Below, in pieces: positions 1 to 64,000 of a stretch of DNA of 64,000 nt. Made by a program: the position numbers and the translations under genes. Position 1 is the first letter of the stretch. Every line of letters starts with the position of its first letter. Source of the stretch: Natrinema longum (GTDB lineage Archaea; Halobacteriota; Halobacteria; Halobacteriales; Natrialbaceae); assembly GCF_017352095.1 (NCBI RefSeq), contig NZ_CP071463.1:3038001-3102000 (forward strand). Direction: 5' to 3'. Below the pieces are notes generated by a model. That model did no database searches, was not told the DNA's origin, and saw only the letters and a program-made list of their open reading frames with translations.

Positions 1-62
1 TGCCGACGGCGGGTGACGGAGCGACGGCTGGTCGACGGTCACGGGACGACCCGCGGCCGGGT

Positions 63-695
63 TCAGGAATCGACCGATACCAACCGTTCCCGGACCGTTT
101 CGGCGACGTTAGTCAGATGAACCTGACCGAACACCGCGATGATGAGCGCGCCGACCGAGTTGAACATGATATCGCGGATCGTGTCGTCGAGTCCGTGCTG
201 AGCCAGTGGCATCGTGAGTCCGGTTTCGAGGGCGATGATATCGAGCGCGAACTCGAACAGCTCCCAGATGACGCCGAAGGCCATCACGATCACGAAGATG
301 TAGACGAACGCGATCCGACTGGGGATGTGGATCTCCTCGACGTGGAGGTCGATCGATCGAGCGGCCGTATAGCCGGCACCGGCGACGAGGGAGGCCGACA
401 GCGCGTGCGTGAGGTGATCCCACCATTCGATCTGGCCGTACAGACCCGCCGAGCCGAGCGTGTGGAGGAACACGGCGGACGTGATCCAGAGGCCGAGCCA
501 CGGATCCAGCGGGACGCCGTAGTTGCGCTCGAACATCGCCGGAAGGAACGTAATCAGGAGTGCAACGCCGCCGTTGACGATCGCTTTGGGCTGGCTCTCG
601 AGGAGACCGTAAACGACGAGACCGACGAGGACGAGTTGCATCAGTCCCGTCAGCAGCCGCTGGTTTCGTACCGAGGGTCGTGGGAGGAGCGTCAT
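63..695 (-). CDS. Multi-pass membrane protein, YjdF/DUF2238-like
   Basis: A 210-residue protein starting at the ATG that overlaps the upstream gene's stop as ATGA. About five hydrophobic helices are visible. Conserved-looking polar residues sit in WWDHLTHALS (D and H), in GVIWELFEFALD (two Glu) and in GLDDTIRDIMFNSVGA (Asp-rich). This arrangement of a D..H pair, an E..E helix and a DT..D..N helix resembles the YjdF/DUF2238 membrane family as I recall it. No reaction is known to me. The 4-base overlap with the next gene implies translational coupling, so the two may form one membrane unit. A longer upstream extension in frame exists but has atypical Arg-rich composition and is rejected. Confidence 0.8.
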   Translation of the reverse strand: MTLLPRPSVRNQRLLTGLMQLVLVGLVVYGLLESQPKAIVNGGVALLITFLPAMFERNYGVPLDPWLGLWITSAVFLHTLGSAGLYGQIEWWDHLTHALSASLVAGAGYTAARSIDLHVEEIHIPSRIAFVYIFVIVMAFGVIWELFEFALDIIALETGLTMPLAQHGLDDTIRDIMFNSVGALIIAVFGQVHLTNVAETVRERLVSVDS

Positions 696-1333
696 CGACG
701 GACCACCCGTCTGAGGGCCCGCCGGAGCCGTCGGTCCCGTCGTCTGAAGTACGCGTCGAACAACACTCCGGCCGCCAGCCCGGCGACGGTCACGGAGAGC
801 CACTCGTACATCAGCGCCTCGTTCGTCGAGAGATACGACGTTCCGAACGCCCGATCCAGGTTCCACCGCAGCACGGACCACGCCGCGACCGATGCCAGCG
901 TCGTCAACACGACGAGTGCCACGGCGAACCAGTGGGTGACGCGCAGCGACGTGAACATGTGCAGTTCGACCGTGACGAGCAAGGCCAGACCCGCAACCGC
1001 GAGATACGCGGCGAACGTCCCGACGCTGCCGCCGAACAGCCCCCTGACGAGGATCGGCAACGTCGCGAGGACGAGCAACTCCCAGGGGAGCATGACTCGC
1101 CAGTCGCCGTAGGCAGCGGGCGGAATCAGTACGATCACGCCGACGCTGGTGACGAAGCCGAGCCACTGGAGGTCGAACTCGAGTGCGCTCTCGAGGAAGA
1201 CCGTCGCGAGGACGGCGACGACCAGCCACGCGATGAGGCCGTTCAGCCGACTGCTCCGGAACAGTTGCTCGAAGAGTTCCGCCGAGCCGTCCGAACCGGC
1301 CCCTCGGGAGGAACGTCCGTCGTTGTCGGGCAT
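692..1333 (-). CDS. Multi-pass membrane protein, unknown function
   Basis: A 213-residue protein with a polar N-terminus of about 30 residues, then roughly six transmembrane helices, and an Arg-rich C-terminal tail (YFRRRDRRLRRALRRVVRR) that should face the cytoplasm by the positive-inside rule. It is the first gene of a two-gene unit and its stop overlaps the start of the following membrane gene by four bases. No catalytic motif is visible. The pairing with a YjdF-like protein is the only functional hint. Confidence 0.75.
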   Translation of the reverse strand: MPDNDGRSSRGAGSDGSAELFEQLFRSSRLNGLIAWLVVAVLATVFLESALEFDLQWLGFVTSVGVIVLIPPAAYGDWRVMLPWELLVLATLPILVRGLFGGSVGTFAAYLAVAGLALLVTVELHMFTSLRVTHWFAVALVVLTTLASVAAWSVLRWNLDRAFGTSYLSTNEALMYEWLSVTVAGLAAGVLFDAYFRRRDRRLRRALRRVVRR

Positions 1334-1545
1334 ATCGGAGTTCCAGACACTACCGCAGGATAAAGCCGGTGGGATGATTTCGTCGACTCCAAGCCGAGAG
1401 GAGCCCTACTGCTCCCGACACGTGCGCCGGTGGGGCTGCCGATGGCAGCGCCACTCGTCGCACCCGCTCCGAACTTGCATCGGCAGCGCTCGTTTCGGGT
1501 TCGTGCCGGAATCACTCGGCGAGCACGCCCCGAATCGTGCAGGCA

Positions 1546-1617
1546 TTATACCACTGCACACCTGAGCGCACGACAGTTGTACGATCAGTGTGTGAATCGT
1601 TGGAATCGGTACTATAG
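1546..1617. repeat. Degenerate copy of the 86-bp palindromic repeat
   Basis: The internal segment (gcacgacag, then gatcagtgtgtgaatcgtt) and the right arm (ggaatcggtactatag) match the intact copies at 1612 and 60652. The left arm is eroded to ataccactgcaca. Its right end shares the ctatag bases with the left end of the adjacent intact copy, so the two sit head to tail. They occupy most of the 383-base non-coding gap from 1334 to 1716. Nothing else was recognised there. Confidence 0.6.
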
Positions 1618-1697
1618 TAGCCACTGAAAGTCATTGTACTCCGGACCGCACGACAGCGTTGCGGTCAGTGTGTAAACCGTTTCAGTTGCTACTATAG
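1612..1697. repeat. MITE-like 86-bp palindromic repeat, copy A
   Basis: Terminal inverted repeats of 18 bases: the left arm reads ctatagtagccactgaaa and the right arm is its reverse complement with one mismatch. Between them lies about 50 bases containing gcacgacagcgttgcgg. Related copies lie at 4372, 17812 and 60652 (the last inverted), all outside genes. The size, palindromic ends and lack of coding capacity fit a miniature inverted-repeat element or a REP-like sequence. No target duplication could be assigned with confidence. Confidence 0.8.
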
Positions 1698-1716
1698 AGC
1701 CGGTGTCGTCGCGGCG

Positions 1717-2052
1717 CTACGAGCCGCCCTCCGATCTGGCACCGATCGCTGCGTTCAGATTCGTGTAGCCGACGGTGATGGATACCCGCCAGAGGGTCGC
1801 CGAGCTACGGAAGGCCCGCTGCCAGGCCGTCAGAAACGGTGCGGGTGTCCGATCCGGTGTCGGATCGGACCGACGCGGCCGTTTTGCGAGCGTCGTTTCA
1901 CAGGCCGGACAGACGTACGCGACGTCACCGTCCCGTGACTGTAGCCGCCAGTCGCCATCGATGGGACTCGAGTGGTCGCACTCCCAGCAGAACAGCGTCG
2001 CTTTCCGCCGTTTCGGCCTCCCGTCGCTTCGGCTGGATGCGGGCTGGGTCAT
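1717..2052 (-). CDS. Small zinc-ribbon protein
   Basis: A 111-residue protein with one four-cysteine zinc ribbon: FCWECDH near residue 20 and YVCPACE about 25 residues later. The C-terminal half (TAWQRAFRSSATLWRVSITVGYTNLNAAIG) is amphipathic to hydrophobic. The ATG at 2052 was chosen because the upstream in-frame extension is Arg-rich and unlike haloarchaeal coding sequence. Isolated CxxC...CxxC proteins of this size are common and mostly uncharacterised in Halobacteria. A nucleic-acid or protein-binding role is possible but unproven. Confidence 0.7.
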   Translation of the reverse strand: MTQPASSRSDGRPKRRKATLFCWECDHSSPIDGDWRLQSRDGDVAYVCPACETTLAKRPRRSDPTPDRTPAPFLTAWQRAFRSSATLWRVSITVGYTNLNAAIGARSEGGS

Positions 2053-2279
2053 CGAGCGTGGATACAGGCCCCAGCCATAAAGCGGTCCCCTGTAAGCTGA
2101 TACCATGGCGCTTCGGCGACGTGGCTCCGGTCGCCGCCCTACACCTCGGCTGCGGAATCTCACAGTTCATGGGGGGACGGACGTCCGGATCTCGGGAGTC
2201 TCGAGAGCGCCGATCGGTCGCGCTGACCCGCAGTCGTCCCAGCCGTCAGGCGTATTTGCGACTGGTCCATAGTACGACC

Positions 2280-2624
2280 ATGACAACCGCCCCACGTCGA
2301 CTCGAGAGCGGCAGTGAACTCGACGACTTCGTCGCGAGCCACGACGTGGCACTCGTGGAGTTCTATACCAGCGGGTGTTCCCTGTGTCAGGCGATGGAAC
2401 CGGTGCTGGGGAACGTCGCCCGCGCGACAGCGGTCGACATCGGGATGATCAACCCTGGCGACGACATCGAACTCGTCGACCGGTTCGACATCCGATCGGT
2501 CCCGACACTGATTCTGTTCGAGGACGGCTCGGAGATCGCGCGGCTGGCCGAGGGGTTCCAGGGCGGCGATGCCGTCACCGACTTCCTCGCGACACACGCT
2601 CCGACCGCGGTCGGGAGTTCGTAA
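2280..2624 (+). CDS. Thioredoxin-family protein
   Basis: A 114-residue thioredoxin fold. The redox site is C33-S-L-C36 in FYTSGCSLCQ, and the cis-proline is in SVPTLILFEDG near residue 75. CSLC replaces the classical CGPC, so redox potential and partners probably differ from canonical TrxA. The start ATG has an AT-rich box (gtattt) about 27 bases upstream, fitting a leaderless transcript. It lies alone between unrelated small genes. Expected role: cytoplasmic disulfide reductase or exchange protein. Confidence 0.9.
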   Translation: MTTAPRRLESGSELDDFVASHDVALVEFYTSGCSLCQAMEPVLGNVARATAVDIGMINPGDDIELVDRFDIRSVPTLILFEDGSEIARLAEGFQGGDAVTDFLATHAPTAVGSS

Positions 2625-2720
2625 GCATACCGCCGGAGCCCGCTTCTCTCGGGCGTGAGCCGACACGAGCGGCCCCTCCCCGCATTGTCCGGTGGCCCTG
2701 CAGTCACCGCGTGGGAGAGC

Positions 2721-3071
2721 CTACTCGTCGGGCTCGAGGTCGCTCGGATCGAGGTCGCCCGCGAGGTAGCGTTCGCCCGCGTCGGTCACCTCGTAGACGC
2801 CCGGGATGTGCTGTTTCAGCAGTCCGTACTTCGTCAGTTCACGACACCGATACGAGCCGTACCGCGCGGGACAGATCCCTTCCTCGTCGAACTGTGTCGG
2901 TTCGAAGGCGTCCTCCGCTTGCATGAACTCGAGGAGCCGCCTGTCGGCAGGTTCCATCCAGTCCGCGTCGGTCTCCGCCTCGGCGTCGTCGGCGTCGGTC
3001 TCCGCCGCAGCGTCGTCGATCTCTTCGTCGGCATCGGTGCCCCTGTCGGCGTCGGGAGTCGGTTCGTCCAT
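2721..3071 (-). CDS. Winged-helix DNA-binding protein
   Basis: A 116-residue protein with an extremely acidic N-terminal tail of about 37 residues made almost only of D, A, E and T, followed by a compact winged-helix domain (ADRRLLEFMQ ... YRCRELTKYGLLKQHIPGVYEVTDAGERYLAG). The 'GLL...GVYEVTDAGE.YL.G' pattern is typical of the haloarchaeal MarR/PhiH1-like transcription factors. The likely target is unknown. The acidic low-complexity tail is probably a salt-adaptation or interaction region. Confidence 0.8.
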   Translation of the reverse strand: MDEPTPDADRGTDADEEIDDAAAETDADDAEAETDADWMEPADRRLLEFMQAEDAFEPTQFDEEGICPARYGSYRCRELTKYGLLKQHIPGVYEVTDAGERYLAGDLDPSDLEPDE

Positions 3072-3105
3072 TGGCAGTCGGTACGTCCTCCTCCCGGGAG
3101 TATGT

Positions 3106-3537
3106 TTACGTCCGGGACCGTTCCGGGCCGTCGTAATCGACGTGGACGTTCGGCGTGGTCGTCGGTGCCAGGCCCGTGATCCCGCGATCGACGAACGTGA
3201 CGTCAGTCAGGTCCCCGGCAAACCGAAACGCTACCGTCCCGGTCCCGATCGTCCCTTCGATGGTCGTTCCCGAAACGACAGTCACGTCCGCCGCTTGCGC
3301 CGCGTCGACCAGTTCGATGTCGCCGTCGACGGTAGCTTCGAAACTCGAGGGCGTTCCCTGGCCGATGATCGTTAGCGTGTTCGGCAACTCGCCGTCCGCG
3401 TCATCGGCACCCGCTGCCGTGCTCGTCGCCGCGATCGTCGCGGTCCGTTCGGCGCTGATCGGCGATAGGTCCTGCTCCACTGTCTCGGCTGTGGGGCGTC
3501 CGGAGTCCCAGTCGGCTGTCGCGTTCTCGTGTGGCAT
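3106..3537 (-). CDS. Conserved-looking hypothetical protein
   Basis: A 143-residue acidic protein with no recognised domain. The C-terminal 85 residues are rich in beta-forming V, T, I and G (TLTIIGQGTPSSFEATVDGD, GTIGTGTVAFRFAGDLTDVTF), suggesting a beta-sandwich. The first 50 residues are polar and disordered in appearance. The ATG at 3537 is preferred over an in-frame GTG at 3561 because a TATA-like box lies 27 bases upstream of the ATG. No signal peptide is evident. Function unknown. Confidence 0.65.
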   Translation of the reverse strand: MPHENATADWDSGRPTAETVEQDLSPISAERTATIAATSTAAGADDADGELPNTLTIIGQGTPSSFEATVDGDIELVDAAQAADVTVVSGTTIEGTIGTGTVAFRFAGDLTDVTFVDRGITGLAPTTTPNVHVDYDGPERSRT

Positions 3538-3562
3538 GTAGTGGACACAGTCGGGTATCACA

Positions 3563-3569
3563 GTATAAG
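3563..3569 (-). promoter_or_regulatory. TATA-like box of the 3106-3537 gene
   Basis: On the minus strand this reads gcttatactg, centred about 28 bases from the ATG at 3537. That spacing predicts transcription starting at or next to the start codon (leaderless mRNA) and argues for this ATG over the upstream GTG. Confidence 0.5.
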
Positions 3570-3786
3570 CCTTCTCACTGAACTAACGGTTGGATTAGAC
3601 GAAATATAACGTCTCGAGCAGCGATGTCGCGAAATTTTGGACGACAGGGTGAATCGCTACTAGTAGCACGTTCGCGGGCGCTGCTCGTCGATCGGTATCG
3701 GTTCCAACCCGTCGATCGACGGCTCGAGGAGAGCGCCGGTGGTGTCTCGTCGGCACACGGGATCGGTTCCCGTCTCGGGTGACCGT

Positions 3787-4014
3787 TCAGTCAGTTTCCT
3801 CGAGGAGGCCGAGTTCGGTCGCGACGAGGTCCGCGATTCGATCGGCGATATCGGGATCGACTTCGGCGACATCGTCGCCGTCGTGGAGCTGGTCGTTGTG
3901 CCGTTCGATGGCGTCGGCGACGTCCGGGAGCGCAACGCGGGAGGTCGTCTCGCAGTCCGGACAGACGACCGGGACGCGTGGCGTCTCCTCGTCCGGCTCG
4001 CTTGCGTTCGTCAT
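3787..4014 (-). CDS. Small acidic protein with a CxxC knuckle
   Basis: 75 residues. A single zinc-knuckle half-site (VVCPDCETTSRVALPDVADAIERHN) is followed by an acidic helical tail. The 'CPDC.T..........AI..HN..LH.G' pattern is frequent in short haloarchaeal proteins of unknown function; with only two cysteines, metal binding would need dimerisation or the nearby histidines. It stands alone, with about 225 non-coding bases before its downstream neighbour. Confidence 0.65.
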   Translation of the reverse strand: MTNASEPDEETPRVPVVCPDCETTSRVALPDVADAIERHNDQLHDGDDVAEVDPDIADRIADLVATELGLLEETD

Positions 4015-4371
4015 TTGTCGGCTATCTCGCGGCGACCGTCAAAACCTAATTGGTTCGGAGCGCCTCGTTCTGACATGGTATGTTAACACATATCCTTCGA
4101 TCGTGGGGTTTTCCAACCCGTTTTCGCCAATTCTGCCGGCATTCGGCCAGCAGTATTATTGTGATCCGGTCGAATCTTCGGATAGACGGGGGGTACGACA
4201 GTCTGGTGGTGGGTTGCTCCATCCGTTCGGTTCACCCCGTCATGACGTGCGAGGAGCTCCATGGTTCCCGGCTACATCCGTAGCCGTTCCCTGTCTTTCG
4301 TGGTACCGATACGTGCCTGGAGCGCCAGCTCTCACTCACAGTCGGCCGGACGCAACTCCGGGTAGCCGACA
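4015..4371. other. Intergenic region without recognised gene
   Basis: About 360 bases between the small CxxC gene and a palindromic repeat copy. Composition is less GC-rich than the genes (for example gttttccaacccgttttcgcc). The possible reading frames here are short and lack haloarchaeal acidic codon usage. Nothing functional was recognised. Confidence 0.5.
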
Positions 4372-4457
4372 GTACAGTAGCCACTGAAAGTCAGTACGCG
4401 CCTGACTCGCACGATAGCGTTGCGATCCGTCTGTAAATCGTTTCAGTGGCTACTATC
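4372..4457. repeat. MITE-like 86-bp palindromic repeat, copy B
   Basis: Same family as 1612-1697: the left arm is gtacagtagccactgaaa, the interior holds gcacgatagcgttgcga, and the right arm is tttcagtggctactatc. The arms pair with a few mismatches. It ends 18 bases from the stop codon of the convergent PGF-CTERM gene at 4476, so it lies in that gene's 3' region. Confidence 0.8.
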
Positions 4458-4475
4458 GCTCGATCGGTCTCGAGT

Positions 4476-5465
4476 TCAGGGGTCCCCTCGAGAGCGAGCG
4501 AGGACGGCGATCGAGAGGGCGAGAACGGCTGCGAGCGCGCCGAATCCGGGCATCGAATCGTCCTCGTCGCTGGCGTTTCCGCCGGTGTCGTCGCCGTTTC
4601 CGCCGGAATCGTCGCCGTCGGTCGCGTCCGTGGACTGGTCGGACGACCCCGAATCGGAGGCACTCGAGCCGTTGGGATCGAACCGCTCGTCGGCTGGTGC
4701 GTCGAGTTGGAGGATGACGTCGACCTGTCCGTGGGTGGACCCGTTCCGGTAGGTCCAGCCGCCGCCGGCGTCCGCGTAGGGTTCTGCAGCAGCGACCGGG
4801 TCGATATCCGTGTCCCAGCCATCGCCTTCGGGGACCTGCTGGATGTAGCCGGCCACGTCGATTCGGTCGGCGTACTCTCCCGAGACGTCCGCTTTCCCGT
4901 ACTCGACGGTCGCGTCTTCGGGAAGCCCGTGTAACTCGATGCAGTGGGAATCCATGTAGCCGTCGCCCTGGGCGATGTCGGGGTCGGTTCCGAACTGGTC
5001 GGCGTCGAGCGGGCGCTCGTAGTGATCGGTCAGGGGAAACTGGACGGTCAGCGGGTCGGCGTGGGAGTGCCAGCTCGTGACGTCGTTCGTCGGAATCGTT
5101 ACGGACGTGTTCGGGACCGACTCACCGACGACCGGATCTCCGTTTTCGTTGACCAACGTGACGCAGACTTTCCCGGAGCCGTCCCCGAGATACGGACTTC
5201 GATACTCGTCACGTGGGTTCTCGTAGCTGATCCAGCTCCCGTCGTCCGCCGCTGCCTCGAAGTACGCGTCTCCCGGCTCCGGTGCTGGCTCGACGTACGC
5301 TTCCTCCGAGACGGATTCGTTCGGATCGGGACTGACAGTACCAGTGGATGCACCCGCAGCACCCGCCACGACGAGACTCGCGATCACGGCCAGACCGATC
5401 CCGAATACGAGGACGGCCCGCTGTCCGCCTGGCAACACACCCCGAAGCGTTCGTGCTCCGAACAT
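4476..5465 (-). CDS. Secreted PGF-CTERM surface protein
   Basis: 329 residues. The N-terminus has a signal-peptide-like stretch (RAVLVFGIGLAVIASLVVAGAAGAS). The mature region holds an extracellular beta-rich domain with two cysteines (VCVTLVN, SHCIELHG) that could form a disulfide. A Ser/Asp/Gly/Thr linker of about 50 residues precedes the C-terminal tripartite signal SMPGFGALAAVLALSIAVLARSRG, a classical PGF-CTERM motif recognised by archaeosortase A and replaced by a lipid anchor. The protein is therefore expected on the cell surface. No enzyme motif is visible. The start is the ATG nearest the signal peptide. Confidence 0.85.
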   Translation of the reverse strand: MFGARTLRGVLPGGQRAVLVFGIGLAVIASLVVAGAAGASTGTVSPDPNESVSEEAYVEPAPEPGDAYFEAAADDGSWISYENPRDEYRSPYLGDGSGKVCVTLVNENGDPVVGESVPNTSVTIPTNDVTSWHSHADPLTVQFPLTDHYERPLDADQFGTDPDIAQGDGYMDSHCIELHGLPEDATVEYGKADVSGEYADRIDVAGYIQQVPEGDGWDTDIDPVAAAEPYADAGGGWTYRNGSTHGQVDVILQLDAPADERFDPNGSSASDSGSSDQSTDATDGDDSGGNGDDTGGNASDEDDSMPGFGALAAVLALSIAVLARSRGDP

Positions 5466-5720
5466 GGTCACGCTCCGTACCCCGCTGTGGCTACTCCGTC
5501 CATGATCGTGCGACCGTTCCGTGACGACGACTGTCGTCGGGGAGGACTGGTCATCGAACTGAGGTACCCGATTCCCCGTCCTATATATGAGCCACATACT
5601 CGAGCGGTAGGGTGACGCTATACGGGGTAGGACGCTGTTTACACGGCGACGATGACGGAATCGGAGCGCCACGCGAGTGCCGGCCGGTCGCTTTTTCGAG
5701 GGCTGGTAATAGGCCCGGCT

Positions 5721-6107
5721 ATGAGCGAGGACGAACCGAGCCGCGATCGGGTTCAGGACCGGTCCGAACGACGCAAATCCGAACGAGCAGCCCACACCGA
5801 ATCGATACTCGAGGCCGTCGAGCGCCACCTCGGGGAGCTGACGTATCCGGTCACGAGCGAGGAACTCGCCACGGAGTACGGCAACGAGCCGATCGACATG
5901 CCCAACGAGACGGAGTCGCTGGGAAGCGTCTTCGACCGGCTGGCGGGCGAGCAGTACGATTCGCCCGAGGCGGTTCGTGAGGCCGTCTACGGGGAGGTCA
6001 CCGGCGAGGCCGGCAGCCCCGACGAGGCGAACGCCGAACGCGACCTCGAGGAACTCGACGACGAAACACAGGGATCACTCGACGAGAGTGGAGGCGGCAT
6101 GGACTGA
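5721..6107 (+). CDS. DUF5789-like conserved haloarchaeal protein
   Basis: 128 residues, acidic and soluble. A central segment (LTYPVTSEELATEYGNEPIDMPNETESLGSVFDRLAGEQYDSPEAVREAVYGEVTG) matches my memory of the haloarchaeal DUF5789 family, a short alpha-helical domain of unknown function. Both termini are charged and probably flexible. The ATG at 5721 follows a T-rich box about 28 bases upstream. It precedes the aIF-2 beta gene by about 100 bases, with its own probable promoter. Confidence 0.75.
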   Translation: MSEDEPSRDRVQDRSERRKSERAAHTESILEAVERHLGELTYPVTSEELATEYGNEPIDMPNETESLGSVFDRLAGEQYDSPEAVREAVYGEVTGEAGSPDEANAERDLEELDDETQGSLDESGGGMD

Positions 6108-6214
6108 GGATTCAGACCGTCAACCCGGTGGCCGCCGCCCCGTATCGTCTCGTCGCGCCACCGGTGGATCGTGATAGCAGAACGGATTTACGTTCCCGTC
6201 ACCTGTTCTCGCGT

Positions 6215-6826
6215 ATGGATTACGAATCGAGTCTCGACCGAGCGATGGAGGACGTCCCCGATATCGGGGGCGACGAACAGCGGCTACAGATCCCCGACCC
6301 GCAACCACAAAAAGACGGCGCGTTCACGCGGGTGACGAACCTCGACGAAATCGCCGACGTCCTCTCTCGAGACACCGAACATCTCCACCGGTTCATTCAG
6401 CGCGAACTGGGGACCAGCGGGAAACTCGAGGACGGTCGCGGCCGGTACAACGGCACCTTCTCCCAGCAGGACCTCGACGCGGCGATCGACGCCTACGTCG
6501 ACGAATACGTCCTCTGTTCGGAGTGTGGCCTGCCCGACACCCGGCTCGTCCGCGAGGACCGGACGCCGATGTTGCGCTGTGACGCCTGCGGTGCGTTCCG
6601 ACCGGTCACCAAGCGCTCGACCAGCAGCCAGCAGCAACAACAGCAAGACGCCGTCGAGGAAGGTAACACCTACACGGTCGAAATCACCGGCACCGGTCGC
6701 AAGGGCGACGGGGTCGCGGAGAAGGGCAACTACACGATCTTCGTCCCCGGCGCGGAGGAAGGTGACGTCGTCGACATCTACATCAAGAACATCTCGGGTA
6801 ACCTGGCGTTCGCTCGACTCGACTGA
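6215..6826 (+). CDS. Translation initiation factor aIF-2 beta with TRAM domain
   Basis: 203 residues. It has the aIF2 beta core (IADVLSRDTEHLHRFIQRELGTSGKLEDGRGRYNGTF) and the C-terminal zinc finger CSECGLPDTRLV ... CDACGAF. A glutamine-rich linker follows, then a TRAM domain (GNTYTVEITGTGRKGDGVAEKGNYTIFVPGA), a fusion seen in haloarchaeal aIF-2 beta. As part of the aIF2 heterotrimer it helps deliver initiator methionyl-tRNA; the TRAM extension should add RNA binding. A box gatttacg about 28 bases upstream of the ATG suggests a leaderless mRNA. Confidence 0.95.
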   Translation: MDYESSLDRAMEDVPDIGGDEQRLQIPDPQPQKDGAFTRVTNLDEIADVLSRDTEHLHRFIQRELGTSGKLEDGRGRYNGTFSQQDLDAAIDAYVDEYVLCSECGLPDTRLVREDRTPMLRCDACGAFRPVTKRSTSSQQQQQQDAVEEGNTYTVEITGTGRKGDGVAEKGNYTIFVPGAEEGDVVDIYIKNISGNLAFARLD

Positions 6827-6940
6827 GACGGTCCCCCGTCCGTCTGAGACCGCCGACTCGAGCGGTCGATTTCCTCGGCGGGCTCGAGTGGATCGGTCAC
6901 GAGACGCCGATCGACGGCCCACCGATGCGAGGGGATCGCG

Positions 6941-6948
6941 AAATTAAA
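6941..6948 (+). promoter_or_regulatory. TATA-like box of the cobalamin operon
   Basis: aaattaaa lies 26-33 bases upstream of the GTG at 6974 in otherwise GC-rich DNA, the spacing expected for an archaeal TATA box driving a leaderless transcript. No further promoter is evident between the overlapping genes that follow, so it probably serves the whole cobalamin cluster. Confidence 0.5.
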
Positions 6949-6973
6949 GTGAGTTTGTCCTAGTCACACTGTT

Positions 6974-7615
6974 GTGGGAGTATCGTTCGACCTCTTCGGA
7001 ACGCTGGTGACCGCCGACCGGCCAGACGATCCTGCGACGGCCGTCGCAACCGAATTAGCAAACCGGGACGTGACGGTTCCCGACGACTGGGCCGAGGCGT
7101 ACGCCGAGCCCCACATCGACGCTCCCGACGGTGCGGAAGTACCGCTTCCCGCACACGTCTCGCGCGCGCTCGCGAGCCGTGGCATCGACAACGATCACAA
7201 CGCAGCCAGACGGGCCGTCGTCGCGGCCTTCGATCCGGCCGTCGAGACGAGGCCGGACGCGCTCGAGGCGGTGGCCGCTGCTCGAGAGCGAGGGCCGGTC
7301 GCGATCTGTTCGAACTGTAGCGTTCCGGAACTGGTCGGGCGGACGCTCGTCAGATCCGCGTTCGACCGCGACGACTTCGATGCGATCGTGACGAGCGTCG
7401 GCTGTGGCTGGCGCAAGCCCGCGCCGGAAATCTTCGAACTGACCGCCGACGAACTCGGCGTCGACCCGGCCGATCTCGTTCACGTCGGTGACGATCCACG
7501 CGCCGACGGCGGGGTCGAGGCCGTCGGCGGGACGGCGCTGCTCCTCGATGAGGTATCCCTCGCCGACGTTCCGACGCAATTGACGACGCTGGCCGAACGG
7601 AGCAGTCATGACTGA
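6974..7615 (+). CDS. HAD-superfamily hydrolase, cobalamin-operon associated
   Basis: 213 residues, GTG start. HAD motif I is FDLFGTL with nucleophile Asp6; the second Asp of the phosphatase motif is replaced by Phe8, as in haloacid-dehalogenase-like members. Motif II is ICSNCS, motif III the Lys of WRKPAPEIFE, and motif IV VHVGDDPRAD. It is the first gene of the cobalamin operon, 39 bases before cbiB. Inference: it could be the phosphatase acting on adenosylcobalamin 5'-phosphate or on alpha-ribazole phosphate, since no CobZ or CobC homologue is seen in the cluster. The Phe8 substitution is a caution against a simple phosphatase call. Confidence 0.85.
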   Translation: MGVSFDLFGTLVTADRPDDPATAVATELANRDVTVPDDWAEAYAEPHIDAPDGAEVPLPAHVSRALASRGIDNDHNAARRAVVAAFDPAVETRPDALEAVAAARERGPVAICSNCSVPELVGRTLVRSAFDRDDFDAIVTSVGCGWRKPAPEIFELTADELGVDPADLVHVGDDPRADGGVEAVGGTALLLDEVSLADVPTQLTTLAERSSHD

Positions 7616-7654
7616 GCGTCGATTCTCTCGGGATCGTATGGAGGCGGGGACGGA

Positions 7655-8659
7655 GTGTTGACGACACTGGCAGTCATCGGCCTGGCGTTCAGTCTCGACC
7701 TCCTGGTCGGCGAGCCGCCGACCCCGATCCATCCCGTCGCCTGGTTCGGCCGGCTCGTCGACGGTCTCGATCGAGCCTGGAGCACCGACGACCGCCGGCA
7801 GCGGCTGGCGGGCCTCGTGATCGCTGCCCTCTGCCCGCTCGTTCCCGCTGCCGTCGCCGCCGGAGCCGTCCTCGCAGCGGCCGAACTCCATCCGATCGGC
7901 GGGGGCATCGTCGCTGCTTTCCTCCTCTTTCTGACGACGAGCCTCCGCTCGCTGCTCGAGCTCACCGAGGACGTCGTCGCAGCTACTGACGGCTCCCTCG
8001 AGCGGGCTCGGAAGGACGTTCGGGGGCTCGTCGGCCGAGACGCGTCGACGCTTTCAGCCGGCGAACTTCGCAGTGGAGCCGTCGAGAGCGCGGCCGAAAA
8101 CCTCGCCGACGGGCTGGTTGCGACCCTCCTGGCGTTTGCGGTGCTCGCACCGGTGTCGCTGCCGGCCGCCGGGGCGATCGCAGCCTGGATCAAGGCCGTC
8201 AACACGCTCGACTCGATGCTCGGCTACCCCTCGAAACCGATCGGCACCGCGAGCGCGCACCTGGACGATCTCGTCATGTATCTCCCCGCTCGCATCGCGG
8301 CAGCCGCGATCGCGATCGCCGCGGGGGACCCGCTCGCGCTCGTTCGTGCCCGGCAGTGGGCACGAGTCCCGCCCTCGCCCAACTCCGGCTGGCCGATGGC
8401 GACGCTGGCCTGTGCGCTGTCGGTTCGCCTCGAGAAGCCGGACGTGTACGTGCTCAATCCCGGCGGCGAACTCCCGACGCTGGCGGACGGCCAGCGGGCC
8501 GTCACCGTCGTCGGCCGGGCGGCCGTCGTCTCGATCGTCCTCGCCGTCGTCCTGGCGACCGTCGTCTCCGAGTTCGGACGGGACCTCGAGGCCTACTGGC
8601 AGGTACTGGCGACGCTGAACACGGAGCACGCTACGGGGGTGAGACCGAAATGGCCGTGA
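7655..8659 (+). CDS. cbiB: Adenosylcobinamide-phosphate synthase CbiB
   Basis: 334 residues, polytopic membrane protein of the CbiB/CobD family. The N-terminal hallmark is LAFSLDLLVGEPPTPIHPVAWFGRLV, and conserved loops include ESAAENLADGLVATLL, AWIKAVNTLDSMLGYPSKPIGTASAHLDDL and WPMATLACALSVRLEKP. It joins the aminopropanol (phosphate) linker to adenosylcobyric acid. Here the start is GTG with a strong ggagg sequence about 10 bases upstream, an exception to the leaderless pattern and consistent with an internal operon gene. Its end overlaps cobS by 10 bases. Confidence 0.95.
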   Translation: MLTTLAVIGLAFSLDLLVGEPPTPIHPVAWFGRLVDGLDRAWSTDDRRQRLAGLVIAALCPLVPAAVAAGAVLAAAELHPIGGGIVAAFLLFLTTSLRSLLELTEDVVAATDGSLERARKDVRGLVGRDASTLSAGELRSGAVESAAENLADGLVATLLAFAVLAPVSLPAAGAIAAWIKAVNTLDSMLGYPSKPIGTASAHLDDLVMYLPARIAAAAIAIAAGDPLALVRARQWARVPPSPNSGWPMATLACALSVRLEKPDVYVLNPGGELPTLADGQRAVTVVGRAAVVSIVLAVVLATVVSEFGRDLEAYWQVLATLNTEHATGVRPKWP

Positions 8660-9414
8660 TCGGGCGCTGGATCGGTGCGGTTCGCGGCGCGCTCGGATTT
8701 CTGACGCGGCTCCCGATCGGGTACCGCGACGGCGACTGGGGGGCTTTCCGAGCGACACCAGCGGCGTTTCCGCTCGTCGGACTGTTCGCGGGTGCACTGG
8801 CGGCGATCCCGCTGCTCGGGACCGAGCGACTCGCGGCCCCGACCGTCGCGCTTGGCTACCTGCTTTCGGTGTACGCGGTGACCGGTATCCATCACCTCGA
8901 CGGGATCGCGGACCTGGGCGACGCGCTGGTGGTTCACGGCGATGTCGAGCGCCGCCGCGACGTGCTCAAGGACACGACGACCGGCGTCGGCGCGCTGCTC
9001 GCGGTGACGATCACCGTCGCCGCGCTGGCGCTTGGCGGCCTCGGACTGGCGGAACTCCCCGTCCTCGCGGCGATCGGCGTCGCGGTCGGGGCCGAAGTCG
9101 GGACGAAATTCGGGATGGCCGCGATGGCCTGTGTCGGGCACGCGGCCTACGACGGAATGGGAAAACAGTTCACCGACGCAGCCACCGCCGGCTCGTTGGT
9201 CGTCCCGACGGTCGTCGTCCTCTCCGCAGCAACGCTGGTCTGGCCCCACCCCGGTGTCCTCGCCCTTTGCGGGGCCGTCGCCGGGATCGGGCTCCCCTGG
9301 TACTGGGCGAATCGCTATCTCGGCGGGATCAACGGCGACATCTTCGGCGCAGCGAACGAGATCGGCCGCGTCGCCGGCGTCCACCTGGGGGTGATCGCGT
9401 GGACGCTGTCGTGA
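8650..9414 (+). CDS. cobS: Adenosylcobinamide-GDP ribazoletransferase CobS
   Basis: 254 residues with about six membrane helices. Family motifs: GFLTRLPIGYRDGDW at the N-terminus, the metal-binding GIHHLDGIADLGDALVVHG near residue 80, and GGINGDIFGAANEIGR near the C-terminus. It condenses adenosylcobinamide-GDP with alpha-ribazole (phosphate) to make the lower nucleotide loop. It overlaps cbiB upstream and cobY downstream, so expression is coupled to the enzymes producing both substrates. Confidence 0.96.
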   Translation: MAVIGRWIGAVRGALGFLTRLPIGYRDGDWGAFRATPAAFPLVGLFAGALAAIPLLGTERLAAPTVALGYLLSVYAVTGIHHLDGIADLGDALVVHGDVERRRDVLKDTTTGVGALLAVTITVAALALGGLGLAELPVLAAIGVAVGAEVGTKFGMAAMACVGHAAYDGMGKQFTDAATAGSLVVPTVVVLSAATLVWPHPGVLALCGAVAGIGLPWYWANRYLGGINGDIFGAANEIGRVAGVHLGVIAWTLS

Positions 9415-10001
9415 TGTGTGGCGGGAAGGGTACCCGCCTCGAGAGTCCCCACGAAAAGCCCCTGCACCCGATCGCCGGGACCGCGATGATCGATCGCGTC
9501 CTCGCGGCGCTCGAGAGGAGCCGGATCGAGACGAGCTACGCCGCCGTCTCGCCGAACGCGCCGGCAACGCGGTCCCACCTCGAGCGAACTGACGGCGTCG
9601 CGACGATCGAGACGGCCGGCGACGGCTACGTGACCGACCTGCTGGCCGTTCTCGAGCACCCCGACCTCTCACCGCCGATCCTGACCGTCGCCGCCGATCT
9701 GCCGCTCCTCGAGGAGTCGGTCCTCGACCGAATCCTCGTCGCCCACGGCGACGACGACGCGTCGCGGACGGTCTGTGTCCCTGCGGCGCTCAAGCGGCGA
9801 CTCGGCGTCAGTATCGATACGCGACTCGAATCCGACGACTACCTCGCGCCGACCGGGGTCAACGTGGTCGGCACGACCGACGAATCCACGACGATGACCG
9901 ACGTGTACTACGACTCACGACTGGCAGTGAACGTGAACCGCCTCGAAGACGCCCGTCTCGCAACCGACCGACTGCGGAACCGCCCCACGGAGGGCCGGTA
10001 G
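9399..10001 (+). CDS. cobY: Adenosylcobinamide-phosphate guanylyltransferase CobY
   Basis: 200 residues, nucleotidyltransferase fold. The signature is DAVVMCGGKGTRLESPHEKPLHPIAG at the N-terminus, with a metal-binding Asp in TVAADLPLLEE. CobY is the archaeal, kinase-free replacement for bacterial CobU and makes adenosylcobinamide-GDP from GTP. The GTG at 9399 was chosen because it gives the canonical M-D-A-V-V-M start; this overlaps the end of cobS by 16 bases. It feeds CobS directly. Confidence 0.93.
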   Translation: MDAVVMCGGKGTRLESPHEKPLHPIAGTAMIDRVLAALERSRIETSYAAVSPNAPATRSHLERTDGVATIETAGDGYVTDLLAVLEHPDLSPPILTVAADLPLLEESVLDRILVAHGDDDASRTVCVPAALKRRLGVSIDTRLESDDYLAPTGVNVVGTTDESTTMTDVYYDSRLAVNVNRLEDARLATDRLRNRPTEGR

Positions 10002-10003
10002 CG

Positions 10004-11056
10004 ATGCGTCTCGTCCTCCCCGCCGGAACGACCGAGACGGCCCTGATCGACGGCATCAGCGCTGCCGGGGCCGCCCCGGAGCTGATGGAACACACGCCCT
10101 CGGCGGACGTCGAGATCCTCGAGTACGGGGAGCCGGTCGCATCGCCGGTGACGCCGGTGAGCCCGAACGGCTGTCCGACGCCCGCCGCCGTAACCCGGGC
10201 AGTCCGGGACGTCGTCGGCTTCGACGTGGCAGTAATCGATGCAGGACTCACCCGGTCGACGGCCGCGCCGACGGTCGAACTCGGCGGCGGTCCTGGCACC
10301 GACATCCGAGAGGCGTCCGCCGTGCCGGCCGCCACCGCCGCCTTCGACCGGGCCTACGATTACGGCACGAGCCTGCCGGACGACCGGCTCATGATCGGCG
10401 AGACGGTCCCCGGCGGGACGACGACCGCGCTCAGCGTCCTCACCGCACTCGGCGAGCCCGCCGGCGTCTCCTCGTCGCTGCCGACCAACCCGGTCGAACG
10501 CAAACGACGGGTCGTCGACGAGGCCCTGGCCGCCAGCGACCTCGAGCCCGGCGACTGCGAGGACGCCCCGCTCGAGGCGATCGAAGCGGTCGGCGACCCC
10601 GTCCAGCCCACGGTGGCCGGGATCGCGGCGGGCGCACTCGAGGCCGGGACTGCGGTGACGCTGGCCGGTGGGACCCAGATGGTCGCCGTCGCTGCCGTGT
10701 TGCGCCACGCCGGTATCGATGCGGGGCTCTCGATCGCGACCACCTCGTTCGTGGCCGACGAGCAGGGGGATCGGCTCGCCGAGGCCTGCGAGCGGTTCGA
10801 CTGCGAGCTCACCGTCACCGATCCCGGCTTCGACGAGCGCGACCACGTCGCGATGCAACGCTACTGTGCCGGCGAGGCCAAGGAAGGCGTCGGCATGGGC
10901 GGCGCACTCTCGCTCGTCCCCGACGGCGAGATGGCCGCCGTCAGGGATCGACTCGAGACGATCTGTACCCGACTGGGAATCGAGAGCGGGCCCGAGGACG
11001 ACCCGACCACCGAACGGACTGCCGACGGGCCAGCGGAGGGCGGCCGTGGACCCTGA
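10004..11056 (+). CDS. cobT: Archaeal CobT-like protein (nicotinate-nucleotide:DMB phosphoribosyltransferase family)
   Basis: 350 residues. The C-terminal glycine-rich region GAALEAGTAVTLAGGTQMVAVAAVLRHAG and the segments GETVPGGTTTALSVLTALG and GEAKEGVGMGGAL match the archaeal branch (TIGR00303-type) of the CobT superfamily. Bacterial CobT activates the lower-ligand base to its alpha-ribotide; the exact archaeal substrate is less certain. It begins two bases after cobY ends and overlaps cobD by 11 bases. The Pro/Glu-rich C-terminal tail is probably disordered. Confidence 0.88.
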   Translation: MRLVLPAGTTETALIDGISAAGAAPELMEHTPSADVEILEYGEPVASPVTPVSPNGCPTPAAVTRAVRDVVGFDVAVIDAGLTRSTAAPTVELGGGPGTDIREASAVPAATAAFDRAYDYGTSLPDDRLMIGETVPGGTTTALSVLTALGEPAGVSSSLPTNPVERKRRVVDEALAASDLEPGDCEDAPLEAIEAVGDPVQPTVAGIAAGALEAGTAVTLAGGTQMVAVAAVLRHAGIDAGLSIATTSFVADEQGDRLAEACERFDCELTVTDPGFDERDHVAMQRYCAGEAKEGVGMGGALSLVPDGEMAAVRDRLETICTRLGIESGPEDDPTTERTADGPAEGGRGP

Positions 11057-12107
11057 CTCCGTTCGAACCGGGAGCCGGGTCCCCCATGGCGGCGAACCGG
11101 ACCCGGACCTGCTGGATTTCTCGGCCAACACCAACCCGCGAGCCCCGGACGGCGTCGGGGACGTCTACGCGGCCGCACTCGAGGAGTCGCGGCGCTATCC
11201 GGACGACGACTATCCGGCCTACCGCAGGGCTGCAGCCGAGTTCGTCGACTGCGATCCGGCCGAGGTGATTCCCACCCCCGGCGGGCTGGCCGCGATCCGA
11301 CTCGTGATGGAATGTACCCTCGAGCCGGGCGACGAAGCGCTGGTGCCGTACCCGAGCTTCGGCGAGTACGCCCGCGAAGTCAGCCTCCAGGGTGCGACCC
11401 CCCGGTTCGTTCGCTACGACGAGCTGTGTGAGATCGGCCCCGCCGTGCTCGAGGCGTGTGCACTCGCCGTGGTCTGTACGCCGAACAATCCGACCGGCGA
11501 CGCGATCGATCCCGACGCGCTCGAGGCGTTTGCGACCCGATGTGGGGACGCCGGGACGACGCTGCTCGTCGACGAGGCGTTCCTCGGCTTTACCGACCGC
11601 TCGTCGGCCGCCGAACTCGACCTCGAGCACGTCGTCGTCGCCCGGTCGCTCACCAAACTGTTCGGCCTGCCGGGGCTCCGTGCCGGTTTCGCCGTCGCGA
11701 CCGGGGATCGACGGGACGCACTCGCGACGGCCCGCCGCGCGTGGTCGGTCGGGACGCCCGCCGTGCGGGTCGGCGCGTACTGCCTGCGACAGGACGCGTT
11801 CGTTCGCGAGACCCGCGCTCGCGTCACCCACGAGCGCGAGCGGATGCGCGAGGCACTCGCGGAGCGATTCGAGGTTCACCCGTCGGACGCGCCCTATCTC
11901 CTCTGTGACGTCGGCGACCGCGACGTGTCGACGGTGATCGACGACGCCCGGGCCGCCGGCGTCTCGATTCGCGACGCGACGACCTTCCGCGGGCTCGATT
12001 CCCACGTCCGCGTCGCGGTCAAGGACCGCACGGCCAACGATCGGTTGCTCGCGGCACTGGGCGTCCACAACCGCGACGACGTCGATCGCGAAACCGAACA
12101 TGACTGA
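11046..12107 (+). CDS. cobD: Threonine-phosphate decarboxylase CobD-like aminotransferase
   Basis: 353 residues, fold-type I PLP enzyme. Visible features: DLLDFSANTNPRAPD, VVCTPNNPTGDAID, the Asp-containing LLVDEAFLGF, and the PLP lysine in VVARSLTKLFGLPGLRAGFAV. Histidinol-phosphate aminotransferases look very similar; the position inside the cobalamin operon favours CobD, which decarboxylates threonine phosphate to the aminopropanol phosphate used by CbiB. The start is a GTG overlapping the cobT stop region. It overlaps cbiZ by 8 bases. Confidence 0.88.
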   Translation: MDPDSVRTGSRVPHGGEPDPDLLDFSANTNPRAPDGVGDVYAAALEESRRYPDDDYPAYRRAAAEFVDCDPAEVIPTPGGLAAIRLVMECTLEPGDEALVPYPSFGEYAREVSLQGATPRFVRYDELCEIGPAVLEACALAVVCTPNNPTGDAIDPDALEAFATRCGDAGTTLLVDEAFLGFTDRSSAAELDLEHVVVARSLTKLFGLPGLRAGFAVATGDRRDALATARRAWSVGTPAVRVGAYCLRQDAFVRETRARVTHERERMREALAERFEVHPSDAPYLLCDVGDRDVSTVIDDARAAGVSIRDATTFRGLDSHVRVAVKDRTANDRLLAALGVHNRDDVDRETEHD

Positions 12108-12900
12108 GTCCGACCCGGCCTATGCCGCGATTCGGCGGGACGGCGTTCTTCGAATCACGCGACCGAACACGGAGTGGCTCTCGACCGGCTGGAACGGGGG
12201 GCGTCGCGTCGCCGACTGCGCGTACAACGTCTCGGTGCCCGAGGGGTGGGATCGGACGGATCTCGAGGCCTACGTCGACGAACGGCTCGAGCGCGCGGGG
12301 TTCGAGACCCCGGAGAACTCGCCCGGGCCTGCGCTGCTGACCGGCGTCGACATCGGCGACGCTCGCGGTGCTCGCCGCGGTCCCGTGACGGTGTATGCGA
12401 CCGCCGGTATTTCGAATCCGGCCGCGTTACCCACGACGGTGGAATCGGAGAGCGAACGGGCGTCCGAGACGCCGGCGTCCAGCGAGGGTCAACTCGAGCA
12501 GGGTCGAGGAACGGTCAACGTCGTCGTCGGGACGACGCGAGCGCTCGCGGCTGGTGCACTGGCGAACCTGATCGCCGTTACGGCCGAGGCGAAGGCAGCG
12601 ACGCTCCTCGCCGAAACGGGCTTTCCCGGCACGACGACGGATGCGATCGTCGTCGGACACGATCCGGACGGCCCGCCGGCGGCGTTCTCGGGCAGCGGAA
12701 CCGAGGTCGGCGCGGCGACGCGTGCCTGCGTCCGGGATGCCGTGCTGGCATCGCTTCGCGCCCACTACGCGGCGGCCGACGCGGCCGTACCGGATTCGGT
12801 CGTGGACGCGCCCTACGGCGTTTCGACGGACGAGCGGGCGACGGTTTTTCGACCGCCCCTCGAGACGAACGGCGACGACGATCGAGCGTCGACGCGCTGA
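12100..12900 (+). CDS. cbiZ: Adenosylcobinamide amidohydrolase CbiZ
   Basis: 266 residues. CbiZ motifs are STGWNGGRRVADCAYNVSVPEGW, LLTGVDIGDARG, TVNVVVGTTRALAAGALANLIAVTAEAKAATL and the C-terminal FSGSGTEVGAATRACVRDAV. The enzyme cleaves the aminopropanol arm from adenosylcobinamide, giving adenosylcobyric acid that re-enters through CbiB, so its presence means that scavenged corrinoids can be remodelled. It is the last gene of the overlapping cluster. A short disordered insert lies near residues 110-135. Confidence 0.93.
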   Translation: MTESDPAYAAIRRDGVLRITRPNTEWLSTGWNGGRRVADCAYNVSVPEGWDRTDLEAYVDERLERAGFETPENSPGPALLTGVDIGDARGARRGPVTVYATAGISNPAALPTTVESESERASETPASSEGQLEQGRGTVNVVVGTTRALAAGALANLIAVTAEAKAATLLAETGFPGTTTDAIVVGHDPDGPPAAFSGSGTEVGAATRACVRDAVLASLRAHYAAADAAVPDSVVDAPYGVSTDERATVFRPPLETNGDDDRASTR

Positions 12901-12945
12901 CGGCGAAGACGAACGCTTTTGATCACACCGGCCGACGGGTGTGAC

Positions 12946-13917
12946 ATGACTGCAGTTGACACGCCGGACGTGCTCGTGTTACGCAAGGGGACCCACGGGA
13001 TACCGATCGAACAGTACGCCGACGCGATCCGCGAGCGACTGCCCGATCACACCGTCGCGCTCGCACGAACCCCGGCCGAGGAGCGCGACGCGATTCGGGA
13101 CGCGCGTTTCGTCACCGGCATGACCTTCGACGACGAGCTGCTCGAGGCCGCCGAGAACCTCGCGGTCTTCGCGTGTGCCTACGCGGGGACCGGCCACCTT
13201 CCCCTCGATCGACTCGAGGAGCGCGGCGTCGCGGTGACGAACGCCTCGGGCGTCCACGGACCGAACATCGGCGAGCACGTTCTGGGTGCGATCCTCCGAT
13301 TCACCCGACGATTCCACGTCGGCGCGCGCCGGCAGCGCCGTCGCGAGTGGCGCCACTACAAGGCCACCGAGTTACAGGGGTCGACGGTCACCGTCGTCGG
13401 CCTCGGCGCGATCGGCAAGTCGGTCTGTGAGCGCCTCGAGCCATTCGGCGTCGACACGATCGGTGTGCGATACACTCCCGAGAAGGGCGGGCCGACGGAC
13501 GAGGTGATCGGCTTCGAGGGCGAGGCGTTCGACGACGCGCTCGCGCGGACTGACTACCTCGTACTCGCGTGTCCACTGACGGAGACGACGCGCGGACTGA
13601 TCGATCGAGAGGCCCTCGTCACGATAGATCCCGAGGCGGTACTGGTCAACGTCGCCCGCGGCCCGGTCGTCGACACCGACGCGCTCGTGGCGGCGTTGCG
13701 ATCGAACTGGATCCGCGGCGCGTCGCTGGACGTCACCGACCCCGAACCCCTTCCCGAAGAGCACCCGCTGTGGACCTTCGAGAACGTCCAGATCACGCCC
13801 CACAACGCGGGCCACACGCCCAACTACTACGATCGATTGGCCGATATCGTTGCCGAGAACCGCCGACGGTTCGACGACGGGGACTCCCCGTCACTCAGAA
13901 ATCAGGTCCTGCCCTGA
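12946..13917 (+). CDS. D-2-hydroxyacid dehydrogenase (NAD(P)-dependent)
   Basis: 323 residues with the two-domain formate/glycerate dehydrogenase fold. Nucleotide site: VVGLGAIGKSVCERL. Catalytic residues: Arg in NVARGPVVDTDAL, Glu in DVTDPEPLPEEHPL and His in QITPHNAGHTPNYYD. It resembles the haloarchaeal D2-HDH studied in Haloferax mediterranei. The natural substrate cannot be read from sequence. It follows cbiZ by 45 bases with no overlap, so a functional link to cobalamin is doubtful. Confidence 0.92.
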   Translation: MTAVDTPDVLVLRKGTHGIPIEQYADAIRERLPDHTVALARTPAEERDAIRDARFVTGMTFDDELLEAAENLAVFACAYAGTGHLPLDRLEERGVAVTNASGVHGPNIGEHVLGAILRFTRRFHVGARRQRRREWRHYKATELQGSTVTVVGLGAIGKSVCERLEPFGVDTIGVRYTPEKGGPTDEVIGFEGEAFDDALARTDYLVLACPLTETTRGLIDREALVTIDPEAVLVNVARGPVVDTDALVAALRSNWIRGASLDVTDPEPLPEEHPLWTFENVQITPHNAGHTPNYYDRLADIVAENRRRFDDGDSPSLRNQVLP

Positions 13918-14025
13918 TCAACCGATCGGATCGCGATCGTAATCTGCGTGGCTGCGGTCGGTTCCCACTCGCTTCGCTCGAGCCGTCCGCCTCACCTTTT
14001 TGATCCCCTGTGGCGAATCACGAGT

Positions 14026-14082
14026 ATGAACCGTTTACTAGCCGATCAATGCGCTCGAGCGGGGGGTGTTCTGTGTCGCTGA
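14026..14082 (+). other. Possible 18-codon leader ORF before the UspA gene
   Basis: An ATG-initiated 18-codon frame (MNRLLADQCARAGGVLCR) starts about 28 bases after a T-rich box (ctttttgatc, near 13995), where a leaderless transcript should begin. Its stop codon overlaps the start region of the downstream UspA gene, and a G-rich stretch precedes that GTG. It could be a translationally coupled leader peptide or simply chance. Confidence 0.3.
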
Positions 14083-14507
14083 CATTCGACGGGACGATCC
14101 TCGTCCCCGCAGCCGACCCCGACGACGGGGAGCGGACGGCGGCGGCGCTCGCACCGTATCTCGAGCCCTCGAGTCGGGTGATCGTCGTCAACGTGATCGA
14201 GAAAGCCGGCGGCGCGCCCGACAAGGCCTCGGTCGAACAGCGCGAGGAATACGCACGGGAGATCTTCGACCGTGCCCGCGGCCCCCTCGAAGAGCGGGCC
14301 GGAGCCGTCGAAACGGCGATCCTCTTTGGCACCGACGTCGTCGAGACGATCTTCGAGGCGGCGGTCGAACGGAACGTCGACGCCGTCGTCTTCGAGCCCC
14401 GTGACGGGAATCGGTTCGTGGAACTGCTCACCGGGGACGTGGCTCGCCGGCTGGTGAAAAACGCCTCGGTTCCGGTAATCGCGCTGCCGCGAAACGAGGA
14501 AGAGTAG
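14073..14507 (+). CDS. UspA-family universal stress protein
   Basis: About 144 residues from the GTG at 14073; the family's first strand begins at FDGTILVPAADPDDGERTAA. The C-terminal region GDVARRLVKNASVPVIALPR matches the end of the Usp fold, but the usual ATP-binding G-x2-G-x9-G is degenerate (FEPRDGNRFVELLTGDVARRL), so nucleotide binding is uncertain. In-frame alternatives at ATG 14049 and GTG 14010 would lengthen the N-terminus with residues that do not fit the fold. Probable role: cytoplasmic stress or energy-state sensor, partner unknown. Confidence 0.8.
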   Translation: MSLTFDGTILVPAADPDDGERTAAALAPYLEPSSRVIVVNVIEKAGGAPDKASVEQREEYAREIFDRARGPLEERAGAVETAILFGTDVVETIFEAAVERNVDAVVFEPRDGNRFVELLTGDVARRLVKNASVPVIALPRNEEE

Positions 14508-14534
14508 CGGAGCAGTCGTCCCGAGTTCCGTCCG

Positions 14535-14852
14535 TTATGCTCGGTCTTCGAGTACTACGTCGCCGTCCTGATCGACCGTTACCCGATAGGTAGCGTACTC
14601 GAACGTGACGGTGCCGACGGACCGTTCCGTCTTCGGGCCCGACTGAAAGAGCGAGTCCAGTGCGGTCGGATCGACCACGTCGTACAGCGGGCCGAATTCG
14701 TCCGCGAGTTCGAGCGCGTCCAGTTCGGATTCCGATGCGATCGCCGCGAGGACCGCTTCGCTGAGCGGCTGGTCCGGGTCGGCCCGGTAGGTGTGATCAA
14801 CGGTGTGCAGTTGCGTCCCGTCGGCTGCGGTGTCGGTTTCCATACTCGTCAT
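14535..14852 (-). CDS. HalOD1 output-domain protein
   Basis: 105 residues, entirely a HalOD1-type domain: PLSEAVLAAIASESELDALELADEFGPLYDVVDPTALDSLFQ followed by two beta strands VGTVTFEYATYRVTVDQDGDVVLED. The domain occurs in Halobacteria alone or as output of response regulators; its molecular action is unknown. It lies 36 bases downstream of a Bat-type HTH gene on the same strand and could be co-transcribed with it. Confidence 0.85.
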   Translation of the reverse strand: MTSMETDTAADGTQLHTVDHTYRADPDQPLSEAVLAAIASESELDALELADEFGPLYDVVDPTALDSLFQSGPKTERSVGTVTFEYATYRVTVDQDGDVVLEDRA

Positions 14853-14888
14853 ACCGGTGTGACGGGGGAAACAACCCCGATTGGAGCG

Positions 14889-15542
14889 TCAACGGTTTAA
14901 GTCGGGGGGAGAACTTCCGAGCGTATTCCGGAGTAGGTTGGCCTGTCCCCGTCGGAGACGCGCCGAGAGTGCCTGATCCGAAATATCGAGCTGTCCGGCA
15001 ACCGCGGACAACGTCGTCTCTCGTGGGACATCGAAGTACCCCTCCTCGAGGGCGATGAGGAGTGCTTCCTGCTGTCTATCGCTGACCCCGTATCGCTCTC
15101 GGGCCTGGTCCGATTCCTGAAAGATTCGTTGGATCCGAAACGGAATCCCCTTCTCGAGACAGCGATCGCGATACGCGAACAGCGCCTCCCGCGTCGGGAC
15201 GCGGGCACGGATCCGTGTCTCCCCCGTGACGGTGATCTCGCGGTAGCCGATATCGTACGCCGCCGCCGTGGGATAGGTCAGATGCTCTTCTCCGCGCTCG
15301 GAAAGCGTGACGCTGTAGAGACGCCGATCGTCCGGTTCCTCGAGCAGGGTCCATTCCCGTACGGTATCGTCGTCGGCCAGCGTCCCGTCGACCTGCTCGA
15401 GGTCGTCCCCGTAGACCCAGCAGATGAGCTTCGTTTCACCCGTTTCGGACTGGTAGATCTCTTCGACGTCGATCCTCGAGACGGTCTCGACGGTCTCTCG
15501 GAGGATCGGCGTCTCGATTTCGAATTCAACGATGAGGACCAT
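14889..15542 (-). CDS. Bat-type HTH_10 transcriptional regulator
   Basis: 217 residues. The N-terminal two-thirds carry a ligand- or partner-sensing region like that of bacterio-opsin-activator homologues. The C-terminus has the HTH_10 domain: VSDRQQEALLIALEEGYFDVPRETTLSAVAGQLDISDQALSARLRRGQANLLRNTL. The ATG at 15542 gives MVLIVEFEIETPILRET, the usual start for this family. It and the HalOD1 gene may form a small sensory unit. Targets are unknown. Confidence 0.88.
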   Translation of the reverse strand: MVLIVEFEIETPILRETVETVSRIDVEEIYQSETGETKLICWVYGDDLEQVDGTLADDDTVREWTLLEEPDDRRLYSVTLSERGEEHLTYPTAAAYDIGYREITVTGETRIRARVPTREALFAYRDRCLEKGIPFRIQRIFQESDQARERYGVSDRQQEALLIALEEGYFDVPRETTLSAVAGQLDISDQALSARLRRGQANLLRNTLGSSPPDLNR

Positions 15543-15809
15543 AGTACTCTCACGCGCTGTCGACGGTCCGAATAGCTGATCGGCTGTCCGGGCGGCCGAG
15601 TCATACGTCCCGAACGTGTGGCTTGCCGTCCGTCGAGTACTTCCCATATAGCATCGGCGGTCGTACGTACTTACCCCTTGCAAGTGAACAGACACCGTGA
15701 CCGCTCGGCGTGGTGCCCGTCTCGAACCGGACCCGAACGGAGGAGTCGATCGATCCGAAGGAATCGCCCGCTGTCCGCAGTGATCGCCCTTCTCGAGCAG
15801 ACGTCGTCC

Positions 15810-16844
15810 TCAGAGATAGCCCTTCTCGAGCAGGAGTTCGCCGTTGAGCACGCTCGCACCGGCGGCACCGCGGATCGTGTTGTGGGCCAGACAGTTGTAC
15901 TGCAGGCCGAAGGGCGACGCCTGGAGGCCGCCCGCGGCGATTGCCATCCCGTCACCCAGCGTGCGGTCCATCCGTGGCTGTGGCCGATCGGGCTCCTCGA
16001 AGACGTGGATGAGCGGGTCGGGCGAGGAACGCAGGTCGAGCGAGGGGTACTCCCGCATGGCCTCGGCGGCTGCGTCCGTGGTCAGTTCCTCCTCGGTCTC
16101 GACCCAGACGTTCTCGAGGTGGCCGTCGATCGTCGGGATGCGGTTACAGGAGGCCGCGACGTCCATGCCGTTGTGCGACAACTCGGCACCGTCGAACTCG
16201 CCGAGTAGCTTGCGGGATTCGGTCTCGAGTTTGTCCTCCTCGCCGCCGATGTAGGGGATGGCGTTGTCGATGATCTCCATCGAGGTGACGCCGTCGTAGC
16301 CCGCGCCGGAGACCGCCTGCAGCGTCGAGACGTGAACCTTCTCGAGGCCGAAGTCGGTCAGGGCGGCGAGCGTCGGGACGAAGGTGATCGTCGAGCAGTT
16401 GGGGTTCTTGACCATCGCGCCGTCCCAGCCGCGTTCGTCGCGCTGGACCTCGAGCAGATCGAGGTGATCGGCGTTGACCTCTGGAATCACGAGTGGGATG
16501 TCGTCGTCCATCCGACCGTTCGAGAAGTTCGAGGAGACGACGTAGCCCGCGTCACAGAAAGCAGGCTCGACGTCCGCGCCGACGCTCGAGGGGAGCGAGG
16601 AAAACAGCATGTCGATGTCGCTGGGAACCTCGTCGGGATCGGTCGCCGTGACTGTCATCTCCGCAACGTCCGTCGGGATCGGGCTGTCGACGCGCCACTT
16701 CGCGGCCTGTCGATACGTCTTACCGGCACTGGCGTCGCTCGCGGTGAGTGCGGCGATCTCGAACTCCGGATGGGGATCGAGCAGTTGAATCAATCGCTGT
16801 CCAACAGCGCCAGTCGCACCGAGTACGCCTACTCGTACTGCCAT
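15810..16844 (-). CDS. asd: Aspartate-semialdehyde dehydrogenase
   Basis: 344 residues, archaeal/fungal-type ASADH. NADP site: VGVLGATGAVGQRLIQLL at the N-terminus. The catalytic cysteine is Cys150 in VKNPNCSTITFVPTL, with the substrate-loop STLQAVSGAGYDGVTSMEI and a catalytic His in ELSHNGMDVAASCNRIP-like context. It reduces beta-aspartyl phosphate to aspartate semialdehyde for lysine, methionine and threonine synthesis. It lies near the rps17e gene on the same strand, separated by a small membrane gene on the opposite strand. Confidence 0.96.
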   Translation of the reverse strand: MAVRVGVLGATGAVGQRLIQLLDPHPEFEIAALTASDASAGKTYRQAAKWRVDSPIPTDVAEMTVTATDPDEVPSDIDMLFSSLPSSVGADVEPAFCDAGYVVSSNFSNGRMDDDIPLVIPEVNADHLDLLEVQRDERGWDGAMVKNPNCSTITFVPTLAALTDFGLEKVHVSTLQAVSGAGYDGVTSMEIIDNAIPYIGGEEDKLETESRKLLGEFDGAELSHNGMDVAASCNRIPTIDGHLENVWVETEEELTTDAAAEAMREYPSLDLRSSPDPLIHVFEEPDRPQPRMDRTLGDGMAIAAGGLQASPFGLQYNCLAHNTIRGAAGASVLNGELLLEKGYL

Positions 16845-17086
16845 TTTCCGCCACTCCGAGTTGTGTCCGCAAAACCGTTTGGGTTTTCGGTAGCAGGTGT
16901 CAATCGGCGAAGACCGCGCCGTCGGCTCCTCGCCGCCGGTCTAGCGACAGCGTCGTTCGCCACCGGCGACGGCTGCTGCCAGCGTCCGCTGAACGGATAG
17001 AAGCTATTAAGAAACGGGAGTGGCACCTAGAGACCGATGCACTATCGACAGGATCGACGCGAGGTCGCCGGCCAGAGGTGGTCCCG

Positions 17087-17344
17087 ATGACGAGTTCGAC
17101 CGCGAGTACGAGCGATCGAGGACTGCTCGAGACGCGGTTTAGCGTGGGTGCAGCGGCACTCGGTGCCGTCGCGGCGCTGCTCGGAATCGTCTTCGCCTGG
17201 ACGGGATACAACGATTCGGCACTGCCGGGTATCGGCATGGAACTGTCCATCTTGACCGGTCTTGTCGGCCTCCTCTTCGCGTTCGGGATCGCTCTCGTCG
17301 CGTTCGTCGCCGCACTCTACATGGAACCCGGCTTCGACGAATAA
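17087..17344 (+). CDS. Small two-helix membrane protein
   Basis: 85 residues. A polar N-terminus of about 17 residues is followed by two hydrophobic helices (VGAAALGAVAALLGIVFAW and ILTGLVGLLFAFGIALVAFVAALYM) and a short acidic tail. A longer in-frame extension upstream is not credible. No domain or function recognised. It sits between the divergently read asd and rps17e, which may mean that the ribosomal gene and asd are not one transcript. Confidence 0.7.
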   Translation: MTSSTASTSDRGLLETRFSVGAAALGAVAALLGIVFAWTGYNDSALPGIGMELSILTGLVGLLFAFGIALVAFVAALYMEPGFDE

Positions 17345-17478
17345 CGGCTCGCCGACTCCTCTGTACGATCACTCCTCCTCGAGAACCCGTTCGATGGCGT
17401 CGCCGTGGCTACGAGCGCAGCGCTGGCTACAGTTGCTCGTGTCCGCCCGAAGTAACGTGTGGCGTCCTCAAGAACGAC

Positions 17479-17670
17479 TTACGCGGGAACTTCAGCGCCT
17501 TTCTTTCGGGTCACGTAGCCCGCGATACGGTTGCGGACGCCCTTGGACTCGACGTTCGTGAGTTTCGTGACGCTTTCTTTGTTCTGCTCGAAATCGGTCG
17601 TGAACGCTTCCGGATACCGCTCTAAGAGGAGCGTTCCGGTCTTCTTGACGTAGGCCGGTTTGATTGCCAT
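17479..17670 (-). CDS. rps17e: 30S ribosomal protein S17e
   Basis: 63 residues, full length for archaeal S17e. The family core KTGTLLLERYPEAFTTDFEQNKESVTKLTNVESKGVRNRIAGYVTRKK is clear. It is basic and binds 16S rRNA in the small subunit, a sharp contrast with the acidic proteins around it. The ATG has an AT-rich segment (ttaatccctttct on the plus strand) about 25-35 bases upstream as a probable promoter. Confidence 0.96.
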   Translation of the reverse strand: MAIKPAYVKKTGTLLLERYPEAFTTDFEQNKESVTKLTNVESKGVRNRIAGYVTRKKGAEVPA

Positions 17671-17811
17671 ACGAGACGATTCCGTCCAGAGGCTCTTAAT
17701 CCCTTTCTCTTTGGCGCTTGGACCCCTCCCTTGCTGGCACCCTCTTGGACGGTCTCCCGTCTCGAGACCCGTTCAGCTACCCCGTCACCACGATCGAGAC
17801 ACAGCGAGACT

Positions 17812-17897
17812 GGTATAGTAGCCACTGTAAGCCCTGTATGCCTGGCCACATGACGGTGTTGCGGTCAGTGTGAGAATCGTTCCAGTGGCTCCGATAC
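17812..17897. repeat. MITE-like 86-bp palindromic repeat, copy C
   Basis: Diverged member of the 1612-1697 family: left arm ggtatagtagccactgtaa, interior gacggtgttgcggtcagtgtgagaatcgt, right arm ttccagtggctccgatac. It lies in the 410-base gap between rps17e and the giant surface-protein gene. The remainder of that gap (to 18080) is AT-richer near 18000-18050 (cctaattaaaagttac) and probably holds the giant gene's promoter. Confidence 0.75.
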
Positions 17898-18002
17898 TGT
17901 ACGCCGACGCCTCAGCACCCGGTTTTCGGTGGCTTTCGATCGACATCCCTCCAGAGCCGACAGCGCTTCCTTCGCGGAGATCACTTACTGCCTGTTACTC
18001 GT

Positions 18003-18013
18003 TCCTAATTAAA
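18003..18013 (+). promoter_or_regulatory. AT-rich candidate promoter of the giant secreted protein gene
   Basis: The segment taattaaaag is the best TATA-like match in the gap before 18081. It lies about 70 bases upstream of the ATG, so if used it would leave a 5' leader of about 45 bases, unlike most genes here. A nearer AT-rich stretch (caaaaatac, about 18034-18042) is an alternative. Assignment is tentative. Confidence 0.3.
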
Positions 18014-18080
18014 AGTTACAGTCATATACGGGCAAAAATACAATCAGGATGTCGTTGACTCCCCAGACGGCGTGATAGCC

Positions 18081-21000
18081 ATGACAGACAGACATATCCG
18101 GGCAACACTACTTGCTGCCCTGGTGGTTTTATCGCTCGTCGCTGCCCCTATCGGGGCCGCAGGGATGAGTAGCGGTGCAGTACCGGCCACCGAACGAATT
18201 CAAGTACAGAACGACGACCCCTCACAGGTCGTCGAAAGCGTCAACGACAACGAGATCGCGACCGCAAACGACGCGATCACGTCGTTCAACGACGAACTCC
18301 AGCAGAAGGCTGGACTCGTCGGTGCCGACGTCGAGAACGTCGAACAGGTCGACCCGGTCGAGGCCGAGAGCGTCTCGGAGGCCCAGGCGGAAGTCGATCG
18401 CCTCCGGACCGACGCTGACGACCGACAGGCTGCGATTTTCGATCGAGTCGTCGCAGTGATCAACCAGGGCGGCATCGCCGACGTCGACCCCGAGGAGGTT
18501 CAGTCGCCAGCCGACGCACGCGATGTCGCCGACGACCTCGAAGCACAGGGCGGACTCGCCGAGACGGCGGCCCAGTCGCTGCGAGACGCCGCCGATATCG
18601 TCGAAACCGATATCCAACCCAACCTGAATAGCGCGGCCGACCAACTCGAGGCACTCGAGGAGCCCGAGCCGGCGGTCGGGACGGTCGAAGGGACCGTCAC
18701 CGATACGGATGGCGAGCCGGTCGCCAACGCCACTGTGGCCGTCGGCGACGAGCAGACGACGACCGCCGACGACGGCAGCTACGCGCTCGAACTCGAGAGC
18801 GGTGAGTACACCCTCGAGATCACTGCCGATGGCTACGAGGACGCCAGCGAGAACGTCTCGGTCGAGGCCGATTCGACCGCGACAGTCGACGTAGCCCTCG
18901 AGGCCACGGACGACGACGGGGACGAGGGCGACGAAGACGACTCGGATGAGGGATCGGACGAGGTCGCCACGACCGTCGAGAGCGTCAACGAAAACGAGGT
19001 CGCGACCGCGAACGACGCGATCGGCTCGTTCAACGACGAACTCCAGCAGAAGGCTGGACTCGTCGGTGCCGACGTCGAGAACGTCGAACAGGTCGATCCG
19101 GTCGAGGCCGAGAGCGTCTCGGAGGCGCAAGCGGAAGCCGATCGCCTCCGAGCCGGCGCTGACGACCGACAGGCTGCGATTTTCGATCGAGTCGTCGCAG
19201 TGATCAACCAGGGCGGCATCGCCGACGTCGACCCCGAGGAGGTCCAGTCGCCAGCCGACGCACGCGATGTCGCCGACGACCTCGAAGAACAGGGTGGACT
19301 CGCCGAGACGGCGGCCCAGTCGCTGCGAGACGCCGCCGATATCGTCGAAACCGATATCCAACCCAACCTGAACGGTGCAGCCGACCAACTCGAGGCACTC
19401 GAAGACGACGAGCCGACGCCGACTGTCGGCACCCTCGAGGGAACCGTCACCGACGAGGACGGCGAACCGATCGCCAACGCGACCGTCACCGTCGGCGACG
19501 AGCAGACGACGACCGCCGACGACGGCTCCTACGCGCTCGAACTCGAGAGCGGTGAGTACGAACTCTCCGTCTCGGCAGAGGGCTACGAGGACGCCAGCGA
19601 GAACGTCACGATCGAAACTAACTCGACTACGACCGTCGACCTCACCCTCGAGGCAGACGACTCCGAGAAGGGTTCGGAGGTTGCCGAGACAGTCGAAAGC
19701 GTTAACGAAAACGAGGTCGCGACCGCGAACGACGCGATCGGCTCGTTCAACGACGAACTCCAGCAGAAGGCTGGACTCGTCGGGGCCGATGTCGAGAACG
19801 TTTCGGAAGTCGATCCGGTCGACGCCGAGACCGTTTCGGAGGCCCAGGCGGAAGCCGATCGCCTCCGGGCCGACGCTGACGACCGACAGGCTGCGATTTT
19901 CGATCGAGTCGTCGCAGTGATCAACCAGGGCGACATCGCCGATGTCGACCCCGAGGAAGTTCAGTCGCCGGCCGACGCACGCGACGTCGCCGACGACCTC
20001 GAAGCACAGGGCGGACTCGCCGAGACGGCGGCCCAGTCGTTGCGAGACGCTGCCGATATCGTCGAAACCGATATCCAACCCAACCTGAACGGTGCGGCCG
20101 ACCAGCTCGAGGCACTCGAAGACGACGAGCAGACGCCGACTGTCGGCACTCTCGAGGGAACCGTCACCGATACGGATGGCGAGCCGGTCGCCAACGCCAC
20201 TGTGGCCGTCGGCGACGAGCAGACGACGACCGCCGACGACGGCTCCTACGCACTCGAACTCGAGAGCGGTGAGTACGAACTCACCGTCTCGGCAGAGGGC
20301 TACGAGGATGCCACGGAGAACGTCACGGTCGAGGAGAACTCGACTGTGACCGTCGACGTCTCGCTGGTGCGATCCGACGATACCGACTCGGCTGTCGGCA
20401 CAGTCGAAGGAACCGTCACCGACGAGGACGGCGAACCGATCGCCGGCGCGACTGTCAGTATCGACGACAAGCAGACGACGACCGACGACGACGGCTTCTA
20501 CGAATTCGAGATCCGGCCAACCGTCGGGACAGTCGACGGGACTGTCACCAACGCCGCCGGCGAGCCGGTCGGCGACGTGCCAATCACCGTCGGTGACAAG
20601 CAGACGACGAGCGCCGACGATGGCAGTTACGTCCTCGAACAGGGACTGGACGAGTACACCCTCGAAGTCAGTTCTGAGGGGTACGGAGACACCAGCGAAA
20701 CCGTGACCGTCGTCTCCGGCGAGACGACCATCCTCGATATCACCGTCGACGAGGAAGACGTCGAGCCCTCCGTCGGGACGGTCGCCGGAACCATCACCGA
20801 CGCCGCCGGCGAGCCGATCGTCAACGCGACCGTGACCGCCGAAGGTCTGGAGACGACGACTGCCGACGACGGCTCCTACGAACTCGAACTCGAGCCAGGT
20901 AACCACACGGTCACGATTTCGGCCGAGGGATACCAGAACGTCAGCGAAGTCGTGACAGTCGAGGCCGACGAGACGAACACTGTCGACGTGACGCTCGAGA

Positions 21001-24000
21001 AACTCGAGCCGACCGTCGGAACGCTCGCGGGAACCGTCACCGACGCCGATGGCGAAGCGATCGCGAACGCGACCGTGACCGTCGGCGACGAGCAGACGAC
21101 GACCGCCGACGACGGCTCCTACGCGCTCGAACTCGAGGAAGGCGACTACACCCTCGAGATCACTGCCGACGGCTACGAGAACGCCACGGCGAACGTCACG
21201 GTCGAGGCCGACTCGACTGTGACCGTCGATATCTCTCTCGAGGACGACTCGGACGAGGGATCGGGGTCGGTTGCGGAAGTCGTCGAAAGCGTTAACAACA
21301 ACGAGATTGCGGCTGCGAACGACGCGATCGGCTCGTTCAACGACCAGCTCCAGCAGAAGGCTGGACTCGTCGGGGCCGACGTCGAGAACGTCGAACAGGT
21401 CGATCCGGTCGACGCCCAGACCGTCTCGGAGGCCCAGGCGGAAGCCGATCGTCTCCGAGCCGACGCTGACGACCGACAGGCTGCGATTTTCGATCGAGTC
21501 GTTGCAGTGATCAACCAGGGCGGCATCGCCGACGTCGACCCCGAGGAAGTCCAATCGCCGGCCGACGCACGCGATGTCGCCGACGACCTCGAAGCACAGG
21601 GCGGACTCGCCGAGACGGCAGCCCAGTCGCTGCGAGACGCTGCCGACCTCGTCGAAAACGACATCCAGCCCGACCTGAACGGTGCGGCTGACCAACTCGA
21701 GGCACTCGAAGACGACGAGCCGACGCCGACTGTCGGCACCCTCGAGGGAACCGTCACCGACGAGGACGGCGAACCGATCGCCAACGCGACCGTCACCGTC
21801 GGCGACGAGCAGACGACGACCGACGACAACGGGAGCTATGTGATCGACCTCGAGGAGGGCGAGTACACCCTCGAGATCACTGCCGGCGGCTACGAGAACG
21901 CCACGGCGAACGTCACGGTCGAGGCTGATTCGACTGCGACCGTCGATGTCTCCCTCGAGGACGAGTCGGACGAGGGATCCGAGGTCGCCGAGACCGTCGA
22001 GAGCGTCAACGAAAACGAAATCGCGACCGCCAACGACGCGATCGGCTCGTTCAACGACAAGCTCCAGCAGAAGGCTGGACTCGTCGGAGCCGACGTCGAG
22101 AACGTCGAACAGGTCGACCCGGTCGAGGCTGAAACCGTCTCGGAGGCCCAGGCGGAAGCCGATCGCCTCCGGACCGACGCTGACGACCGACAGGCTGCGA
22201 TTTTCGATCGAGTCGTCGCAGTGATCAACCAGGGCGGCATCGCCGACGTCGACCCCGAGGAAGTCCAATCACCGGCCGACGCACGCGATGTTGCGGATGA
22301 CCTCGAAGCACAGGGCGGACTCGCCGAGACGGCGGCCCAGTCGCTGCGAGACGCCGCCGACCTCGTCGAAAACGACATCCAGCCCAACCTGAACGGTGCG
22401 GCCGACCAACTCGAGGCACTCGAGGACGACGAGCCGACGCCGACTGTCGGCACCCTCGAGGGAACCGTCACTGATGCCGACGGCGAGTCGATCGCCAACG
22501 CGACTGTCGTCGTCGGCGACGAACAGACGACGACTGCCGACGACGGCTCCTACGCACTCGAACTCGAGAGCGGCGAGTACGCACTCACCGTCTCGGCAGA
22601 GGGCTACGAGGACGCCAGCGAGAACGTCACGGTCGAGGCTGACTCGACCGTGACCGTCGACGTCTCCCTCGAGGAAGATGACGGGAGCGAACCGGCCCCG
22701 TCCGTCGGAACGGTCAACGGAACCGTCACCGATACGGACGGCGAAGCGATCGCTAACGCAATCGTGACCGTCGGCGGCGAGCAGACGACGACCGCCGACG
22801 ACGGCTCCTACGCGCTCGAACTCGAGAGCGGTGAGTACGCACTCACCGTCTCGGCAGAGGGCTACGAGAACGCCACGGCGAACGTCACGGTCGAGGCCGA
22901 CTCGACCGTGACCGTCGATGTCTCCCTCGAGGACGAGTCGGACGAGGGTTCGGAAGTCGCCGAGACCGTCGAGAGCGTCAACGAAAACGAGATCGCGACC
23001 GCGAACGATGCGATCGGCTCGTTCAACGACGAACTCCAGCAGAAGGCTGGACTCGTCGGTGCCGACGTCGAGAACGTCGAACAGGTCGATCCGGTCGAAG
23101 CCGAAACCGTCTCGGAAGCCACGGAGGAAGCCGATCGGCTCCGAGCGGATGCTGACGACCGCGAAGCCGCAATCTTCGATCGAGTCGTCGCAGTGATCAA
23201 CCAGGGCGGCATCGCCGACATCGACCCTGAGGAGGTTCAGTCGCCGGCCGACGCACGCGATGTTGCGGATGACCTCGAAGCACAGGGCGGACTCGCCGAG
23301 ACGGCGGCCCAGTCGCTGCGAGACGCCGCCGATATCGTCGAAAACGATATCCAGCCCAACCTGAATAGCGCGGCCGACCAACTCGAGGCACTCGAGGACG
23401 ACGATCCGACGCCGACCGTCGGCACCATCGAGGGAACCGTCAGCGATACGGATAGCGAGCCGATCGCCAACGCGACCGTCACCGTCGGCGACGAGCAGAC
23501 GACGACCGATGACAACGGGAGCTATGCGATCGATCTCGAGGAAGGCGAGTACACCCTCGAAGTCAGTGCCGACGAGTACGAAAGCACGAGCGAGACCGTC
23601 ACCGTCGACGCCGATGGGACCACGACCGTCGACGTCTCCCTCGAGGGGGACGATGGCGGGAGCGACCCGGCCCCGAGTGTCGGAACGGTCACGGGGACCG
23701 TCACCGACGAGGACGGCGAACCGATCGCTGACGCAACTATCAGCGCTGACGACGAGACGGTGACGACTGCCGACGACGGCAGCTACGAACTCGAGCTCGA
23801 GGACGGCGAGTACACCCTCGAGATTACCGCCGACGGCTACGAGGACGCAAGCGAAACCGTGAGCGTCGACGCCGACACGACCGTCACCGTCGACGTGACG
23901 CTCACCGAAACGGACGACGAGAGCGACGTCGATGTCATCGTCGACGCGGATATCGACGAGGACAGCGCTGCGGTCGGCGAGACCGTCACCGTCGACACCG

Positions 24001-24434
24001 ACATCGAGTCCGCAACTGATAACACGACGAAGATCAGCGCGCACACGCTCGTCGTCCGGTACGACTCCGACGCCCTCGAACTCGAGGATATCGATCGCCC
24101 ACACTGGCAGGTCATCGATATCGAGAACGAGGGGCTCTTGATCATTGCCCCGAACTGGGCGCCACCGCGACAGGACGACACACCGGTCGACGCCTTCACG
24201 GCCGAATTCGAAGTCGTCGATGGTGCCGGTGACGATGCGACGTTCGAGTTCGAGTCGGACGCCTCGGGCGTCCAGTCGGTCATCGTCGAAGACGATGGCT
24301 ACCTGTGGCGGACCGAAATGCTCGACGTCGAGTACGATGGTGCGTCCGTCACGATCGAGGACGGTGAAGAGACCGACGCTGCGGAACTGATCGCGGACGC
24401 CGGTAGCGCCGCGCAATCGGGTCTCGCTCCGTGA
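18081..24434 (+). CDS. Giant secreted repeat protein: helical modules, beta domains, cohesin-like end
   Basis: 2117 residues with a Sec-type signal peptide (RATLLAALVVLSLVAAPIGAAG). The mature chain alternates two modules. Six copies of a helical module of about 143 residues begin at residues 51, 299, 538, 1068, 1306 and 1630 (VESVN.NE...ANDAI.SFND to ADQLEALE). Twelve beta domains of about 80 residues (VGT..GTVTD.DGEPIANATV...TTTADDGSYALELE.GEY) are carboxypeptidase-regulatory-like; one is truncated (VSIDDKQTTTDDDGFYEFEIRP). From about residue 1950 a cohesin-like fold follows (VGETVTVDTDIES ... HTLVVRYDSDALELEDI). No PGF-CTERM, lipobox or membrane anchor is visible, so it may be released or held non-covalently. 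N-glycosylation sequons (NATV) recur. The helical module is unknown to me. ATG 18081 is preferred over GTG 18072. Confidence 0.9.
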   Translation: MTDRHIRATLLAALVVLSLVAAPIGAAGMSSGAVPATERIQVQNDDPSQVVESVNDNEIATANDAITSFNDELQQKAGLVGADVENVEQVDPVEAESVSEAQAEVDRLRTDADDRQAAIFDRVVAVINQGGIADVDPEEVQSPADARDVADDLEAQGGLAETAAQSLRDAADIVETDIQPNLNSAADQLEALEEPEPAVGTVEGTVTDTDGEPVANATVAVGDEQTTTADDGSYALELESGEYTLEITADGYEDASENVSVEADSTATVDVALEATDDDGDEGDEDDSDEGSDEVATTVESVNENEVATANDAIGSFNDELQQKAGLVGADVENVEQVDPVEAESVSEAQAEADRLRAGADDRQAAIFDRVVAVINQGGIADVDPEEVQSPADARDVADDLEEQGGLAETAAQSLRDAADIVETDIQPNLNGAADQLEALEDDEPTPTVGTLEGTVTDEDGEPIANATVTVGDEQTTTADDGSYALELESGEYELSVSAEGYEDASENVTIETNSTTTVDLTLEADDSEKGSEVAETVESVNENEVATANDAIGSFNDELQQKAGLVGADVENVSEVDPVDAETVSEAQAEADRLRADADDRQAAIFDRVVAVINQGDIADVDPEEVQSPADARDVADDLEAQGGLAETAAQSLRDAADIVETDIQPNLNGAADQLEALEDDEQTPTVGTLEGTVTDTDGEPVANATVAVGDEQTTTADDGSYALELESGEYELTVSAEGYEDATENVTVEENSTVTVDVSLVRSDDTDSAVGTVEGTVTDEDGEPIAGATVSIDDKQTTTDDDGFYEFEIRPTVGTVDGTVTNAAGEPVGDVPITVGDKQTTSADDGSYVLEQGLDEYTLEVSSEGYGDTSETVTVVSGETTILDITVDEEDVEPSVGTVAGTITDAAGEPIVNATVTAEGLETTTADDGSYELELEPGNHTVTISAEGYQNVSEVVTVEADETNTVDVTLEKLEPTVGTLAGTVTDADGEAIANATVTVGDEQTTTADDGSYALELEEGDYTLEITADGYENATANVTVEADSTVTVDISLEDDSDEGSGSVAEVVESVNNNEIAAANDAIGSFNDQLQQKAGLVGADVENVEQVDPVDAQTVSEAQAEADRLRADADDRQAAIFDRVVAVINQGGIADVDPEEVQSPADARDVADDLEAQGGLAETAAQSLRDAADLVENDIQPDLNGAADQLEALEDDEPTPTVGTLEGTVTDEDGEPIANATVTVGDEQTTTDDNGSYVIDLEEGEYTLEITAGGYENATANVTVEADSTATVDVSLEDESDEGSEVAETVESVNENEIATANDAIGSFNDKLQQKAGLVGADVENVEQVDPVEAETVSEAQAEADRLRTDADDRQAAIFDRVVAVINQGGIADVDPEEVQSPADARDVADDLEAQGGLAETAAQSLRDAADLVENDIQPNLNGAADQLEALEDDEPTPTVGTLEGTVTDADGESIANATVVVGDEQTTTADDGSYALELESGEYALTVSAEGYEDASENVTVEADSTVTVDVSLEEDDGSEPAPSVGTVNGTVTDTDGEAIANAIVTVGGEQTTTADDGSYALELESGEYALTVSAEGYENATANVTVEADSTVTVDVSLEDESDEGSEVAETVESVNENEIATANDAIGSFNDELQQKAGLVGADVENVEQVDPVEAETVSEATEEADRLRADADDREAAIFDRVVAVINQGGIADIDPEEVQSPADARDVADDLEAQGGLAETAAQSLRDAADIVENDIQPNLNSAADQLEALEDDDPTPTVGTIEGTVSDTDSEPIANATVTVGDEQTTTDDNGSYAIDLEEGEYTLEVSADEYESTSETVTVDADGTTTVDVSLEGDDGGSDPAPSVGTVTGTVTDEDGEPIADATISADDETVTTADDGSYELELEDGEYTLEITADGYEDASETVSVDADTTVTVDVTLTETDDESDVDVIVDADIDEDSAAVGETVTVDTDIESATDNTTKISAHTLVVRYDSDALELEDIDRPHWQVIDIENEGLLIIAPNWAPPRQDDTPVDAFTAEFEVVDGAGDDATFEFESDASGVQSVIVEDDGYLWRTEMLDVEYDGASVTIEDGEETDAAELIADAGSAAQSGLAP
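18231..23396 (+). repeat. Six-fold intragenic repeat array inside the giant gene
   Basis: The helical module is encoded six times, starting at 18231, 18975, 19692, 21282, 21996 and 22968. Spacing is 744, 717, 1590, 714 and 972 bases: a basic unit of about 715-745 bases (one helical plus one beta module), with extra beta modules inserted in the third, fifth and sixth units. Copies are near-identical at DNA level, including silent positions (for example gcagtgatcaaccagggcg recurs in all six). This points to recent tandem duplication or ongoing gene conversion. Confidence 0.9.
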
Positions 24435-24673
24435 GGTCAGCCCCGGACCTGCCACGACCGACAGTGTAGTACGGACACTCACTGGCGACGATGGGAGTCC
24501 AACGGTATCGGACGACGAACGCACGAATCGATGGGCGAGGGTGGGAACCCTCTCCATCACGCTCGTTTTTTCGGCCGGACGGACCGGAATCGACGGACTG
24601 TGTGGGTAGTTGTACTACCGGTTCGCGAGCGTGTCCACCGACGTGGAACGACTGTTATCGCGGCTCCGTGTTC

Positions 24674-24811
24674 TCAGGTCTGCCAGGCGATCGATAGCGT
24701 CGTATCCGATTCGATCCAGGCCGCATCGTTTCTCCGATCGAAGATGCGGACGGTTCCCTCCTTCGTCTGGTGCTCGGCGTACCGATCCGGTTTGGATGTC
24801 GTTCCTGGCAT
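24674..24811 (-). CDS. 45-residue conserved-looking haloarchaeal protein
   Basis: From the ATG at 24811 the product ends in RYAEHQTKEGTVRIFDRRNDAAWIESDTTLSIAWQT. The pattern 'YAE....G.VRI.D..N..AWI.SD..L.I.W' resembles a family of very short haloarchaeal proteins of unknown function (DUF7331-like, from memory). The in-frame extension upstream to 24934 is basic and serine-rich and is not accepted. It sits alone in the 530-base gap after the giant gene; the rest of that gap shows nothing recognisable. Confidence 0.6.
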   Translation of the reverse strand: MPGTTSKPDRYAEHQTKEGTVRIFDRRNDAAWIESDTTLSIAWQT

Positions 24812-24968
24812 GAACGTTGTCGCATGATAACTACCAACAGGTAGTATCAGTCTTGTGTTCGACCGGCTGCTCGGTCCGCCGCTCGACAGCGTCGAAAAAG
24901 GGATCCCGAAGTGAGGCCACCGACGGGCGGCCAAGACGGGAATCGATCGAAAAACGGGTCGGAAGCGA

Positions 24969-25934
24969 CTATTCGGCAGGCTTCTCGCGTGCTGGCCCCT
25001 GCTGGTGGAGTTCGATGCCGACGTCGTCTGGCTCGAGGACGTCCGGAAGCTCCTCGTCCCGGTCGCCGGTGACGTCGGCGAGGACCTCCTGAATGTACGC
25101 GTTGAACAGTTCCGGGTGTTCGCTCATCGGGAAGTGCCCGATCTCGGCGAACTCGATCGCGGTCGCGCCCTCGCCGATCCCCGCTGCGGTCTGCCGACCG
25201 TCTTCGGGTGTAGTCAGATAGTCGTACTCGCCGTTGGCGATGTAGAGGGGACACTCGTCGGCGTTGACCTGGTCGAGCTTGTCGCGGTAGTCGTGATCGA
25301 CGGAGTAGTAGTAGAGATCGCCCTTGAACACGCCCGTCGCACCCTGTTCGTAGAGATACATCGTCTCTCGGCGGGTCCCTTCGGGGCTCTGGGGAGCCAT
25401 CAATCCCCAACAGGCGTAGGCGTTGACCTCCGTCGTGTTCACTTCTGGATGGTCGAGCCAGTCGATGTAGAACCCGGGGCTGTGGGCACCGCACTCGAGG
25501 CCGATTAGCGCCCGGAATCGCTCGGGGTACCAGTCGGCCAGTTCGAGGGCGATGTTGCCGCCCATACTCGAGCCCATGTAAATCGGGTCTTCGAGCTCGA
25601 GGGCGTCGGCGAGGTTCACGAGCGTCTCGGTGAACCGCTCGGCGGTCATGGTGTAGTCGTCGGTCCACCACTCCTGGGTGGTCGGGGGGACCGACTTGCC
25701 GTGATACGGCAAATCGTGAGCGATGACGCGGAACTCCTCCGTGACGTCCTCGTTCGTCAGGAGGTGACGCCACTCCTGGCAGTTGTTGCCGGCCGTGTGC
25801 TGACAGAGCAACGGGATACCATCCTCGGGCCCGTTCTCCTCGAAATAGATCCGGTGATCGACGCCCCCGACGTCGACGTGGACGTACGACCCGTCGATCG
25901 GTTCGACGTCACCTTGCTGGTAGGTCTCGGCCAT
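24969..25934 (-). CDS. Alpha/beta-fold hydrolase
   Basis: 321 residues. The nucleophile elbow is G-S-S-M-G with Ser123 (IYMGSSMGGNIALELADW). The acid is probably Asp in YIANGEYDYLTT, and the catalytic His in IEFAEIGHFPMSEHPELF. An N-terminal oxyanion region is seen in PLLCQHTAGNNCQEWRHLL. Substrate unknown; the family includes esterases and C-C bond hydrolases. It starts one base after the stop of the SCP2-like gene upstream, so the two are certainly co-transcribed and probably functionally linked. Confidence 0.9.
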   Translation of the reverse strand: MAETYQQGDVEPIDGSYVHVDVGGVDHRIYFEENGPEDGIPLLCQHTAGNNCQEWRHLLTNEDVTEEFRVIAHDLPYHGKSVPPTTQEWWTDDYTMTAERFTETLVNLADALELEDPIYMGSSMGGNIALELADWYPERFRALIGLECGAHSPGFYIDWLDHPEVNTTEVNAYACWGLMAPQSPEGTRRETMYLYEQGATGVFKGDLYYYSVDHDYRDKLDQVNADECPLYIANGEYDYLTTPEDGRQTAAGIGEGATAIEFAEIGHFPMSEHPELFNAYIQEVLADVTGDRDEELPDVLEPDDVGIELHQQGPAREKPAE

Positions 25935-25935
25935 C

Positions 25936-26364
25936 TCAGCTTCCCCCGTCGTTGTGTGCGACCCGCATCAGATCGAGCGTTCGCTGGAACGCGCGCAGAT
26001 GCTGGAAGATCTTCTTGTTGTCACCGGTCAACTCGAGGTGGCCGTCCTCGTTGCGAACCGTCGTTCGATAGTGTGACGCGATGATCTCGTGGTTGAACGC
26101 GGGTGGCGTCTCCCGGACGAACTCCTCCCAGGTCTCGCGGTCGCCTTCGACGCCGAACGACCACTGGTGGTTCATCGTCGGGTTGGGCACGAAGGTTTCG
26201 ATCTCGCCGTCGTCCATCTCGAGGAGGACGCGCTCGTCGCCCATATCGACGTAGAAGTTCTCGGAGAACTTGCCGTGTCCCCTGACGTTCATTTCGGGAT
26301 CGCTGTTTACCGTCTCCTTGTACGACTCCCACCACTCGTGAGTGCCGAGTTCTGTTTCCGTCAT
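25936..26364 (-). CDS. SCP2-like small-molecule/lipid-binding protein
   Basis: 142 residues. The order of elements (GKFSENFYVDMGDERVLLEMDDGEIETFV ... WSFGVEGDRETWEEFV ... PPAFNHEIIASHYRT ... LELTGDNKKIFQHLRAFQRTLDLMR) resembles sterol-carrier-protein-2-type domains. No catalytic motif. The next gene, an alpha/beta hydrolase, follows by one base; a binding protein delivering a hydrophobic substrate to that hydrolase is a reasonable inference. ATG 26364 is preferred to an in-frame TTG at 26397. Confidence 0.7.
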   Translation of the reverse strand: MTETELGTHEWWESYKETVNSDPEMNVRGHGKFSENFYVDMGDERVLLEMDDGEIETFVPNPTMNHQWSFGVEGDRETWEEFVRETPPAFNHEIIASHYRTTVRNEDGHLELTGDNKKIFQHLRAFQRTLDLMRVAHNDGGS

Positions 26365-26630
26365 GAAACCACACGCCACCTTTGCCGACCCACTCAATGT
26401 AGCTCACACAATACGATCCGATATCTACGGCGTAAATACAACGGTCGAGTAGCCGTAGGGATCGTTCCACCGGTCGCCGGTATACTGCCGAACGAAACGA
26501 TTCACACCGATCGTACTCGAGACGCCGTTCCCGGTGGCGACGGACGTCGAGACGCGATCGAGTCGTCGCGGGATGGTGTTCGATAGGTACGTTCAGGAGC
26601 GGTGTCGGGCGTCGCAACGGTTCGGTGCCG

Positions 26631-29492
26631 TCAGTCGTCCTCGGCGGTCGACGTTGCGGCGGGCTGTGACGCCCGTTCGGGTCCCGACGGGTCCCGATCG
26701 GGAGCGGCGAACCGCGTCCAGTAGACGAGGAGCGTCGGGAGGACGATCACGCTCGCGACGAGCGCGTATCCGATCGAGATCGCCGCGATGAGCCCGAAGT
26801 ACTGCAGCGAGGGGAGAAAGGCGAACCCGAGGATGCCGAATCCGCCGGCCGTGGTCGCCGCGCTCCCCAGCAACGCACCGCCAGTCCCGGTTACCGTCCG
26901 TTCGAGGGCGTCACCGATCGTCCCGCCCCGCTCGAGTTCCCGGTGGTACCGTTCGCTCACGTGGACGCTGTAGTCGATTCCGAGCCCGATCGTGAGACTC
27001 GCGATCGTGCCGGTGATGTAGTTGAAGGGGATCTCGAGTAGCCACATCGTCCCGAGGACCCAACAGAGGGTCAGGAGGACGGGAATCAGTGTGACGAGCC
27101 CGAGCGTGGCCGATCCCGCCGTCCGGCGGGAGACGACCACCAGCAGACAGCCGACGACGGCGAGCGTAGCGAGCAGGCTCGTGACGATCGTTTCGACGAT
27201 GGCCCGTTCCGTCTGATAGTTCAGTACGGTTCCCTGCCCGGTGACGGCGGCAGTCACCCCGTCACCGTCGACAGCCGTCGCGGCGGCTCGCGTTTCCGTC
27301 GTCACCGCCTCGCTGGAGGCGTCGCCGGCGGCCGTGACGATCAGTCGAAGTGCCTCGTACTCGCCCTCGTCGGTCCGGTGGATGACCGTTTCGGCGGTCG
27401 CGGAATCGGCGGCGAAGAACTCGTCGTAGAGGGGTGCCAGTCTCGAGTCGGGAACCCCGTCTCCGTCCGTATCCGCATCGTGGAACGTCTCGTTGAACGA
27501 TTCGTTCGTCGCGGCGACCGATTCCATCGCGGTAACCGGGCTCCGGATGGCGGGGGCATCGTTCGGGAGTCGTGCGACGGTCTCGCTCGTCGTCGCCTCC
27601 CGTCCGGCGGTATCGACCCGTTGTAACGTCTCCGAGTCGGTGATCTCGCCCGCGACGAGTATCTGTGCGCGCCTGTCCTGACGGACGAACTCCTCGTTGA
27701 GGGTTTCGATCGTCGCAGCCGCAGTGTACGTACGGGGGGCCACCGAATCGGGAAGTTCGTGGGTCCACTCGGGTTCTTCGGGCAGGAACGCGGCCGTGTC
27801 GAAGCTGGTGTCGACCTGCGTCCCGCCGTAGGCACCGCCCGCACTGAGGACGACTGCGACGACGAGAAGCGCCAACGGTGCCCGATGGGCGATCCGCTTT
27901 CCGATCACGAGTACTGGACGGAGCCGATCGCCCGTCCCGAGAGCGCCTCGGCGACGGTCGATTCCTCGTGTCTCGAGGAAGTTGTCGATCGAGACGGTTA
28001 CGGCTGGGACGAACAGACCGAACACCGCGAGCGCGGCGACGATCCCGATAGCACAGACGATGCCGAACTCCCGAAGCGGACCGATCGGGCCCACGACGTT
28101 CGAGAGGAAGCCGACCGCCGTGGTCAGCGTCACGGTGACGAGTGCGACACCGACGCCGGCGAGGCCGGCGGCCATCCCGGCGTCGGCGTCGAGCGTGCCG
28201 TCGGTTCGTTCCTCCCGATACCGCATGAGGAGGTGGATCGCGTAGTCGATCGACAACGCGATCAGGAGTACGGGAACCGGGACGAATACGAGGGCGAAAT
28301 CGATACCGAGCCAGCCCATCGTGCCGAACGTCCAGACGAGGACGAGCACGATGCCGACGAGTCCGACGACGACGTCGATCGGATCCCGGTAAGCGATCGA
28401 CAGGACCACGAGGACGAACGCGAACGCCAGCGGACCCACGACGGCGAGGCTGTCCGGAGCCGCCGATTCGATCTCGTCCGCGGTCATACCGTTGCCGAAC
28501 ACGGACGCCGATCCCTCGAGTTCCGACTCGCCGATTTCGTCGATCGCTTGCTGGCCGGTGACGATCGATGCCGGGGCGCTGTCCACGGCGACGTACTCGC
28601 CCTCGGTATCCTGGACGACGGCGACGATCGTTCCCGACGCCGTGGGCTCGCCGGGGTCGTACGCGGTCGGCATGAGCGCGAACAACTCGTCGCGACCTTC
28701 GTCCGCGCCGAGTACCCGTTCGATCGTCGCCGCGAGTTCGTCGTCGCTCATCGACTCCACGTGATCGATCTGGGCCGTGAGCGACGGCTCGAGCCCGTCG
28801 TCGAGAGCCGCCCGATCCGCCGCGAGGGAATCGTACTCGTCGCCGAGGACGCCACGCGTTCCCCGTCGATACGCCGTCTCCCGCTCGGACTCCGTCTCGG
28901 CTCGACGCAGCCGCCGGGCGGCCGTCTCGAACGTGTCGGCGTGGTCGTCGGTGAGTTCGACCGGCGTCCGTTCGTCGACGGTCTCGAACTCGGCTTCGAT
29001 GGCAGCGTCCGGATCGGCTTCGAGGCGCTCGAGCGCTCCAGCGAGTTTCGCTTCGGTCGCGTTCAACTCGGCGGCCCGCGACTCGAGTTCCCTTGCACGG
29101 TCCTCGTGGATCGCCGTCGTTGCGATCGCGCTCGGAACGCTGCCGATCGGGTCGTCGTCGACCAGCGTCCGCGAAACGCGGTCGTCCTCGTGGAGCGCCC
29201 GCTGAAACTCGAGGACGGAGACGAGGGACTCGCGCTCGAGGACGTTCCCGCTGTCCTCGTCCGCTTCGACGACCACGTGGGCCGTCGTCGTCTCACCACC
29301 GCGCGTCGCGAAGTTTTCGTCGATGTACTCGAGCGTCTCGCGTTCGTCGGACTCGGTCCGGAACTCGTCCATCGCAGTGTCCTCCTCGAGCGTGGTAGCT
29401 CCGGCACCGAACCCGGCCGTGAGCAACAGTATCGCGACGAGAACGACCCGTCGATTCTCCGTGATCGCTGCTGCAATCGTCTCGACGCTCAT
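26631..29492 (-). CDS. MMPL/RND-family exporter
   Basis: 953 residues with the duplicated RND layout: helix 1 (VVLVAILLLTAGFGAG), a large extracellular domain of about 300 residues, a bundle of helices (SLAVVGPLAFAFVLVVLSIAYRDPIDV ... DYAIHLLMRYREE), a second extracellular domain, and a second bundle (LLATLAVVGCLLVVVSRR ... IDYSVHVSERYHRELE). The paired 'ID/DYAIHL.MRYREE' and 'GIDYSVHVSERYHRE' motifs are typical of archaeal MMPL transporters, proton-driven exporters of lipids or hydrophobic compounds. The promoter carries two TetR-type operators, so it is probably induced by the exported compound. Confidence 0.92.
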   Translation of the reverse strand: MSVETIAAAITENRRVVLVAILLLTAGFGAGATTLEEDTAMDEFRTESDERETLEYIDENFATRGGETTTAHVVVEADEDSGNVLERESLVSVLEFQRALHEDDRVSRTLVDDDPIGSVPSAIATTAIHEDRARELESRAAELNATEAKLAGALERLEADPDAAIEAEFETVDERTPVELTDDHADTFETAARRLRRAETESERETAYRRGTRGVLGDEYDSLAADRAALDDGLEPSLTAQIDHVESMSDDELAATIERVLGADEGRDELFALMPTAYDPGEPTASGTIVAVVQDTEGEYVAVDSAPASIVTGQQAIDEIGESELEGSASVFGNGMTADEIESAAPDSLAVVGPLAFAFVLVVLSIAYRDPIDVVVGLVGIVLVLVWTFGTMGWLGIDFALVFVPVPVLLIALSIDYAIHLLMRYREERTDGTLDADAGMAAGLAGVGVALVTVTLTTAVGFLSNVVGPIGPLREFGIVCAIGIVAALAVFGLFVPAVTVSIDNFLETRGIDRRRGALGTGDRLRPVLVIGKRIAHRAPLALLVVAVVLSAGGAYGGTQVDTSFDTAAFLPEEPEWTHELPDSVAPRTYTAAATIETLNEEFVRQDRRAQILVAGEITDSETLQRVDTAGREATTSETVARLPNDAPAIRSPVTAMESVAATNESFNETFHDADTDGDGVPDSRLAPLYDEFFAADSATAETVIHRTDEGEYEALRLIVTAAGDASSEAVTTETRAAATAVDGDGVTAAVTGQGTVLNYQTERAIVETIVTSLLATLAVVGCLLVVVSRRTAGSATLGLVTLIPVLLTLCWVLGTMWLLEIPFNYITGTIASLTIGLGIDYSVHVSERYHRELERGGTIGDALERTVTGTGGALLGSAATTAGGFGILGFAFLPSLQYFGLIAAISIGYALVASVIVLPTLLVYWTRFAAPDRDPSGPERASQPAATSTAEDD

Positions 29493-29508
29493 CGTGACCA
29501 CGCCACCA

Positions 29509-29546
29509 ACCGAACGTTCGGTATCATAATAAACCGAACGTTCGGT
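29509..29546. promoter_or_regulatory. Twin palindromic operators controlling the MMPL exporter
   Basis: Two perfect copies of the 14-bp palindrome accgaacgttcggt lie at 29509-29522 and 29533-29546, centres 24 bp apart. Between them the minus strand holds tttattatga, the only TATA-like sequence, about 33-41 bases before the exporter ATG. Repressor bound at both sites would bury the TATA box. A related site lies at 29621-29634. Confidence 0.8.
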
Positions 29547-29620
29547 CGGGTAGAAAAAGATGGGGGTTCGTTCCCACGTCGAAACGGGACGGCGAGGCCG
29601 CGGCCTTATTGTACCGGTCG

Positions 29621-29634
29621 ACCGAACAGTCGGT
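29621..29634. promoter_or_regulatory. Third, imperfect operator at the tetR start
   Basis: accgaacagtcggt differs from the perfect operators at two central positions and ends 5 bases before the ATG of the TetR gene. A box ccttatt about 30 bases upstream of that ATG fits a leaderless mRNA. Binding here would block the initiation region, so negative autoregulation is likely. Confidence 0.65.
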
Positions 29635-29638
29635 CAGG

Positions 29639-30280
29639 ATGGATCAGGGAGTGACACCGTTCGACGAGTCGGTCGGCGGGAAGGAAGCGATCTTCGCGGC
29701 CACCTACCGGACGCTCGAGGAAGACGGCTACGCCGACCTCTCGATCAGCCGCGTCGCCGACGAAGCGTCGGTGAGCAAGTCGACCATCTACCACCACTTC
29801 GAGAGCAAAGACGAGCTGTTACTCGAGTTCGCCAACTCGCTGCTCGTGACGTACGCCGACGAACTCGTCTTCGAGACCGGGGAAAACGCCCTCGAGAGTC
29901 TCGCTCGACTCCTCGATCTCGCTGTTCTGGGGGAGACGGCCGACGGTGATCGACTCGAGGACTACGCCTCGAAGACGATCGATCGCGTCATCCTCGAGTT
30001 GCGAACCCAAGCGGTTCACGATCCCGCCTATCGGGAACACTTCGATTCCTTCGATCGAATGGCCCGGAATCGACTCGCCGCCCTGATCGAAGCGGGTATC
30101 GAGGAGGGAACCGTTCGCGAGGTCGACCCCGACGCCGTCGCCGGGATGCTCTACCTCTGTATCGAGGGGGCGCTTCTCCTCGGCAGTACGACCGACGACG
30201 ACGAGTGGATCGCGGGCGTTCGGACGCAACTCGAGCACTATCTCGATGGGCTGGCTCGCGACGACGTCGGCGACGAGTGA
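29639..30280 (+). CDS. TetR/AcrR-family repressor
   Basis: 213 residues. The N-terminal TetR DNA-binding domain is textbook: AIFAATYRTLEEDGYADLSISRVADEASVSKSTIYHHFESKDELLLEFAN. The C-terminal 140 residues form the ligand-binding and dimer domain. It is transcribed divergently from the MMPL exporter across a region with three copies of one palindrome, so it very probably represses both genes until the exporter's substrate binds. ATG 29639 is used; an earlier GTG would overlap the third operator. Confidence 0.93.
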   Translation: MDQGVTPFDESVGGKEAIFAATYRTLEEDGYADLSISRVADEASVSKSTIYHHFESKDELLLEFANSLLVTYADELVFETGENALESLARLLDLAVLGETADGDRLEDYASKTIDRVILELRTQAVHDPAYREHFDSFDRMARNRLAALIEAGIEEGTVREVDPDAVAGMLYLCIEGALLLGSTTDDDEWIAGVRTQLEHYLDGLARDDVGDE

Positions 30281-30419
30281 GGGGCGTGGGAACGACCGGA
30301 CCGCTCGCCGTCTCCACTGCCGGCGTGTCGATCGACGGGCCCCTAGACCGTCCCGTTCCACGGGTAGGTGAGCGAATCGACCGTCAGTATCTTGGCCGTT
30401 CACCCCTACCTGTGGGACG

Positions 30420-30926
30420 ATGACAGTCGACACTGTCGGTCGGTTCGAACGCGCACTCGAGGGACTCGACGTCGAACTCGAGCGCGTTTCGGCTGCCGAT
30501 GCGACCGAGCGGATCGAAACGATCGTCGAGGAGCCGGCCGTCGGTGCGCCGCTCCCCTTCGAGGGCGTCTCGCTTCCCGACGACGTGACGACCGGGCCGA
30601 CGACTGCCGAACTCGAGGCAGCCCGGACGGGCGTTACGCCGGTTGGCTTCGCGATCGCGGAGTACGGAACGGTCGCCATCGAATCGACCGCCGACGGTGC
30701 TGAACCGATCAGTCTCTATCCGGACCGGCACGTCGCGGTCGTCGCCGAAAGCGACGTCGTCCCGGATCTGAGTGCCGGCTTCACCCGTCTCGCCGACGGG
30801 TTCGACGCCGGCCGGGAGAGCGTCGTCTTCGCGACCGGCCGAAGTGCGACGGCCGACATGGGGGATCTCGTCCACGGCGTCCACGGCCCGGGTACCGTCC
30901 GCGTGATCGTCCTGGAGGATCGATAG
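30420..30926 (+). CDS. LutC/LUD-domain protein
   Basis: 168 residues, LUD (LutC/YkgG) domain. Segments such as VTTGPTTAELEAARTGVTPVGFAIAEYGTVAIES, EPISLYPDRHVAVV and GDLVHGVHGPGTVRVIVLEDR fit the family; the last is the usual VHGP.....VI.L end. LUD proteins are subunits of the iron-sulfur L-lactate dehydrogenase (LutABC). Its stop codon directly abuts the ATG of the next gene, a LutB/LutA-like fusion, so the two are co-translated and probably form one complex. Confidence 0.88.
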   Translation: MTVDTVGRFERALEGLDVELERVSAADATERIETIVEEPAVGAPLPFEGVSLPDDVTTGPTTAELEAARTGVTPVGFAIAEYGTVAIESTADGAEPISLYPDRHVAVVAESDVVPDLSAGFTRLADGFDAGRESVVFATGRSATADMGDLVHGVHGPGTVRVIVLEDR

Positions 30927-33227
30927 ATGGCACAGCGCACGCGCTCCCAGCAGGCCGATCGGATCCGACACCTCCTCGAGACCGAAGGCGACGCGATCCA
31001 CGCGCAGACGAGTGCCTCGAACGCGCGCCGCGGTGACGTCTACGACGTGACCGACGACCTCGAGGCGTTACGAACCGACGCGCGAGCGATCAAGGAAGAC
31101 GCCATCGACGATCTCCCCGAACTGATCGAGACCGTCCGCGAGGCGGTCGAGGCAAACGGTGGCACCGTCTACGTCGCTGACGACGCCGCGGACGCGAACG
31201 CGTACGTGGCCGACGTGGTCGAGCAAAACGGGTCGACGGACGCTGCGGACGAGCCGTCGGTCGTCAAATCGAAGTCCATGACGACCGAGGAGATCGACCT
31301 CAACGACGCGCTCGAGGCCGACGGGATCGACGTCACGGAAACCGACCTCGGCGAGTGGGTCCTGCAGGTCGCCGACGACACTCCCTCCCACATCGTCGGC
31401 CCGGCGATGCACCTCTCTCGAGCGGAGATCGCCGACCTGTTCAACGAGCGGTTCGATCCCGACGAGCCCTTCGAGACGGCCGAAGAGCTGACCCGCTTCG
31501 CGCGTGACCACCTCGGCGAGATCATCACGGACGCCGACGTCGGAATCACCGGCGCGAACTTCGTCGTCGCCGACAGCGGGACGATCACGCTGGTCACGAA
31601 CGAGGGCAACGCCCGCAAGTGTGCGGTCACACCCGACACGCACGTCGCGATCGCGGGCGTCGAGAAGCTGATTCCGACGCTGTCGGACCTCGAGCCGTTC
31701 GTCGATCTCATCGCCAAGAGCGCGACGGGCCAGCCGATCTCCCAGTACGTGACGATGCTCACGCCGCCGACGGACTCCCCGACGCTGGAGTTCGATTCGC
31801 CGGACGAGCCGATTACGGCTGGCGGGGGCGGGGGAGCGGCGGGTCCAATCGGAGACCCGGACCGCGAGTTCCACCTCGTCTTGCTCGATAACGGCCGCAT
31901 GGACATGCGCGAGGACGACCAGCTCCGGGAGACGCTGTACTGCATTCGCTGTGGTGCCTGCTCGAACTCCTGTGCGAACTTCCAGTCCGTCGGCGGCCAC
32001 GGCTTCGGCGGCGAGACCTACTCGGGTGGCATCGCTACCGGCTGGGAGGCCGGCGTCCACGGCCAGGACTCCGCAGCCGAGTTCAACGACCTCTGTACCG
32101 GCTGTACGAACTGCGTGGACGCCTGCCCGGTGAAGATCGACATCCCGTGGATCAACACCGTCGTCAGGGATCGGGTCAACCGCAGCGACGAGCCCGAGGC
32201 CTACGACTTCCTCGTCGACGGCCTCACGCCCGACGCCGAGTCGGGCGGGCTCGACCCCGGCAAGCGCTTCTTCGGCAACATCGGCACCGTCGCGAAGGCT
32301 GCCAGCGCGACCGCACCGGTCTCGAACTGGCTGGCCGACGCCGGCCCCGTCCGAGCGGCGCTCGAGCGAACCCTCGGCATCGATCGCCGGCGCGATCTCC
32401 CGACCTTCCGGCGGGAATCGCTCGTCGACTGGTTCGAGAAGCGAGGTGGCTTCGCCGCCTCGAGCCGGCGGGCAGCCCAAGCCGATTCCCGAGACGACGG
32501 AGCCGACGTCGACCGTGAGGTCGTCTGCTACCCGGACGTCTACACGAACTACGTCGACACCGAGCGCGGGAAGGCAGCCGTCCGCGCGCTCGAGGCGTTG
32601 GGCGTCCCGGTCCGCGTGCCGGACCTCCCCGAGAGCGGGCGTGCAGCGCTCTCCCAGGGGATGATCGCGACGGCGGACCGGCAGGCGAGTCGGGTCTACG
32701 CCGCGCTGGCCGAGGACCTCGACGCCGGCCGGGACGTGGTCGTCATCGAACCCTCGGATCTGGCGGCCATGCACCGCGAGTACGAACGCCTGCTGCCCGA
32801 GAGCTCGTACGAACGCCTCCGGGAGGGCAGCTACGAGATCTGCGAGTACGTCTACGGGCTCCTCGAGAACGGGGCCGACCCGTCGGCGCTGTCGACCGGC
32901 GACGGCGCGGAGCCGGTCGCCTATCACTCCCACTGCCAGCAGCGCACGCTCGATCTCGAGGCCCAAACCGTGGCCGTCCTCGAACGGTGTGGCTACGCAC
33001 CCGTGACCTCCGACGCCGAGTGTTGTGGCATGGCCGGTTCCTTCGGCTACAAGCGGGAGTACTACGAACTCAGTATGGACGTCGGCGAACGACTGGCTGG
33101 GCAACTCGAGGGTGCAGACACGGTCGTCGCCTCCGGCACCTCCTGTGGCGACCAGCTCGAGACGCTGCTCGAGCGGGACGTGCCACATCCGATCGAGTTG
33201 CTCGCGCCCGGTCGATATCGGGCGTAA
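30927..33227 (+). CDS. LutB-LutA-like fused iron-sulfur oxidoreductase
   Basis: 766 residues. Residues 1-300 form an LUD domain as in LutB (ITGANFVVADSGTITLVTNEGNARKC). Two 4Fe-4S clusters are ligated by C339-x2-C-x2-C-x3-C (YCIRCGACSNSC) and C390-x2-C-x2-C-x3-CP (CTGCTNCVDACP). The C-terminal 250 residues resemble LutA/GlpC CCG domains: HSHCQQRTL and ECCGMAGSFGYKREY (Cys699-Cys700). The first CCG domain appears degenerate: it starts VCYPDVYTNYVDTERG but lacks its CCG triplet. Together with the LutC-like protein it probably oxidises L-lactate or a related hydroxyacid and passes electrons to the membrane chain. Confidence 0.9.
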   Translation: MAQRTRSQQADRIRHLLETEGDAIHAQTSASNARRGDVYDVTDDLEALRTDARAIKEDAIDDLPELIETVREAVEANGGTVYVADDAADANAYVADVVEQNGSTDAADEPSVVKSKSMTTEEIDLNDALEADGIDVTETDLGEWVLQVADDTPSHIVGPAMHLSRAEIADLFNERFDPDEPFETAEELTRFARDHLGEIITDADVGITGANFVVADSGTITLVTNEGNARKCAVTPDTHVAIAGVEKLIPTLSDLEPFVDLIAKSATGQPISQYVTMLTPPTDSPTLEFDSPDEPITAGGGGGAAGPIGDPDREFHLVLLDNGRMDMREDDQLRETLYCIRCGACSNSCANFQSVGGHGFGGETYSGGIATGWEAGVHGQDSAAEFNDLCTGCTNCVDACPVKIDIPWINTVVRDRVNRSDEPEAYDFLVDGLTPDAESGGLDPGKRFFGNIGTVAKAASATAPVSNWLADAGPVRAALERTLGIDRRRDLPTFRRESLVDWFEKRGGFAASSRRAAQADSRDDGADVDREVVCYPDVYTNYVDTERGKAAVRALEALGVPVRVPDLPESGRAALSQGMIATADRQASRVYAALAEDLDAGRDVVVIEPSDLAAMHREYERLLPESSYERLREGSYEICEYVYGLLENGADPSALSTGDGAEPVAYHSHCQQRTLDLEAQTVAVLERCGYAPVTSDAECCGMAGSFGYKREYYELSMDVGERLAGQLEGADTVVASGTSCGDQLETLLERDVPHPIELLAPGRYRA

Positions 33228-33319
33228 CGGCCGTCGTTCCCCGCGATAAGAGTTCGAGTCCGACTCGCACCGTGTGAACGACCACCAGGATTTTCACTGC
33301 GCCCGTCCTCCGTTCTAGC

Positions 33320-34945
33320 ATGAGCGAGCACGTCACCGAACAGCGACACGGCCACTACATCGGCGGCGAGTGGACGGACGGGACCAGCGCGGGCGGCCGT
33401 CCCGCGAGCGGTCGGACGGAGTCCGCCGAGCGGGACTCCTTCGAGAGCGAGAACCCCGCGACCGGCGAGACGTTGGCGACGTTCCAGCGCGGGACGGCTG
33501 CCGACGTCGACGCGGCCCTCGAGGCCGCAGCGGACGCCTTCGAGGAGTGGCGCGCACTGTCGTATATCGACCGTGCGGAGTACCTCTGGGAAATCTATCA
33601 CGAGCTGCGTGACCGCCACGAGGAGTTAGGAGAGATCGTCTCGAAGGAGTGTGGGAAGGAGATCAGCGAGGGGAAAGCCGACGTCACCGAGGCCTGGCAC
33701 ATGGTCGAGTGGGCGGCGGGCAACGCGCGCCATCCCCACGGCGACGTGGTCCCCTCCGAGGTCGCGGGCAAGGACTCCTCCATGCGCCGCAAACCCCGCG
33801 GCGTCGTCGGCTGTATCACGCCCTGGAACTTCCCGGTCGCGATCCCCTTCTGGCACATGGCCATCGCGCTGGTCGAGGGGAACACGGTCGTCTGGAAACC
33901 GGCCGAACAGACGCCCTGGTGTGGTCAGATCATCGCCGAGATGTTCGAGGACGCCGGAATCCCGGCGGGCGTCTTCAACATGGTACAGGGCTTTGGCGAC
34001 GCGGGCGCGGCCATCACGGACGACGAACGGGTCGACACCGTCCTCTTTACCGGCTCCGCGGAGGTCGGCCACGAAATCGCGGGCAAGGTCGGCGGCGAAC
34101 CCGGCACGCTCGCGGCCTGCGAGATGGGCGGCAAGAACGGGATCGTCGTGACCGAGGAAGCCGACCTGGACCTCGCCGTCCACTCCGCGGTGATGTCGAG
34201 CTTCAAGACGACGGGCCAGCGCTGCGTCTCGAGCGAGCGCCTGATCGTCCACGAGGAGGTCTACGACGAGTTCAAAGCCCGGTTCGTCGACATCGCCGAG
34301 GACGTCACAGTCGGTGATCCGCTCGCGGAAGACACGTTCATGGGCCCGGCGATCGAGGCCGACCACGTCGAGAAGATCCGCCAGCACAACGATCTCGCCC
34401 GGGAGGAGGGTGCGACCGTGCTGGTCGATCGGTTCGAACTCGAGGACAGCGAGATCCCCGACGACCACGAAGACGGGGCGGCTACCGCCGCCGAAGGTGA
34501 GCGTAGCGGAAGCTACGCGAACGGCCACTGGGTCGGCCCGTTCGTCTACGAGATCGACTACGAGTCCGACCTGCGCTGTCTGAACGAGGAGTGTTTCGGC
34601 CCACACGTCGCCCTGATCGAATACGAGGGCGATATCGAGGACGCGGTCGAGATCCACAACGACACCCCCTACGGGCTGGCGGGGGCGATCATCTCGGAGG
34701 ACTACCGGCAGATCAACTACTTCCGGGACCACGCCGACCTCGGCCTCGCGTACGCGAACCTGCCGTGTATCGGTGCCGAAGTGCAGTTGCCCTTCGGCGG
34801 CGTCAAGAAGTCCGGCAACGGCTACCCGAGCGCTCGGGAGGCCATCGAAGCCGTCACCGAACGTACCGCCTGGACGACGAACAACTCGAAGGACATCGAG
34901 ATGGCACAGGGGTTGTCGGCCGACATCAAGACATCCGAGGACTGA
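33320..34945 (+). CDS. Aldehyde dehydrogenase (NAD(P)-dependent)
   Basis: 541 residues. Catalytic Cys in TTGQRCVSSERL, general-base Glu in LAACEMGGKNG, cofactor regions ITPWNFPVAIPFWH, VVWKPAEQTP and FTGSAEVGHEIA. Two low-complexity acidic or serine-rich inserts (near residues 25-45 and 375-400) make it longer than the usual ~500. It lies 92 bases after the lactate-oxidase-type genes on the same strand. Inference: it could oxidise lactaldehyde to the lactate used by its neighbours; similarity to 2-aminoadipate-semialdehyde-type dehydrogenases leaves other substrates open. Confidence 0.9.
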   Translation: MSEHVTEQRHGHYIGGEWTDGTSAGGRPASGRTESAERDSFESENPATGETLATFQRGTAADVDAALEAAADAFEEWRALSYIDRAEYLWEIYHELRDRHEELGEIVSKECGKEISEGKADVTEAWHMVEWAAGNARHPHGDVVPSEVAGKDSSMRRKPRGVVGCITPWNFPVAIPFWHMAIALVEGNTVVWKPAEQTPWCGQIIAEMFEDAGIPAGVFNMVQGFGDAGAAITDDERVDTVLFTGSAEVGHEIAGKVGGEPGTLAACEMGGKNGIVVTEEADLDLAVHSAVMSSFKTTGQRCVSSERLIVHEEVYDEFKARFVDIAEDVTVGDPLAEDTFMGPAIEADHVEKIRQHNDLAREEGATVLVDRFELEDSEIPDDHEDGAATAAEGERSGSYANGHWVGPFVYEIDYESDLRCLNEECFGPHVALIEYEGDIEDAVEIHNDTPYGLAGAIISEDYRQINYFRDHADLGLAYANLPCIGAEVQLPFGGVKKSGNGYPSAREAIEAVTERTAWTTNNSKDIEMAQGLSADIKTSED

Positions 34946-35121
34946 TACGATAGTAGTCGGCGAGACTCGACCCGGCCCACGCACGGTTCCGCGGGCCGCT
35001 GTCCGCCGTCAGTACTGCTCTCCATCGTTCCAGCGGCCGTTAGCATAAGCAGTACCTCTCGCTCTCAGTGTTCATTGGCAAACGAACCGCTTATCCGACG
35101 ATTCGTGGAAGGGGCGAGTAC

Positions 35122-36312
35122 ATGAAGGCAGTCGTTCTCGCCGCAGGTCAGGGGACACGGATGCGACCGCTGTCGGAATCGGTTCCGAAGCCGATGCTTC
35201 CGGTCGCCGATCGACCGCTCGTGGCTCACACCGTCGACGCGGCCATCGATGCCGGGGCCGAGGAGATCGTCCTCGTCATCGGCTACGAGGGCGAGACGGT
35301 CCGTGACTATTTCGGCCCCGAGTATCGAGGCGTTCCCGTCTCCTATGCGCTCCAGGAAGAACAGGCCGGGACCGCCGACGCGGTCAACGCCGCTCGAGAC
35401 CACCTCGAGGGCCCCTTCGCCGTCCTGAACGGTGACAACCTCTACGACCGGGCCGCGATCGACCGGTTGTTCGATGCCTGCCCGGCCGTCTGTGCGATCG
35501 AAGTCGCCAAGCCGAGCAATTACGGCGTACTCAGTACCGACGGGAGCGGTGAGGGCTGCGTAACGGGGATCACCGAAAAACCCGACGACCCGCCGACGAA
35601 CCTGGCCAACGCCGGGGCCTACGCGTTCCCGGCCGCGGCCCGCGAGTGGCTCGACGTTCCGGCGAGCGAGCGCGGCGAACACGAGATCACCGACGTCGTC
35701 GCGCGGGTGATCGACGAGTACGAGACGACGCCGATCACCCTCGAGCGGTGGCTGGACGTCGGCCGCCCCTGGGAGTTACTCGAGGCCAACGAGTGGAAAC
35801 TCGCCGACCTCGACCGGCGAATCGACGGCGACGTGAGCGAGGACGCGACGATCGAGGGGGCGGTCATCGTCGAGACGGGCGCGACGGTCGAACCCGGCGT
35901 CGTGATCGAAGGGCCGGCGCTGATCCGCGAGGGAGCGTCGGTCGGACCCAACGCCTACGTGCGGGGCGCGACGCTCGTCGGCCCCGACGCCGAGATCGGT
36001 CACGCCGTCGAACTCAAAAACAGCGTCGTCTCCCGTGGGACCTCGGTCAGCCACCTCTCCTACGTCGGGGACAGCGTCCTCGGCCGGAACGTGAACGTCG
36101 GTGCGGGGACGAACGTGGCGAACCTCAGACACGACGACGCCGATATCCGGGTGACGGTCAAAGGCGAGCGCGTCTCCACGGGCCGCCGGAAGTTCGGCGT
36201 CGTCGCCGGCGACGGGGTCAAGACCGGTATCAACACGAGTCTGACGCCGGGCCTGAAACTCGAGTCCGGCGCGACCACCGTGCCCGGCGAAACCGTCGAG
36301 CGCGATCGGTAA
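35122..36312 (+). CDS. GlmU-like sugar-1-phosphate nucleotidyltransferase/acetyltransferase
   Basis: 396 residues in two parts. The N-terminal 230 residues are a nucleotidyltransferase (MKAVVLAAGQGTRMRPLSESVPKPMLPVADRPL, with metal-binding Asp in VLNGDNLYD). The rest is a left-handed beta-helix of hexapeptide repeats (DATIEGAVIVETGATVEPGVVIEGPALIREGASVGPNAY), ending in VVAGDGVKTGINTSLTPGLKL. This layout is the archaeal bifunctional GlmU type, making UDP-GlcNAc from glucosamine-1-phosphate; a pure sugar nucleotidyltransferase (AglF-like) is the alternative. A box cttatcc about 30 bases upstream supports the chosen ATG. Confidence 0.88.
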   Translation: MKAVVLAAGQGTRMRPLSESVPKPMLPVADRPLVAHTVDAAIDAGAEEIVLVIGYEGETVRDYFGPEYRGVPVSYALQEEQAGTADAVNAARDHLEGPFAVLNGDNLYDRAAIDRLFDACPAVCAIEVAKPSNYGVLSTDGSGEGCVTGITEKPDDPPTNLANAGAYAFPAAAREWLDVPASERGEHEITDVVARVIDEYETTPITLERWLDVGRPWELLEANEWKLADLDRRIDGDVSEDATIEGAVIVETGATVEPGVVIEGPALIREGASVGPNAYVRGATLVGPDAEIGHAVELKNSVVSRGTSVSHLSYVGDSVLGRNVNVGAGTNVANLRHDDADIRVTVKGERVSTGRRKFGVVAGDGVKTGINTSLTPGLKLESGATTVPGETVERDR

Positions 36313-36510
36313 CTCCCGGATCGGCCGACGACAGCGTCTCGAGAGCGGCTTCAACGTCGCCATGGGTGGTATCGACGCCCGATCCCGTGATCGGGGTTCC
36401 GGAACGGCGTGACGTGATTATTTTATCTTGAAACGATCCTAAATCCCCGATTTGCGCGCGTTACCGGGTACGTGTACGACTTTCCGGTAGCAGTTGCTCG
36501 AGGAACATGA

Positions 36511-36517
36511 TTTATAT
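36511..36517 (+). promoter_or_regulatory. TATA box of the 36541 membrane protein gene
   Basis: tttatat lies 24-30 bases upstream of the ATG at 36541, in a GC-poor segment (gatttatatcggattagtag). It is the clearest TATA box in the window and predicts a leaderless transcript. Confidence 0.65.
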
Positions 36518-36540
36518 CGGATTAGTAGTAGTTTCCCGGT

Positions 36541-37299
36541 ATGTCGACGGCGACTGTTCGCGGAACGATCAGGGGAATGGGACAGCGGGCGAATCCGGCC
36601 TTCGCGGTGGCGGTCGTGGTGCTTCCACTGGCCGCGCTCGGTTACGCGATGACGGTCGCGACGGTACAGGGGCACACCTACGTCCACGTGATGGCTGGGA
36701 TCCTCTGGACGGGGATCGATATCTTCATCGGTGCCGTTCTCGGCCCGGTCGTCGGCGGTCTCGACGACGAACAGAGTTCGGCGGTGTTCCAGCGGCTCAC
36801 GCCCAAGACGGCGTTCCTCCTGCCGTCGCTGGCGTTCGTCACGATCGCGGGCGGCATCACGCTCGCCCAGCGGATCGGCATCTTCCCCCATGCCGAATCG
36901 TGGCTGGCGCTGTTTACAGCGGTGAACCTGATCCCGATCCTCCTGTTGCTGGGCTGGCGGTTGAACGCCTGGGGCGACCGACGCTGGCAGGTCCCCTTCG
37001 CTCTCGCCACGGTCGGCTCGCTGGCCTGGGTCGCGCTCACGATCGACGAGTTCGCGATGACCGAGCCCACGGTCGCCGTCGCTCTCGGCATCGTCACGAT
37101 CCTCTCGGTCCAGGGCTTTGGCTTCCTGCTACCCGGGGAGCTTCGGATGTACCAGGAGATGCGCTCGGCCGACCCCGATCCGTCGATCATCGCCACCATC
37201 GGCCAGCAGAACGCGATGCTCGGCGGTGTGCAGGGCGTCTTCCAGCTCCTCTTGATCCTCGATATGGTCTATCTCCGCTACGGCGGTTTCCCGTTCTGA
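36541..37299 (+). CDS. Multi-pass membrane protein, unknown function
   Basis: 252 residues with six to seven transmembrane helices. A histidine-bearing helix (GHTYVHVMAGILWTGIDIFIGAVLGPVVGGL) and a polar loop (LDDEQSSAVFQRLTPKTAFLLP) resemble DUF2269/CopD-like or cytochrome-associated membrane families, in which such histidines may bind heme or metal. The identity is not certain. The final stretch (GQQNAMLGGVQGVFQLLLILDMVYLRYGGFPF) is highly hydrophobic. It is a single-gene unit with its own strong TATA box. Confidence 0.75.
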   Translation: MSTATVRGTIRGMGQRANPAFAVAVVVLPLAALGYAMTVATVQGHTYVHVMAGILWTGIDIFIGAVLGPVVGGLDDEQSSAVFQRLTPKTAFLLPSLAFVTIAGGITLAQRIGIFPHAESWLALFTAVNLIPILLLLGWRLNAWGDRRWQVPFALATVGSLAWVALTIDEFAMTEPTVAVALGIVTILSVQGFGFLLPGELRMYQEMRSADPDPSIIATIGQQNAMLGGVQGVFQLLLILDMVYLRYGGFPF

Positions 37300-37976
37300 C
37301 TCGAGGACTCCGAGACGGTTCCCCCTCCGCATCACGATCGGTCACGGCTGCTCGAGATGGATGGGAAACTGGTATACAGTAGCGTGTGCCGTGCCGCGGT
37401 GAACGGCTGTGAACCGCGCCTCGAAGCCGCGCGAAGACGCCGTCGAACGTGAGCGGTAGCGCGGAACCTCCGGTTCCGCGAACGGTACGAACGGTCACTT
37501 CGTGCCCGTGAGTGCCAATCGGTTGGGGAGGGTGTGGCGATTCCCTGTTGCCACGAGAGCAGTACACCCGTCTCTGTTGTGATCGCGTCATAACCGCGAC
37601 TGTTCCATTCACACAACTGGCCGAACGGTTGTCACAGTCCGCTCGGACGGAGTCCACTTCGCAGACGGGGCCGTGTGATCCGGCTCCTGGTCAGCGAATC
37701 CCAGGTTCGAAACGGCTCTCGAACGAGTGACAGCGAGAGCGTCAGCTACAGCGAGCGATAGCGAGAGCGACCGTGAAAGGTAGGACGAGGAGACGGGTGC
37801 GGGCGTGGGTGCTCGGTTCCCGGGAACCGAGCGCGCGACGGGCCGGAGCGACGCGCAATGCCGGAGTAGACGTGAAAAGCGTCTGTGGCCGGCAACCGTA
37901 GGAAAGACGCGGCGAAATAAAAAATCAGCGGTCGCCTCCTCCCAGTGATACGTGCTCACCTGCCAGTGGCGGGCAG
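37300..37976. other. 677-base structured non-coding region between convergent genes
   Basis: No credible coding frame is seen. Inverted repeats stand out: a 9-bp stem with 3-base loop at 37460-37468/37472-37480, a perfect 22-bp palindrome at 37811-37832, and a 5-bp stem with GA-rich loop at 37868-37872/37880-37884. Short direct repeats gcgagagcg occur around 37730-37770. A run ataaaaaat near 37915-37925 could be a terminator for either strand. Convergent 3' ends normally need far less space, so a stable non-coding RNA is possible. I could not match it to RNase P RNA, SRP RNA or any tRNA. Confidence 0.45.
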
Positions 37977-38831
37977 TCAGTACCGACGATCCCGCAACGC
38001 CGGGAACTCCTCGCGGACGTCGGCGACCGTTTCGGGATCGATCTCGGTCGTCACCAGCGCCGGTTCGTCGCCGCTCGAGGCCAGCGAGACTCCCCAGGGG
38101 TCGTAGACGCTCGAGCGACCCAGCAGCGTGGCGTCGTCGAACTCCCCGGAGCCGTTGATCGTCGCCACGTAGGCCTGATTTTCGATCGCGCGGGCTCGCG
38201 AGAGGGTCATCCAGTGTTCGATGCGCGGGTAGGGCCACGCGCTCGGGACGAGCACCAGTTCGACGCCGTCGTCGACCAGCTGTCGGTAGAGTTCGGGGAA
38301 TCGAAGGTCGTAACAGGTCGTCACGCCGACGGTGAACTCGCCGACCGTCGCCGTCTCGAGGCGTTCGCCGGGGACGAGCAGTTCGGATTCGGCCGACTCG
38401 TAGCCAAAGAGGTGGTGTTTTCGGTAGACGAGTCGGCACTCGCCGTCGGCGTCGAACAGTGCGGCGGTGTTCGCCAACCCATCGTCGGCCGGCGTCTCGA
38501 CGGTTTCGGTCGCCGCCAGATCCTCGACGATGCTGCCCGCGAGGACGGCGATCCCGTGTTCGGCCGCCGCCTCCCGAAGCCGGGTGAACGTCTCGCCCGC
38601 GAACGGCTCCGCGTTGCGCGCGTAGAGGTCGAACGCGAAGTAGCCCACGTTGAACAGTTCCGGCAAGGCGACCAGATCCGCGCCGCGATCGGCGGCTCGC
38701 GACACGGCAGCGAGCGCCCGATCGACGTTCGCGTCGACTTCACCCGCTTCCACGTGGATCTGTGCGAGCGCGAGCGTGAGCGACCCGCTGCCATCGGCAT
38801 CAGCGCCGTCGGTGTCCGTCGTCCCAGTCAT
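37977..38831 (-). CDS. Nitrilase-superfamily amidohydrolase
   Basis: 284 residues with the catalytic triad Glu58 (LVALPELFNVGY), Lys138 (LVYRKHHLFGYE) and Cys173 (GVTTCYDLRFPELYR). The DLRFPE context is that of the omega-amidase/Nit2-like branch of carbon-nitrogen hydrolases, cytoplasmic enzymes that hydrolyse alpha-ketoglutaramate-type amides; the exact substrate is inferred only from that similarity. The first 16 residues are a non-conserved acidic tail, so a slightly later start is possible. Confidence 0.92.
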   Translation of the reverse strand: MTGTTDTDGADADGSGSLTLALAQIHVEAGEVDANVDRALAAVSRAADRGADLVALPELFNVGYFAFDLYARNAEPFAGETFTRLREAAAEHGIAVLAGSIVEDLAATETVETPADDGLANTAALFDADGECRLVYRKHHLFGYESAESELLVPGERLETATVGEFTVGVTTCYDLRFPELYRQLVDDGVELVLVPSAWPYPRIEHWMTLSRARAIENQAYVATINGSGEFDDATLLGRSSVYDPWGVSLASSGDEPALVTTEIDPETVADVREEFPALRDRRY

Positions 38832-38858
38832 GGTCCCAGTGTGGCCGCTCGATCACCG

Positions 38859-39293
38859 TTACTGTGTCGTCTGTAGGTCGCGCTCGAGCGCGCGCCGGAG
38901 GTTCTCGAGTTCGGAATCGAGATTGCGCTTGAAGAACTTCTCGACGCCCGGCAGTTTGCCGTCGACGACGAAGTGGTTCTCGAGGGACACGCCGGCGTCG
39001 GTGTCGACGATTTCGTGTTCGCCGGTGACCTCGAGCACTTTCGATTTGCCGACGAACTTGACGTACTCCGGTGGTCTGCGCGTCACGTCTTCGGTCTTTA
39101 CCGTCACCGTCTTCCGGACGAGTGGAATGGGGAGTTTCACGTGCCAGGTGACGCGTCGCCCATCGGGATCGTCGACGGAATACTCCTGGACGACGCTGAT
39201 CGCTCGAGCACGGTTTTCGGGATCGGCGATGAACTCCCAGACCCGTTCGGGTGATGCCGCGACGTCGAACGACCGGTCGACCCGTACAGTCAT
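38859..39293 (-). CDS. SRPBCC (polyketide-cyclase/START-like) protein
   Basis: 144 residues: MTVRVDRSFDVAASPERVWEFIADPENRARA is the classical SRPBCC beginning, with the beta-sheet and long C-terminal helix (EKFFKRNLDSELENLRRALERDLQ) completing the helix-grip fold. These proteins bind hydrophobic ligands in a deep pocket; ligand unknown. An upstream in-frame extension to 39668 is a read-through frame and is excluded. The stop lies 27 bases from the nitrilase gene start, suggesting co-transcription. Confidence 0.88.
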   Translation of the reverse strand: MTVRVDRSFDVAASPERVWEFIADPENRARAISVVQEYSVDDPDGRRVTWHVKLPIPLVRKTVTVKTEDVTRRPPEYVKFVGKSKVLEVTGEHEIVDTDAGVSLENHFVVDGKLPGVEKFFKRNLDSELENLRRALERDLQTTQ

Positions 39294-39349
39294 GCCAGTA
39301 CGTGAGCGATTGTCGAATAAAAAGACCGTGGACCGCGGGCGGTCGTTCG

Positions 39350-39574
39350 TCAACTGATCGTGACTTTCCAGGTGGTCGACCGGGCGCGGCCCCACTTCTC
39401 GATATCGACTTCGTCCGCCTTCTCCGCGAGATGGGGGAGCCGAACGCCGACCTGTTTCGACGAGAGTCCGATCGCGTCCGCGATGTTTTTCGCCCGGAAG
39501 TACTGCTCGCCGCGGGCGGCGCTCTCGCGGAGGTACGAGATGATTCGCTGCTCTTCGTCGGAATAGTCGGTCAT
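39350..39574 (-). CDS. Small winged-helix protein (DUF7123-like)
   Basis: 74 residues, wholly a winged helix: EQRIISYLRESAARGEQYFRAKNIADAIGLSSKQVGVRLPHLAEKADEVDIEKWGRARSTTWKVTIS. The wing is the C-terminal 'WGRARSTTWKV'. It matches a short haloarchaeal family I recall as DUF7123. A DNA-binding or translation-associated role is likely; no target is known. It is oriented with the SRPBCC and nitrilase genes but separated by 56 bases. Confidence 0.85.
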   Translation of the reverse strand: MTDYSDEEQRIISYLRESAARGEQYFRAKNIADAIGLSSKQVGVRLPHLAEKADEVDIEKWGRARSTTWKVTIS

Positions 39575-39674
39575 CGTCCGTGAGGGGGTTTAGGTGGTCG
39601 TTGGTCTTAACTCTTGACGGCCGATTCCGATCCCCCGAATCGGTTTGTCGCTCGATCGACGACGCCACCCGGCG

Positions 39675-39860
39675 TCAGTTCCCGTAGAGGTGGATGCTCA
39701 CGACCGCCAGCGAGCTAAAGAGGACGGCTCCAGCGAATCCCCACGCAGCCGTCACGTCCGGCGCGCCAGCGTACATTCCCAGTGCGCCGATCACCGCGAG
39801 GGCCCCCAGTGCGAGCGCCAGTCCAACGCCCTTGTCCGTCGTCTCGGATTCCGTAGCCAT
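39675..39860 (-). CDS. Small two-helix membrane protein
   Basis: 61 residues from the ATG at 39860: a short acidic start (MATESETTDKG), then two hydrophobic helices (VGLALALGALAVIGALGMYA and AAWGFAGAVLFSSLAVVSIHLYG). A TATA-like ttaag on the minus strand is about 27 bases upstream of this ATG and supports it over the in-frame ATG at 39899. No function recognised; such proteins are widespread in Halobacteria. Confidence 0.75.
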   Translation of the reverse strand: MATESETTDKGVGLALALGALAVIGALGMYAGAPDVTAAWGFAGAVLFSSLAVVSIHLYGN

Positions 39861-39934
39861 GCTCGGGCGTTGTGCGTGGGGTCTCTTAACTTCACTCATT
39901 CTATCGAACGCGTCCGCCTGCTCGAGGCGAGGGA

Positions 39935-40966
39935 CTACTTGATGGTCGTGTGTTCGGACTCCTCGTTGAGCGCGAGGTTCGCGGCGATCTCGGCGTTTCG
40001 CATCGCGTACTGGGCCGTCTGCTGGAGGCTGACGAGCACTTCGCGGACTCGCAGCAGGTCCTCGTTGTCCATCTCCGGGAGCCCCGAGAGGATCTCCTGC
40101 TCGAGGTCGGAGATGTCGTGGAACAGTTTGCGGACTTCGTTCGATTTGTTGTAATCGCGCTCGACGGCCGCCTCGACGGCCCTGGACGTGATCTCGTCGA
40201 CCAGTTCGTTCAGCTCTCGGATCTCGCGCATCACGGAACTGTCGACGTTGAGCGAGTGACCCTCGGTCTCGATGACGATCTCGGCGATGTCCTCGCCGTT
40301 GTCGGCGGTCAGTTCGAGGTTCTTCGCGATCGAGCGGTAGCCGATCAGCGGGAAGCCGGTGTTGAGGCCGACCGCCCGCGCGAGGTTGGGGTTCTGGTAG
40401 GCCGTAAAGATCAGCCGCAAGAGGAGGACGAAGATCTTGTTCGCCTGTCGCTCCCGGTTCAGGGCGCGCTGGGCGAGATCGGGATTGCCGTGGGCCAGTG
40501 CCTTGATCCCTTCACCACGCATCGTCTGGCCGGTCCGCTCGAGGCGCTCGAGCAAGTTGTCGAGCGTGAAGTCCTCGGGGTCGACCGAGCACCGAATCGA
40601 GATGCTCTCGGGAGTCTCTTCGATGACGCCCAGCCCCATCAGTTGCGTTTCGGCCTGATAGACCGCGTTGATGTGGTCGGACTCGAGGGCACCGTCTTCG
40701 TGTTCGATGCGGATGATACGCCGTCCGAGGACGTACTGAGCGACGATCGCACGTTCGACGGCACCGGCGTCGAGATCGTCGGTGTGGATGATCGCCTCCG
40801 TCTCTTCCGTACTCGCGGATTCGGGCATGACCGTCAGGGTTCCCTTGCCGCTGGTCCGAAGCGATACCTCGTCGCCTTTTTCGACGGCGTGTTCGGACGC
40901 CCACTCTGCGGGGAGCGTCATCGCAAGTGTCGACGGACCGAGCCGTTGCACTTTTCGCGTTTCCAT
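39935..40966 (-). CDS. AbrB-PhoU domain regulator
   Basis: 343 residues. The N-terminal 45 residues are a SpoVT/AbrB DNA-binding fold (METRKVQRLGPSTLAMTLPAEWASEHAVEKGDEVSL). The middle is a mixed domain and the C-terminal 130 residues form a PhoU helical bundle (EGHSLNVDSSVMREIRELNELVDEITSRAVEAAVERDY ... EEILSGLPE-like). The combination is known in archaea as a phosphate-uptake or metal-linked regulator. It is not beside a pst operon here. The promoter region carries an inverted repeat (41000-41024) that it might itself bind. Confidence 0.9.
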   Translation of the reverse strand: METRKVQRLGPSTLAMTLPAEWASEHAVEKGDEVSLRTSGKGTLTVMPESASTEETEAIIHTDDLDAGAVERAIVAQYVLGRRIIRIEHEDGALESDHINAVYQAETQLMGLGVIEETPESISIRCSVDPEDFTLDNLLERLERTGQTMRGEGIKALAHGNPDLAQRALNRERQANKIFVLLLRLIFTAYQNPNLARAVGLNTGFPLIGYRSIAKNLELTADNGEDIAEIVIETEGHSLNVDSSVMREIRELNELVDEITSRAVEAAVERDYNKSNEVRKLFHDISDLEQEILSGLPEMDNEDLLRVREVLVSLQQTAQYAMRNAEIAANLALNEESEHTTIK

Positions 40967-40999
40967 GGGACACCCTAGGATCGACCAGCCCTTAATCTT

Positions 41000-41024
41000 G
41001 ACTATATGGTCATTATCTATAGTC
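41000..41024. promoter_or_regulatory. Inverted repeat upstream of the AbrB-PhoU gene
   Basis: gactata at 41000-41006 and tatagtc at 41018-41024 form a perfect 7-bp inverted repeat with an 11-base spacer, about 35-60 bases before the start codon at 40966. The octamer tatatggt occurs within it and again at about 41032. The region is unusually AT-rich, so it includes the promoter; the arms are candidate operator half-sites. Confidence 0.45.
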
Positions 41025-41199
41025 GAATCGTTATATGGTTGATTTCAACGCGTCTCTCTACCCGTGACCTTATATAATAGCGTACGACGGATCGTCCCTC
41101 GACGCGACGGAGCCCTGGTCCCGTCCCAGCCGTCGACTCGCGAGTGAAACCGGCCACCGCTCGAGTGGTTCTACTCGCAAGATCGGGTCTGGACCGCCA

Positions 41200-42372
41200 C
41201 TAGACGACGTTCACGAGCCGAGTCGTAAACCGACCGATCCGGACCTGTACCCATCCCCGAAGGCTCTCGTTGACCTCCTCGTCGTCGGTATCGACGCGCA
41301 ACGAGTCGATGTCGTCGAGTTTCTCGCCGCTGGCGACGACCGTGATCTCGTCGGCTCGTCGAATGACCTGCGGGGAGATCTGGTGGTTCCCGCGACCGAA
41401 AACGAATCCCTGGCCGCCGATCGGCGAAACGACGATGGTGACCGGATCCGTAAGAACCTCGAGGATTCCCGTTTCGGCGGCGTCGCGGGCGAGCAACTCG
41501 CCCCGCCGTGAACGTGAGTCGTCGCCGTCTGTTCCGTCGTCGCCGGCCCGAGCGCGCCAGACGTCGACGCCGAGCGGCGACGGATCGATGCCCAGTTCTT
41601 CCTCGATCGCACCGACGGTGCTGCCGGGGCCGAAGACGTAGGTTCGTCCGGGTTCGACCTCGCGGGCGAACCCCGCAGCCAGCGAGTCGACGCTCCCACT
41701 CGAGACCTGCTTGCCCGACTGAACGTCCGGCGCGACGGGAACCGGGACGATGGCTTTGAGTTCCGTCCGGACCGTTCCCTCCCGGTAGGCGTCCTCGTCG
41801 ATGTCGTTGACCTCTCGGTTCTCGACGCGGTCGAATTCCGCGGCGATCCGCCCCGCGTCGGCCGGTGTGACGCCGAAGACCGACGAGTAGATCTTGACCC
41901 CCGCCGGCACGCCGAGCATCGGCGTCTCGCTCCCATCGGCCTCGAGCACTTCGGCGACGTCGACGGCGGTCCCGTCGCCGCCGACGAAGAAGACGAGGTC
42001 GACGTCGCGCTCGAGGAGCGCTCGAACGGCCCCTCGGGTGTCGGTCGCCGTCGTCTCCGCGGTCGTCGGATCGTCGACGCGTTCCGGCTCGCCCGCCGGG
42101 GACTCACTGGTCGCGTCCGCCGGATCGTAGACGACCTCGGGCTCGTAGCCGGCGTCCCGCGCTGCGCGTTCACCCATCACGCCGGCGGCCGTCAAAACGG
42201 TGATATCGGGTGCGCGCCGGTGTAACGATCGCAGGGCCTCGCGCGCGCGATCCGGCGCTCGCGGCTTGGCACCCCGGCGGCGTGCTTCCTCGACGTTCCC
42301 GTCGGTCCCCTTCAGTCCGACCCGACCACCCATCCCCGCGATGGGGTTGACGACGACGCCGATGGACTCCAT
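41200..42372 (-). CDS. ATP-NAD/AcoX-type kinase
   Basis: 390 residues. The N-terminus MESIGVVVNPIAGMGGRVGLKGTDGNVEEARRRGAKP and the nucleotide motif FFVGGDGTAVDVAEVL, followed by MLGVPAGVKIYSSVFGVTPADA, define the ATP-NAD/AcoX kinase family. NAD phosphorylation is the formal assignment, though this long archaeal branch is not proven to make NADP. The middle has an acidic, Asp-rich insert typical of halophiles. It ends about 230 bases before the PhoU-type gene on the same strand. Confidence 0.9.
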   Translation of the reverse strand: MESIGVVVNPIAGMGGRVGLKGTDGNVEEARRRGAKPRAPDRAREALRSLHRRAPDITVLTAAGVMGERAARDAGYEPEVVYDPADATSESPAGEPERVDDPTTAETTATDTRGAVRALLERDVDLVFFVGGDGTAVDVAEVLEADGSETPMLGVPAGVKIYSSVFGVTPADAGRIAAEFDRVENREVNDIDEDAYREGTVRTELKAIVPVPVAPDVQSGKQVSSGSVDSLAAGFAREVEPGRTYVFGPGSTVGAIEEELGIDPSPLGVDVWRARAGDDGTDGDDSRSRRGELLARDAAETGILEVLTDPVTIVVSPIGGQGFVFGRGNHQISPQVIRRADEITVVASGEKLDDIDSLRVDTDDEEVNESLRGWVQVRIGRFTTRLVNVV

Positions 42373-42524
42373 AGCGGGGGATGGGGACGCCAATCGGAAA
42401 GCCGTATCGCAGGTGGATCGTCGGGTCCGTCTTCGGGAATCACGCTCCGACCGCAACTCGAAACCGGTCGGGAGACCGGCTCGGTTTCTGAAAGGTTAAG
42501 GGGGATGCGAACCGATCGCCGACC

Positions 42525-42659
42525 ATGTCCGCACTGATCGAGGCCGCTGTTCTCGCGACGGAAACGGAACCGGCGTTGCCGATGCAACTCGTCGGCTGGG
42601 GCGCACTCGCCCTGGGCCTGCTGGTGACGATCGCTTGGGTCGTCTCCTTCTATCGCTGA
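42525..42659 (+). CDS. 44-residue single-helix membrane microprotein
   Basis: An ATG frame encodes MSALIEAAVLATETEPALPM followed by one transmembrane helix (LVGWGALALGLLVTIAWVVS) and the end FYR. A box ggttaag about 28 bases upstream fits a leaderless transcript. It is convergent with the CinA-like gene, 15 bases away. Short proteins of the form 'acidic tail, one helix, FYR/W' are common in Halobacteria. Function unknown. Confidence 0.65.
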   Translation: MSALIEAAVLATETEPALPMQLVGWGALALGLLVTIAWVVSFYR

Positions 42660-42674
42660 GGGTCTCTCGTCCGG

Positions 42675-43358
42675 TTACGGAGATTCGACCTGGTCACGGA
42701 GCCACGCGGCCGCATCCGTGACCGTCGCCTCGTCGCCCGCCTCGAGTTCGATCCGGACCGACTCGCCCGGATAACTCCCCACCGAGACGTCGAACCGATC
42801 GCGGAGTTCGGCGATCCGATCGAGCAAGGCACTCTCGGGTTCGTCGGCCACGACGGCTTCCCGGTAGGTCGGCGTCCCCGTGAACTCGTCTTCGATCGAC
42901 TCGAACATCGCCTTCATTTCGGCGGGAACGCCGGGAAGCACGTAGATACTCTCGAGGGCCGCGCCGGGGGCGACGCCCGCATCGTTGTGGAGTGCCCGCG
43001 CGCCAGCCGGGAGCTCGGCCGTTCCGGACGCGAGATCGCCACGGCTGTAGCCGTCCGCCTCGAGCCAGGCGAGCGCATCGTCGTGTTCCTCGACCGACCG
43101 GCCGAGCGCGGCCGCGACGCCGTCCATGGTGACGTCGTCGTGAGTCGGTCCGAGGCCGCCCGTGACGATGACGGCGTCGTACTCGGCGCGGTATTCGTTG
43201 ACGACGCGGGCGATGTCGCCGACGCGATCGGGAAGCGTGGTCACGCGCTCGACGGTGACGCCGCGCTCGGCGAGTCGTTCACAGAGCCACGTGGCGTTCG
43301 TGTCCGTCGTTCGTCCCGCGAGCAGTTCGTCTCCGATCGTCACGACCGCGACGTTCAT
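42675..43358 (-). CDS. CinA/MoaB-like molybdopterin-binding domain protein
   Basis: 227 residues, N-terminal (COG1058) domain of CinA only: MNVAVVTIGDELLAGRTTDTNATWLCERLAERGV and the MPT-binding-fold signature VIVTGGLGPTHDDVTMDGVAAALGR. The C-terminal nicotinamide-nucleotide amidase domain of bacterial CinA is absent, as usual in archaea. The likely activity is ADP-ribose pyrophosphatase-type or a nucleotide-related role; not settled from sequence. Confidence 0.9.
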   Translation of the reverse strand: MNVAVVTIGDELLAGRTTDTNATWLCERLAERGVTVERVTTLPDRVGDIARVVNEYRAEYDAVIVTGGLGPTHDDVTMDGVAAALGRSVEEHDDALAWLEADGYSRGDLASGTAELPAGARALHNDAGVAPGAALESIYVLPGVPAEMKAMFESIEDEFTGTPTYREAVVADEPESALLDRIAELRDRFDVSVGSYPGESVRIELEAGDEATVTDAAAWLRDQVESP

Positions 43359-43505
43359 ACCGACTCGTTCGGTCCGAGACCTCAAATGCGTCTCGCCCTC
43401 GTTGGCTGCTGTCGCCGCCGCGTCGGTTTCTCAAGGGCCATACCCAGTGGAATTTTCACCCTCGTTCGTTGTGATTATCGAATTGTAGGATACTCACGAT
43501 AACCA

Positions 43506-43520
43506 CAAGATTCAATCTTG
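43506..43520. promoter_or_regulatory. Perfect inverted repeat before the winged-helix gene
   Basis: caagatt-c-aatcttg is a perfect 7-bp inverted repeat with a single central base, 22-36 bases upstream of the ATG at 43542. It overlaps the place where the TATA box should lie (gataatta follows directly), so a bound protein would block transcription. Autoregulation by the encoded DNA-binding protein is the simplest reading. Confidence 0.6.
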
Positions 43521-43541
43521 ATAATTAGTAACGGGGAGAGT

Positions 43542-43898
43542 ATGTCTCGGAGTCGGACAGAACGGAGCGAGGTGGATTCGGCCGTGGTCCTCTCTGCGCT
43601 AGGGAGCAAATATAGCGCCGAGATTCTCTGTGCAGCCGGAACGCCGAAATCCGCGCAGGCACTGAGCGAAGATATCGAAATTCCGATCGCGACCTGCTAT
43701 CGCCGGATCGAAGAACTCGTCGATGCCGGGTTGTTGACCTGCGAAGGACGACAACTGTCCGAGGAGGGACGTCGAACGAACATCTACCGACGGACCCTCG
43801 ACGAGATCGAGATCGATTTCTCGGACGACGAGCCCTCGTTCTCGCGGAAACACCGGACGGAGGCGAAAAACAGGTTACAGGACCAACTCGAGGACTGA
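43542..43898 (+). CDS. ArsR-like winged-helix regulator
   Basis: 118 residues: SAVVLSALGSKYSAEILCAAGTPKSAQALSEDIEIPIATCYRRIEELVDAGLLTCEGRQLSEEGRRTNIYRRTLDEIEIDF is a winged helix of the HTH_20/ArsR type with the recognition helix 'IPIATCYRRIEEL'. The C-terminal tail is charged. Two cysteines (one in ILCAAG, one in the recognition helix) may be redox-sensitive. The ATG follows an operator-like palindrome. Target genes beyond itself are unknown; the next gene downstream, queD, has its own promoter. Confidence 0.85.
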   Translation: MSRSRTERSEVDSAVVLSALGSKYSAEILCAAGTPKSAQALSEDIEIPIATCYRRIEELVDAGLLTCEGRQLSEEGRRTNIYRRTLDEIEIDFSDDEPSFSRKHRTEAKNRLQDQLED

Positions 43899-44107
43899 CG
43901 ACGCAAAGACCCGCTGTTTCTCCGGTCTCTACCGGTGAGAGCATCGGTTCCCTCTCGGAACCCTGTAGTCTCTCGTCGGCGACCGCCTTTCCGACTCGGT
44001 TCACCGATCACGACACCACAGCAACAGTCGTCGACTGAAAGATGGGTGCTCGATCCGACTCGGCGGGGCGAAACGACGGGTCGACATCGCAGGGCCGATC
44101 GTTCACC

Positions 44108-44129
44108 TTTAAGTATTCTCGAGGGAATA
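44108..44129 (+). promoter_or_regulatory. Promoter and palindrome of the preQ0 operon
   Basis: A TATA-like tttaagt (44108-44114) lies about 26 bases before the queD ATG at 44137. Directly after it, tattc (44114-44118) and gaata (44125-44129) form an inverted repeat around tcgagg. This may be a regulatory site on the core promoter. Confidence 0.4.
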
Positions 44130-44136
44130 TCGAAGT

Positions 44137-44625
44137 ATGACTGAACGCATAGGGCGTCGTGCGGCCGGTGGAGACGTCGACGCGGCTGGCGTCGACGGAG
44201 CGGTCGTCGGAACACGGCGTGTCCTCACCGTTGGCCACGACCGGCCGATACGGATCAGCGCCGGGCACCGGATCCAGCACCACGACGGCAAGTGCTCGCG
44301 ACCCCACGGCCACAACTACGAGGTCGCCGTCACTGTCACGGGCGAGCTGACGGCGGAGGGGTGGATCGCGGACAAAGGCGATATTACTGACGTGATATCC
44401 GAGTGGGACCACATGTTCCTACTCGAGGCCGGCGACCCGCTCGTCGACGCCTTCGAGGCGGCCGGCGACGACGACGGGGTCGTCGTGCTCGAGCATCCGC
44501 CGACGGCAGAGGTGATGAGCGTGCTCTTGGAGCGCAAACTCGAGGCGGCGCTGCCCGAGACCGTCACCGACGTCGCCGTCCAGGTCAGCGAGACGAACGA
44601 ACTCTGCGGCGGGAGCGAGATCTGA
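44137..44625 (+). CDS. queD: 6-carboxytetrahydropterin synthase QueD (PTPS family)
   Basis: 162 residues. Zinc-binding histidines lie in ISAGHRIQHHDGKCSRPHGHNYEVAVTVTG, with the catalytic Cys in KCSRPHGH. The later VVVLEHPPTAEVMSVLLERKLEAAL and VSETNELC segments hold the usual Glu of the pterin site. It converts 7,8-dihydroneopterin triphosphate to carboxytetrahydropterin for preQ0, the precursor of archaeosine in tRNA. The first 30 residues are a non-conserved extension. queE begins one base after its stop. Confidence 0.93.
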   Translation: MTERIGRRAAGGDVDAAGVDGAVVGTRRVLTVGHDRPIRISAGHRIQHHDGKCSRPHGHNYEVAVTVTGELTAEGWIADKGDITDVISEWDHMFLLEAGDPLVDAFEAAGDDDGVVVLEHPPTAEVMSVLLERKLEAALPETVTDVAVQVSETNELCGGSEI

Positions 44626-44626
44626 G

Positions 44627-45424
44627 ATGCCGGTTTCCGATTCCGTCGACCGCGAGGCCGGGCCCGACGTGGATACCGCGGACGACGAACGTGTGGGGGC
44701 AGCCGACGGACTGCCGATCAACGAGTTGTTCTACTCCCTGCAAGGCGAGGGAACCCTCGCCGGCCTGCCGTCGGTGTTCGTCCGCACGAGCGGCTGTAAC
44801 CTCCGGTGTTGGTTCTGTGATTCCTATCACACCTCTTGGGAACCGACTCACGCGTGGCTGGACCTCGAGGCGATCCTCGCCGAGATCGACGCTCACGACG
44901 CCGATCACGTCGTTCTCACCGGCGGGGAACCCCTGCTCCACGAGGAGAGCGTCGCCTTGCTCGAGGCCCTCGACGACCGGGGCTACCACACGACCGTCGA
45001 GACCAACGGCACGATCTACCGGGACGCGCCGATCGATCTCGTCTCCGTGAGCCCGAAGTTAGCGAGCAGCACCCCGACGCCGGAGCGCGACCCGAAGGGC
45101 GAGGGCGAATGGGCAAAGCGCCACGAGCGCGACCGGATCGACGTGGACGCGCTCGCTCGGCTGGTCGCGGAGTACGACGTGCAACTGAAGTTCGTCGTGA
45201 CCGACGCCGAGGACATGCCGGAGATCCTCGACCTGCTCGTGGAGCTCCGCGCCGCCGCCGACGTCCCGGTCCCCGACGACGACGTCCTGTTGATGCCCGA
45301 AGGGGCGACCCGAGAGCGTCTCGCGGAGACCCGCGGCCGGGTCGCCGAACTGGCGATGGAGCATGGCTTCCGGTACACGCCGCGGCTGCACGTCGACCTC
45401 TGGAACGACGCACCCGAGACGTAA
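44627..45424 (+). CDS. queE: 7-carboxy-7-deazaguanine synthase QueE (radical SAM)
   Basis: 265 residues. The radical-SAM cluster motif is C57-x3-C61-x2-C64 (TSGCNLRCWFCDSYHTSW), with LFYSLQGEGTLAGLPSVFVR before it and the SAM-binding VVLTGGEPLLHEE after. It rearranges carboxytetrahydropterin to 7-carboxy-7-deazaguanine. The N-terminal 28 residues are an acidic extension. It is the middle gene of queD-queE-queC, in pathway order apart from QueC acting last. Confidence 0.95.
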   Translation: MPVSDSVDREAGPDVDTADDERVGAADGLPINELFYSLQGEGTLAGLPSVFVRTSGCNLRCWFCDSYHTSWEPTHAWLDLEAILAEIDAHDADHVVLTGGEPLLHEESVALLEALDDRGYHTTVETNGTIYRDAPIDLVSVSPKLASSTPTPERDPKGEGEWAKRHERDRIDVDALARLVAEYDVQLKFVVTDAEDMPEILDLLVELRAAADVPVPDDDVLLMPEGATRERLAETRGRVAELAMEHGFRYTPRLHVDLWNDAPET

Positions 45425-45441
45425 CCACCACTCGAGCTACG

Positions 45442-46191
45442 ATGACCGACACCACCACACCCACCGAGTCTGCGACCGACGAACCGACCGCCAAACGCGC
45501 CGTCGTCCTCCTGTCGGGCGGGATGGACAGCGCCACCGCCGCTGCCGAGGCCCGCGAGCAGGGCTACGAGATCTATTGTCTCCACACCACCTACGGCCAG
45601 CGGACCGAAGAGCGCGAACACGAGTGTGCCCGCCGACTCGCCGACCACTTCGATGCGGCCGACTTCCTGCGGGTCGAGACGGGACACCTCTCGGCGATCG
45701 GTGCCTCGAGTCTCACCGACGAGGAACTGAACGTCGCGGACGCCGACCTCGAGAGCGACGAAATTCCCACCTCGTACGTTCCCTTCCGGAACGCGAACCT
45801 GCTCTCGATGGCCGTCGCGTACGCCGAAGCCAACGACTGCGAGGCGGTCTTTATCGGCGCACACAGCGAGGACTTTTCGGGGTATCCCGACTGCCGTCCG
45901 GAGTTCTTCGAGGCCTTCGAGCGAGTCGTCGACGTCGGCACGAAACCCGAGACGGAGATCGCGATCGAAGCGCCCTTCGTCGAGTGGTCGAAGACCGACA
46001 TCGCCGAACGCGGCGTCGAACTCGCGGTTCCCTACGAACACACGTGGAGTTGCTACCGCGAGAACGAGCCCGCGTGTGGGACCTGCGACGCCTGTGCGTT
46101 CCGGCTCCAGGCGTTCCGGAACGTCGGCGTCCGCGATCCGATCGAGTACGCCCAGCGGCCGTCGTACGTGGGGGAGTCCGGCGACGAATAA
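45442..46191 (+). CDS. queC: 7-cyano-7-deazaguanine synthase QueC
   Basis: 249 residues. The PP-loop ATP site is AVVLLSGGMDSATAAAEA, with the conserved YGQR of LHTTYGQRTEEREHECARRLADHF. The C-terminal zinc site is SCYRENEPACGTCDACAFRLQAF (four Cys). It converts 7-carboxy-7-deazaguanine and ammonia to preQ0, which archaeal TGT inserts into tRNA. It starts 17 bases after queE. The first 17 residues are non-conserved. Confidence 0.95.
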   Translation: MTDTTTPTESATDEPTAKRAVVLLSGGMDSATAAAEAREQGYEIYCLHTTYGQRTEEREHECARRLADHFDAADFLRVETGHLSAIGASSLTDEELNVADADLESDEIPTSYVPFRNANLLSMAVAYAEANDCEAVFIGAHSEDFSGYPDCRPEFFEAFERVVDVGTKPETEIAIEAPFVEWSKTDIAERGVELAVPYEHTWSCYRENEPACGTCDACAFRLQAFRNVGVRDPIEYAQRPSYVGESGDE

Positions 46192-46257
46192 CGGGCCGAC
46201 GGTGATCGTCCCGGCCACGGGAAACGATTTTTACCCGACATATCCTATCGGACGACG

Positions 46258-46737
46258 ATGAGCAGGCCCGGCCTCGAGTGGTTCCGTGACGACGACGGGT
46301 GGACGATACCCGACGGACGCCGCGGCGAGTTCGTCGGCATCTGCTGTTGGCTCCCCGTTTTCGGCTTCCTCGCGACGCGAGAAACGGGCGTTCCAGCGCC
46401 GACGGCGCATCCGGTCGCGGCGTCCCTCGGGCTGGGCTGTGGCTTCGTGTACGCCGTATACTGGCGGGAACAGTTGCACTCGCTCGTCCCGGAGCGAGTC
46501 CGTACCGTCGTCGGCAGTGGACTGTTGGGCGGCGGGATCGGAATTTCCCTGCTTCGGATCGTCCACCTCGCGGAACCGACGGTTCTGTTCCTCCTCGTGG
46601 CAGGGGTCACGATCCTCGGAATTTACAGCGTCTGGTTACTCTCGCCGCTACAGGACGGCCTCGAGCCGCCGCCGCGAGGCGTCGAGCCGCCGTCATCGCT
46701 CGAGTCGCGCCACCGGCGCGCTGAAGCGGGGGAGTGA
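46258..46737 (+). CDS. Small multi-pass membrane protein
   Basis: 159 residues with four hydrophobic helices (EFVGICCWLPVFGFLATRE, VAASLGLGCGFVYAVYW, VGSGLLGGGIGISLLRIVHL, VLFLLVAGVTILGIYSVWLLSP) and a Pro/Arg-rich cytoplasmic tail. No recognised domain. A box ttttta about 28 bases upstream of the ATG suggests its own leaderless transcript, separate from the que operon. It converges with the alcohol dehydrogenase gene 15 bases away. Confidence 0.7.
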   Translation: MSRPGLEWFRDDDGWTIPDGRRGEFVGICCWLPVFGFLATRETGVPAPTAHPVAASLGLGCGFVYAVYWREQLHSLVPERVRTVVGSGLLGGGIGISLLRIVHLAEPTVLFLLVAGVTILGIYSVWLLSPLQDGLEPPPRGVEPPSSLESRHRRAEAGE

Positions 46738-46752
46738 CACGTCCCGGGGCGG

Positions 46753-47970
46753 CTACCACGCCCGCTCGAGGATACCTTCGATCTCCGCGACGGTCGGATC
46801 CAGTCCCGGCGGTGCGTTCGCGATGAACGCGTCGTTCAGGATCGCGTCCGCGACCGCGGCGAACTCGTCGGGTTCGGGGCCGTCGACGTCCCGCAAGCGC
46901 GATGGGAGTCCGAGTCCGTCCCGGATCTCGGTCACCGCCTCGACGACTGCGGCGGCCTGATCCGTGGCGTCCCCGACCCCGAGCGCGTCGGCGAGTTCCC
47001 ACGCTCGTGCGTCGACGCCGTCCTGCTCGAAGCAGTACTCGAGGACGTGGGGGACGACGATCCCGTGGGCGGCCCCCTGCTGAACCTCGCCCGTGCGTGT
47101 GAGCCCGTGACCGAAGGCGTGCACGATCGACAGCGTGGTCTCGCCGGGACGGGAGATGCCGTACTGAACGAGGACGGTCCCTTCGAGGATCCGCTCGAGG
47201 GTCTCGAGGCCGCGGTTCCCGTCGCCGAACGCCCGGAGACCATCCGCGAGCGCCTCGAGTCCGTCGCTGGCCGTCGCGTCGGTCACCGGCGTCGCGTTGG
47301 CCGCGTAGAGCGTCTCGATTCCCTTGTCGAAGCCGTTCATCGCCGAGCCGGCGAGCACCGGGTCCGGCGTGGTCGCGACCAGTTCGGGGTCGTAGAACGC
47401 GGCCGTGGGCATCAGTCCGGGATCGGAAATGCCGCCGCCCATCTCCGCGTCGAGCCCCGAGTCCGGTCCGGCAGTGACGCCGGCCACCGTCGAGAGGTCG
47501 GCACCGGCCAGCGTCGTCGGAATCGCCACGATCGGGAGCGGTCCCTCGTCGGGAACCGTGATCGTTCCCGTCTCGGCGACCTCGTCGGCCACGTCTCGGG
47601 CCGACCGATCGCTCGCCGCGAGCACGCTGATCACCCTCGCGACGTCGAGACTGCTGCCACCGCCGAGACTGACGAGCACGTCCCCGTCGTCGTCTCTCAG
47701 GCGCTCGCGACCGTCGACGGCCGTTGCGAGCCGTTTCTTCGGCGTCGTCTCGTCGAAGACGCCGGCCAGCCGATCGCCGAGGCCTCGTGTGACCGGCTCG
47801 ATCACCGCGGGGGTGGTCCCGACGGTCGAGCCACAGACGACCAGGGCTCGTTCGAGGCCCTGCGACGCGAGTTCGGTCTCGAGGGCGTCGACGCAATCGG
47901 TACCGAATCGGATCGTCGCGGGGTCGTAGTCGAATCGGAACGATAGATTGCGGTCGCTCGCTCGGGTCAT
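46753..47970 (-). CDS. Iron-containing alcohol dehydrogenase
   Basis: 405 residues, Fe-ADH fold. The NAD motif is DVLVSLGGGSSLDVARV. Metal ligands are Asp in NGFDKGIETLYAAN and His in SIVHAFGHGLTRTGEVQQGAAHGIVVPHVLEY, which places three histidines as in the family. Cofactor and substrate (short-chain alcohols, aldehydes or maleylacetate-type) cannot be told from sequence. No operon partner on the same strand. The ATG is preceded by a typical haloarchaeal spacer. Confidence 0.9.
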   Translation of the reverse strand: MTRASDRNLSFRFDYDPATIRFGTDCVDALETELASQGLERALVVCGSTVGTTPAVIEPVTRGLGDRLAGVFDETTPKKRLATAVDGRERLRDDDGDVLVSLGGGSSLDVARVISVLAASDRSARDVADEVAETGTITVPDEGPLPIVAIPTTLAGADLSTVAGVTAGPDSGLDAEMGGGISDPGLMPTAAFYDPELVATTPDPVLAGSAMNGFDKGIETLYAANATPVTDATASDGLEALADGLRAFGDGNRGLETLERILEGTVLVQYGISRPGETTLSIVHAFGHGLTRTGEVQQGAAHGIVVPHVLEYCFEQDGVDARAWELADALGVGDATDQAAAVVEAVTEIRDGLGLPSRLRDVDGPEPDEFAAVADAILNDAFIANAPPGLDPTVAEIEGILERAW

Positions 47971-48096
47971 GGCGTCCCTTCGGGCCGGTCGGTGTTAAAA
48001 CGCCACACAGCCGCCGGCCGTTCGCGTCGCGTCCGGTCACCCCACCTGACGAGGACGAGCCACAGGTCTTTCTCGAGGGCGTCCGTATCGACGAGC

Positions 48097-48519
48097 ATGT
48101 ACGATTCGATTCTGGTCGCGACCGACGGGAGCGAGGCCGCTGGGACGGCAGTCGACCACGCGATCGAACTCGCGACGCGATTCGACGCGCCGCTGTACGG
48201 GATCGCAGTCGTCGACGAACGGACCGCCTACGACACGGGGATCGTCGACCCCGAAGAGGCCCACCGCCACCTCGAGGAGCGCGCGGCGGAGTGGCTCGAG
48301 GCCCTCGAAGCGACGGCAACGGCAGCCGACGTCCCCGTCGAGACGGCGGTTCGGTCCGGCGTTCCACACGAGGAGATCCTCGACTACGCCGGCGAGCGGG
48401 ACGTGGATGCGCTCGTCCTCGGGTCTCGGGGCCGCTCGTCGTTCAAGGGAGCGTTGCTCGGGAGTACCGTCGACAGAGTCGTCAGGACCACGGACCGTCC
48501 GGTGTTGGTCGTCGGCTAG
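48097..48519 (+). CDS. UspA-family universal stress protein
   Basis: 140 residues with the full Usp fold: MYDSILVATDGSEAAGTAVDHAIELA at the start and the ATP-binding signature LGSRGRSSFKGALLGSTVDRVVRTTDRPVLVV at the end (G-x2-G-x9-GS pattern intact). An ATP-binding dimeric stress or signalling protein is expected. It is the first of three Usp genes scattered through the acetate region. Confidence 0.92.
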   Translation: MYDSILVATDGSEAAGTAVDHAIELATRFDAPLYGIAVVDERTAYDTGIVDPEEAHRHLEERAAEWLEALEATATAADVPVETAVRSGVPHEEILDYAGERDVDALVLGSRGRSSFKGALLGSTVDRVVRTTDRPVLVVG

Positions 48520-48627
48520 TGCGGCGGTTGGCCCTCGTTCGGATACCGCGCGACGACGGGCCCACCGCGAGTGAGTCCCGGTGTCGGAGGGAGAACATTT
48601 ACCCTTCCTGTCGTGTGATGTGATCGT

Positions 48628-49125
48628 ATGTCACTACTCGTTCCGTTCGATGGCTCGGAGTTGGCAACGCACGCACTCGAGCGGGCGTCGATGTTCGGCG
48701 ACCTGCTCGACGAGGAAGTCGTCGTCCTGACGGTGATCCCGGACGATGCCGACTACGCACGCGACCGGGGCTGGATCGCTCAGGGCGAACCGTTCGACGC
48801 GGAGGCGATCGCCGAGGGGATCGAGAGTCGCGCCCGGGAGGTTACCCCGTCGGCGACGTTTCGGACCGAACGGGTCAGTTCCGACGAACCGACCGCGACG
48901 TCGACGACGGAGACCGTCCGCGAGATCCGCCGGGTCGCCGCCGACGTCGGCGCATCGGTGGTCTTCATCGGTTCGGAGAACGCGGGTTCGGTGATCGCAC
49001 CCCAGTCGAGCGTCGGCAGTCCGGTCGCGAACGACCAGCGCTACGACGTCTACGTCGTGCGCCGTCCCGGTTCCGACCCGGATCCCGAGGAAATCTCGGA
49101 TATCGATTCGACGAACGAGCTGTAG
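48628..49125 (+). CDS. Diverged UspA-family protein
   Basis: 165 residues. The N-terminus MSLLVPFDGSELATHALERASMFG is Usp-like, but the C-terminal ATP site is altered (VVFIGSENAGSVIAPQSSVGSPVANDQRYDVYVVRR), so nucleotide binding is doubtful. The acidic tail (SDPDPEEISDIDSTNEL) is extra. A box catttac about 28 bases upstream fits a leaderless transcript. It lies 100 bases before the first acs gene. Confidence 0.85.
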   Translation: MSLLVPFDGSELATHALERASMFGDLLDEEVVVLTVIPDDADYARDRGWIAQGEPFDAEAIAEGIESRAREVTPSATFRTERVSSDEPTATSTTETVREIRRVAADVGASVVFIGSENAGSVIAPQSSVGSPVANDQRYDVYVVRRPGSDPDPEEISDIDSTNEL

Positions 49126-49189
49126 CCGGGCGGTCCGAGCCGAATCAGGGAACTGTCACTGCCCTCAGGGATGGCGATTCGGAGGAACG

Positions 49190-49196
49190 TTTATTC
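49190..49196 (+). promoter_or_regulatory. TATA-like box of the first acs gene
   Basis: tttattc ends about 29 bases before the ATG at 49225. It lies inside the in-frame upstream extension that begins at 49171, which argues that translation starts at 49225. Confidence 0.45.
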
Positions 49197-49224
49197 CTCT
49201 GACCGACCACGGTTCGGACGAGAC

Positions 49225-51219
<1,995 letters not shown>

Positions 51220-51351
51220 TATTTCGCGCATTCTACGATCCCGAAACGGTCCGCCTCTCGAGAGTCCCCGTATTGGCGAGTATCGTCCACGAACGCCGAT
51301 TACGGGCGATAGAATTATGTTCGAGTCGCTAGAAGCAACGAAAGGAATGCC

Positions 51352-53562
51352 ATGAGTCTCGAGGGGGATTCGGGGGCGGTGCTCACGCGACGGGCGTACG
51401 ACTCCCTGTTGGATGCCGCGGAAACTTATCGCGAGGCCCTGGTGCTCCGGCTCTGTGGGGACGTCGGGCTTCGGCCGGCCGAGCTGACCCGTCTCACGAT
51501 CGACGATATCGAGCAGGTGCGGATCGATCCGCCGCGATACCTGATACGGGTTCCGACCGGTGACGGCGGACGCCGCACTGCCTACCTGCCGACCCGCGTC
51601 GAACGCGAACTCCGACGCTATGCCCGCAGTAACGACCTCTCGACCGACGACCGGATCTTCACCGTGACGCCACGCCGGCTCCAGATGCTCGTCTCCGACG
51701 TCGCAGATCGGGCGGCCGACCTGTTCGACGATCCCGGTCTCACCGACGTTTCCACGAGTCGCCTCCGACAGTACTTCGCTCACACCGCGCTGGTCGAACA
51801 CGACGTCAACCCCCGCGTCGTCAAGACTGCGGGTGGCTGGCGCAGCTTCGAGGCCCTCGAGTCGTACATGCCCGAACCGACTGACGGCGAGATCGTCGAC
51901 GCCTTCGACGCCGTCGAGGAGCCATCGGGCCCCCGGTCCGGCGAGCCGCGTTCCGGCCCCGCAGTGAGCGACGATAGCGTCGTCCGACTGCTGTTGGCCG
52001 CGAGCGAACGCTACGCGCTCGTCCGCATCGATGCCGACGGCTACGTCGAACGCTGGAACCGGAGCGCGGCCGCGATGTTCGGCTATCGGGCCGGCGAGAT
52101 CGTCGGCACCCACGTCTCCGCGTTTTACACCGACGACGCCGTCGAGGACGGTGCGCCCGAACGCACGCTCTCGCGGGCACTCGAGGAGTCCGGCTGCGAG
52201 ACCGATGGCTGGCGCGTCCACAAGGACGGCTCGCAGTTCCGGGCGACCGAAGTCGTCTCGCCGCTCCGGGACGACCAGGGCCGACACCGCGGGTTCGCCG
52301 TCTTCGTCCGCGATATGACGACCGCCTACGAGGAACTCGAGTCCGTCCGCGAGCGGCGAAACGAACTCGACGGATTGTATGCGATCTCCCGGCGTCATCG
52401 GGCAGTGACGGCTGCGCTGCTCGAGTCGACCGATCACGAGGAGATCGAGACGGTGACGTGTACCACACTCACGGACGGACGGGGCTACGAATTCGCGTGG
52501 ATCGACCGAACGACGCTCTCGGATCGCTCCCGCGAGAGTCGCGCGTCCAGCGGAATCGATCTCGATGCAGTCGAGGGAGTCGTTCCCGACGAGTGGCACG
52601 CGGACGAACCGATCGCTGCCCTCGGGCGGCCAGAACCGGCGGCTGACACCGACGCGACCGACCAGGTGGTCGTTGCGGGCGAGGTTACCGCGACCCTCGA
52701 GGACGGCGAGCCGTTCGAGGGGACCGTCGGGAGAGTCCCGCTCGCGTACGGCGACACCGTCTACGGGGCGCTTTCGGTCGCGACCGACCGTTCGAACGCC
52801 TTCGGCGAGGAGGAGCGGACGTGGCTCACGACGATCGGCCGGCAGGTCGGCTACGCGATCGGTGCCGTTCGCCGACGGAACCTCCTGTTGTCCGACCGGG
52901 TCCTCGAACTCGAGGTCGCCTGTCGCGACGACCGCTCCTTTTTCGTCGACGCCTCGCGTCGGCTCGATTGTCGGTTCGAACTCGATTCGCGGGTTCCGAT
53001 CGGCGAGTCGACGCAGCTCTACTACGTCCGACTCGAGGAGGCATCGCCGGTCGATGTCTTCGACCTCGCCGACGCCGCCACGGAAATCGAGGACTGTCGG
53101 CTGGTCGAAACCGACGAGGAGGGGTGGCGCGTCGAGTTCGTCATCGAGGGCTCCTGTCCGATCGTCACGTTGACGGAGTACGGCGTGACCGTCCACGAGG
53201 CGGTCTTCGAGGGCGGTACCGCGACGATCAGGGGCGATTGTGCGGCCGAGGCTGACCTCCGGACGATCGTCGACGGACTCCGCTCGTCGTTCCCCGACTC
53301 CGAACTGCTCGGGAAACGCGACGCCGAACGGACCGTCCAGACGGCCCGCGAGTTCCGCGAAGGGCTCGAAGACCGGTTGACCGACCGCCAGGAGGCTGCG
53401 CTTCGGGCGGCGTATTTCGGCGGCTACTACGACTGGCCACGGGAGAGCACGGCCGAGGAAGTCGCCGACGCCATGGGAGTCTCCTCGCCGACGTTACACA
53501 ACCATCTGCGGAAGGGACAACACGAGTTGCTTCGGACGTTCTTCGACGATCCGGCCGACTAG
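51352..53562 (+). CDS. Bat-type regulator with tyrosine-recombinase-like N-terminus
   Basis: 736 residues. Residues 10-175 resemble a tyrosine recombinase catalytic domain: Arg I in GLRPAELTRL (Arg41), the Arg II region TSRLRQYFAHTAL (His of HxLR replaced by Ser136, Arg139 kept), GGW (Trp163) and a Tyr172 in ALESYM. Recombinase activity is unlikely with His missing. Next come a PAS domain (about 205-315, LVRIDADGYVERWNRSAAAMFGYRAGEIVG), a GAF-like domain (about 345-505), a Bat sensory domain and a C-terminal HTH_10 (LTDRQEAALRAAYFGGYYDWPRESTAEEVADAMGVSSPTLHNHLRKGQHELL). Lying between two acs genes, it probably controls acetate use. Confidence 0.88.
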   Translation: MSLEGDSGAVLTRRAYDSLLDAAETYREALVLRLCGDVGLRPAELTRLTIDDIEQVRIDPPRYLIRVPTGDGGRRTAYLPTRVERELRRYARSNDLSTDDRIFTVTPRRLQMLVSDVADRAADLFDDPGLTDVSTSRLRQYFAHTALVEHDVNPRVVKTAGGWRSFEALESYMPEPTDGEIVDAFDAVEEPSGPRSGEPRSGPAVSDDSVVRLLLAASERYALVRIDADGYVERWNRSAAAMFGYRAGEIVGTHVSAFYTDDAVEDGAPERTLSRALEESGCETDGWRVHKDGSQFRATEVVSPLRDDQGRHRGFAVFVRDMTTAYEELESVRERRNELDGLYAISRRHRAVTAALLESTDHEEIETVTCTTLTDGRGYEFAWIDRTTLSDRSRESRASSGIDLDAVEGVVPDEWHADEPIAALGRPEPAADTDATDQVVVAGEVTATLEDGEPFEGTVGRVPLAYGDTVYGALSVATDRSNAFGEEERTWLTTIGRQVGYAIGAVRRRNLLLSDRVLELEVACRDDRSFFVDASRRLDCRFELDSRVPIGESTQLYYVRLEEASPVDVFDLADAATEIEDCRLVETDEEGWRVEFVIEGSCPIVTLTEYGVTVHEAVFEGGTATIRGDCAAEADLRTIVDGLRSSFPDSELLGKRDAERTVQTAREFREGLEDRLTDRQEAALRAAYFGGYYDWPRESTAEEVADAMGVSSPTLHNHLRKGQHELLRTFFDDPAD

Positions 53563-53918
53563 ACGCGGCTATCGGGGCCGTGACGCGGAGCGAGCGATCG
53601 GACGGTACTCGCGGCCTCTCACGGTTCTGTCGCATCGATTTCGGAGTGATTATCAGTCCGAGCGACAGTCAACGTCTGGGATAGATACTAGCTCTCTAGG
53701 GCCACGCCCTGAAGCGGACGGAATCGTCCCACATACTGGGACTTCATCACGAATCGCGGCCCCTCTCACCGGCAATGGCCGAATATATCGCGGACGATGA
53801 CCCTCTCTCGCGTATTAATACACTACGGATCTGCTAGATCACCCTGTGAGAATCCGATCGGTTTTGCACAACTAGAGGCCGGCTTTACTATCATGGTTAT
53901 CAATGATGTGGATGGACC
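53563..53918. other. 356-base promoter-bearing gap before the second acs gene
   Basis: No gene recognised. The segment contains AT-rich patches (gcgtattaatacac near 53812-53825 and ctttact at 53884-53890). The latter is about 30 bases before the acs ATG at 53919 and is the likely TATA box. The unusual length, compared with the short gaps nearby, suggests room for upstream activator binding, perhaps by the adjacent Bat-type regulator. Confidence 0.45.
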
Positions 53919-55898
<1,980 letters not shown>

Positions 55899-55969
55899 GG
55901 CGGTCCGGGTAGAACACCGATATTTCGACACAACGAAACGACACTGATCGACAGACGCTACACGAAACT

Positions 55970-56422
55970 ATGCCAGATAACACCAATCACGATACGGAAG
56001 ACGGTTCCCGCGACATAGCGACCGACGGCGGGATGAGCGACGTCGAGCGCGAACAGCAAATCGACTACATGGACGTCGAGATCAACCTCTTGAAGCCGGC
56101 GACCCCGTTCATGCGGGATCACCTGCGGATCATCTGGATCGGCTTTGGCATCTGGGTGTTGACGACGTTCGCGCCGATTACGGCGACGCGTCTCGCGCCC
56201 GATACGATGACGCAGTCGATGCCACTGATCGGCTTCCCGTTGCACTACTTCCTGCTCGCGATCGTCGGGCCGGGAGCAGCGCTCGTCCTTTCGGTGTGGT
56301 ATGCGCGAAAGCGCGACCAGATCGACGAGAAGTACGGAATCGAACAGGGCGTCGTCGAACCGGAGACGACCGACACCGTCCCGGACGACGCGGCCGCGAC
56401 TGACGGAGGTGTCGACGAATGA
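55970..56422 (+). CDS. Symporter small subunit, DUF4212
   Basis: 150 residues with two transmembrane helices: DHLRIIWIGFGIWVLTTFAPI and MPLIGFPLHYFLLAIVGPGAALVLSVWYARKRDQIDEKYG. This helix pair followed by 'YARKRDQIDEKYG' is the signature of the DUF4212 subunit that accompanies VC_2705-type sodium:solute symporters. The N-terminal 55 residues are polar; a later start (ATG 56033) is possible. Its stop overlaps the symporter start as ATGA, indicating an obligate partner. Confidence 0.92.
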   Translation: MPDNTNHDTEDGSRDIATDGGMSDVEREQQIDYMDVEINLLKPATPFMRDHLRIIWIGFGIWVLTTFAPITATRLAPDTMTQSMPLIGFPLHYFLLAIVGPGAALVLSVWYARKRDQIDEKYGIEQGVVEPETTDTVPDDAAATDGGVDE

Positions 56423-58164
56423 TCGACGCTGCCCCACTGGTGGCGGACCTCGCGATCGGCGCGGCGGAATTGATGCCGCTGCAGTCGGGTTCCGAACTAC
56501 TCCCGGAGAATCTGAACGTCTCGTTCAAAGCCCTGCCGGCGATCATCGTCATCGGGATGATGTTGCTGTTCATCGTTGCCGGCTTCATGTTCCAGGTCGC
56601 CGACACCGACGACATGTGGGTCGCCGGTCGGTCGATCGGGAACATCGAGAACGGAATGGCCATCGGGGCCAACTGGATGTCAGCGGCGACGTACCTCGGC
56701 GTGGCTGCAACGGTCGCGACAGCAGGCGTCTACGGCCTCGCGTACGTCATCGGCTGGACGACGGGCTACTTCATCCTGCTGATCTTCATGGCCGCCCAGA
56801 TGCGGCGGTTCGGGAAGTACACCGCACCGGACTTCGTCGGCGACCGATTCAATTCCGACACCGCACGCGCCCTCGCGGCGCTCACCACGTTCCTGATCGG
56901 GTTCGTCTACGCGCTCGGTCAGGCTCGCGGGATGGGGCTCGTCGGGCTGTACATCCTCGGTGACTGGTCGGCGCTCACCGGCGGCTTGCTGACTGCATAC
57001 CAGACGATGATGGTCGTCTTCATGGTCATCACCGTCGCCTACCTCTCGCTGTCGGGGATGCTCGGCGCGACCAAGAACATGGTCCTGCAGTACGTCATCC
57101 TCATCGTCGCGTTCCTGCTCGGGCTGGTCGCGACCGGCTGGGCGGGCGGCTTCACCACGGTGCTCCCCCAGCTCCAGTACGGGATGATGATCGACAGTCT
57201 CGCGGCCGAGTTCTCGGCCCCGTTCGCGGGCGGGAGCTACTACCTGTGGGTCGCGACCTGTTTCAGCCTGGTCTTCGGGACGTGTGGACTGCCCCACGTG
57301 CTGGTCAGGTTCTACACGGTCAAGAACGAACGCGTCGCCCGCTGGTCGTGTACCTGGGGGCTGTTCTTCATCTCGCTGCTGTACCTCAGCGCGCCCGCCT
57401 TCGCTGCGATCGGGACCGCGCTGTACGGCGATCAGATCGGTGCCGTCTACGGCGATCCCGGCATGACGAGCGCCGCCGGTGACGTCCTCGTCGTGTTGGC
57501 CGCACAGCTCGCCGGCCTTCCGGAGTGGTTCGTCGGCTTCGTCGCGGCGGGTGGCATCGCCGCAGCGGTCGCGACGACGGCCGGCCTGTTCATCGCCGCC
57601 TCGTCCGCGATTTCCCACGACATCTACGCGAACATCATCAACGAAGACGCGACGCAGCGCCAGCAGGTGCTCGTCGGTCGCCTGAGCATCATCCTGATCG
57701 GTCTGCTCACGATCATCTTCGCGTTGAACCCCCAGCAGCCGATCGCGGCCCTGGTCGGGTTCGCGTTCTCGCTTGCAGCCATCGTGCTGTTCCCGATGTT
57801 CTTCCTCGGACTCTGGTGGGAGAACACGAACCGGCAGGGTGCCCTCAGCGGCATGGTGACCGGCATCGTCGTCTGGTTCATCCCCATGATCAACGAGGGT
57901 AACTTCGGCCTCGTCAACGGTGGTGCGGGTCTCGGCATCGAGGCAATCTCGACGTGGATGCCGGCCATTGGCTCGGCACTCATCGGCACGCCGATCGTGT
58001 TCGCAGTGACGATCGCCGTCTCGCTCGTGACCACCGAGCCGCCACTCGAGACCAAACAGATGGTCCGGCAGTGTCACAGCCCCGATCCGATGCCGAGTGA
58101 CAAGACCGCGGCGGACATCGTCGCCGAGAAGAACCGGGACGGAAACGCACCTGCGGACGACTAA
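56419..58164 (+). CDS. Sodium:solute symporter, probable acetate/monocarboxylate uptake
   Basis: 581 residues, SSS family with about 13 helices. Sequence landmarks: MWVAGRSIGNIENGMAIGANWMSAATYLG, GKYTAPDFVGDRF, FGTCGLPHVLVRFYTVKNERVARWS, and the sodium-site-like ATTAGLFIAASSAISHDIYANII. With the DUF4212 subunit it forms the VC_2705-type transporter. Lying after acs and before a Usp gene, it probably imports acetate or another short monocarboxylate with sodium; the substrate is inferred from context. Confidence 0.93.
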   Translation: MIDAAPLVADLAIGAAELMPLQSGSELLPENLNVSFKALPAIIVIGMMLLFIVAGFMFQVADTDDMWVAGRSIGNIENGMAIGANWMSAATYLGVAATVATAGVYGLAYVIGWTTGYFILLIFMAAQMRRFGKYTAPDFVGDRFNSDTARALAALTTFLIGFVYALGQARGMGLVGLYILGDWSALTGGLLTAYQTMMVVFMVITVAYLSLSGMLGATKNMVLQYVILIVAFLLGLVATGWAGGFTTVLPQLQYGMMIDSLAAEFSAPFAGGSYYLWVATCFSLVFGTCGLPHVLVRFYTVKNERVARWSCTWGLFFISLLYLSAPAFAAIGTALYGDQIGAVYGDPGMTSAAGDVLVVLAAQLAGLPEWFVGFVAAGGIAAAVATTAGLFIAASSAISHDIYANIINEDATQRQQVLVGRLSIILIGLLTIIFALNPQQPIAALVGFAFSLAAIVLFPMFFLGLWWENTNRQGALSGMVTGIVVWFIPMINEGNFGLVNGGAGLGIEAISTWMPAIGSALIGTPIVFAVTIAVSLVTTEPPLETKQMVRQCHSPDPMPSDKTAADIVAEKNRDGNAPADD

Positions 58165-58166
58165 TC

Positions 58167-58628
58167 ATGTACGAGCGCATACTCGTTCCGACCGACGGGA
58201 GTAAAGTCGCGGAAGCAGCGGTCGATCACGCGATCGAGATTGCCCAGCAGAACGACGCGGAGGTCCACGCGCTGTTCGTCGCCGACACCGACGCGATCGC
58301 GTACGGGCTGGGTACCGAGCAGGTCGACCGGATCCGACAGGGCCAGTTCGAGGGAATGACGGAGCTACGCGAGGACGCCGAGGAGGCGACCGGCTACGTC
58401 ACGGACGCGGCCGAGACGGCCGGCCTGACTGCCCACGAGCGCCACGCCGGTGGCGAGCCCCACCGAATGATCGCCGACTACGCCGAGGACAACGACATCG
58501 ACCTCATCGTGATCGGCAGTCACGGCCGCTCCGGCGTCCGGCGAGCACTGCTCGGGAGCGTCACCGAGCGCGTGCTTCGCTCGACGCACGTCCCCGTGCT
58601 GGTCGTCGACTACGAGGGCGAGGACTGA
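58167..58628 (+). CDS. UspA-family protein of the acetate operon
   Basis: 153 residues: MYERILVPTDGSKVAEAAVDHAIEIA and the intact ATP signature IVIGSHGRSGVRRALLGSVTERVLRSTHVPVLVVD. It begins two bases after the symporter stop, so it is co-transcribed. Usp genes joined to transporter genes may monitor ATP or gate the transporter, as suggested for other Usp-transporter pairs; inference only. Confidence 0.92.
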   Translation: MYERILVPTDGSKVAEAAVDHAIEIAQQNDAEVHALFVADTDAIAYGLGTEQVDRIRQGQFEGMTELREDAEEATGYVTDAAETAGLTAHERHAGGEPHRMIADYAEDNDIDLIVIGSHGRSGVRRALLGSVTERVLRSTHVPVLVVDYEGED

Positions 58629-58714
58629 CTCGGACGCACAAGAGTAACTTACGACCGACCCGATTCTTTCGACATGACACGGCCACTATCCACACGGACA
58701 GGAGGTTACCCGCG

Positions 58715-58933
58715 ATGAGCGTCGTCGATCGCCTGCGTGAACACGTCGAGGACAACGGATCCGGCATGATCTACGACCTGCTGTTCGCCGTCGTCTGGGT
58801 CGCGCTCGTGAGCTTCCTCTTCGATTTCGTCTTTACCGACGCTCCCAGATGGGTCTTCTACATGTTCATGCTCGCAGGCGTCGTCGCCTACTTCGGCTTT
58901 TTCTTCTCGCTCAAGCAGGCCAAACAGCAGTAA
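58715..58933 (+). CDS. 72-residue membrane protein
   Basis: A short N-terminal helix (SVVDRLREHVEDNGSGMIYD) leads into two transmembrane helices (LLFAVVWVALVSFLFDFVF and WVFYMFMLAGVVAYFGFFFSL) and a short basic tail (KQAKQQ). A ggagg sequence about 10 bases upstream of the ATG marks it as a leadered, perhaps downstream, gene of the acetate operon. No known domain. Confidence 0.75.
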   Translation: MSVVDRLREHVEDNGSGMIYDLLFAVVWVALVSFLFDFVFTDAPRWVFYMFMLAGVVAYFGFFFSLKQAKQQ

Positions 58934-59017
58934 CGGCAGGAGTCGTTCTTGGAACCGGTGCAGCGGCGATGGGTATCGGTCGCTCGCGCCCCATACGGTC
59001 TGCTGTCCCGATGTCTC

Positions 59018-59049
59018 GGCGCAACCCCGAACCGCCGTGCGGTTGCGCC
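59018..59049. terminator. GC-rich hairpin between convergent genes
   Basis: ggcgcaacc (59018-59026) and ggttgcgcc (59041-59049) form a perfect 9-bp stem with a 14-base loop in the gap between the 58933 gene end and the minus-strand gene ending at 59074. It lacks a T-run, so it may be a stability or anti-read-through structure instead of an intrinsic terminator. Confidence 0.4.
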
Positions 59050-59073
59050 GTCACTGACGGACAGGAGTCCGTC

Positions 59074-59301
59074 TCACCCGTCCTCACGGGCCGCGATCGC
59101 CCGCTGTCGCACGCGGAAACTCAGCAGGGCGACGGCGGCGAAAATGACCGGCGTCGCCAGATCCGACGGCGAACCGGACAGGGCGGGTAGCACGCTCATT
59201 CCCGCCATCGTGGCGAACAGCAGCGCAAGTAGTCCGGCGATCGGAACGACGAATCCCTCCGTGAACGTCGACCACCGCTCCTCGCTTGGCTCGTTGCTCA
59301 T
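59074..59301 (-). CDS. Small two-helix membrane protein
   Basis: 75 residues from the ATG at 59301: polar start (MSNEPSEERWSTFTEG), helices VVPIAGLLALLFATMAGMSVLPAL and LATPVIFAAVALLSFRV, and a charged tail. A TATA-like tattag on the minus strand lies about 26 bases upstream of this ATG and favours it over the in-frame start at 59310. Function unknown. Confidence 0.7.
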   Translation of the reverse strand: MSNEPSEERWSTFTEGFVVPIAGLLALLFATMAGMSVLPALSGSPSDLATPVIFAAVALLSFRVRQRAIAAREDG

Positions 59302-59382
59302 AGGTACCATTGATCGTATGCTACCTAATAGCTATGCTGTTCCACGCTCGTCGGCGCGACGACCGGCGACTCCCCAGGGACC

Positions 59383-59877
59383 TTAGGAGGAGTATTCGGT
59401 TTCCGTCAGACGGACGACGAGCGTCTCTTCGACGTCCCGGAGGTCGTACTCCGGTCGGTCGCCGTCGACCCGCCGAACGTACAGCGGTTCGACGAGTCGA
59501 TAGGTCTGCCCGGCGTCGGCAGTCGGCTCCGAGTCCGGGTCGATGCGCTCGAGGCCGTAGATCTTGCAAAATTCCGCGGTATCGTCGGGCTCGATATCGC
59601 CGTTTCGGAGCCGGATCGCCAGCGGCCGCGAGAGCCACTCTCGATCGCTGACGCTGGGCTCGGACACGAGTACTTCGTCGACGAACCGTGTGAGATACCA
59701 GTTCAGATCGTTCAACAGCGAGACGGCAGCACCGAGGCTGACGGTTCGGACGGCAAGCGAGTTCTCGAAGGGGCGCTCCAAATCGTAGGTCGAAAGCGCT
59801 TCCCGGGCCGTTTCGCGGGAAAGCAACTCGTACTGGAGGTTGGTCCCGGCCTCGCCGATCAGACAGACGCGGGTCAC
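59383..59877 (-). CDS. DUF5804-like conserved haloarchaeal protein
   Basis: 164 residues, soluble and acidic. MTRVCLIGEAGTNLQYELLSRETAREALSTYDLERPFENSL and TVSLGAAVSLLNDLNWYLTRFVDEVLVSEPSVSDREWLSR are the strongly conserved segments of a haloarchaeal family I recall as DUF5804. No catalytic residues are obvious. Single-gene unit. Confidence 0.85.
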   Translation of the reverse strand: MTRVCLIGEAGTNLQYELLSRETAREALSTYDLERPFENSLAVRTVSLGAAVSLLNDLNWYLTRFVDEVLVSEPSVSDREWLSRPLAIRLRNGDIEPDDTAEFCKIYGLERIDPDSEPTADAGQTYRLVEPLYVRRVDGDRPEYDLRDVEETLVVRLTETEYSS

Positions 59878-60069
59878 TACGCTGTGGTGGGACCGACGGT
59901 GTAATGTGGGTTTCGGCTTCCGGATGGTACCGGTGTCGGTGTCCGTAGATACTGCTGCCGGTCGAACGGTTCGCCCCGAATTTCGTTCTCAAACGGACTG
60001 TCTCGGGGTCTTGTTTACCTGAGTGGTCCAAAAAGGTTATAATTGCCAGCGGGTAAGCCACGCATAGAG

Positions 60070-60381
60070 ATGGTAGCCGAAATTGCACCGCTGTTCATTC
60101 CCGGCGGCATGGGGCCTCCGGAACTCGCCATCATTCTCATCATCGCGATCTTGCTCTTCGGAGCGAACAAGATCCCGAAGCTGGCACGGTCGACCGGTGA
60201 GGCGATGGGTGAGTTCCAGAAAGGTCGCGAGAAGGTAGAAACGGAACTCGAAGAAATGCGCGAAACCGGCGAGTTCGAAGGCGACAAAACCGAGGCCGAC
60301 CTCAACGAGGACGACGAGTTCGTCGATACGGAGCCCGTCACCAGCGAGGGCGAGACGAACACCGAAACGGAAACCAACTAA
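60070..60381 (+). CDS. tatA: Sec-independent translocase TatA
   Basis: 103 residues: a short exposed N-terminus, the family's GPPELAIILIIAILLFGANKIPKLARSTGEAMGEFQKGREK (transmembrane helix, FG hinge and amphipathic helix), and a long acidic tail. TatA oligomers form the pore of the twin-arginine pathway, which carries most secreted proteins in Halobacteria. A TATA-like ttataatt at 60037-60044 supports a leaderless start at this ATG. The tRNA-Arg gene follows 15 bases after the stop. Confidence 0.95.
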   Translation: MVAEIAPLFIPGGMGPPELAIILIIAILLFGANKIPKLARSTGEAMGEFQKGREKVETELEEMRETGEFEGDKTEADLNEDDEFVDTEPVTSEGETNTETETN

Positions 60382-60396
60382 CGTTCTTTTCGCGCT

Positions 60397-60469
60397 GGGC
60401 GTGTGGCCTAGCGGATAGGGCAGGAGGTTCCTAACCTTCTGATCGTGGGTTCGAATCCCGCCACGCCCG
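60397..60469 (+). tRNA. tRNA-Arg (anticodon CCT)
   Basis: 73 bases folding into a complete cloverleaf. The acceptor gggcgtg pairs with cacgccc (60462-60468), with discriminator G60469. The D-arm is gcctagcggatagggc. The anticodon stem ggagg/ccttc encloses the loop ttcctaa, reading CCT, so it decodes AGG. The T-arm gtggg-ttcgaat-cccgc is canonical. CCA is not encoded and no intron is present. Confidence 0.95.
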
Positions 60470-60651
60470 TTCTCCTGCCCCCGCTCACACAGTGGGACGC
60501 GCGTCAGCAAGCGATGGTCGGATAGTTCGAAGCCTGTCACACGCCCGCAGTGGGCTTCGCTCGTGAATCCCGGGAACGAGACCTCGAGCCAGCACGCGAC
60601 CCACAGCGGGGACTCCGGCTCGAGTCGATCGTGACCCCCACTAGTCGTGAC
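60470..60651. other. Non-coding stretch after the tRNA
   Basis: About 180 bases between tRNA-Arg and a palindromic repeat copy. No gene, integrase or repeated tRNA 3' end was found. With the repeat and the following 70 bases it forms a 340-base gap before the convergently read acyl-CoA dehydrogenase gene. Confidence 0.5.
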
Positions 60652-60736
60652 CTATAGTAGCAACTGAAACGAGTCACACACTGATCGCAACGCTGTCGTG
60701 CGATCAGGTGCGCAATGACTTTCAGTCGCTACTATA
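60652..60736. repeat. MITE-like palindromic repeat, copy D (inverted)
   Basis: Read on the minus strand it matches copies A-C: the arms are ctatagtagcaactgaaa and tttcagtcgctactata, and the interior on the plus strand is gatcgcaacgctgtcgtgcg, the reverse complement of cgcacgacagcgttgcgatc. It lies 73 bases from the 3' end of the acyl-CoA dehydrogenase gene. Being inverted relative to the others, it shows that the element can occur in either orientation. Confidence 0.8.
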
Positions 60737-60809
60737 CCCGATCCTTCCAGTGCGATCCGGCGAGCGCCGTCCCGATCGTCGATGCGGACCGTCGCTAGTG
60801 ATCGTTCCG

Positions 60810-62051
60810 TCAGTGGTTCCCGCCCCGTTCGCGGTTGGGCTCACCGAAGCGGGTCAGCACCTCGAGTTCCTCCTCGGGGACGTCCTCGAAGGCAGCGCGG
60901 GCGATGACGCGGCGGTGGACCTCGTCTGCGCCGTCGACGATGCGGAACTGGCGCACCGACTCGTAGAACTCCGAGAGCGGGAGGTCCTTGCCGATGCCGT
61001 TCGCACCGCAACACTGCACCGCGAGGTCGATGGCATCCTGGGTAACGTTCGCAGTGAACACCTTGCACATCGAGACGGGGACGCGGGCCTCGTCGCCGGC
61101 GGCGATCCGGTCGGCGGCGTCGCGGATGCCCGTCCGGGCCATGTGGAGTTTCGTCTCGGCGTCGGCGATCCGGTGGCGAAGGGACTGCTTGTCCGAGAGA
61201 TGGGAGTCGAACCCCTCGCGCTCGCTCAGGTAGGCTTTCGCGATGTCGAGCGAGCGCTGGGCCATCCCGGAGTAGCGCATGCAGTGGGTCAGTCGCGCCG
61301 GACCGAGTCGTTCCTGGGCGTGGACGAAGCCCTGGTTCAACTCGCCGAGCAGGTGTTCCTCGGGAACGCGGACGTTATCGTAGCGGATCTCGGCGTGCGA
61401 GGCACCGTGGCTTCCCCCGCCCATGTGGGGGACGTCGCGAACGACGTCGACCCCGTCGGCATCGCTCGGGACGAGAAACAGCGAACACCCCTCGTAGGGG
61501 TGGGCGTCGGGGTCGGTTCGGGCGAGGACGATCAAAACGTCCGCTTCGACGCCCTGTGTCGTCCACCACTTGTGGCCGTCGATGACCCACTCGTCGCCGT
61601 CTTTCTCGGCGACCGTCTGGATCATCTTCGGATCCGAGCCCGCACCCTGCATCGGCTCGGTCATCGAGAACCCGGACTTGATCTCACCTTGAACGAGTGG
61701 CTCGAGGTAGGTCTCTTTCTGCAGGTCGTCGCCGGCCAGCTCGAGGAGGTGCATGTTCCCCTCGTCGGGGGCGTCGACCCGCATCGCGATCTGTCCGAGG
61801 AGGCTGCGGCCGGCTTCCTCGAAGGCCGGCAGCGAGTCCCGGAAACTCAGCCCCATGCCGCCGTACTCCTCGGGGATCTGCGGGGCGTACACGTCGTATT
61901 CGCGAGCGGCCTCGCGGAGGTCCGCGATGGTGCCACTCGAAACGGCCATCCCACCGGCCCGTTCGCGCTCGATCGGCAGAACGACCTCCTCCATCAATGC
62001 GTTGGCACGGTCGGCGACCTCGCGTGCCTGGTCACTGTCATTGTAGCGCAT
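60810..62051 (-). CDS. Acyl-CoA dehydrogenase
   Basis: 413 residues, FAD-dependent ACAD fold. FAD/substrate segments: SGFSMTEPMQGAGSDPKMIQT, WVIDGHKWWTTQGVEADVLIV, RLGPARLTHCMRYSGMAQRSLDIAKAYL and the C-terminal CCGANGIGKDLPLSEFYESVRQFRIVDGADEVHRRVIAR. The usual catalytic Glu of 'YEGT' corresponds here to Asp in IVDGADEVH, a pattern I recall from ACAD10/11-type enzymes. Probable role: alpha,beta-dehydrogenation of an acyl-CoA, electrons going to an electron-transfer flavoprotein. Substrate unknown. Confidence 0.93.
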   Translation of the reverse strand: MRYNDSDQAREVADRANALMEEVVLPIERERAGGMAVSSGTIADLREAAREYDVYAPQIPEEYGGMGLSFRDSLPAFEEAGRSLLGQIAMRVDAPDEGNMHLLELAGDDLQKETYLEPLVQGEIKSGFSMTEPMQGAGSDPKMIQTVAEKDGDEWVIDGHKWWTTQGVEADVLIVLARTDPDAHPYEGCSLFLVPSDADGVDVVRDVPHMGGGSHGASHAEIRYDNVRVPEEHLLGELNQGFVHAQERLGPARLTHCMRYSGMAQRSLDIAKAYLSEREGFDSHLSDKQSLRHRIADAETKLHMARTGIRDAADRIAAGDEARVPVSMCKVFTANVTQDAIDLAVQCCGANGIGKDLPLSEFYESVRQFRIVDGADEVHRRVIARAAFEDVPEEELEVLTRFGEPNRERGGNH

Positions 62052-62216
62052 AGTAGGGATTCCCCCGATCGAAGGCTAAGCGTTGGGAGAACACCCACGC
62101 GGTCGCAACTATCCCCATGATTTTTGATGGTGAACTGGAGGGACCGAACCTGATCGGTTCGAGCTGGGAGATATCGATTCCGGAGGTTCCGGAACACGGG
62201 AGACGAGCCTGTACGA

Positions 62217-62984
62217 TTATCGTGCCGTCCAGCCGCCGTCGGCCGCGAGTACGGAGCCGGTTACGTAGCCGGCGGCCTCGCTCGCGAGGAAGACGACGGG
62301 GCCGGCGATCTCAGAGGGGTCGGCGAACCGGTCTAACGGCGTTCGATCGACGATCGATTGGCGCAGCCGGTCGTTCTCCTCGAGGTCTGCAGTCAGTTCC
62401 GTCGAGACGTAGCCGGGCGCAACGGCGTTGACCCGGACGTCGGGGGCCCAGTCCAGCGACATGCTTTTCGTGAGTCCGACCAGTCCGTGTTTGGAGGCGA
62501 CGTAGGGATGTTGGCGTGGGAGGCCGACCAGACCGCCGACGCTCGCGACGTTGATCACCGAGCCGCCGTCGCTCTCGAGGAGGTAATCCGCCGCCGCGTG
62601 CGTGACCTCGTACGCGCCATTCAAATTAACGTCGAGCACGCGATCGAGGCTCTCGGTATCGACCTCTTCGGGCCGGCCGAGCGCGTCGTCGGGATTGAAA
62701 CCCGCGTTGTTGACGACGACATCGACGCCGCCGAATTCGGCCGCCGCCCGATCGATGACGTCACTGACGTCGGTCGAATCCGTTACGTCCGCGGAGACGG
62801 CGACTGCGTCCCCACCTGACTCCCGAATCTCCCCGGCGACGGCTTCGATTTCGTCCGTCGATCGGGCACTCGGGACGACGGCAGCGCCTGCGTTCGCCAG
62901 TTCGATGGCGATCGCACGGCCGATGCCACGTCCGCCGCCCGTCACCACTGCAACTCGTCCGTCGAGATCGAATAGGTCGCTCAT
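62217..62984 (-). CDS. Short-chain dehydrogenase/reductase (SDR)
   Basis: 255 residues. The Rossmann motif is VAVVTGGGRGIGRAIAIEL, then NNAG in VDVVVNNAGFNPDD, and the catalytic Ser-Tyr-Lys are in VINVASVGGLVGLPRQHPYVASKHGLVGL. The end (PLDRFADPSEIAGPVVFLASEAAGYVTGSVLAADGGW) is typical of FabG-like classical SDRs. With the adjacent acyl-CoA dehydrogenase it suggests acyl-CoA oxidation or 3-ketoacyl reduction, but similar proteins act on many substrates. Confidence 0.93.
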   Translation of the reverse strand: MSDLFDLDGRVAVVTGGGRGIGRAIAIELANAGAAVVPSARSTDEIEAVAGEIRESGGDAVAVSADVTDSTDVSDVIDRAAAEFGGVDVVVNNAGFNPDDALGRPEEVDTESLDRVLDVNLNGAYEVTHAAADYLLESDGGSVINVASVGGLVGLPRQHPYVASKHGLVGLTKSMSLDWAPDVRVNAVAPGYVSTELTADLEENDRLRQSIVDRTPLDRFADPSEIAGPVVFLASEAAGYVTGSVLAADGGWTAR

Positions 62985-63314
62985 CGGTCCTCCGTTTCGG
63001 CGGCACCGTCCTCAAGCTTTGGCACAGTTCGTGGCTCGAGTGATTCTCGGCCCCTGGAGTACCATGGGTTCCCCAACGACGGCCAAACGTGGCGTAGACA
63101 AGCCATCTGCGCTCCGCTCGGCCTCGCCTCGATCCGCCGTCGAATACCACTGCGTTTCGAGTACTCGCAACTGCGACTCGGCGGAACATACCAATTACCT
63201 AACTAAACTTTGCACCAACTCGTGTCATATCGTAAAAAATAGTTGGTACGGGGATTATCAGAACTGGTAATTGGCGGATGAGTTTTTTGAAGGGGGAGGG
63301 TTAGTGTGAACTCA
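62985..63314. promoter_or_regulatory. AT-rich region with nested inverted repeats before the secretion ATPase gene
   Basis: In 330 otherwise non-coding bases, nested inverted repeats occur: outer arms ccaattacc (63191-63199) and ggtaattgg (63266-63274), inner arms accaact (63214-63220) and agttggt (63241-63247). The enclosed DNA is rich in A and T (cgtaaaaaat). A ggggagg-like stretch lies about 15 bases before the ATG at 63315, so this gene probably has a leadered mRNA. The region may be an operator or a stable hairpin in the leader. Confidence 0.5.
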
Positions 63315-64000
63315 ATGGCTATTGACGAGGCTGACCAGTCGGATGCCGGGGACTTTTCTGAGGGGGAGGCATCCGACCCTGAATCGGAAGACAAGCGCCT
63401 TAATGAAAGTAAGTTGATATCTGGTTCAGCGGTCAGAGTCGGCGAGTACACCTGGGAAGAGTTCATGGACGAGCACGGGTACGGCGACGAGGTCTCCTCC
63501 CTGTATCCCGACGACAACACGGGAACGGACGGCCAACTCGGGCTCGATACCGGCGAAGTCGGATCGACAGCCCCCAGCGGGGACGACTGGGACCGAGTCG
63601 AGTTCGATCCGGAATCGTACCTCGGCTATCACCCGGACGACCTCGAGGAGCAACTGCTGCCCATCGCCGGCGACAACGCTGCCACGCTCTACCCCATCGT
63701 CCAGAAGTACGTCGATCCGGAGACGACCCCGGTCGTCAAGGACATCTGGACCTGGGAACACTACAAACGGGAGTACGGCTACGACGACGACGCATCGTCG
63801 CTCGACAAATCGGAGGCGCTTGGCTTCGATCCCGACACGTTGACGGACCGTCTTGCCGCCGGCAACGACGCCGCACTCGCGGTCGACGACATCGTCGAGG
63901 AACGAACCGTCAACGTCCAGGAGGAACTCGACGAGGACGAGTTCTTCTCGACGGCCGCGGGTAACACCACCGTTTCCAACCGGTACGACCTCGAGAAGGC
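63315..64000 (+). CDS. PilB/T4P-type secretion ATPase, N-terminal part (truncated by window end)
   Basis: 228 codons are visible and no stop is reached. After a 35-residue acidic tail, two related segments occur: EYTWEEFMDEHGYGDEVSSL and WTWEHYKREYGYDDDASSL. The stretch ERTVNVQEELDEDEFFSTAAGNTTVSNRYDLEKA is like the region before the ATPase core of haloarchaeal type II/IV secretion (PilB family) ATPases, as I recall them. The Walker motifs would lie beyond the window. Such ATPases power type IV pilus assembly; a membrane PilC partner is expected downstream. Confidence 0.75.
   Translation, partial: MAIDEADQSDAGDFSEGEASDPESEDKRLNESKLISGSAVRVGEYTWEEFMDEHGYGDEVSSLYPDDNTGTDGQLGLDTGEVGSTAPSGDDWDRVEFDPESYLGYHPDDLEEQLLPIAGDNAATLYPIVQKYVDPETTPVVKDIWTWEHYKREYGYDDDASSLDKSEALGFDPDTLTDRLAAGNDAALAVDDIVEERTVNVQEELDEDEFFSTAAGNTTVSNRYDLEK

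Follow-up and report, generated by a model that had tools for sequence, protein, structure and literature searches.

Most descriptions of haloarchaeal envelopes centre on the S-layer glycoprotein and the substrates of archaeosortases; to our knowledge, the accessory surface fibres of these organisms are little known. Several described kinds of protein are close to the one treated here, a giant, apparently exported protein encoded in a 64,000-nucleotide stretch of DNA (the window) from Natrinema, a genus of the Natrialbaceae. Like haloarchaeal S-layer glycoproteins, it is acidic and sequon-rich and seems to be exported, and relatives of its helical module are fused to these glycoproteins or encoded beside them. 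Like cellulosomal scaffoldins (e.g., CipA), it is modular and carries a predicted cohesin fold. Its twelve beta domains all belong to the CarboxypepD_reg or PEGA-type class (PF13620, PF13715, PF08308). We read it, with a probability of roughly 0.6, as a haloarchaeal cell-surface fibre or adhesin that works at or through the S-layer.

The Gene and Its Product

The gene is one uninterrupted open reading frame on the forward strand, from an ATG at 18081 to a stop codon ending at 24434 (2117 amino acids plus the stop); an in-frame GTG at 18072 lies ahead of this ATG. A conserved block of about 70 nucleotides (18008..18080, forward strand) was recognized in the aligned upstream regions of seven Natrinema orthologues, and we infer that it comprises the promoter plus the 5′ leader. 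No second copy of it was found elsewhere in the genome. The first 28 or so residues (18081..18164, forward strand) form a signal peptide, judged to be of the Sec type from its sequence, with a hydrophobic core of mean Kyte–Doolittle (KD) value 2.3; the profile of the haloarchaeal surface-glycoprotein signal (halo_sig_pep, TIGR04207) scores 13.8 bits, under its cut-off of 24.6. The protein has a net charge of -498 over D, E, K and R and lacks cysteine, features which, together with the signal peptide, fit with export in a halophile. It contains 27 N-glycosylation sequons, compared to 12.9 ± 3.2 in shuffled sequences, and 25 of them sit in the beta domains and linkers.

The immediate neighbours, named by reading their sequences, are asd, alpha/beta hydrolase, MMPL-type transporter and LUD-type genes, none of which has a surface function. 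The LUD-type and alpha/beta hydrolase genes recur beside the Natrinema copies and were considered as locus or operon partners; they were set aside, there being no functional link.

Domain Organization

The modules follow the order H-b-H-b-H-b-b-b-b-b-H-b-H-b-b-H-b-b-COH, where H is the helical module, b the beta domain and COH the cohesin-fold domain. The initial annotation had helical and beta modules alternating; both are indeed interleaved, but not strictly, since runs of consecutive beta domains occur.

The helical modules, all on the forward strand, are H1 (aa 50-193; 18228..18659), H2 (aa 298-441; 18972..19403), H3 (aa 537-680; 19689..20120), H4 (aa 1067-1210; 21279..21710), H5 (aa 1305-1448; 21993..22424) and H6 (aa 1629-1772; 22965..23396). 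Six copies of about 143 residues had been proposed, and six were found, each of exactly 144 residues and 91-95% identical to one another in protein sequence (89-94% in DNA). The dN/dS ratios among them, 0.09-0.26, indicate that the copies are under purifying selection and are not a chance repeat.

The beta domains, on the same strand, are b1 (aa 199-277; 18675..18911), b2 (aa 449-527; 19425..19661), b3 (aa 688-766; 20142..20378), b4 (aa 772-811; 20394..20513), b5 (aa 815-893; 20523..20759), b6 (aa 898-975; 20772..21005), b7 (aa 979-1056; 21015..21248), b8 (aa 1218-1295; 21732..21965), b9 (aa 1456-1534; 22446..22682), b10 (aa 1542-1619; 22704..22937), b11 (aa 1780-1858; 23418..23654) and b12 (aa 1867-1945; 23679..23915). 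Eleven are full length and b4 is truncated to its first half (model positions 1-40 of 79). Their proposed CarboxypepD_reg identity is borne out by PF13620, which matches the protein above cut-off in 12 stretches (E = 7.8e-201, 651.5 bits in total). Other Pfam families, among them Dioxygenase_C, EMC7, CooC_C and Shr-like_HID, also gave matches, which were discarded as cross-hits among repeated domains of the same beta-sandwich kind. The NCBIfam S-layer and SusC scores (312, 226 and 226 bits) fell far under their cut-offs of 1400, 700 and 368.

The chain ends in a cohesin-fold domain (about aa 1950-2095; 23928..24365, forward strand), followed by a C-terminal tail (24366..24431, forward strand).

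The Helical Module Lacks a Described Family

The helical module, which the initial annotation could not assign to a family, has no match in Pfam, NCBIfam or PDB sequences. A representative copy matched no Pfam family at E values up to 1, and its NCBIfam matches fell far under their cut-offs; for the other members, only weak E-values, without cut-offs, were available. The AlphaFold2 model of H5 is a four-helix bundle (pLDDT 96), for which Foldseek returned no match at E ≤ 0.001. The best VIA match reached Z 8.6, the score of the talin rod VBS2 (1u89), which has a similar four-helix arrangement (rmsd 3.2 over 103 residues) at 9% identity; no relationship is claimed, and helical bundles can reach a Z of about 13 through their common arrangement alone. 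Talin, CdvB, copper-storage and ferritin-like bundles, all at Z 6-9, were put down to that common arrangement. The four-helix fold is predicted with high confidence, and none of the solved structures makes a convincing relative.

A Family of Natrialbaceae with Ties to S-Layer-Type Genes

The helical module defines a family essentially confined to the Natrialbaceae. In nearly all multidomain members a beta domain directly follows the helical module (the H-b unit), and the number of helical modules varies from 1 to 6 per protein, with within-genome clustering. No relatives were found in viral contigs or plasmids; the plasmid matches of the whole protein are of low identity (under 60%), and several are annotated as CarboxypepD_reg-type. 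The relatives carry export signals and diverse anchors, namely Tat-lipobox lipoproteins (including some in which the helical module occurs alone), PGF-CTERM proteins and polytopic membrane C-termini.

Several relatives are tied to S-layer-type genes. In one (G034), an S-layer-type glycoprotein ends in a fused H-b unit and contains the BGTF surface domain NF045517 (69.9 bits, cut-off 40) as well as the signal of haloarchaeal surface glycoproteins (28.4 bits, cut-off 24.6). In another (G037), an H-b protein that has a hydrophobic stretch at its C-terminus adjoins a protein with the BGTF domain, the surface-glycoprotein signal and PGF-CTERM, and a third neighbourhood (G015) resembles it by inspection. 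These ties span genera, with fusion in one and adjacency in two others, and point to an S-layer-associated structural or adhesive role for the helical module. It is important to note that NF045517 is absent from the giant protein in the NCBIfam search. Given its neighbours and the absent S-layer domains, the link to the S-layer runs through the relatives and not via the window locus. The initial annotation had offered a scaffold or adhesin at the cell surface, and it is the adhesin half that these ties favour.

A Probable Surface Fibre and the Rival Readings

According to the preferred reading, the protein would be located at the cell surface as an elongated fibre. The beta domains would act as N-glycosylated in-line spacers that build a stalk, the six four-helix bundles would stand along this stalk as repeats with a structural or binding role, and the cohesin-fold domain at the end would serve as an interaction head. 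The protein would lack its own membrane anchor, and its most likely role would be adhesion, cell-cell contact or participation in an extracellular matrix; fibre length may be tuned through duplication and homogenization of the helical-plus-beta unit. Against this reading, the window protein has neither S-layer domains nor anchor motifs nor neighbours of surface function.

The lack of an anchor suggests that the protein might be released. No PGF-CTERM motif was found by Pfam and NCBIfam profile searches, nor a lipobox or transmembrane tail, and the C-terminal tail is too little hydrophobic for a membrane anchor (best 19-residue KD mean 0.4). The tails of three orthologues (L037, L038 and L039) are moderately hydrophobic (1.4-1.6), a feature that the window protein and that of N. 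ejinorense do not share. A component of extracellular matrix or biofilm, shed into the medium and unattached to the S-layer, would account for this; such a fate is unlikely, since the relatives outside Natrinema are mostly anchored and some relatives are fused to or lie beside S-layer genes.

The cohesin-fold domain raises the question of a non-cellulosomal scaffoldin, in which the cohesin would capture dockerin enzymes and the H-b array would space them from the cell. PF00963 matches the protein above cut-off (26.5 bits, cut-off 24.1; 25.3 bits in a separate search), over profile positions 3-50 of 139 only, and is matched by six of the seven alignment members. Support for the whole domain comes from the predicted fold. 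The AlphaFold2 model is of modest confidence (pLDDT 64, pTM 0.58); every Foldseek match shown is a cohesin or an entry that contains one (E from 2e-8), and VIA aligns 131 residues with 2vo8 (Z 14.0, rmsd 2.4). The cohesin-like end proposed earlier is thereby upheld, and the domain is predicted to have a genuine cohesin fold.

Partners for it are harder to find. The initial annotation had proposed a search of the host genome for dockerin-like proteins: no Dockerin_1 exceeds the Pfam cut-off, and a single divergent dockerin belongs to a PhoX-like protein encoded at another place on the same chromosome (C1:3491650). The gene adjoining the latter was considered as a cohesin, plausible by eye, and dropped for want of Pfam support. 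Among 125 Natrialbaceae genomes, 111 have cohesins and 55 have dockerins. The cohesin may nevertheless bind dockerins, since five Natrinema genomes encode a giant that ends in a cohesin and four of these are rich in dockerin proteins (7, 15, 5 and 5). By hand calculation, this co-occurrence has a hypergeometric p of 0.054 for any dockerin and of 0.001 for four or more, the latter a threshold set after seeing the data; the strains are related. The dockerins of the near-identical N. ejinorense are borne by GH5 cellulase-type enzymes, which agrees with a scaffoldin; however, a more obvious dockerin partner is encoded in the cellulase cluster of this species, namely an fn3/CBM5_12-like protein in which two stretches look cohesin-like by eye. 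Moreover, the giant has a single cohesin, as opposed to several per chain in cellulosomal scaffoldins, the best 25 of its 29 Pfam matches include no CBM, and the cohesin is optional: two Natrinema orthologues (G053 and G056) keep the H-b core without it. The scaffold half of the earlier proposal is thus only weakly sustained, and a scaffoldin is improbable.

Finally, a specific activity of the helical module, such as ligand or ion binding or catalysis, with the remainder only a presentation stalk, would suit the polar residues N6, N14, E55, N79 and R98, invariant in members with identity down to about 40%, and the stand-alone Tat lipoproteins, but it is very improbable, as the alignment shows no invariant cluster of His, Cys or Asp such as metal-binding or catalytic sites usually have, no solved fold matches clearly, and the MazG-like NCBIfam score (18.5 bits, cut-off 148; 2 of 16 members) was dismissed as helical background.

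The surface-fibre reading can be extended, tentatively, to the whole family: the H-b unit may be an S-layer plug-in of a Natrialbaceae-specific extracytoplasmic family, joined to the lattice protein in one genus, lipid- or membrane-anchored in others, and built into the giant cohesin-tipped fibres of Natrinema. If so, the cohesin tips of some strains could tether dockerin enzymes to the surface, which would amount to a haloarchaeal scaffold system. An undescribed domain family with S-layer ties, purifying selection and rapid copy-number change offers a handle on adhesion, recognition or matrix formation, and the cohesin tip makes the attachment of dockerin enzymes to the haloarchaeal surface a directly testable question.

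Comparison with Known Systems

Compared to the S-layer glycoproteins, the window protein has no NF045517, TIGR04207 or PGF-CTERM above cut-off. Unlike scaffoldins such as CipA, it has one cohesin and shows no CBM in its best 25 of 29 Pfam matches, and its genome yields one divergent dockerin, with none above the Pfam cut-off. Its cohesin domain shares the predicted jelly-roll of the non-cellulosomal cohesin of Archaeoglobus fulgidus (2xdh), which is among the Foldseek matches shown, while it is 10-19% identical to the solved cohesins, occurs as a single copy and has no dockerin partner nearby. With respect to the CarboxypepD_reg and PEGA-type proteins, it amplifies the beta domain to 12 copies and interleaves them with an undescribed helical domain.

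Modular architecture

The uninterrupted reading frame at 18081-24434 (+) of the window (C1:3038001-3102000 of a 3.59-Mb single-contig Natrinema genome) codes for a strongly acidic protein of 2117 amino acids (net charge -498, zero cysteines) with a putative Sec-type signal at its N-terminus. The helical copies, beta domains and cohesin-like end named in the initial annotation were all recovered by profile search, in the order H-b-H-b-H-b-b-b-b-b-H-b-H-b-b-H-b-b-COH (H, helical module; b, CarboxypepD_reg-type beta domain, one of them truncated; COH, cohesin-fold domain). The two module types are interleaved as described, but the runs of consecutive beta domains make "alternation" a simplification. 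The six helical copies, of 144 amino acids each, share 91-95% identity, and the module is 96% identical to that of the Natrinema ejinorense JCM 13890 orthologue (L035). The protein contains 27 sequons, against 12.9 ± 3.2 in shuffled sequences, 25 of them outside the helical modules and the cohesin. A block of about 70 nucleotides before the start codon (18008-18080), which might be a promoter or 5′ leader, is conserved in seven Natrinema orthologues, among which the sequence upstream of it is not.

The helical module

AlphaFold2 predicts four helices for this module (residues 2-31, 49-80, 94-107, and 110-141; mean pLDDT 96). An up-down four-helix bundle would put both ends on the same side, so that, judging by the order of the helices, the bundles may project sideways from the chain. 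Sixteen divergent copies from Natrialbaceae genomes can be aligned across their full length. The module had been left without a family, and this holds: searches with a representative copy gave no Pfam match up to an E of 1 and only NCBIfam scores far below the cut-offs, no PDB sequence was found at E up to 1, and the model gave no Foldseek match at E ≤ 0.001. The best VIA Z, 8.6, is within the range that helical bundles reach by common arrangement.

The family-level search found the module in 14 of 125 genomes, and a wider profile in 21 of 391 genomes of the class, 20 of them within Natrialbaceae. The remaining match is probably due to chance, because its E is only 5.9e-4 and its frame reads as an SDR-type dehydrogenase. 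No further match outside Natrialbaceae appeared in a phylum-level sample of 393 genomes, and searches of viral contigs and plasmids yielded no relatives. Single modules occur in Tat lipoproteins (loci L045, L048, L049), single H-b proteins have PGF-CTERM-type or polytopic membrane ends (L042, L043, L044, L047), and H-b arrays with two to six helical modules are found in Natrinema. In multidomain members the beta domain directly follows the helical module; only the C-terminal copies of L041 and the ORFs with two copies in L048/L049 depart from this. Other Natrinema species have shorter related helical repeats in proteins exported via the Tat pathway; relatives of about 100 amino acids, in up to three copies with acidic linkers in between, were noticed in Tat- or Sec-exported proteins of L063 and L070 (Natrinema), L062, L048, and L049.

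In the module tree, copies cluster by genome, the pattern that repeated duplication and homogenisation would produce. Two kinds of copies depart from it: those of a separate second module type, common to L036, L038, and L040, and some that pair by position, for instance the first modules of the window genome and L035. The giant protein is under purifying selection, with dN/dS values of 0.09-0.26 between helical copies, 0.09 between those two first modules, and 0.20 for the cohesin.

Probable surface role and the dockerin question

In genome G034 (L046), an H-b unit forms the C-terminal end of a protein of 1.5 thousand amino acids that has a BGTF surface domain (69.9 bits, cut-off 40) and a haloarchaeal surface-glycoprotein signal (28.4 bits, cut-off 24.6). 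This S-layer-type glycoprotein (L046:3358-7947), naturally fused to the unit, also has a PGF-like C-terminal stretch. In G037 (L047), an H-b gene adjoins one for a protein that scores above cut-off for the BGTF domain, the surface-glycoprotein signal and PGF-CTERM. Next to the H-b gene of G015 (L042) are the genes of two large exported proteins, judged by eye to look similar. The giant protein itself carries none of these marks by profile search of its sequence. We conclude that the helical module is part of the cell surface in haloarchaea. From the S-layer ties of its relatives and its sequons, a role as surface fibre or adhesin is the most likely one for the giant protein.

The annotation had also proposed a scaffold for dockerin partners, which has a low probability. 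The C-terminal domain is predicted to have the cohesin fold, as suggested there: its AlphaFold2 model is modest (pLDDT 64), each of the Foldseek matches listed is either a cohesin or an entry that contains one, and the VIA score against 2vo8 is Z 14.0. Of 125 Natrialbaceae genomes, 111 encode cohesins and 55 dockerins, so having the one does not mean having the other. The window genome also encodes a small protein (C1:14411-14761) that is anchored in the membrane and has a single cohesin domain; most of the 111 genomes have cohesin matches in similar-sized ORFs (about 250-400 amino acids), independently of dockerins. Each of the four further Natrinema genomes whose giant protein ends in a cohesin encodes several dockerin proteins; this association, from few and related genomes, is what leaves the scaffold some, if low, probability. 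The window genome has no dockerin above the Pfam cut-off. A haloarchaeal dockerin alignment finds one convincing copy there, whose score is circular since the alignment includes it. This divergent dockerin (C1:3491650-3491832) forms the C-terminal end of a PhoX-like phosphatase, and the gene beside it codes for a PGF-CTERM-like protein, cohesin-like by eye, without Pfam support. In N. ejinorense, dockerins sit on GH5 cellulase-type enzymes clustered with an fn3 protein bearing cohesin-like stretches. In this cluster (G060:C1:3193000-3212500), a possible haloarchaeal enzyme-complex locus, most enzymes have C-terminal dockerins and the single fn3/PKD/CBM5_12-like protein has two such stretches by eye.

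The initial observation was real and well described, although partly over-interpreted. Two papers report type I dockerins of haloarchaea on enzymes that degrade mannan and glycosaminoglycans, and interpret them as substrate-binding (PMC10963439, PMC13260240); neither paper mentions a cohesin. Keyword searches of a set of open-access papers gave no description of the helical module. The novelty lies not in a cellulosome-like system, but in an undescribed helical domain family and its ties to the S-layer.
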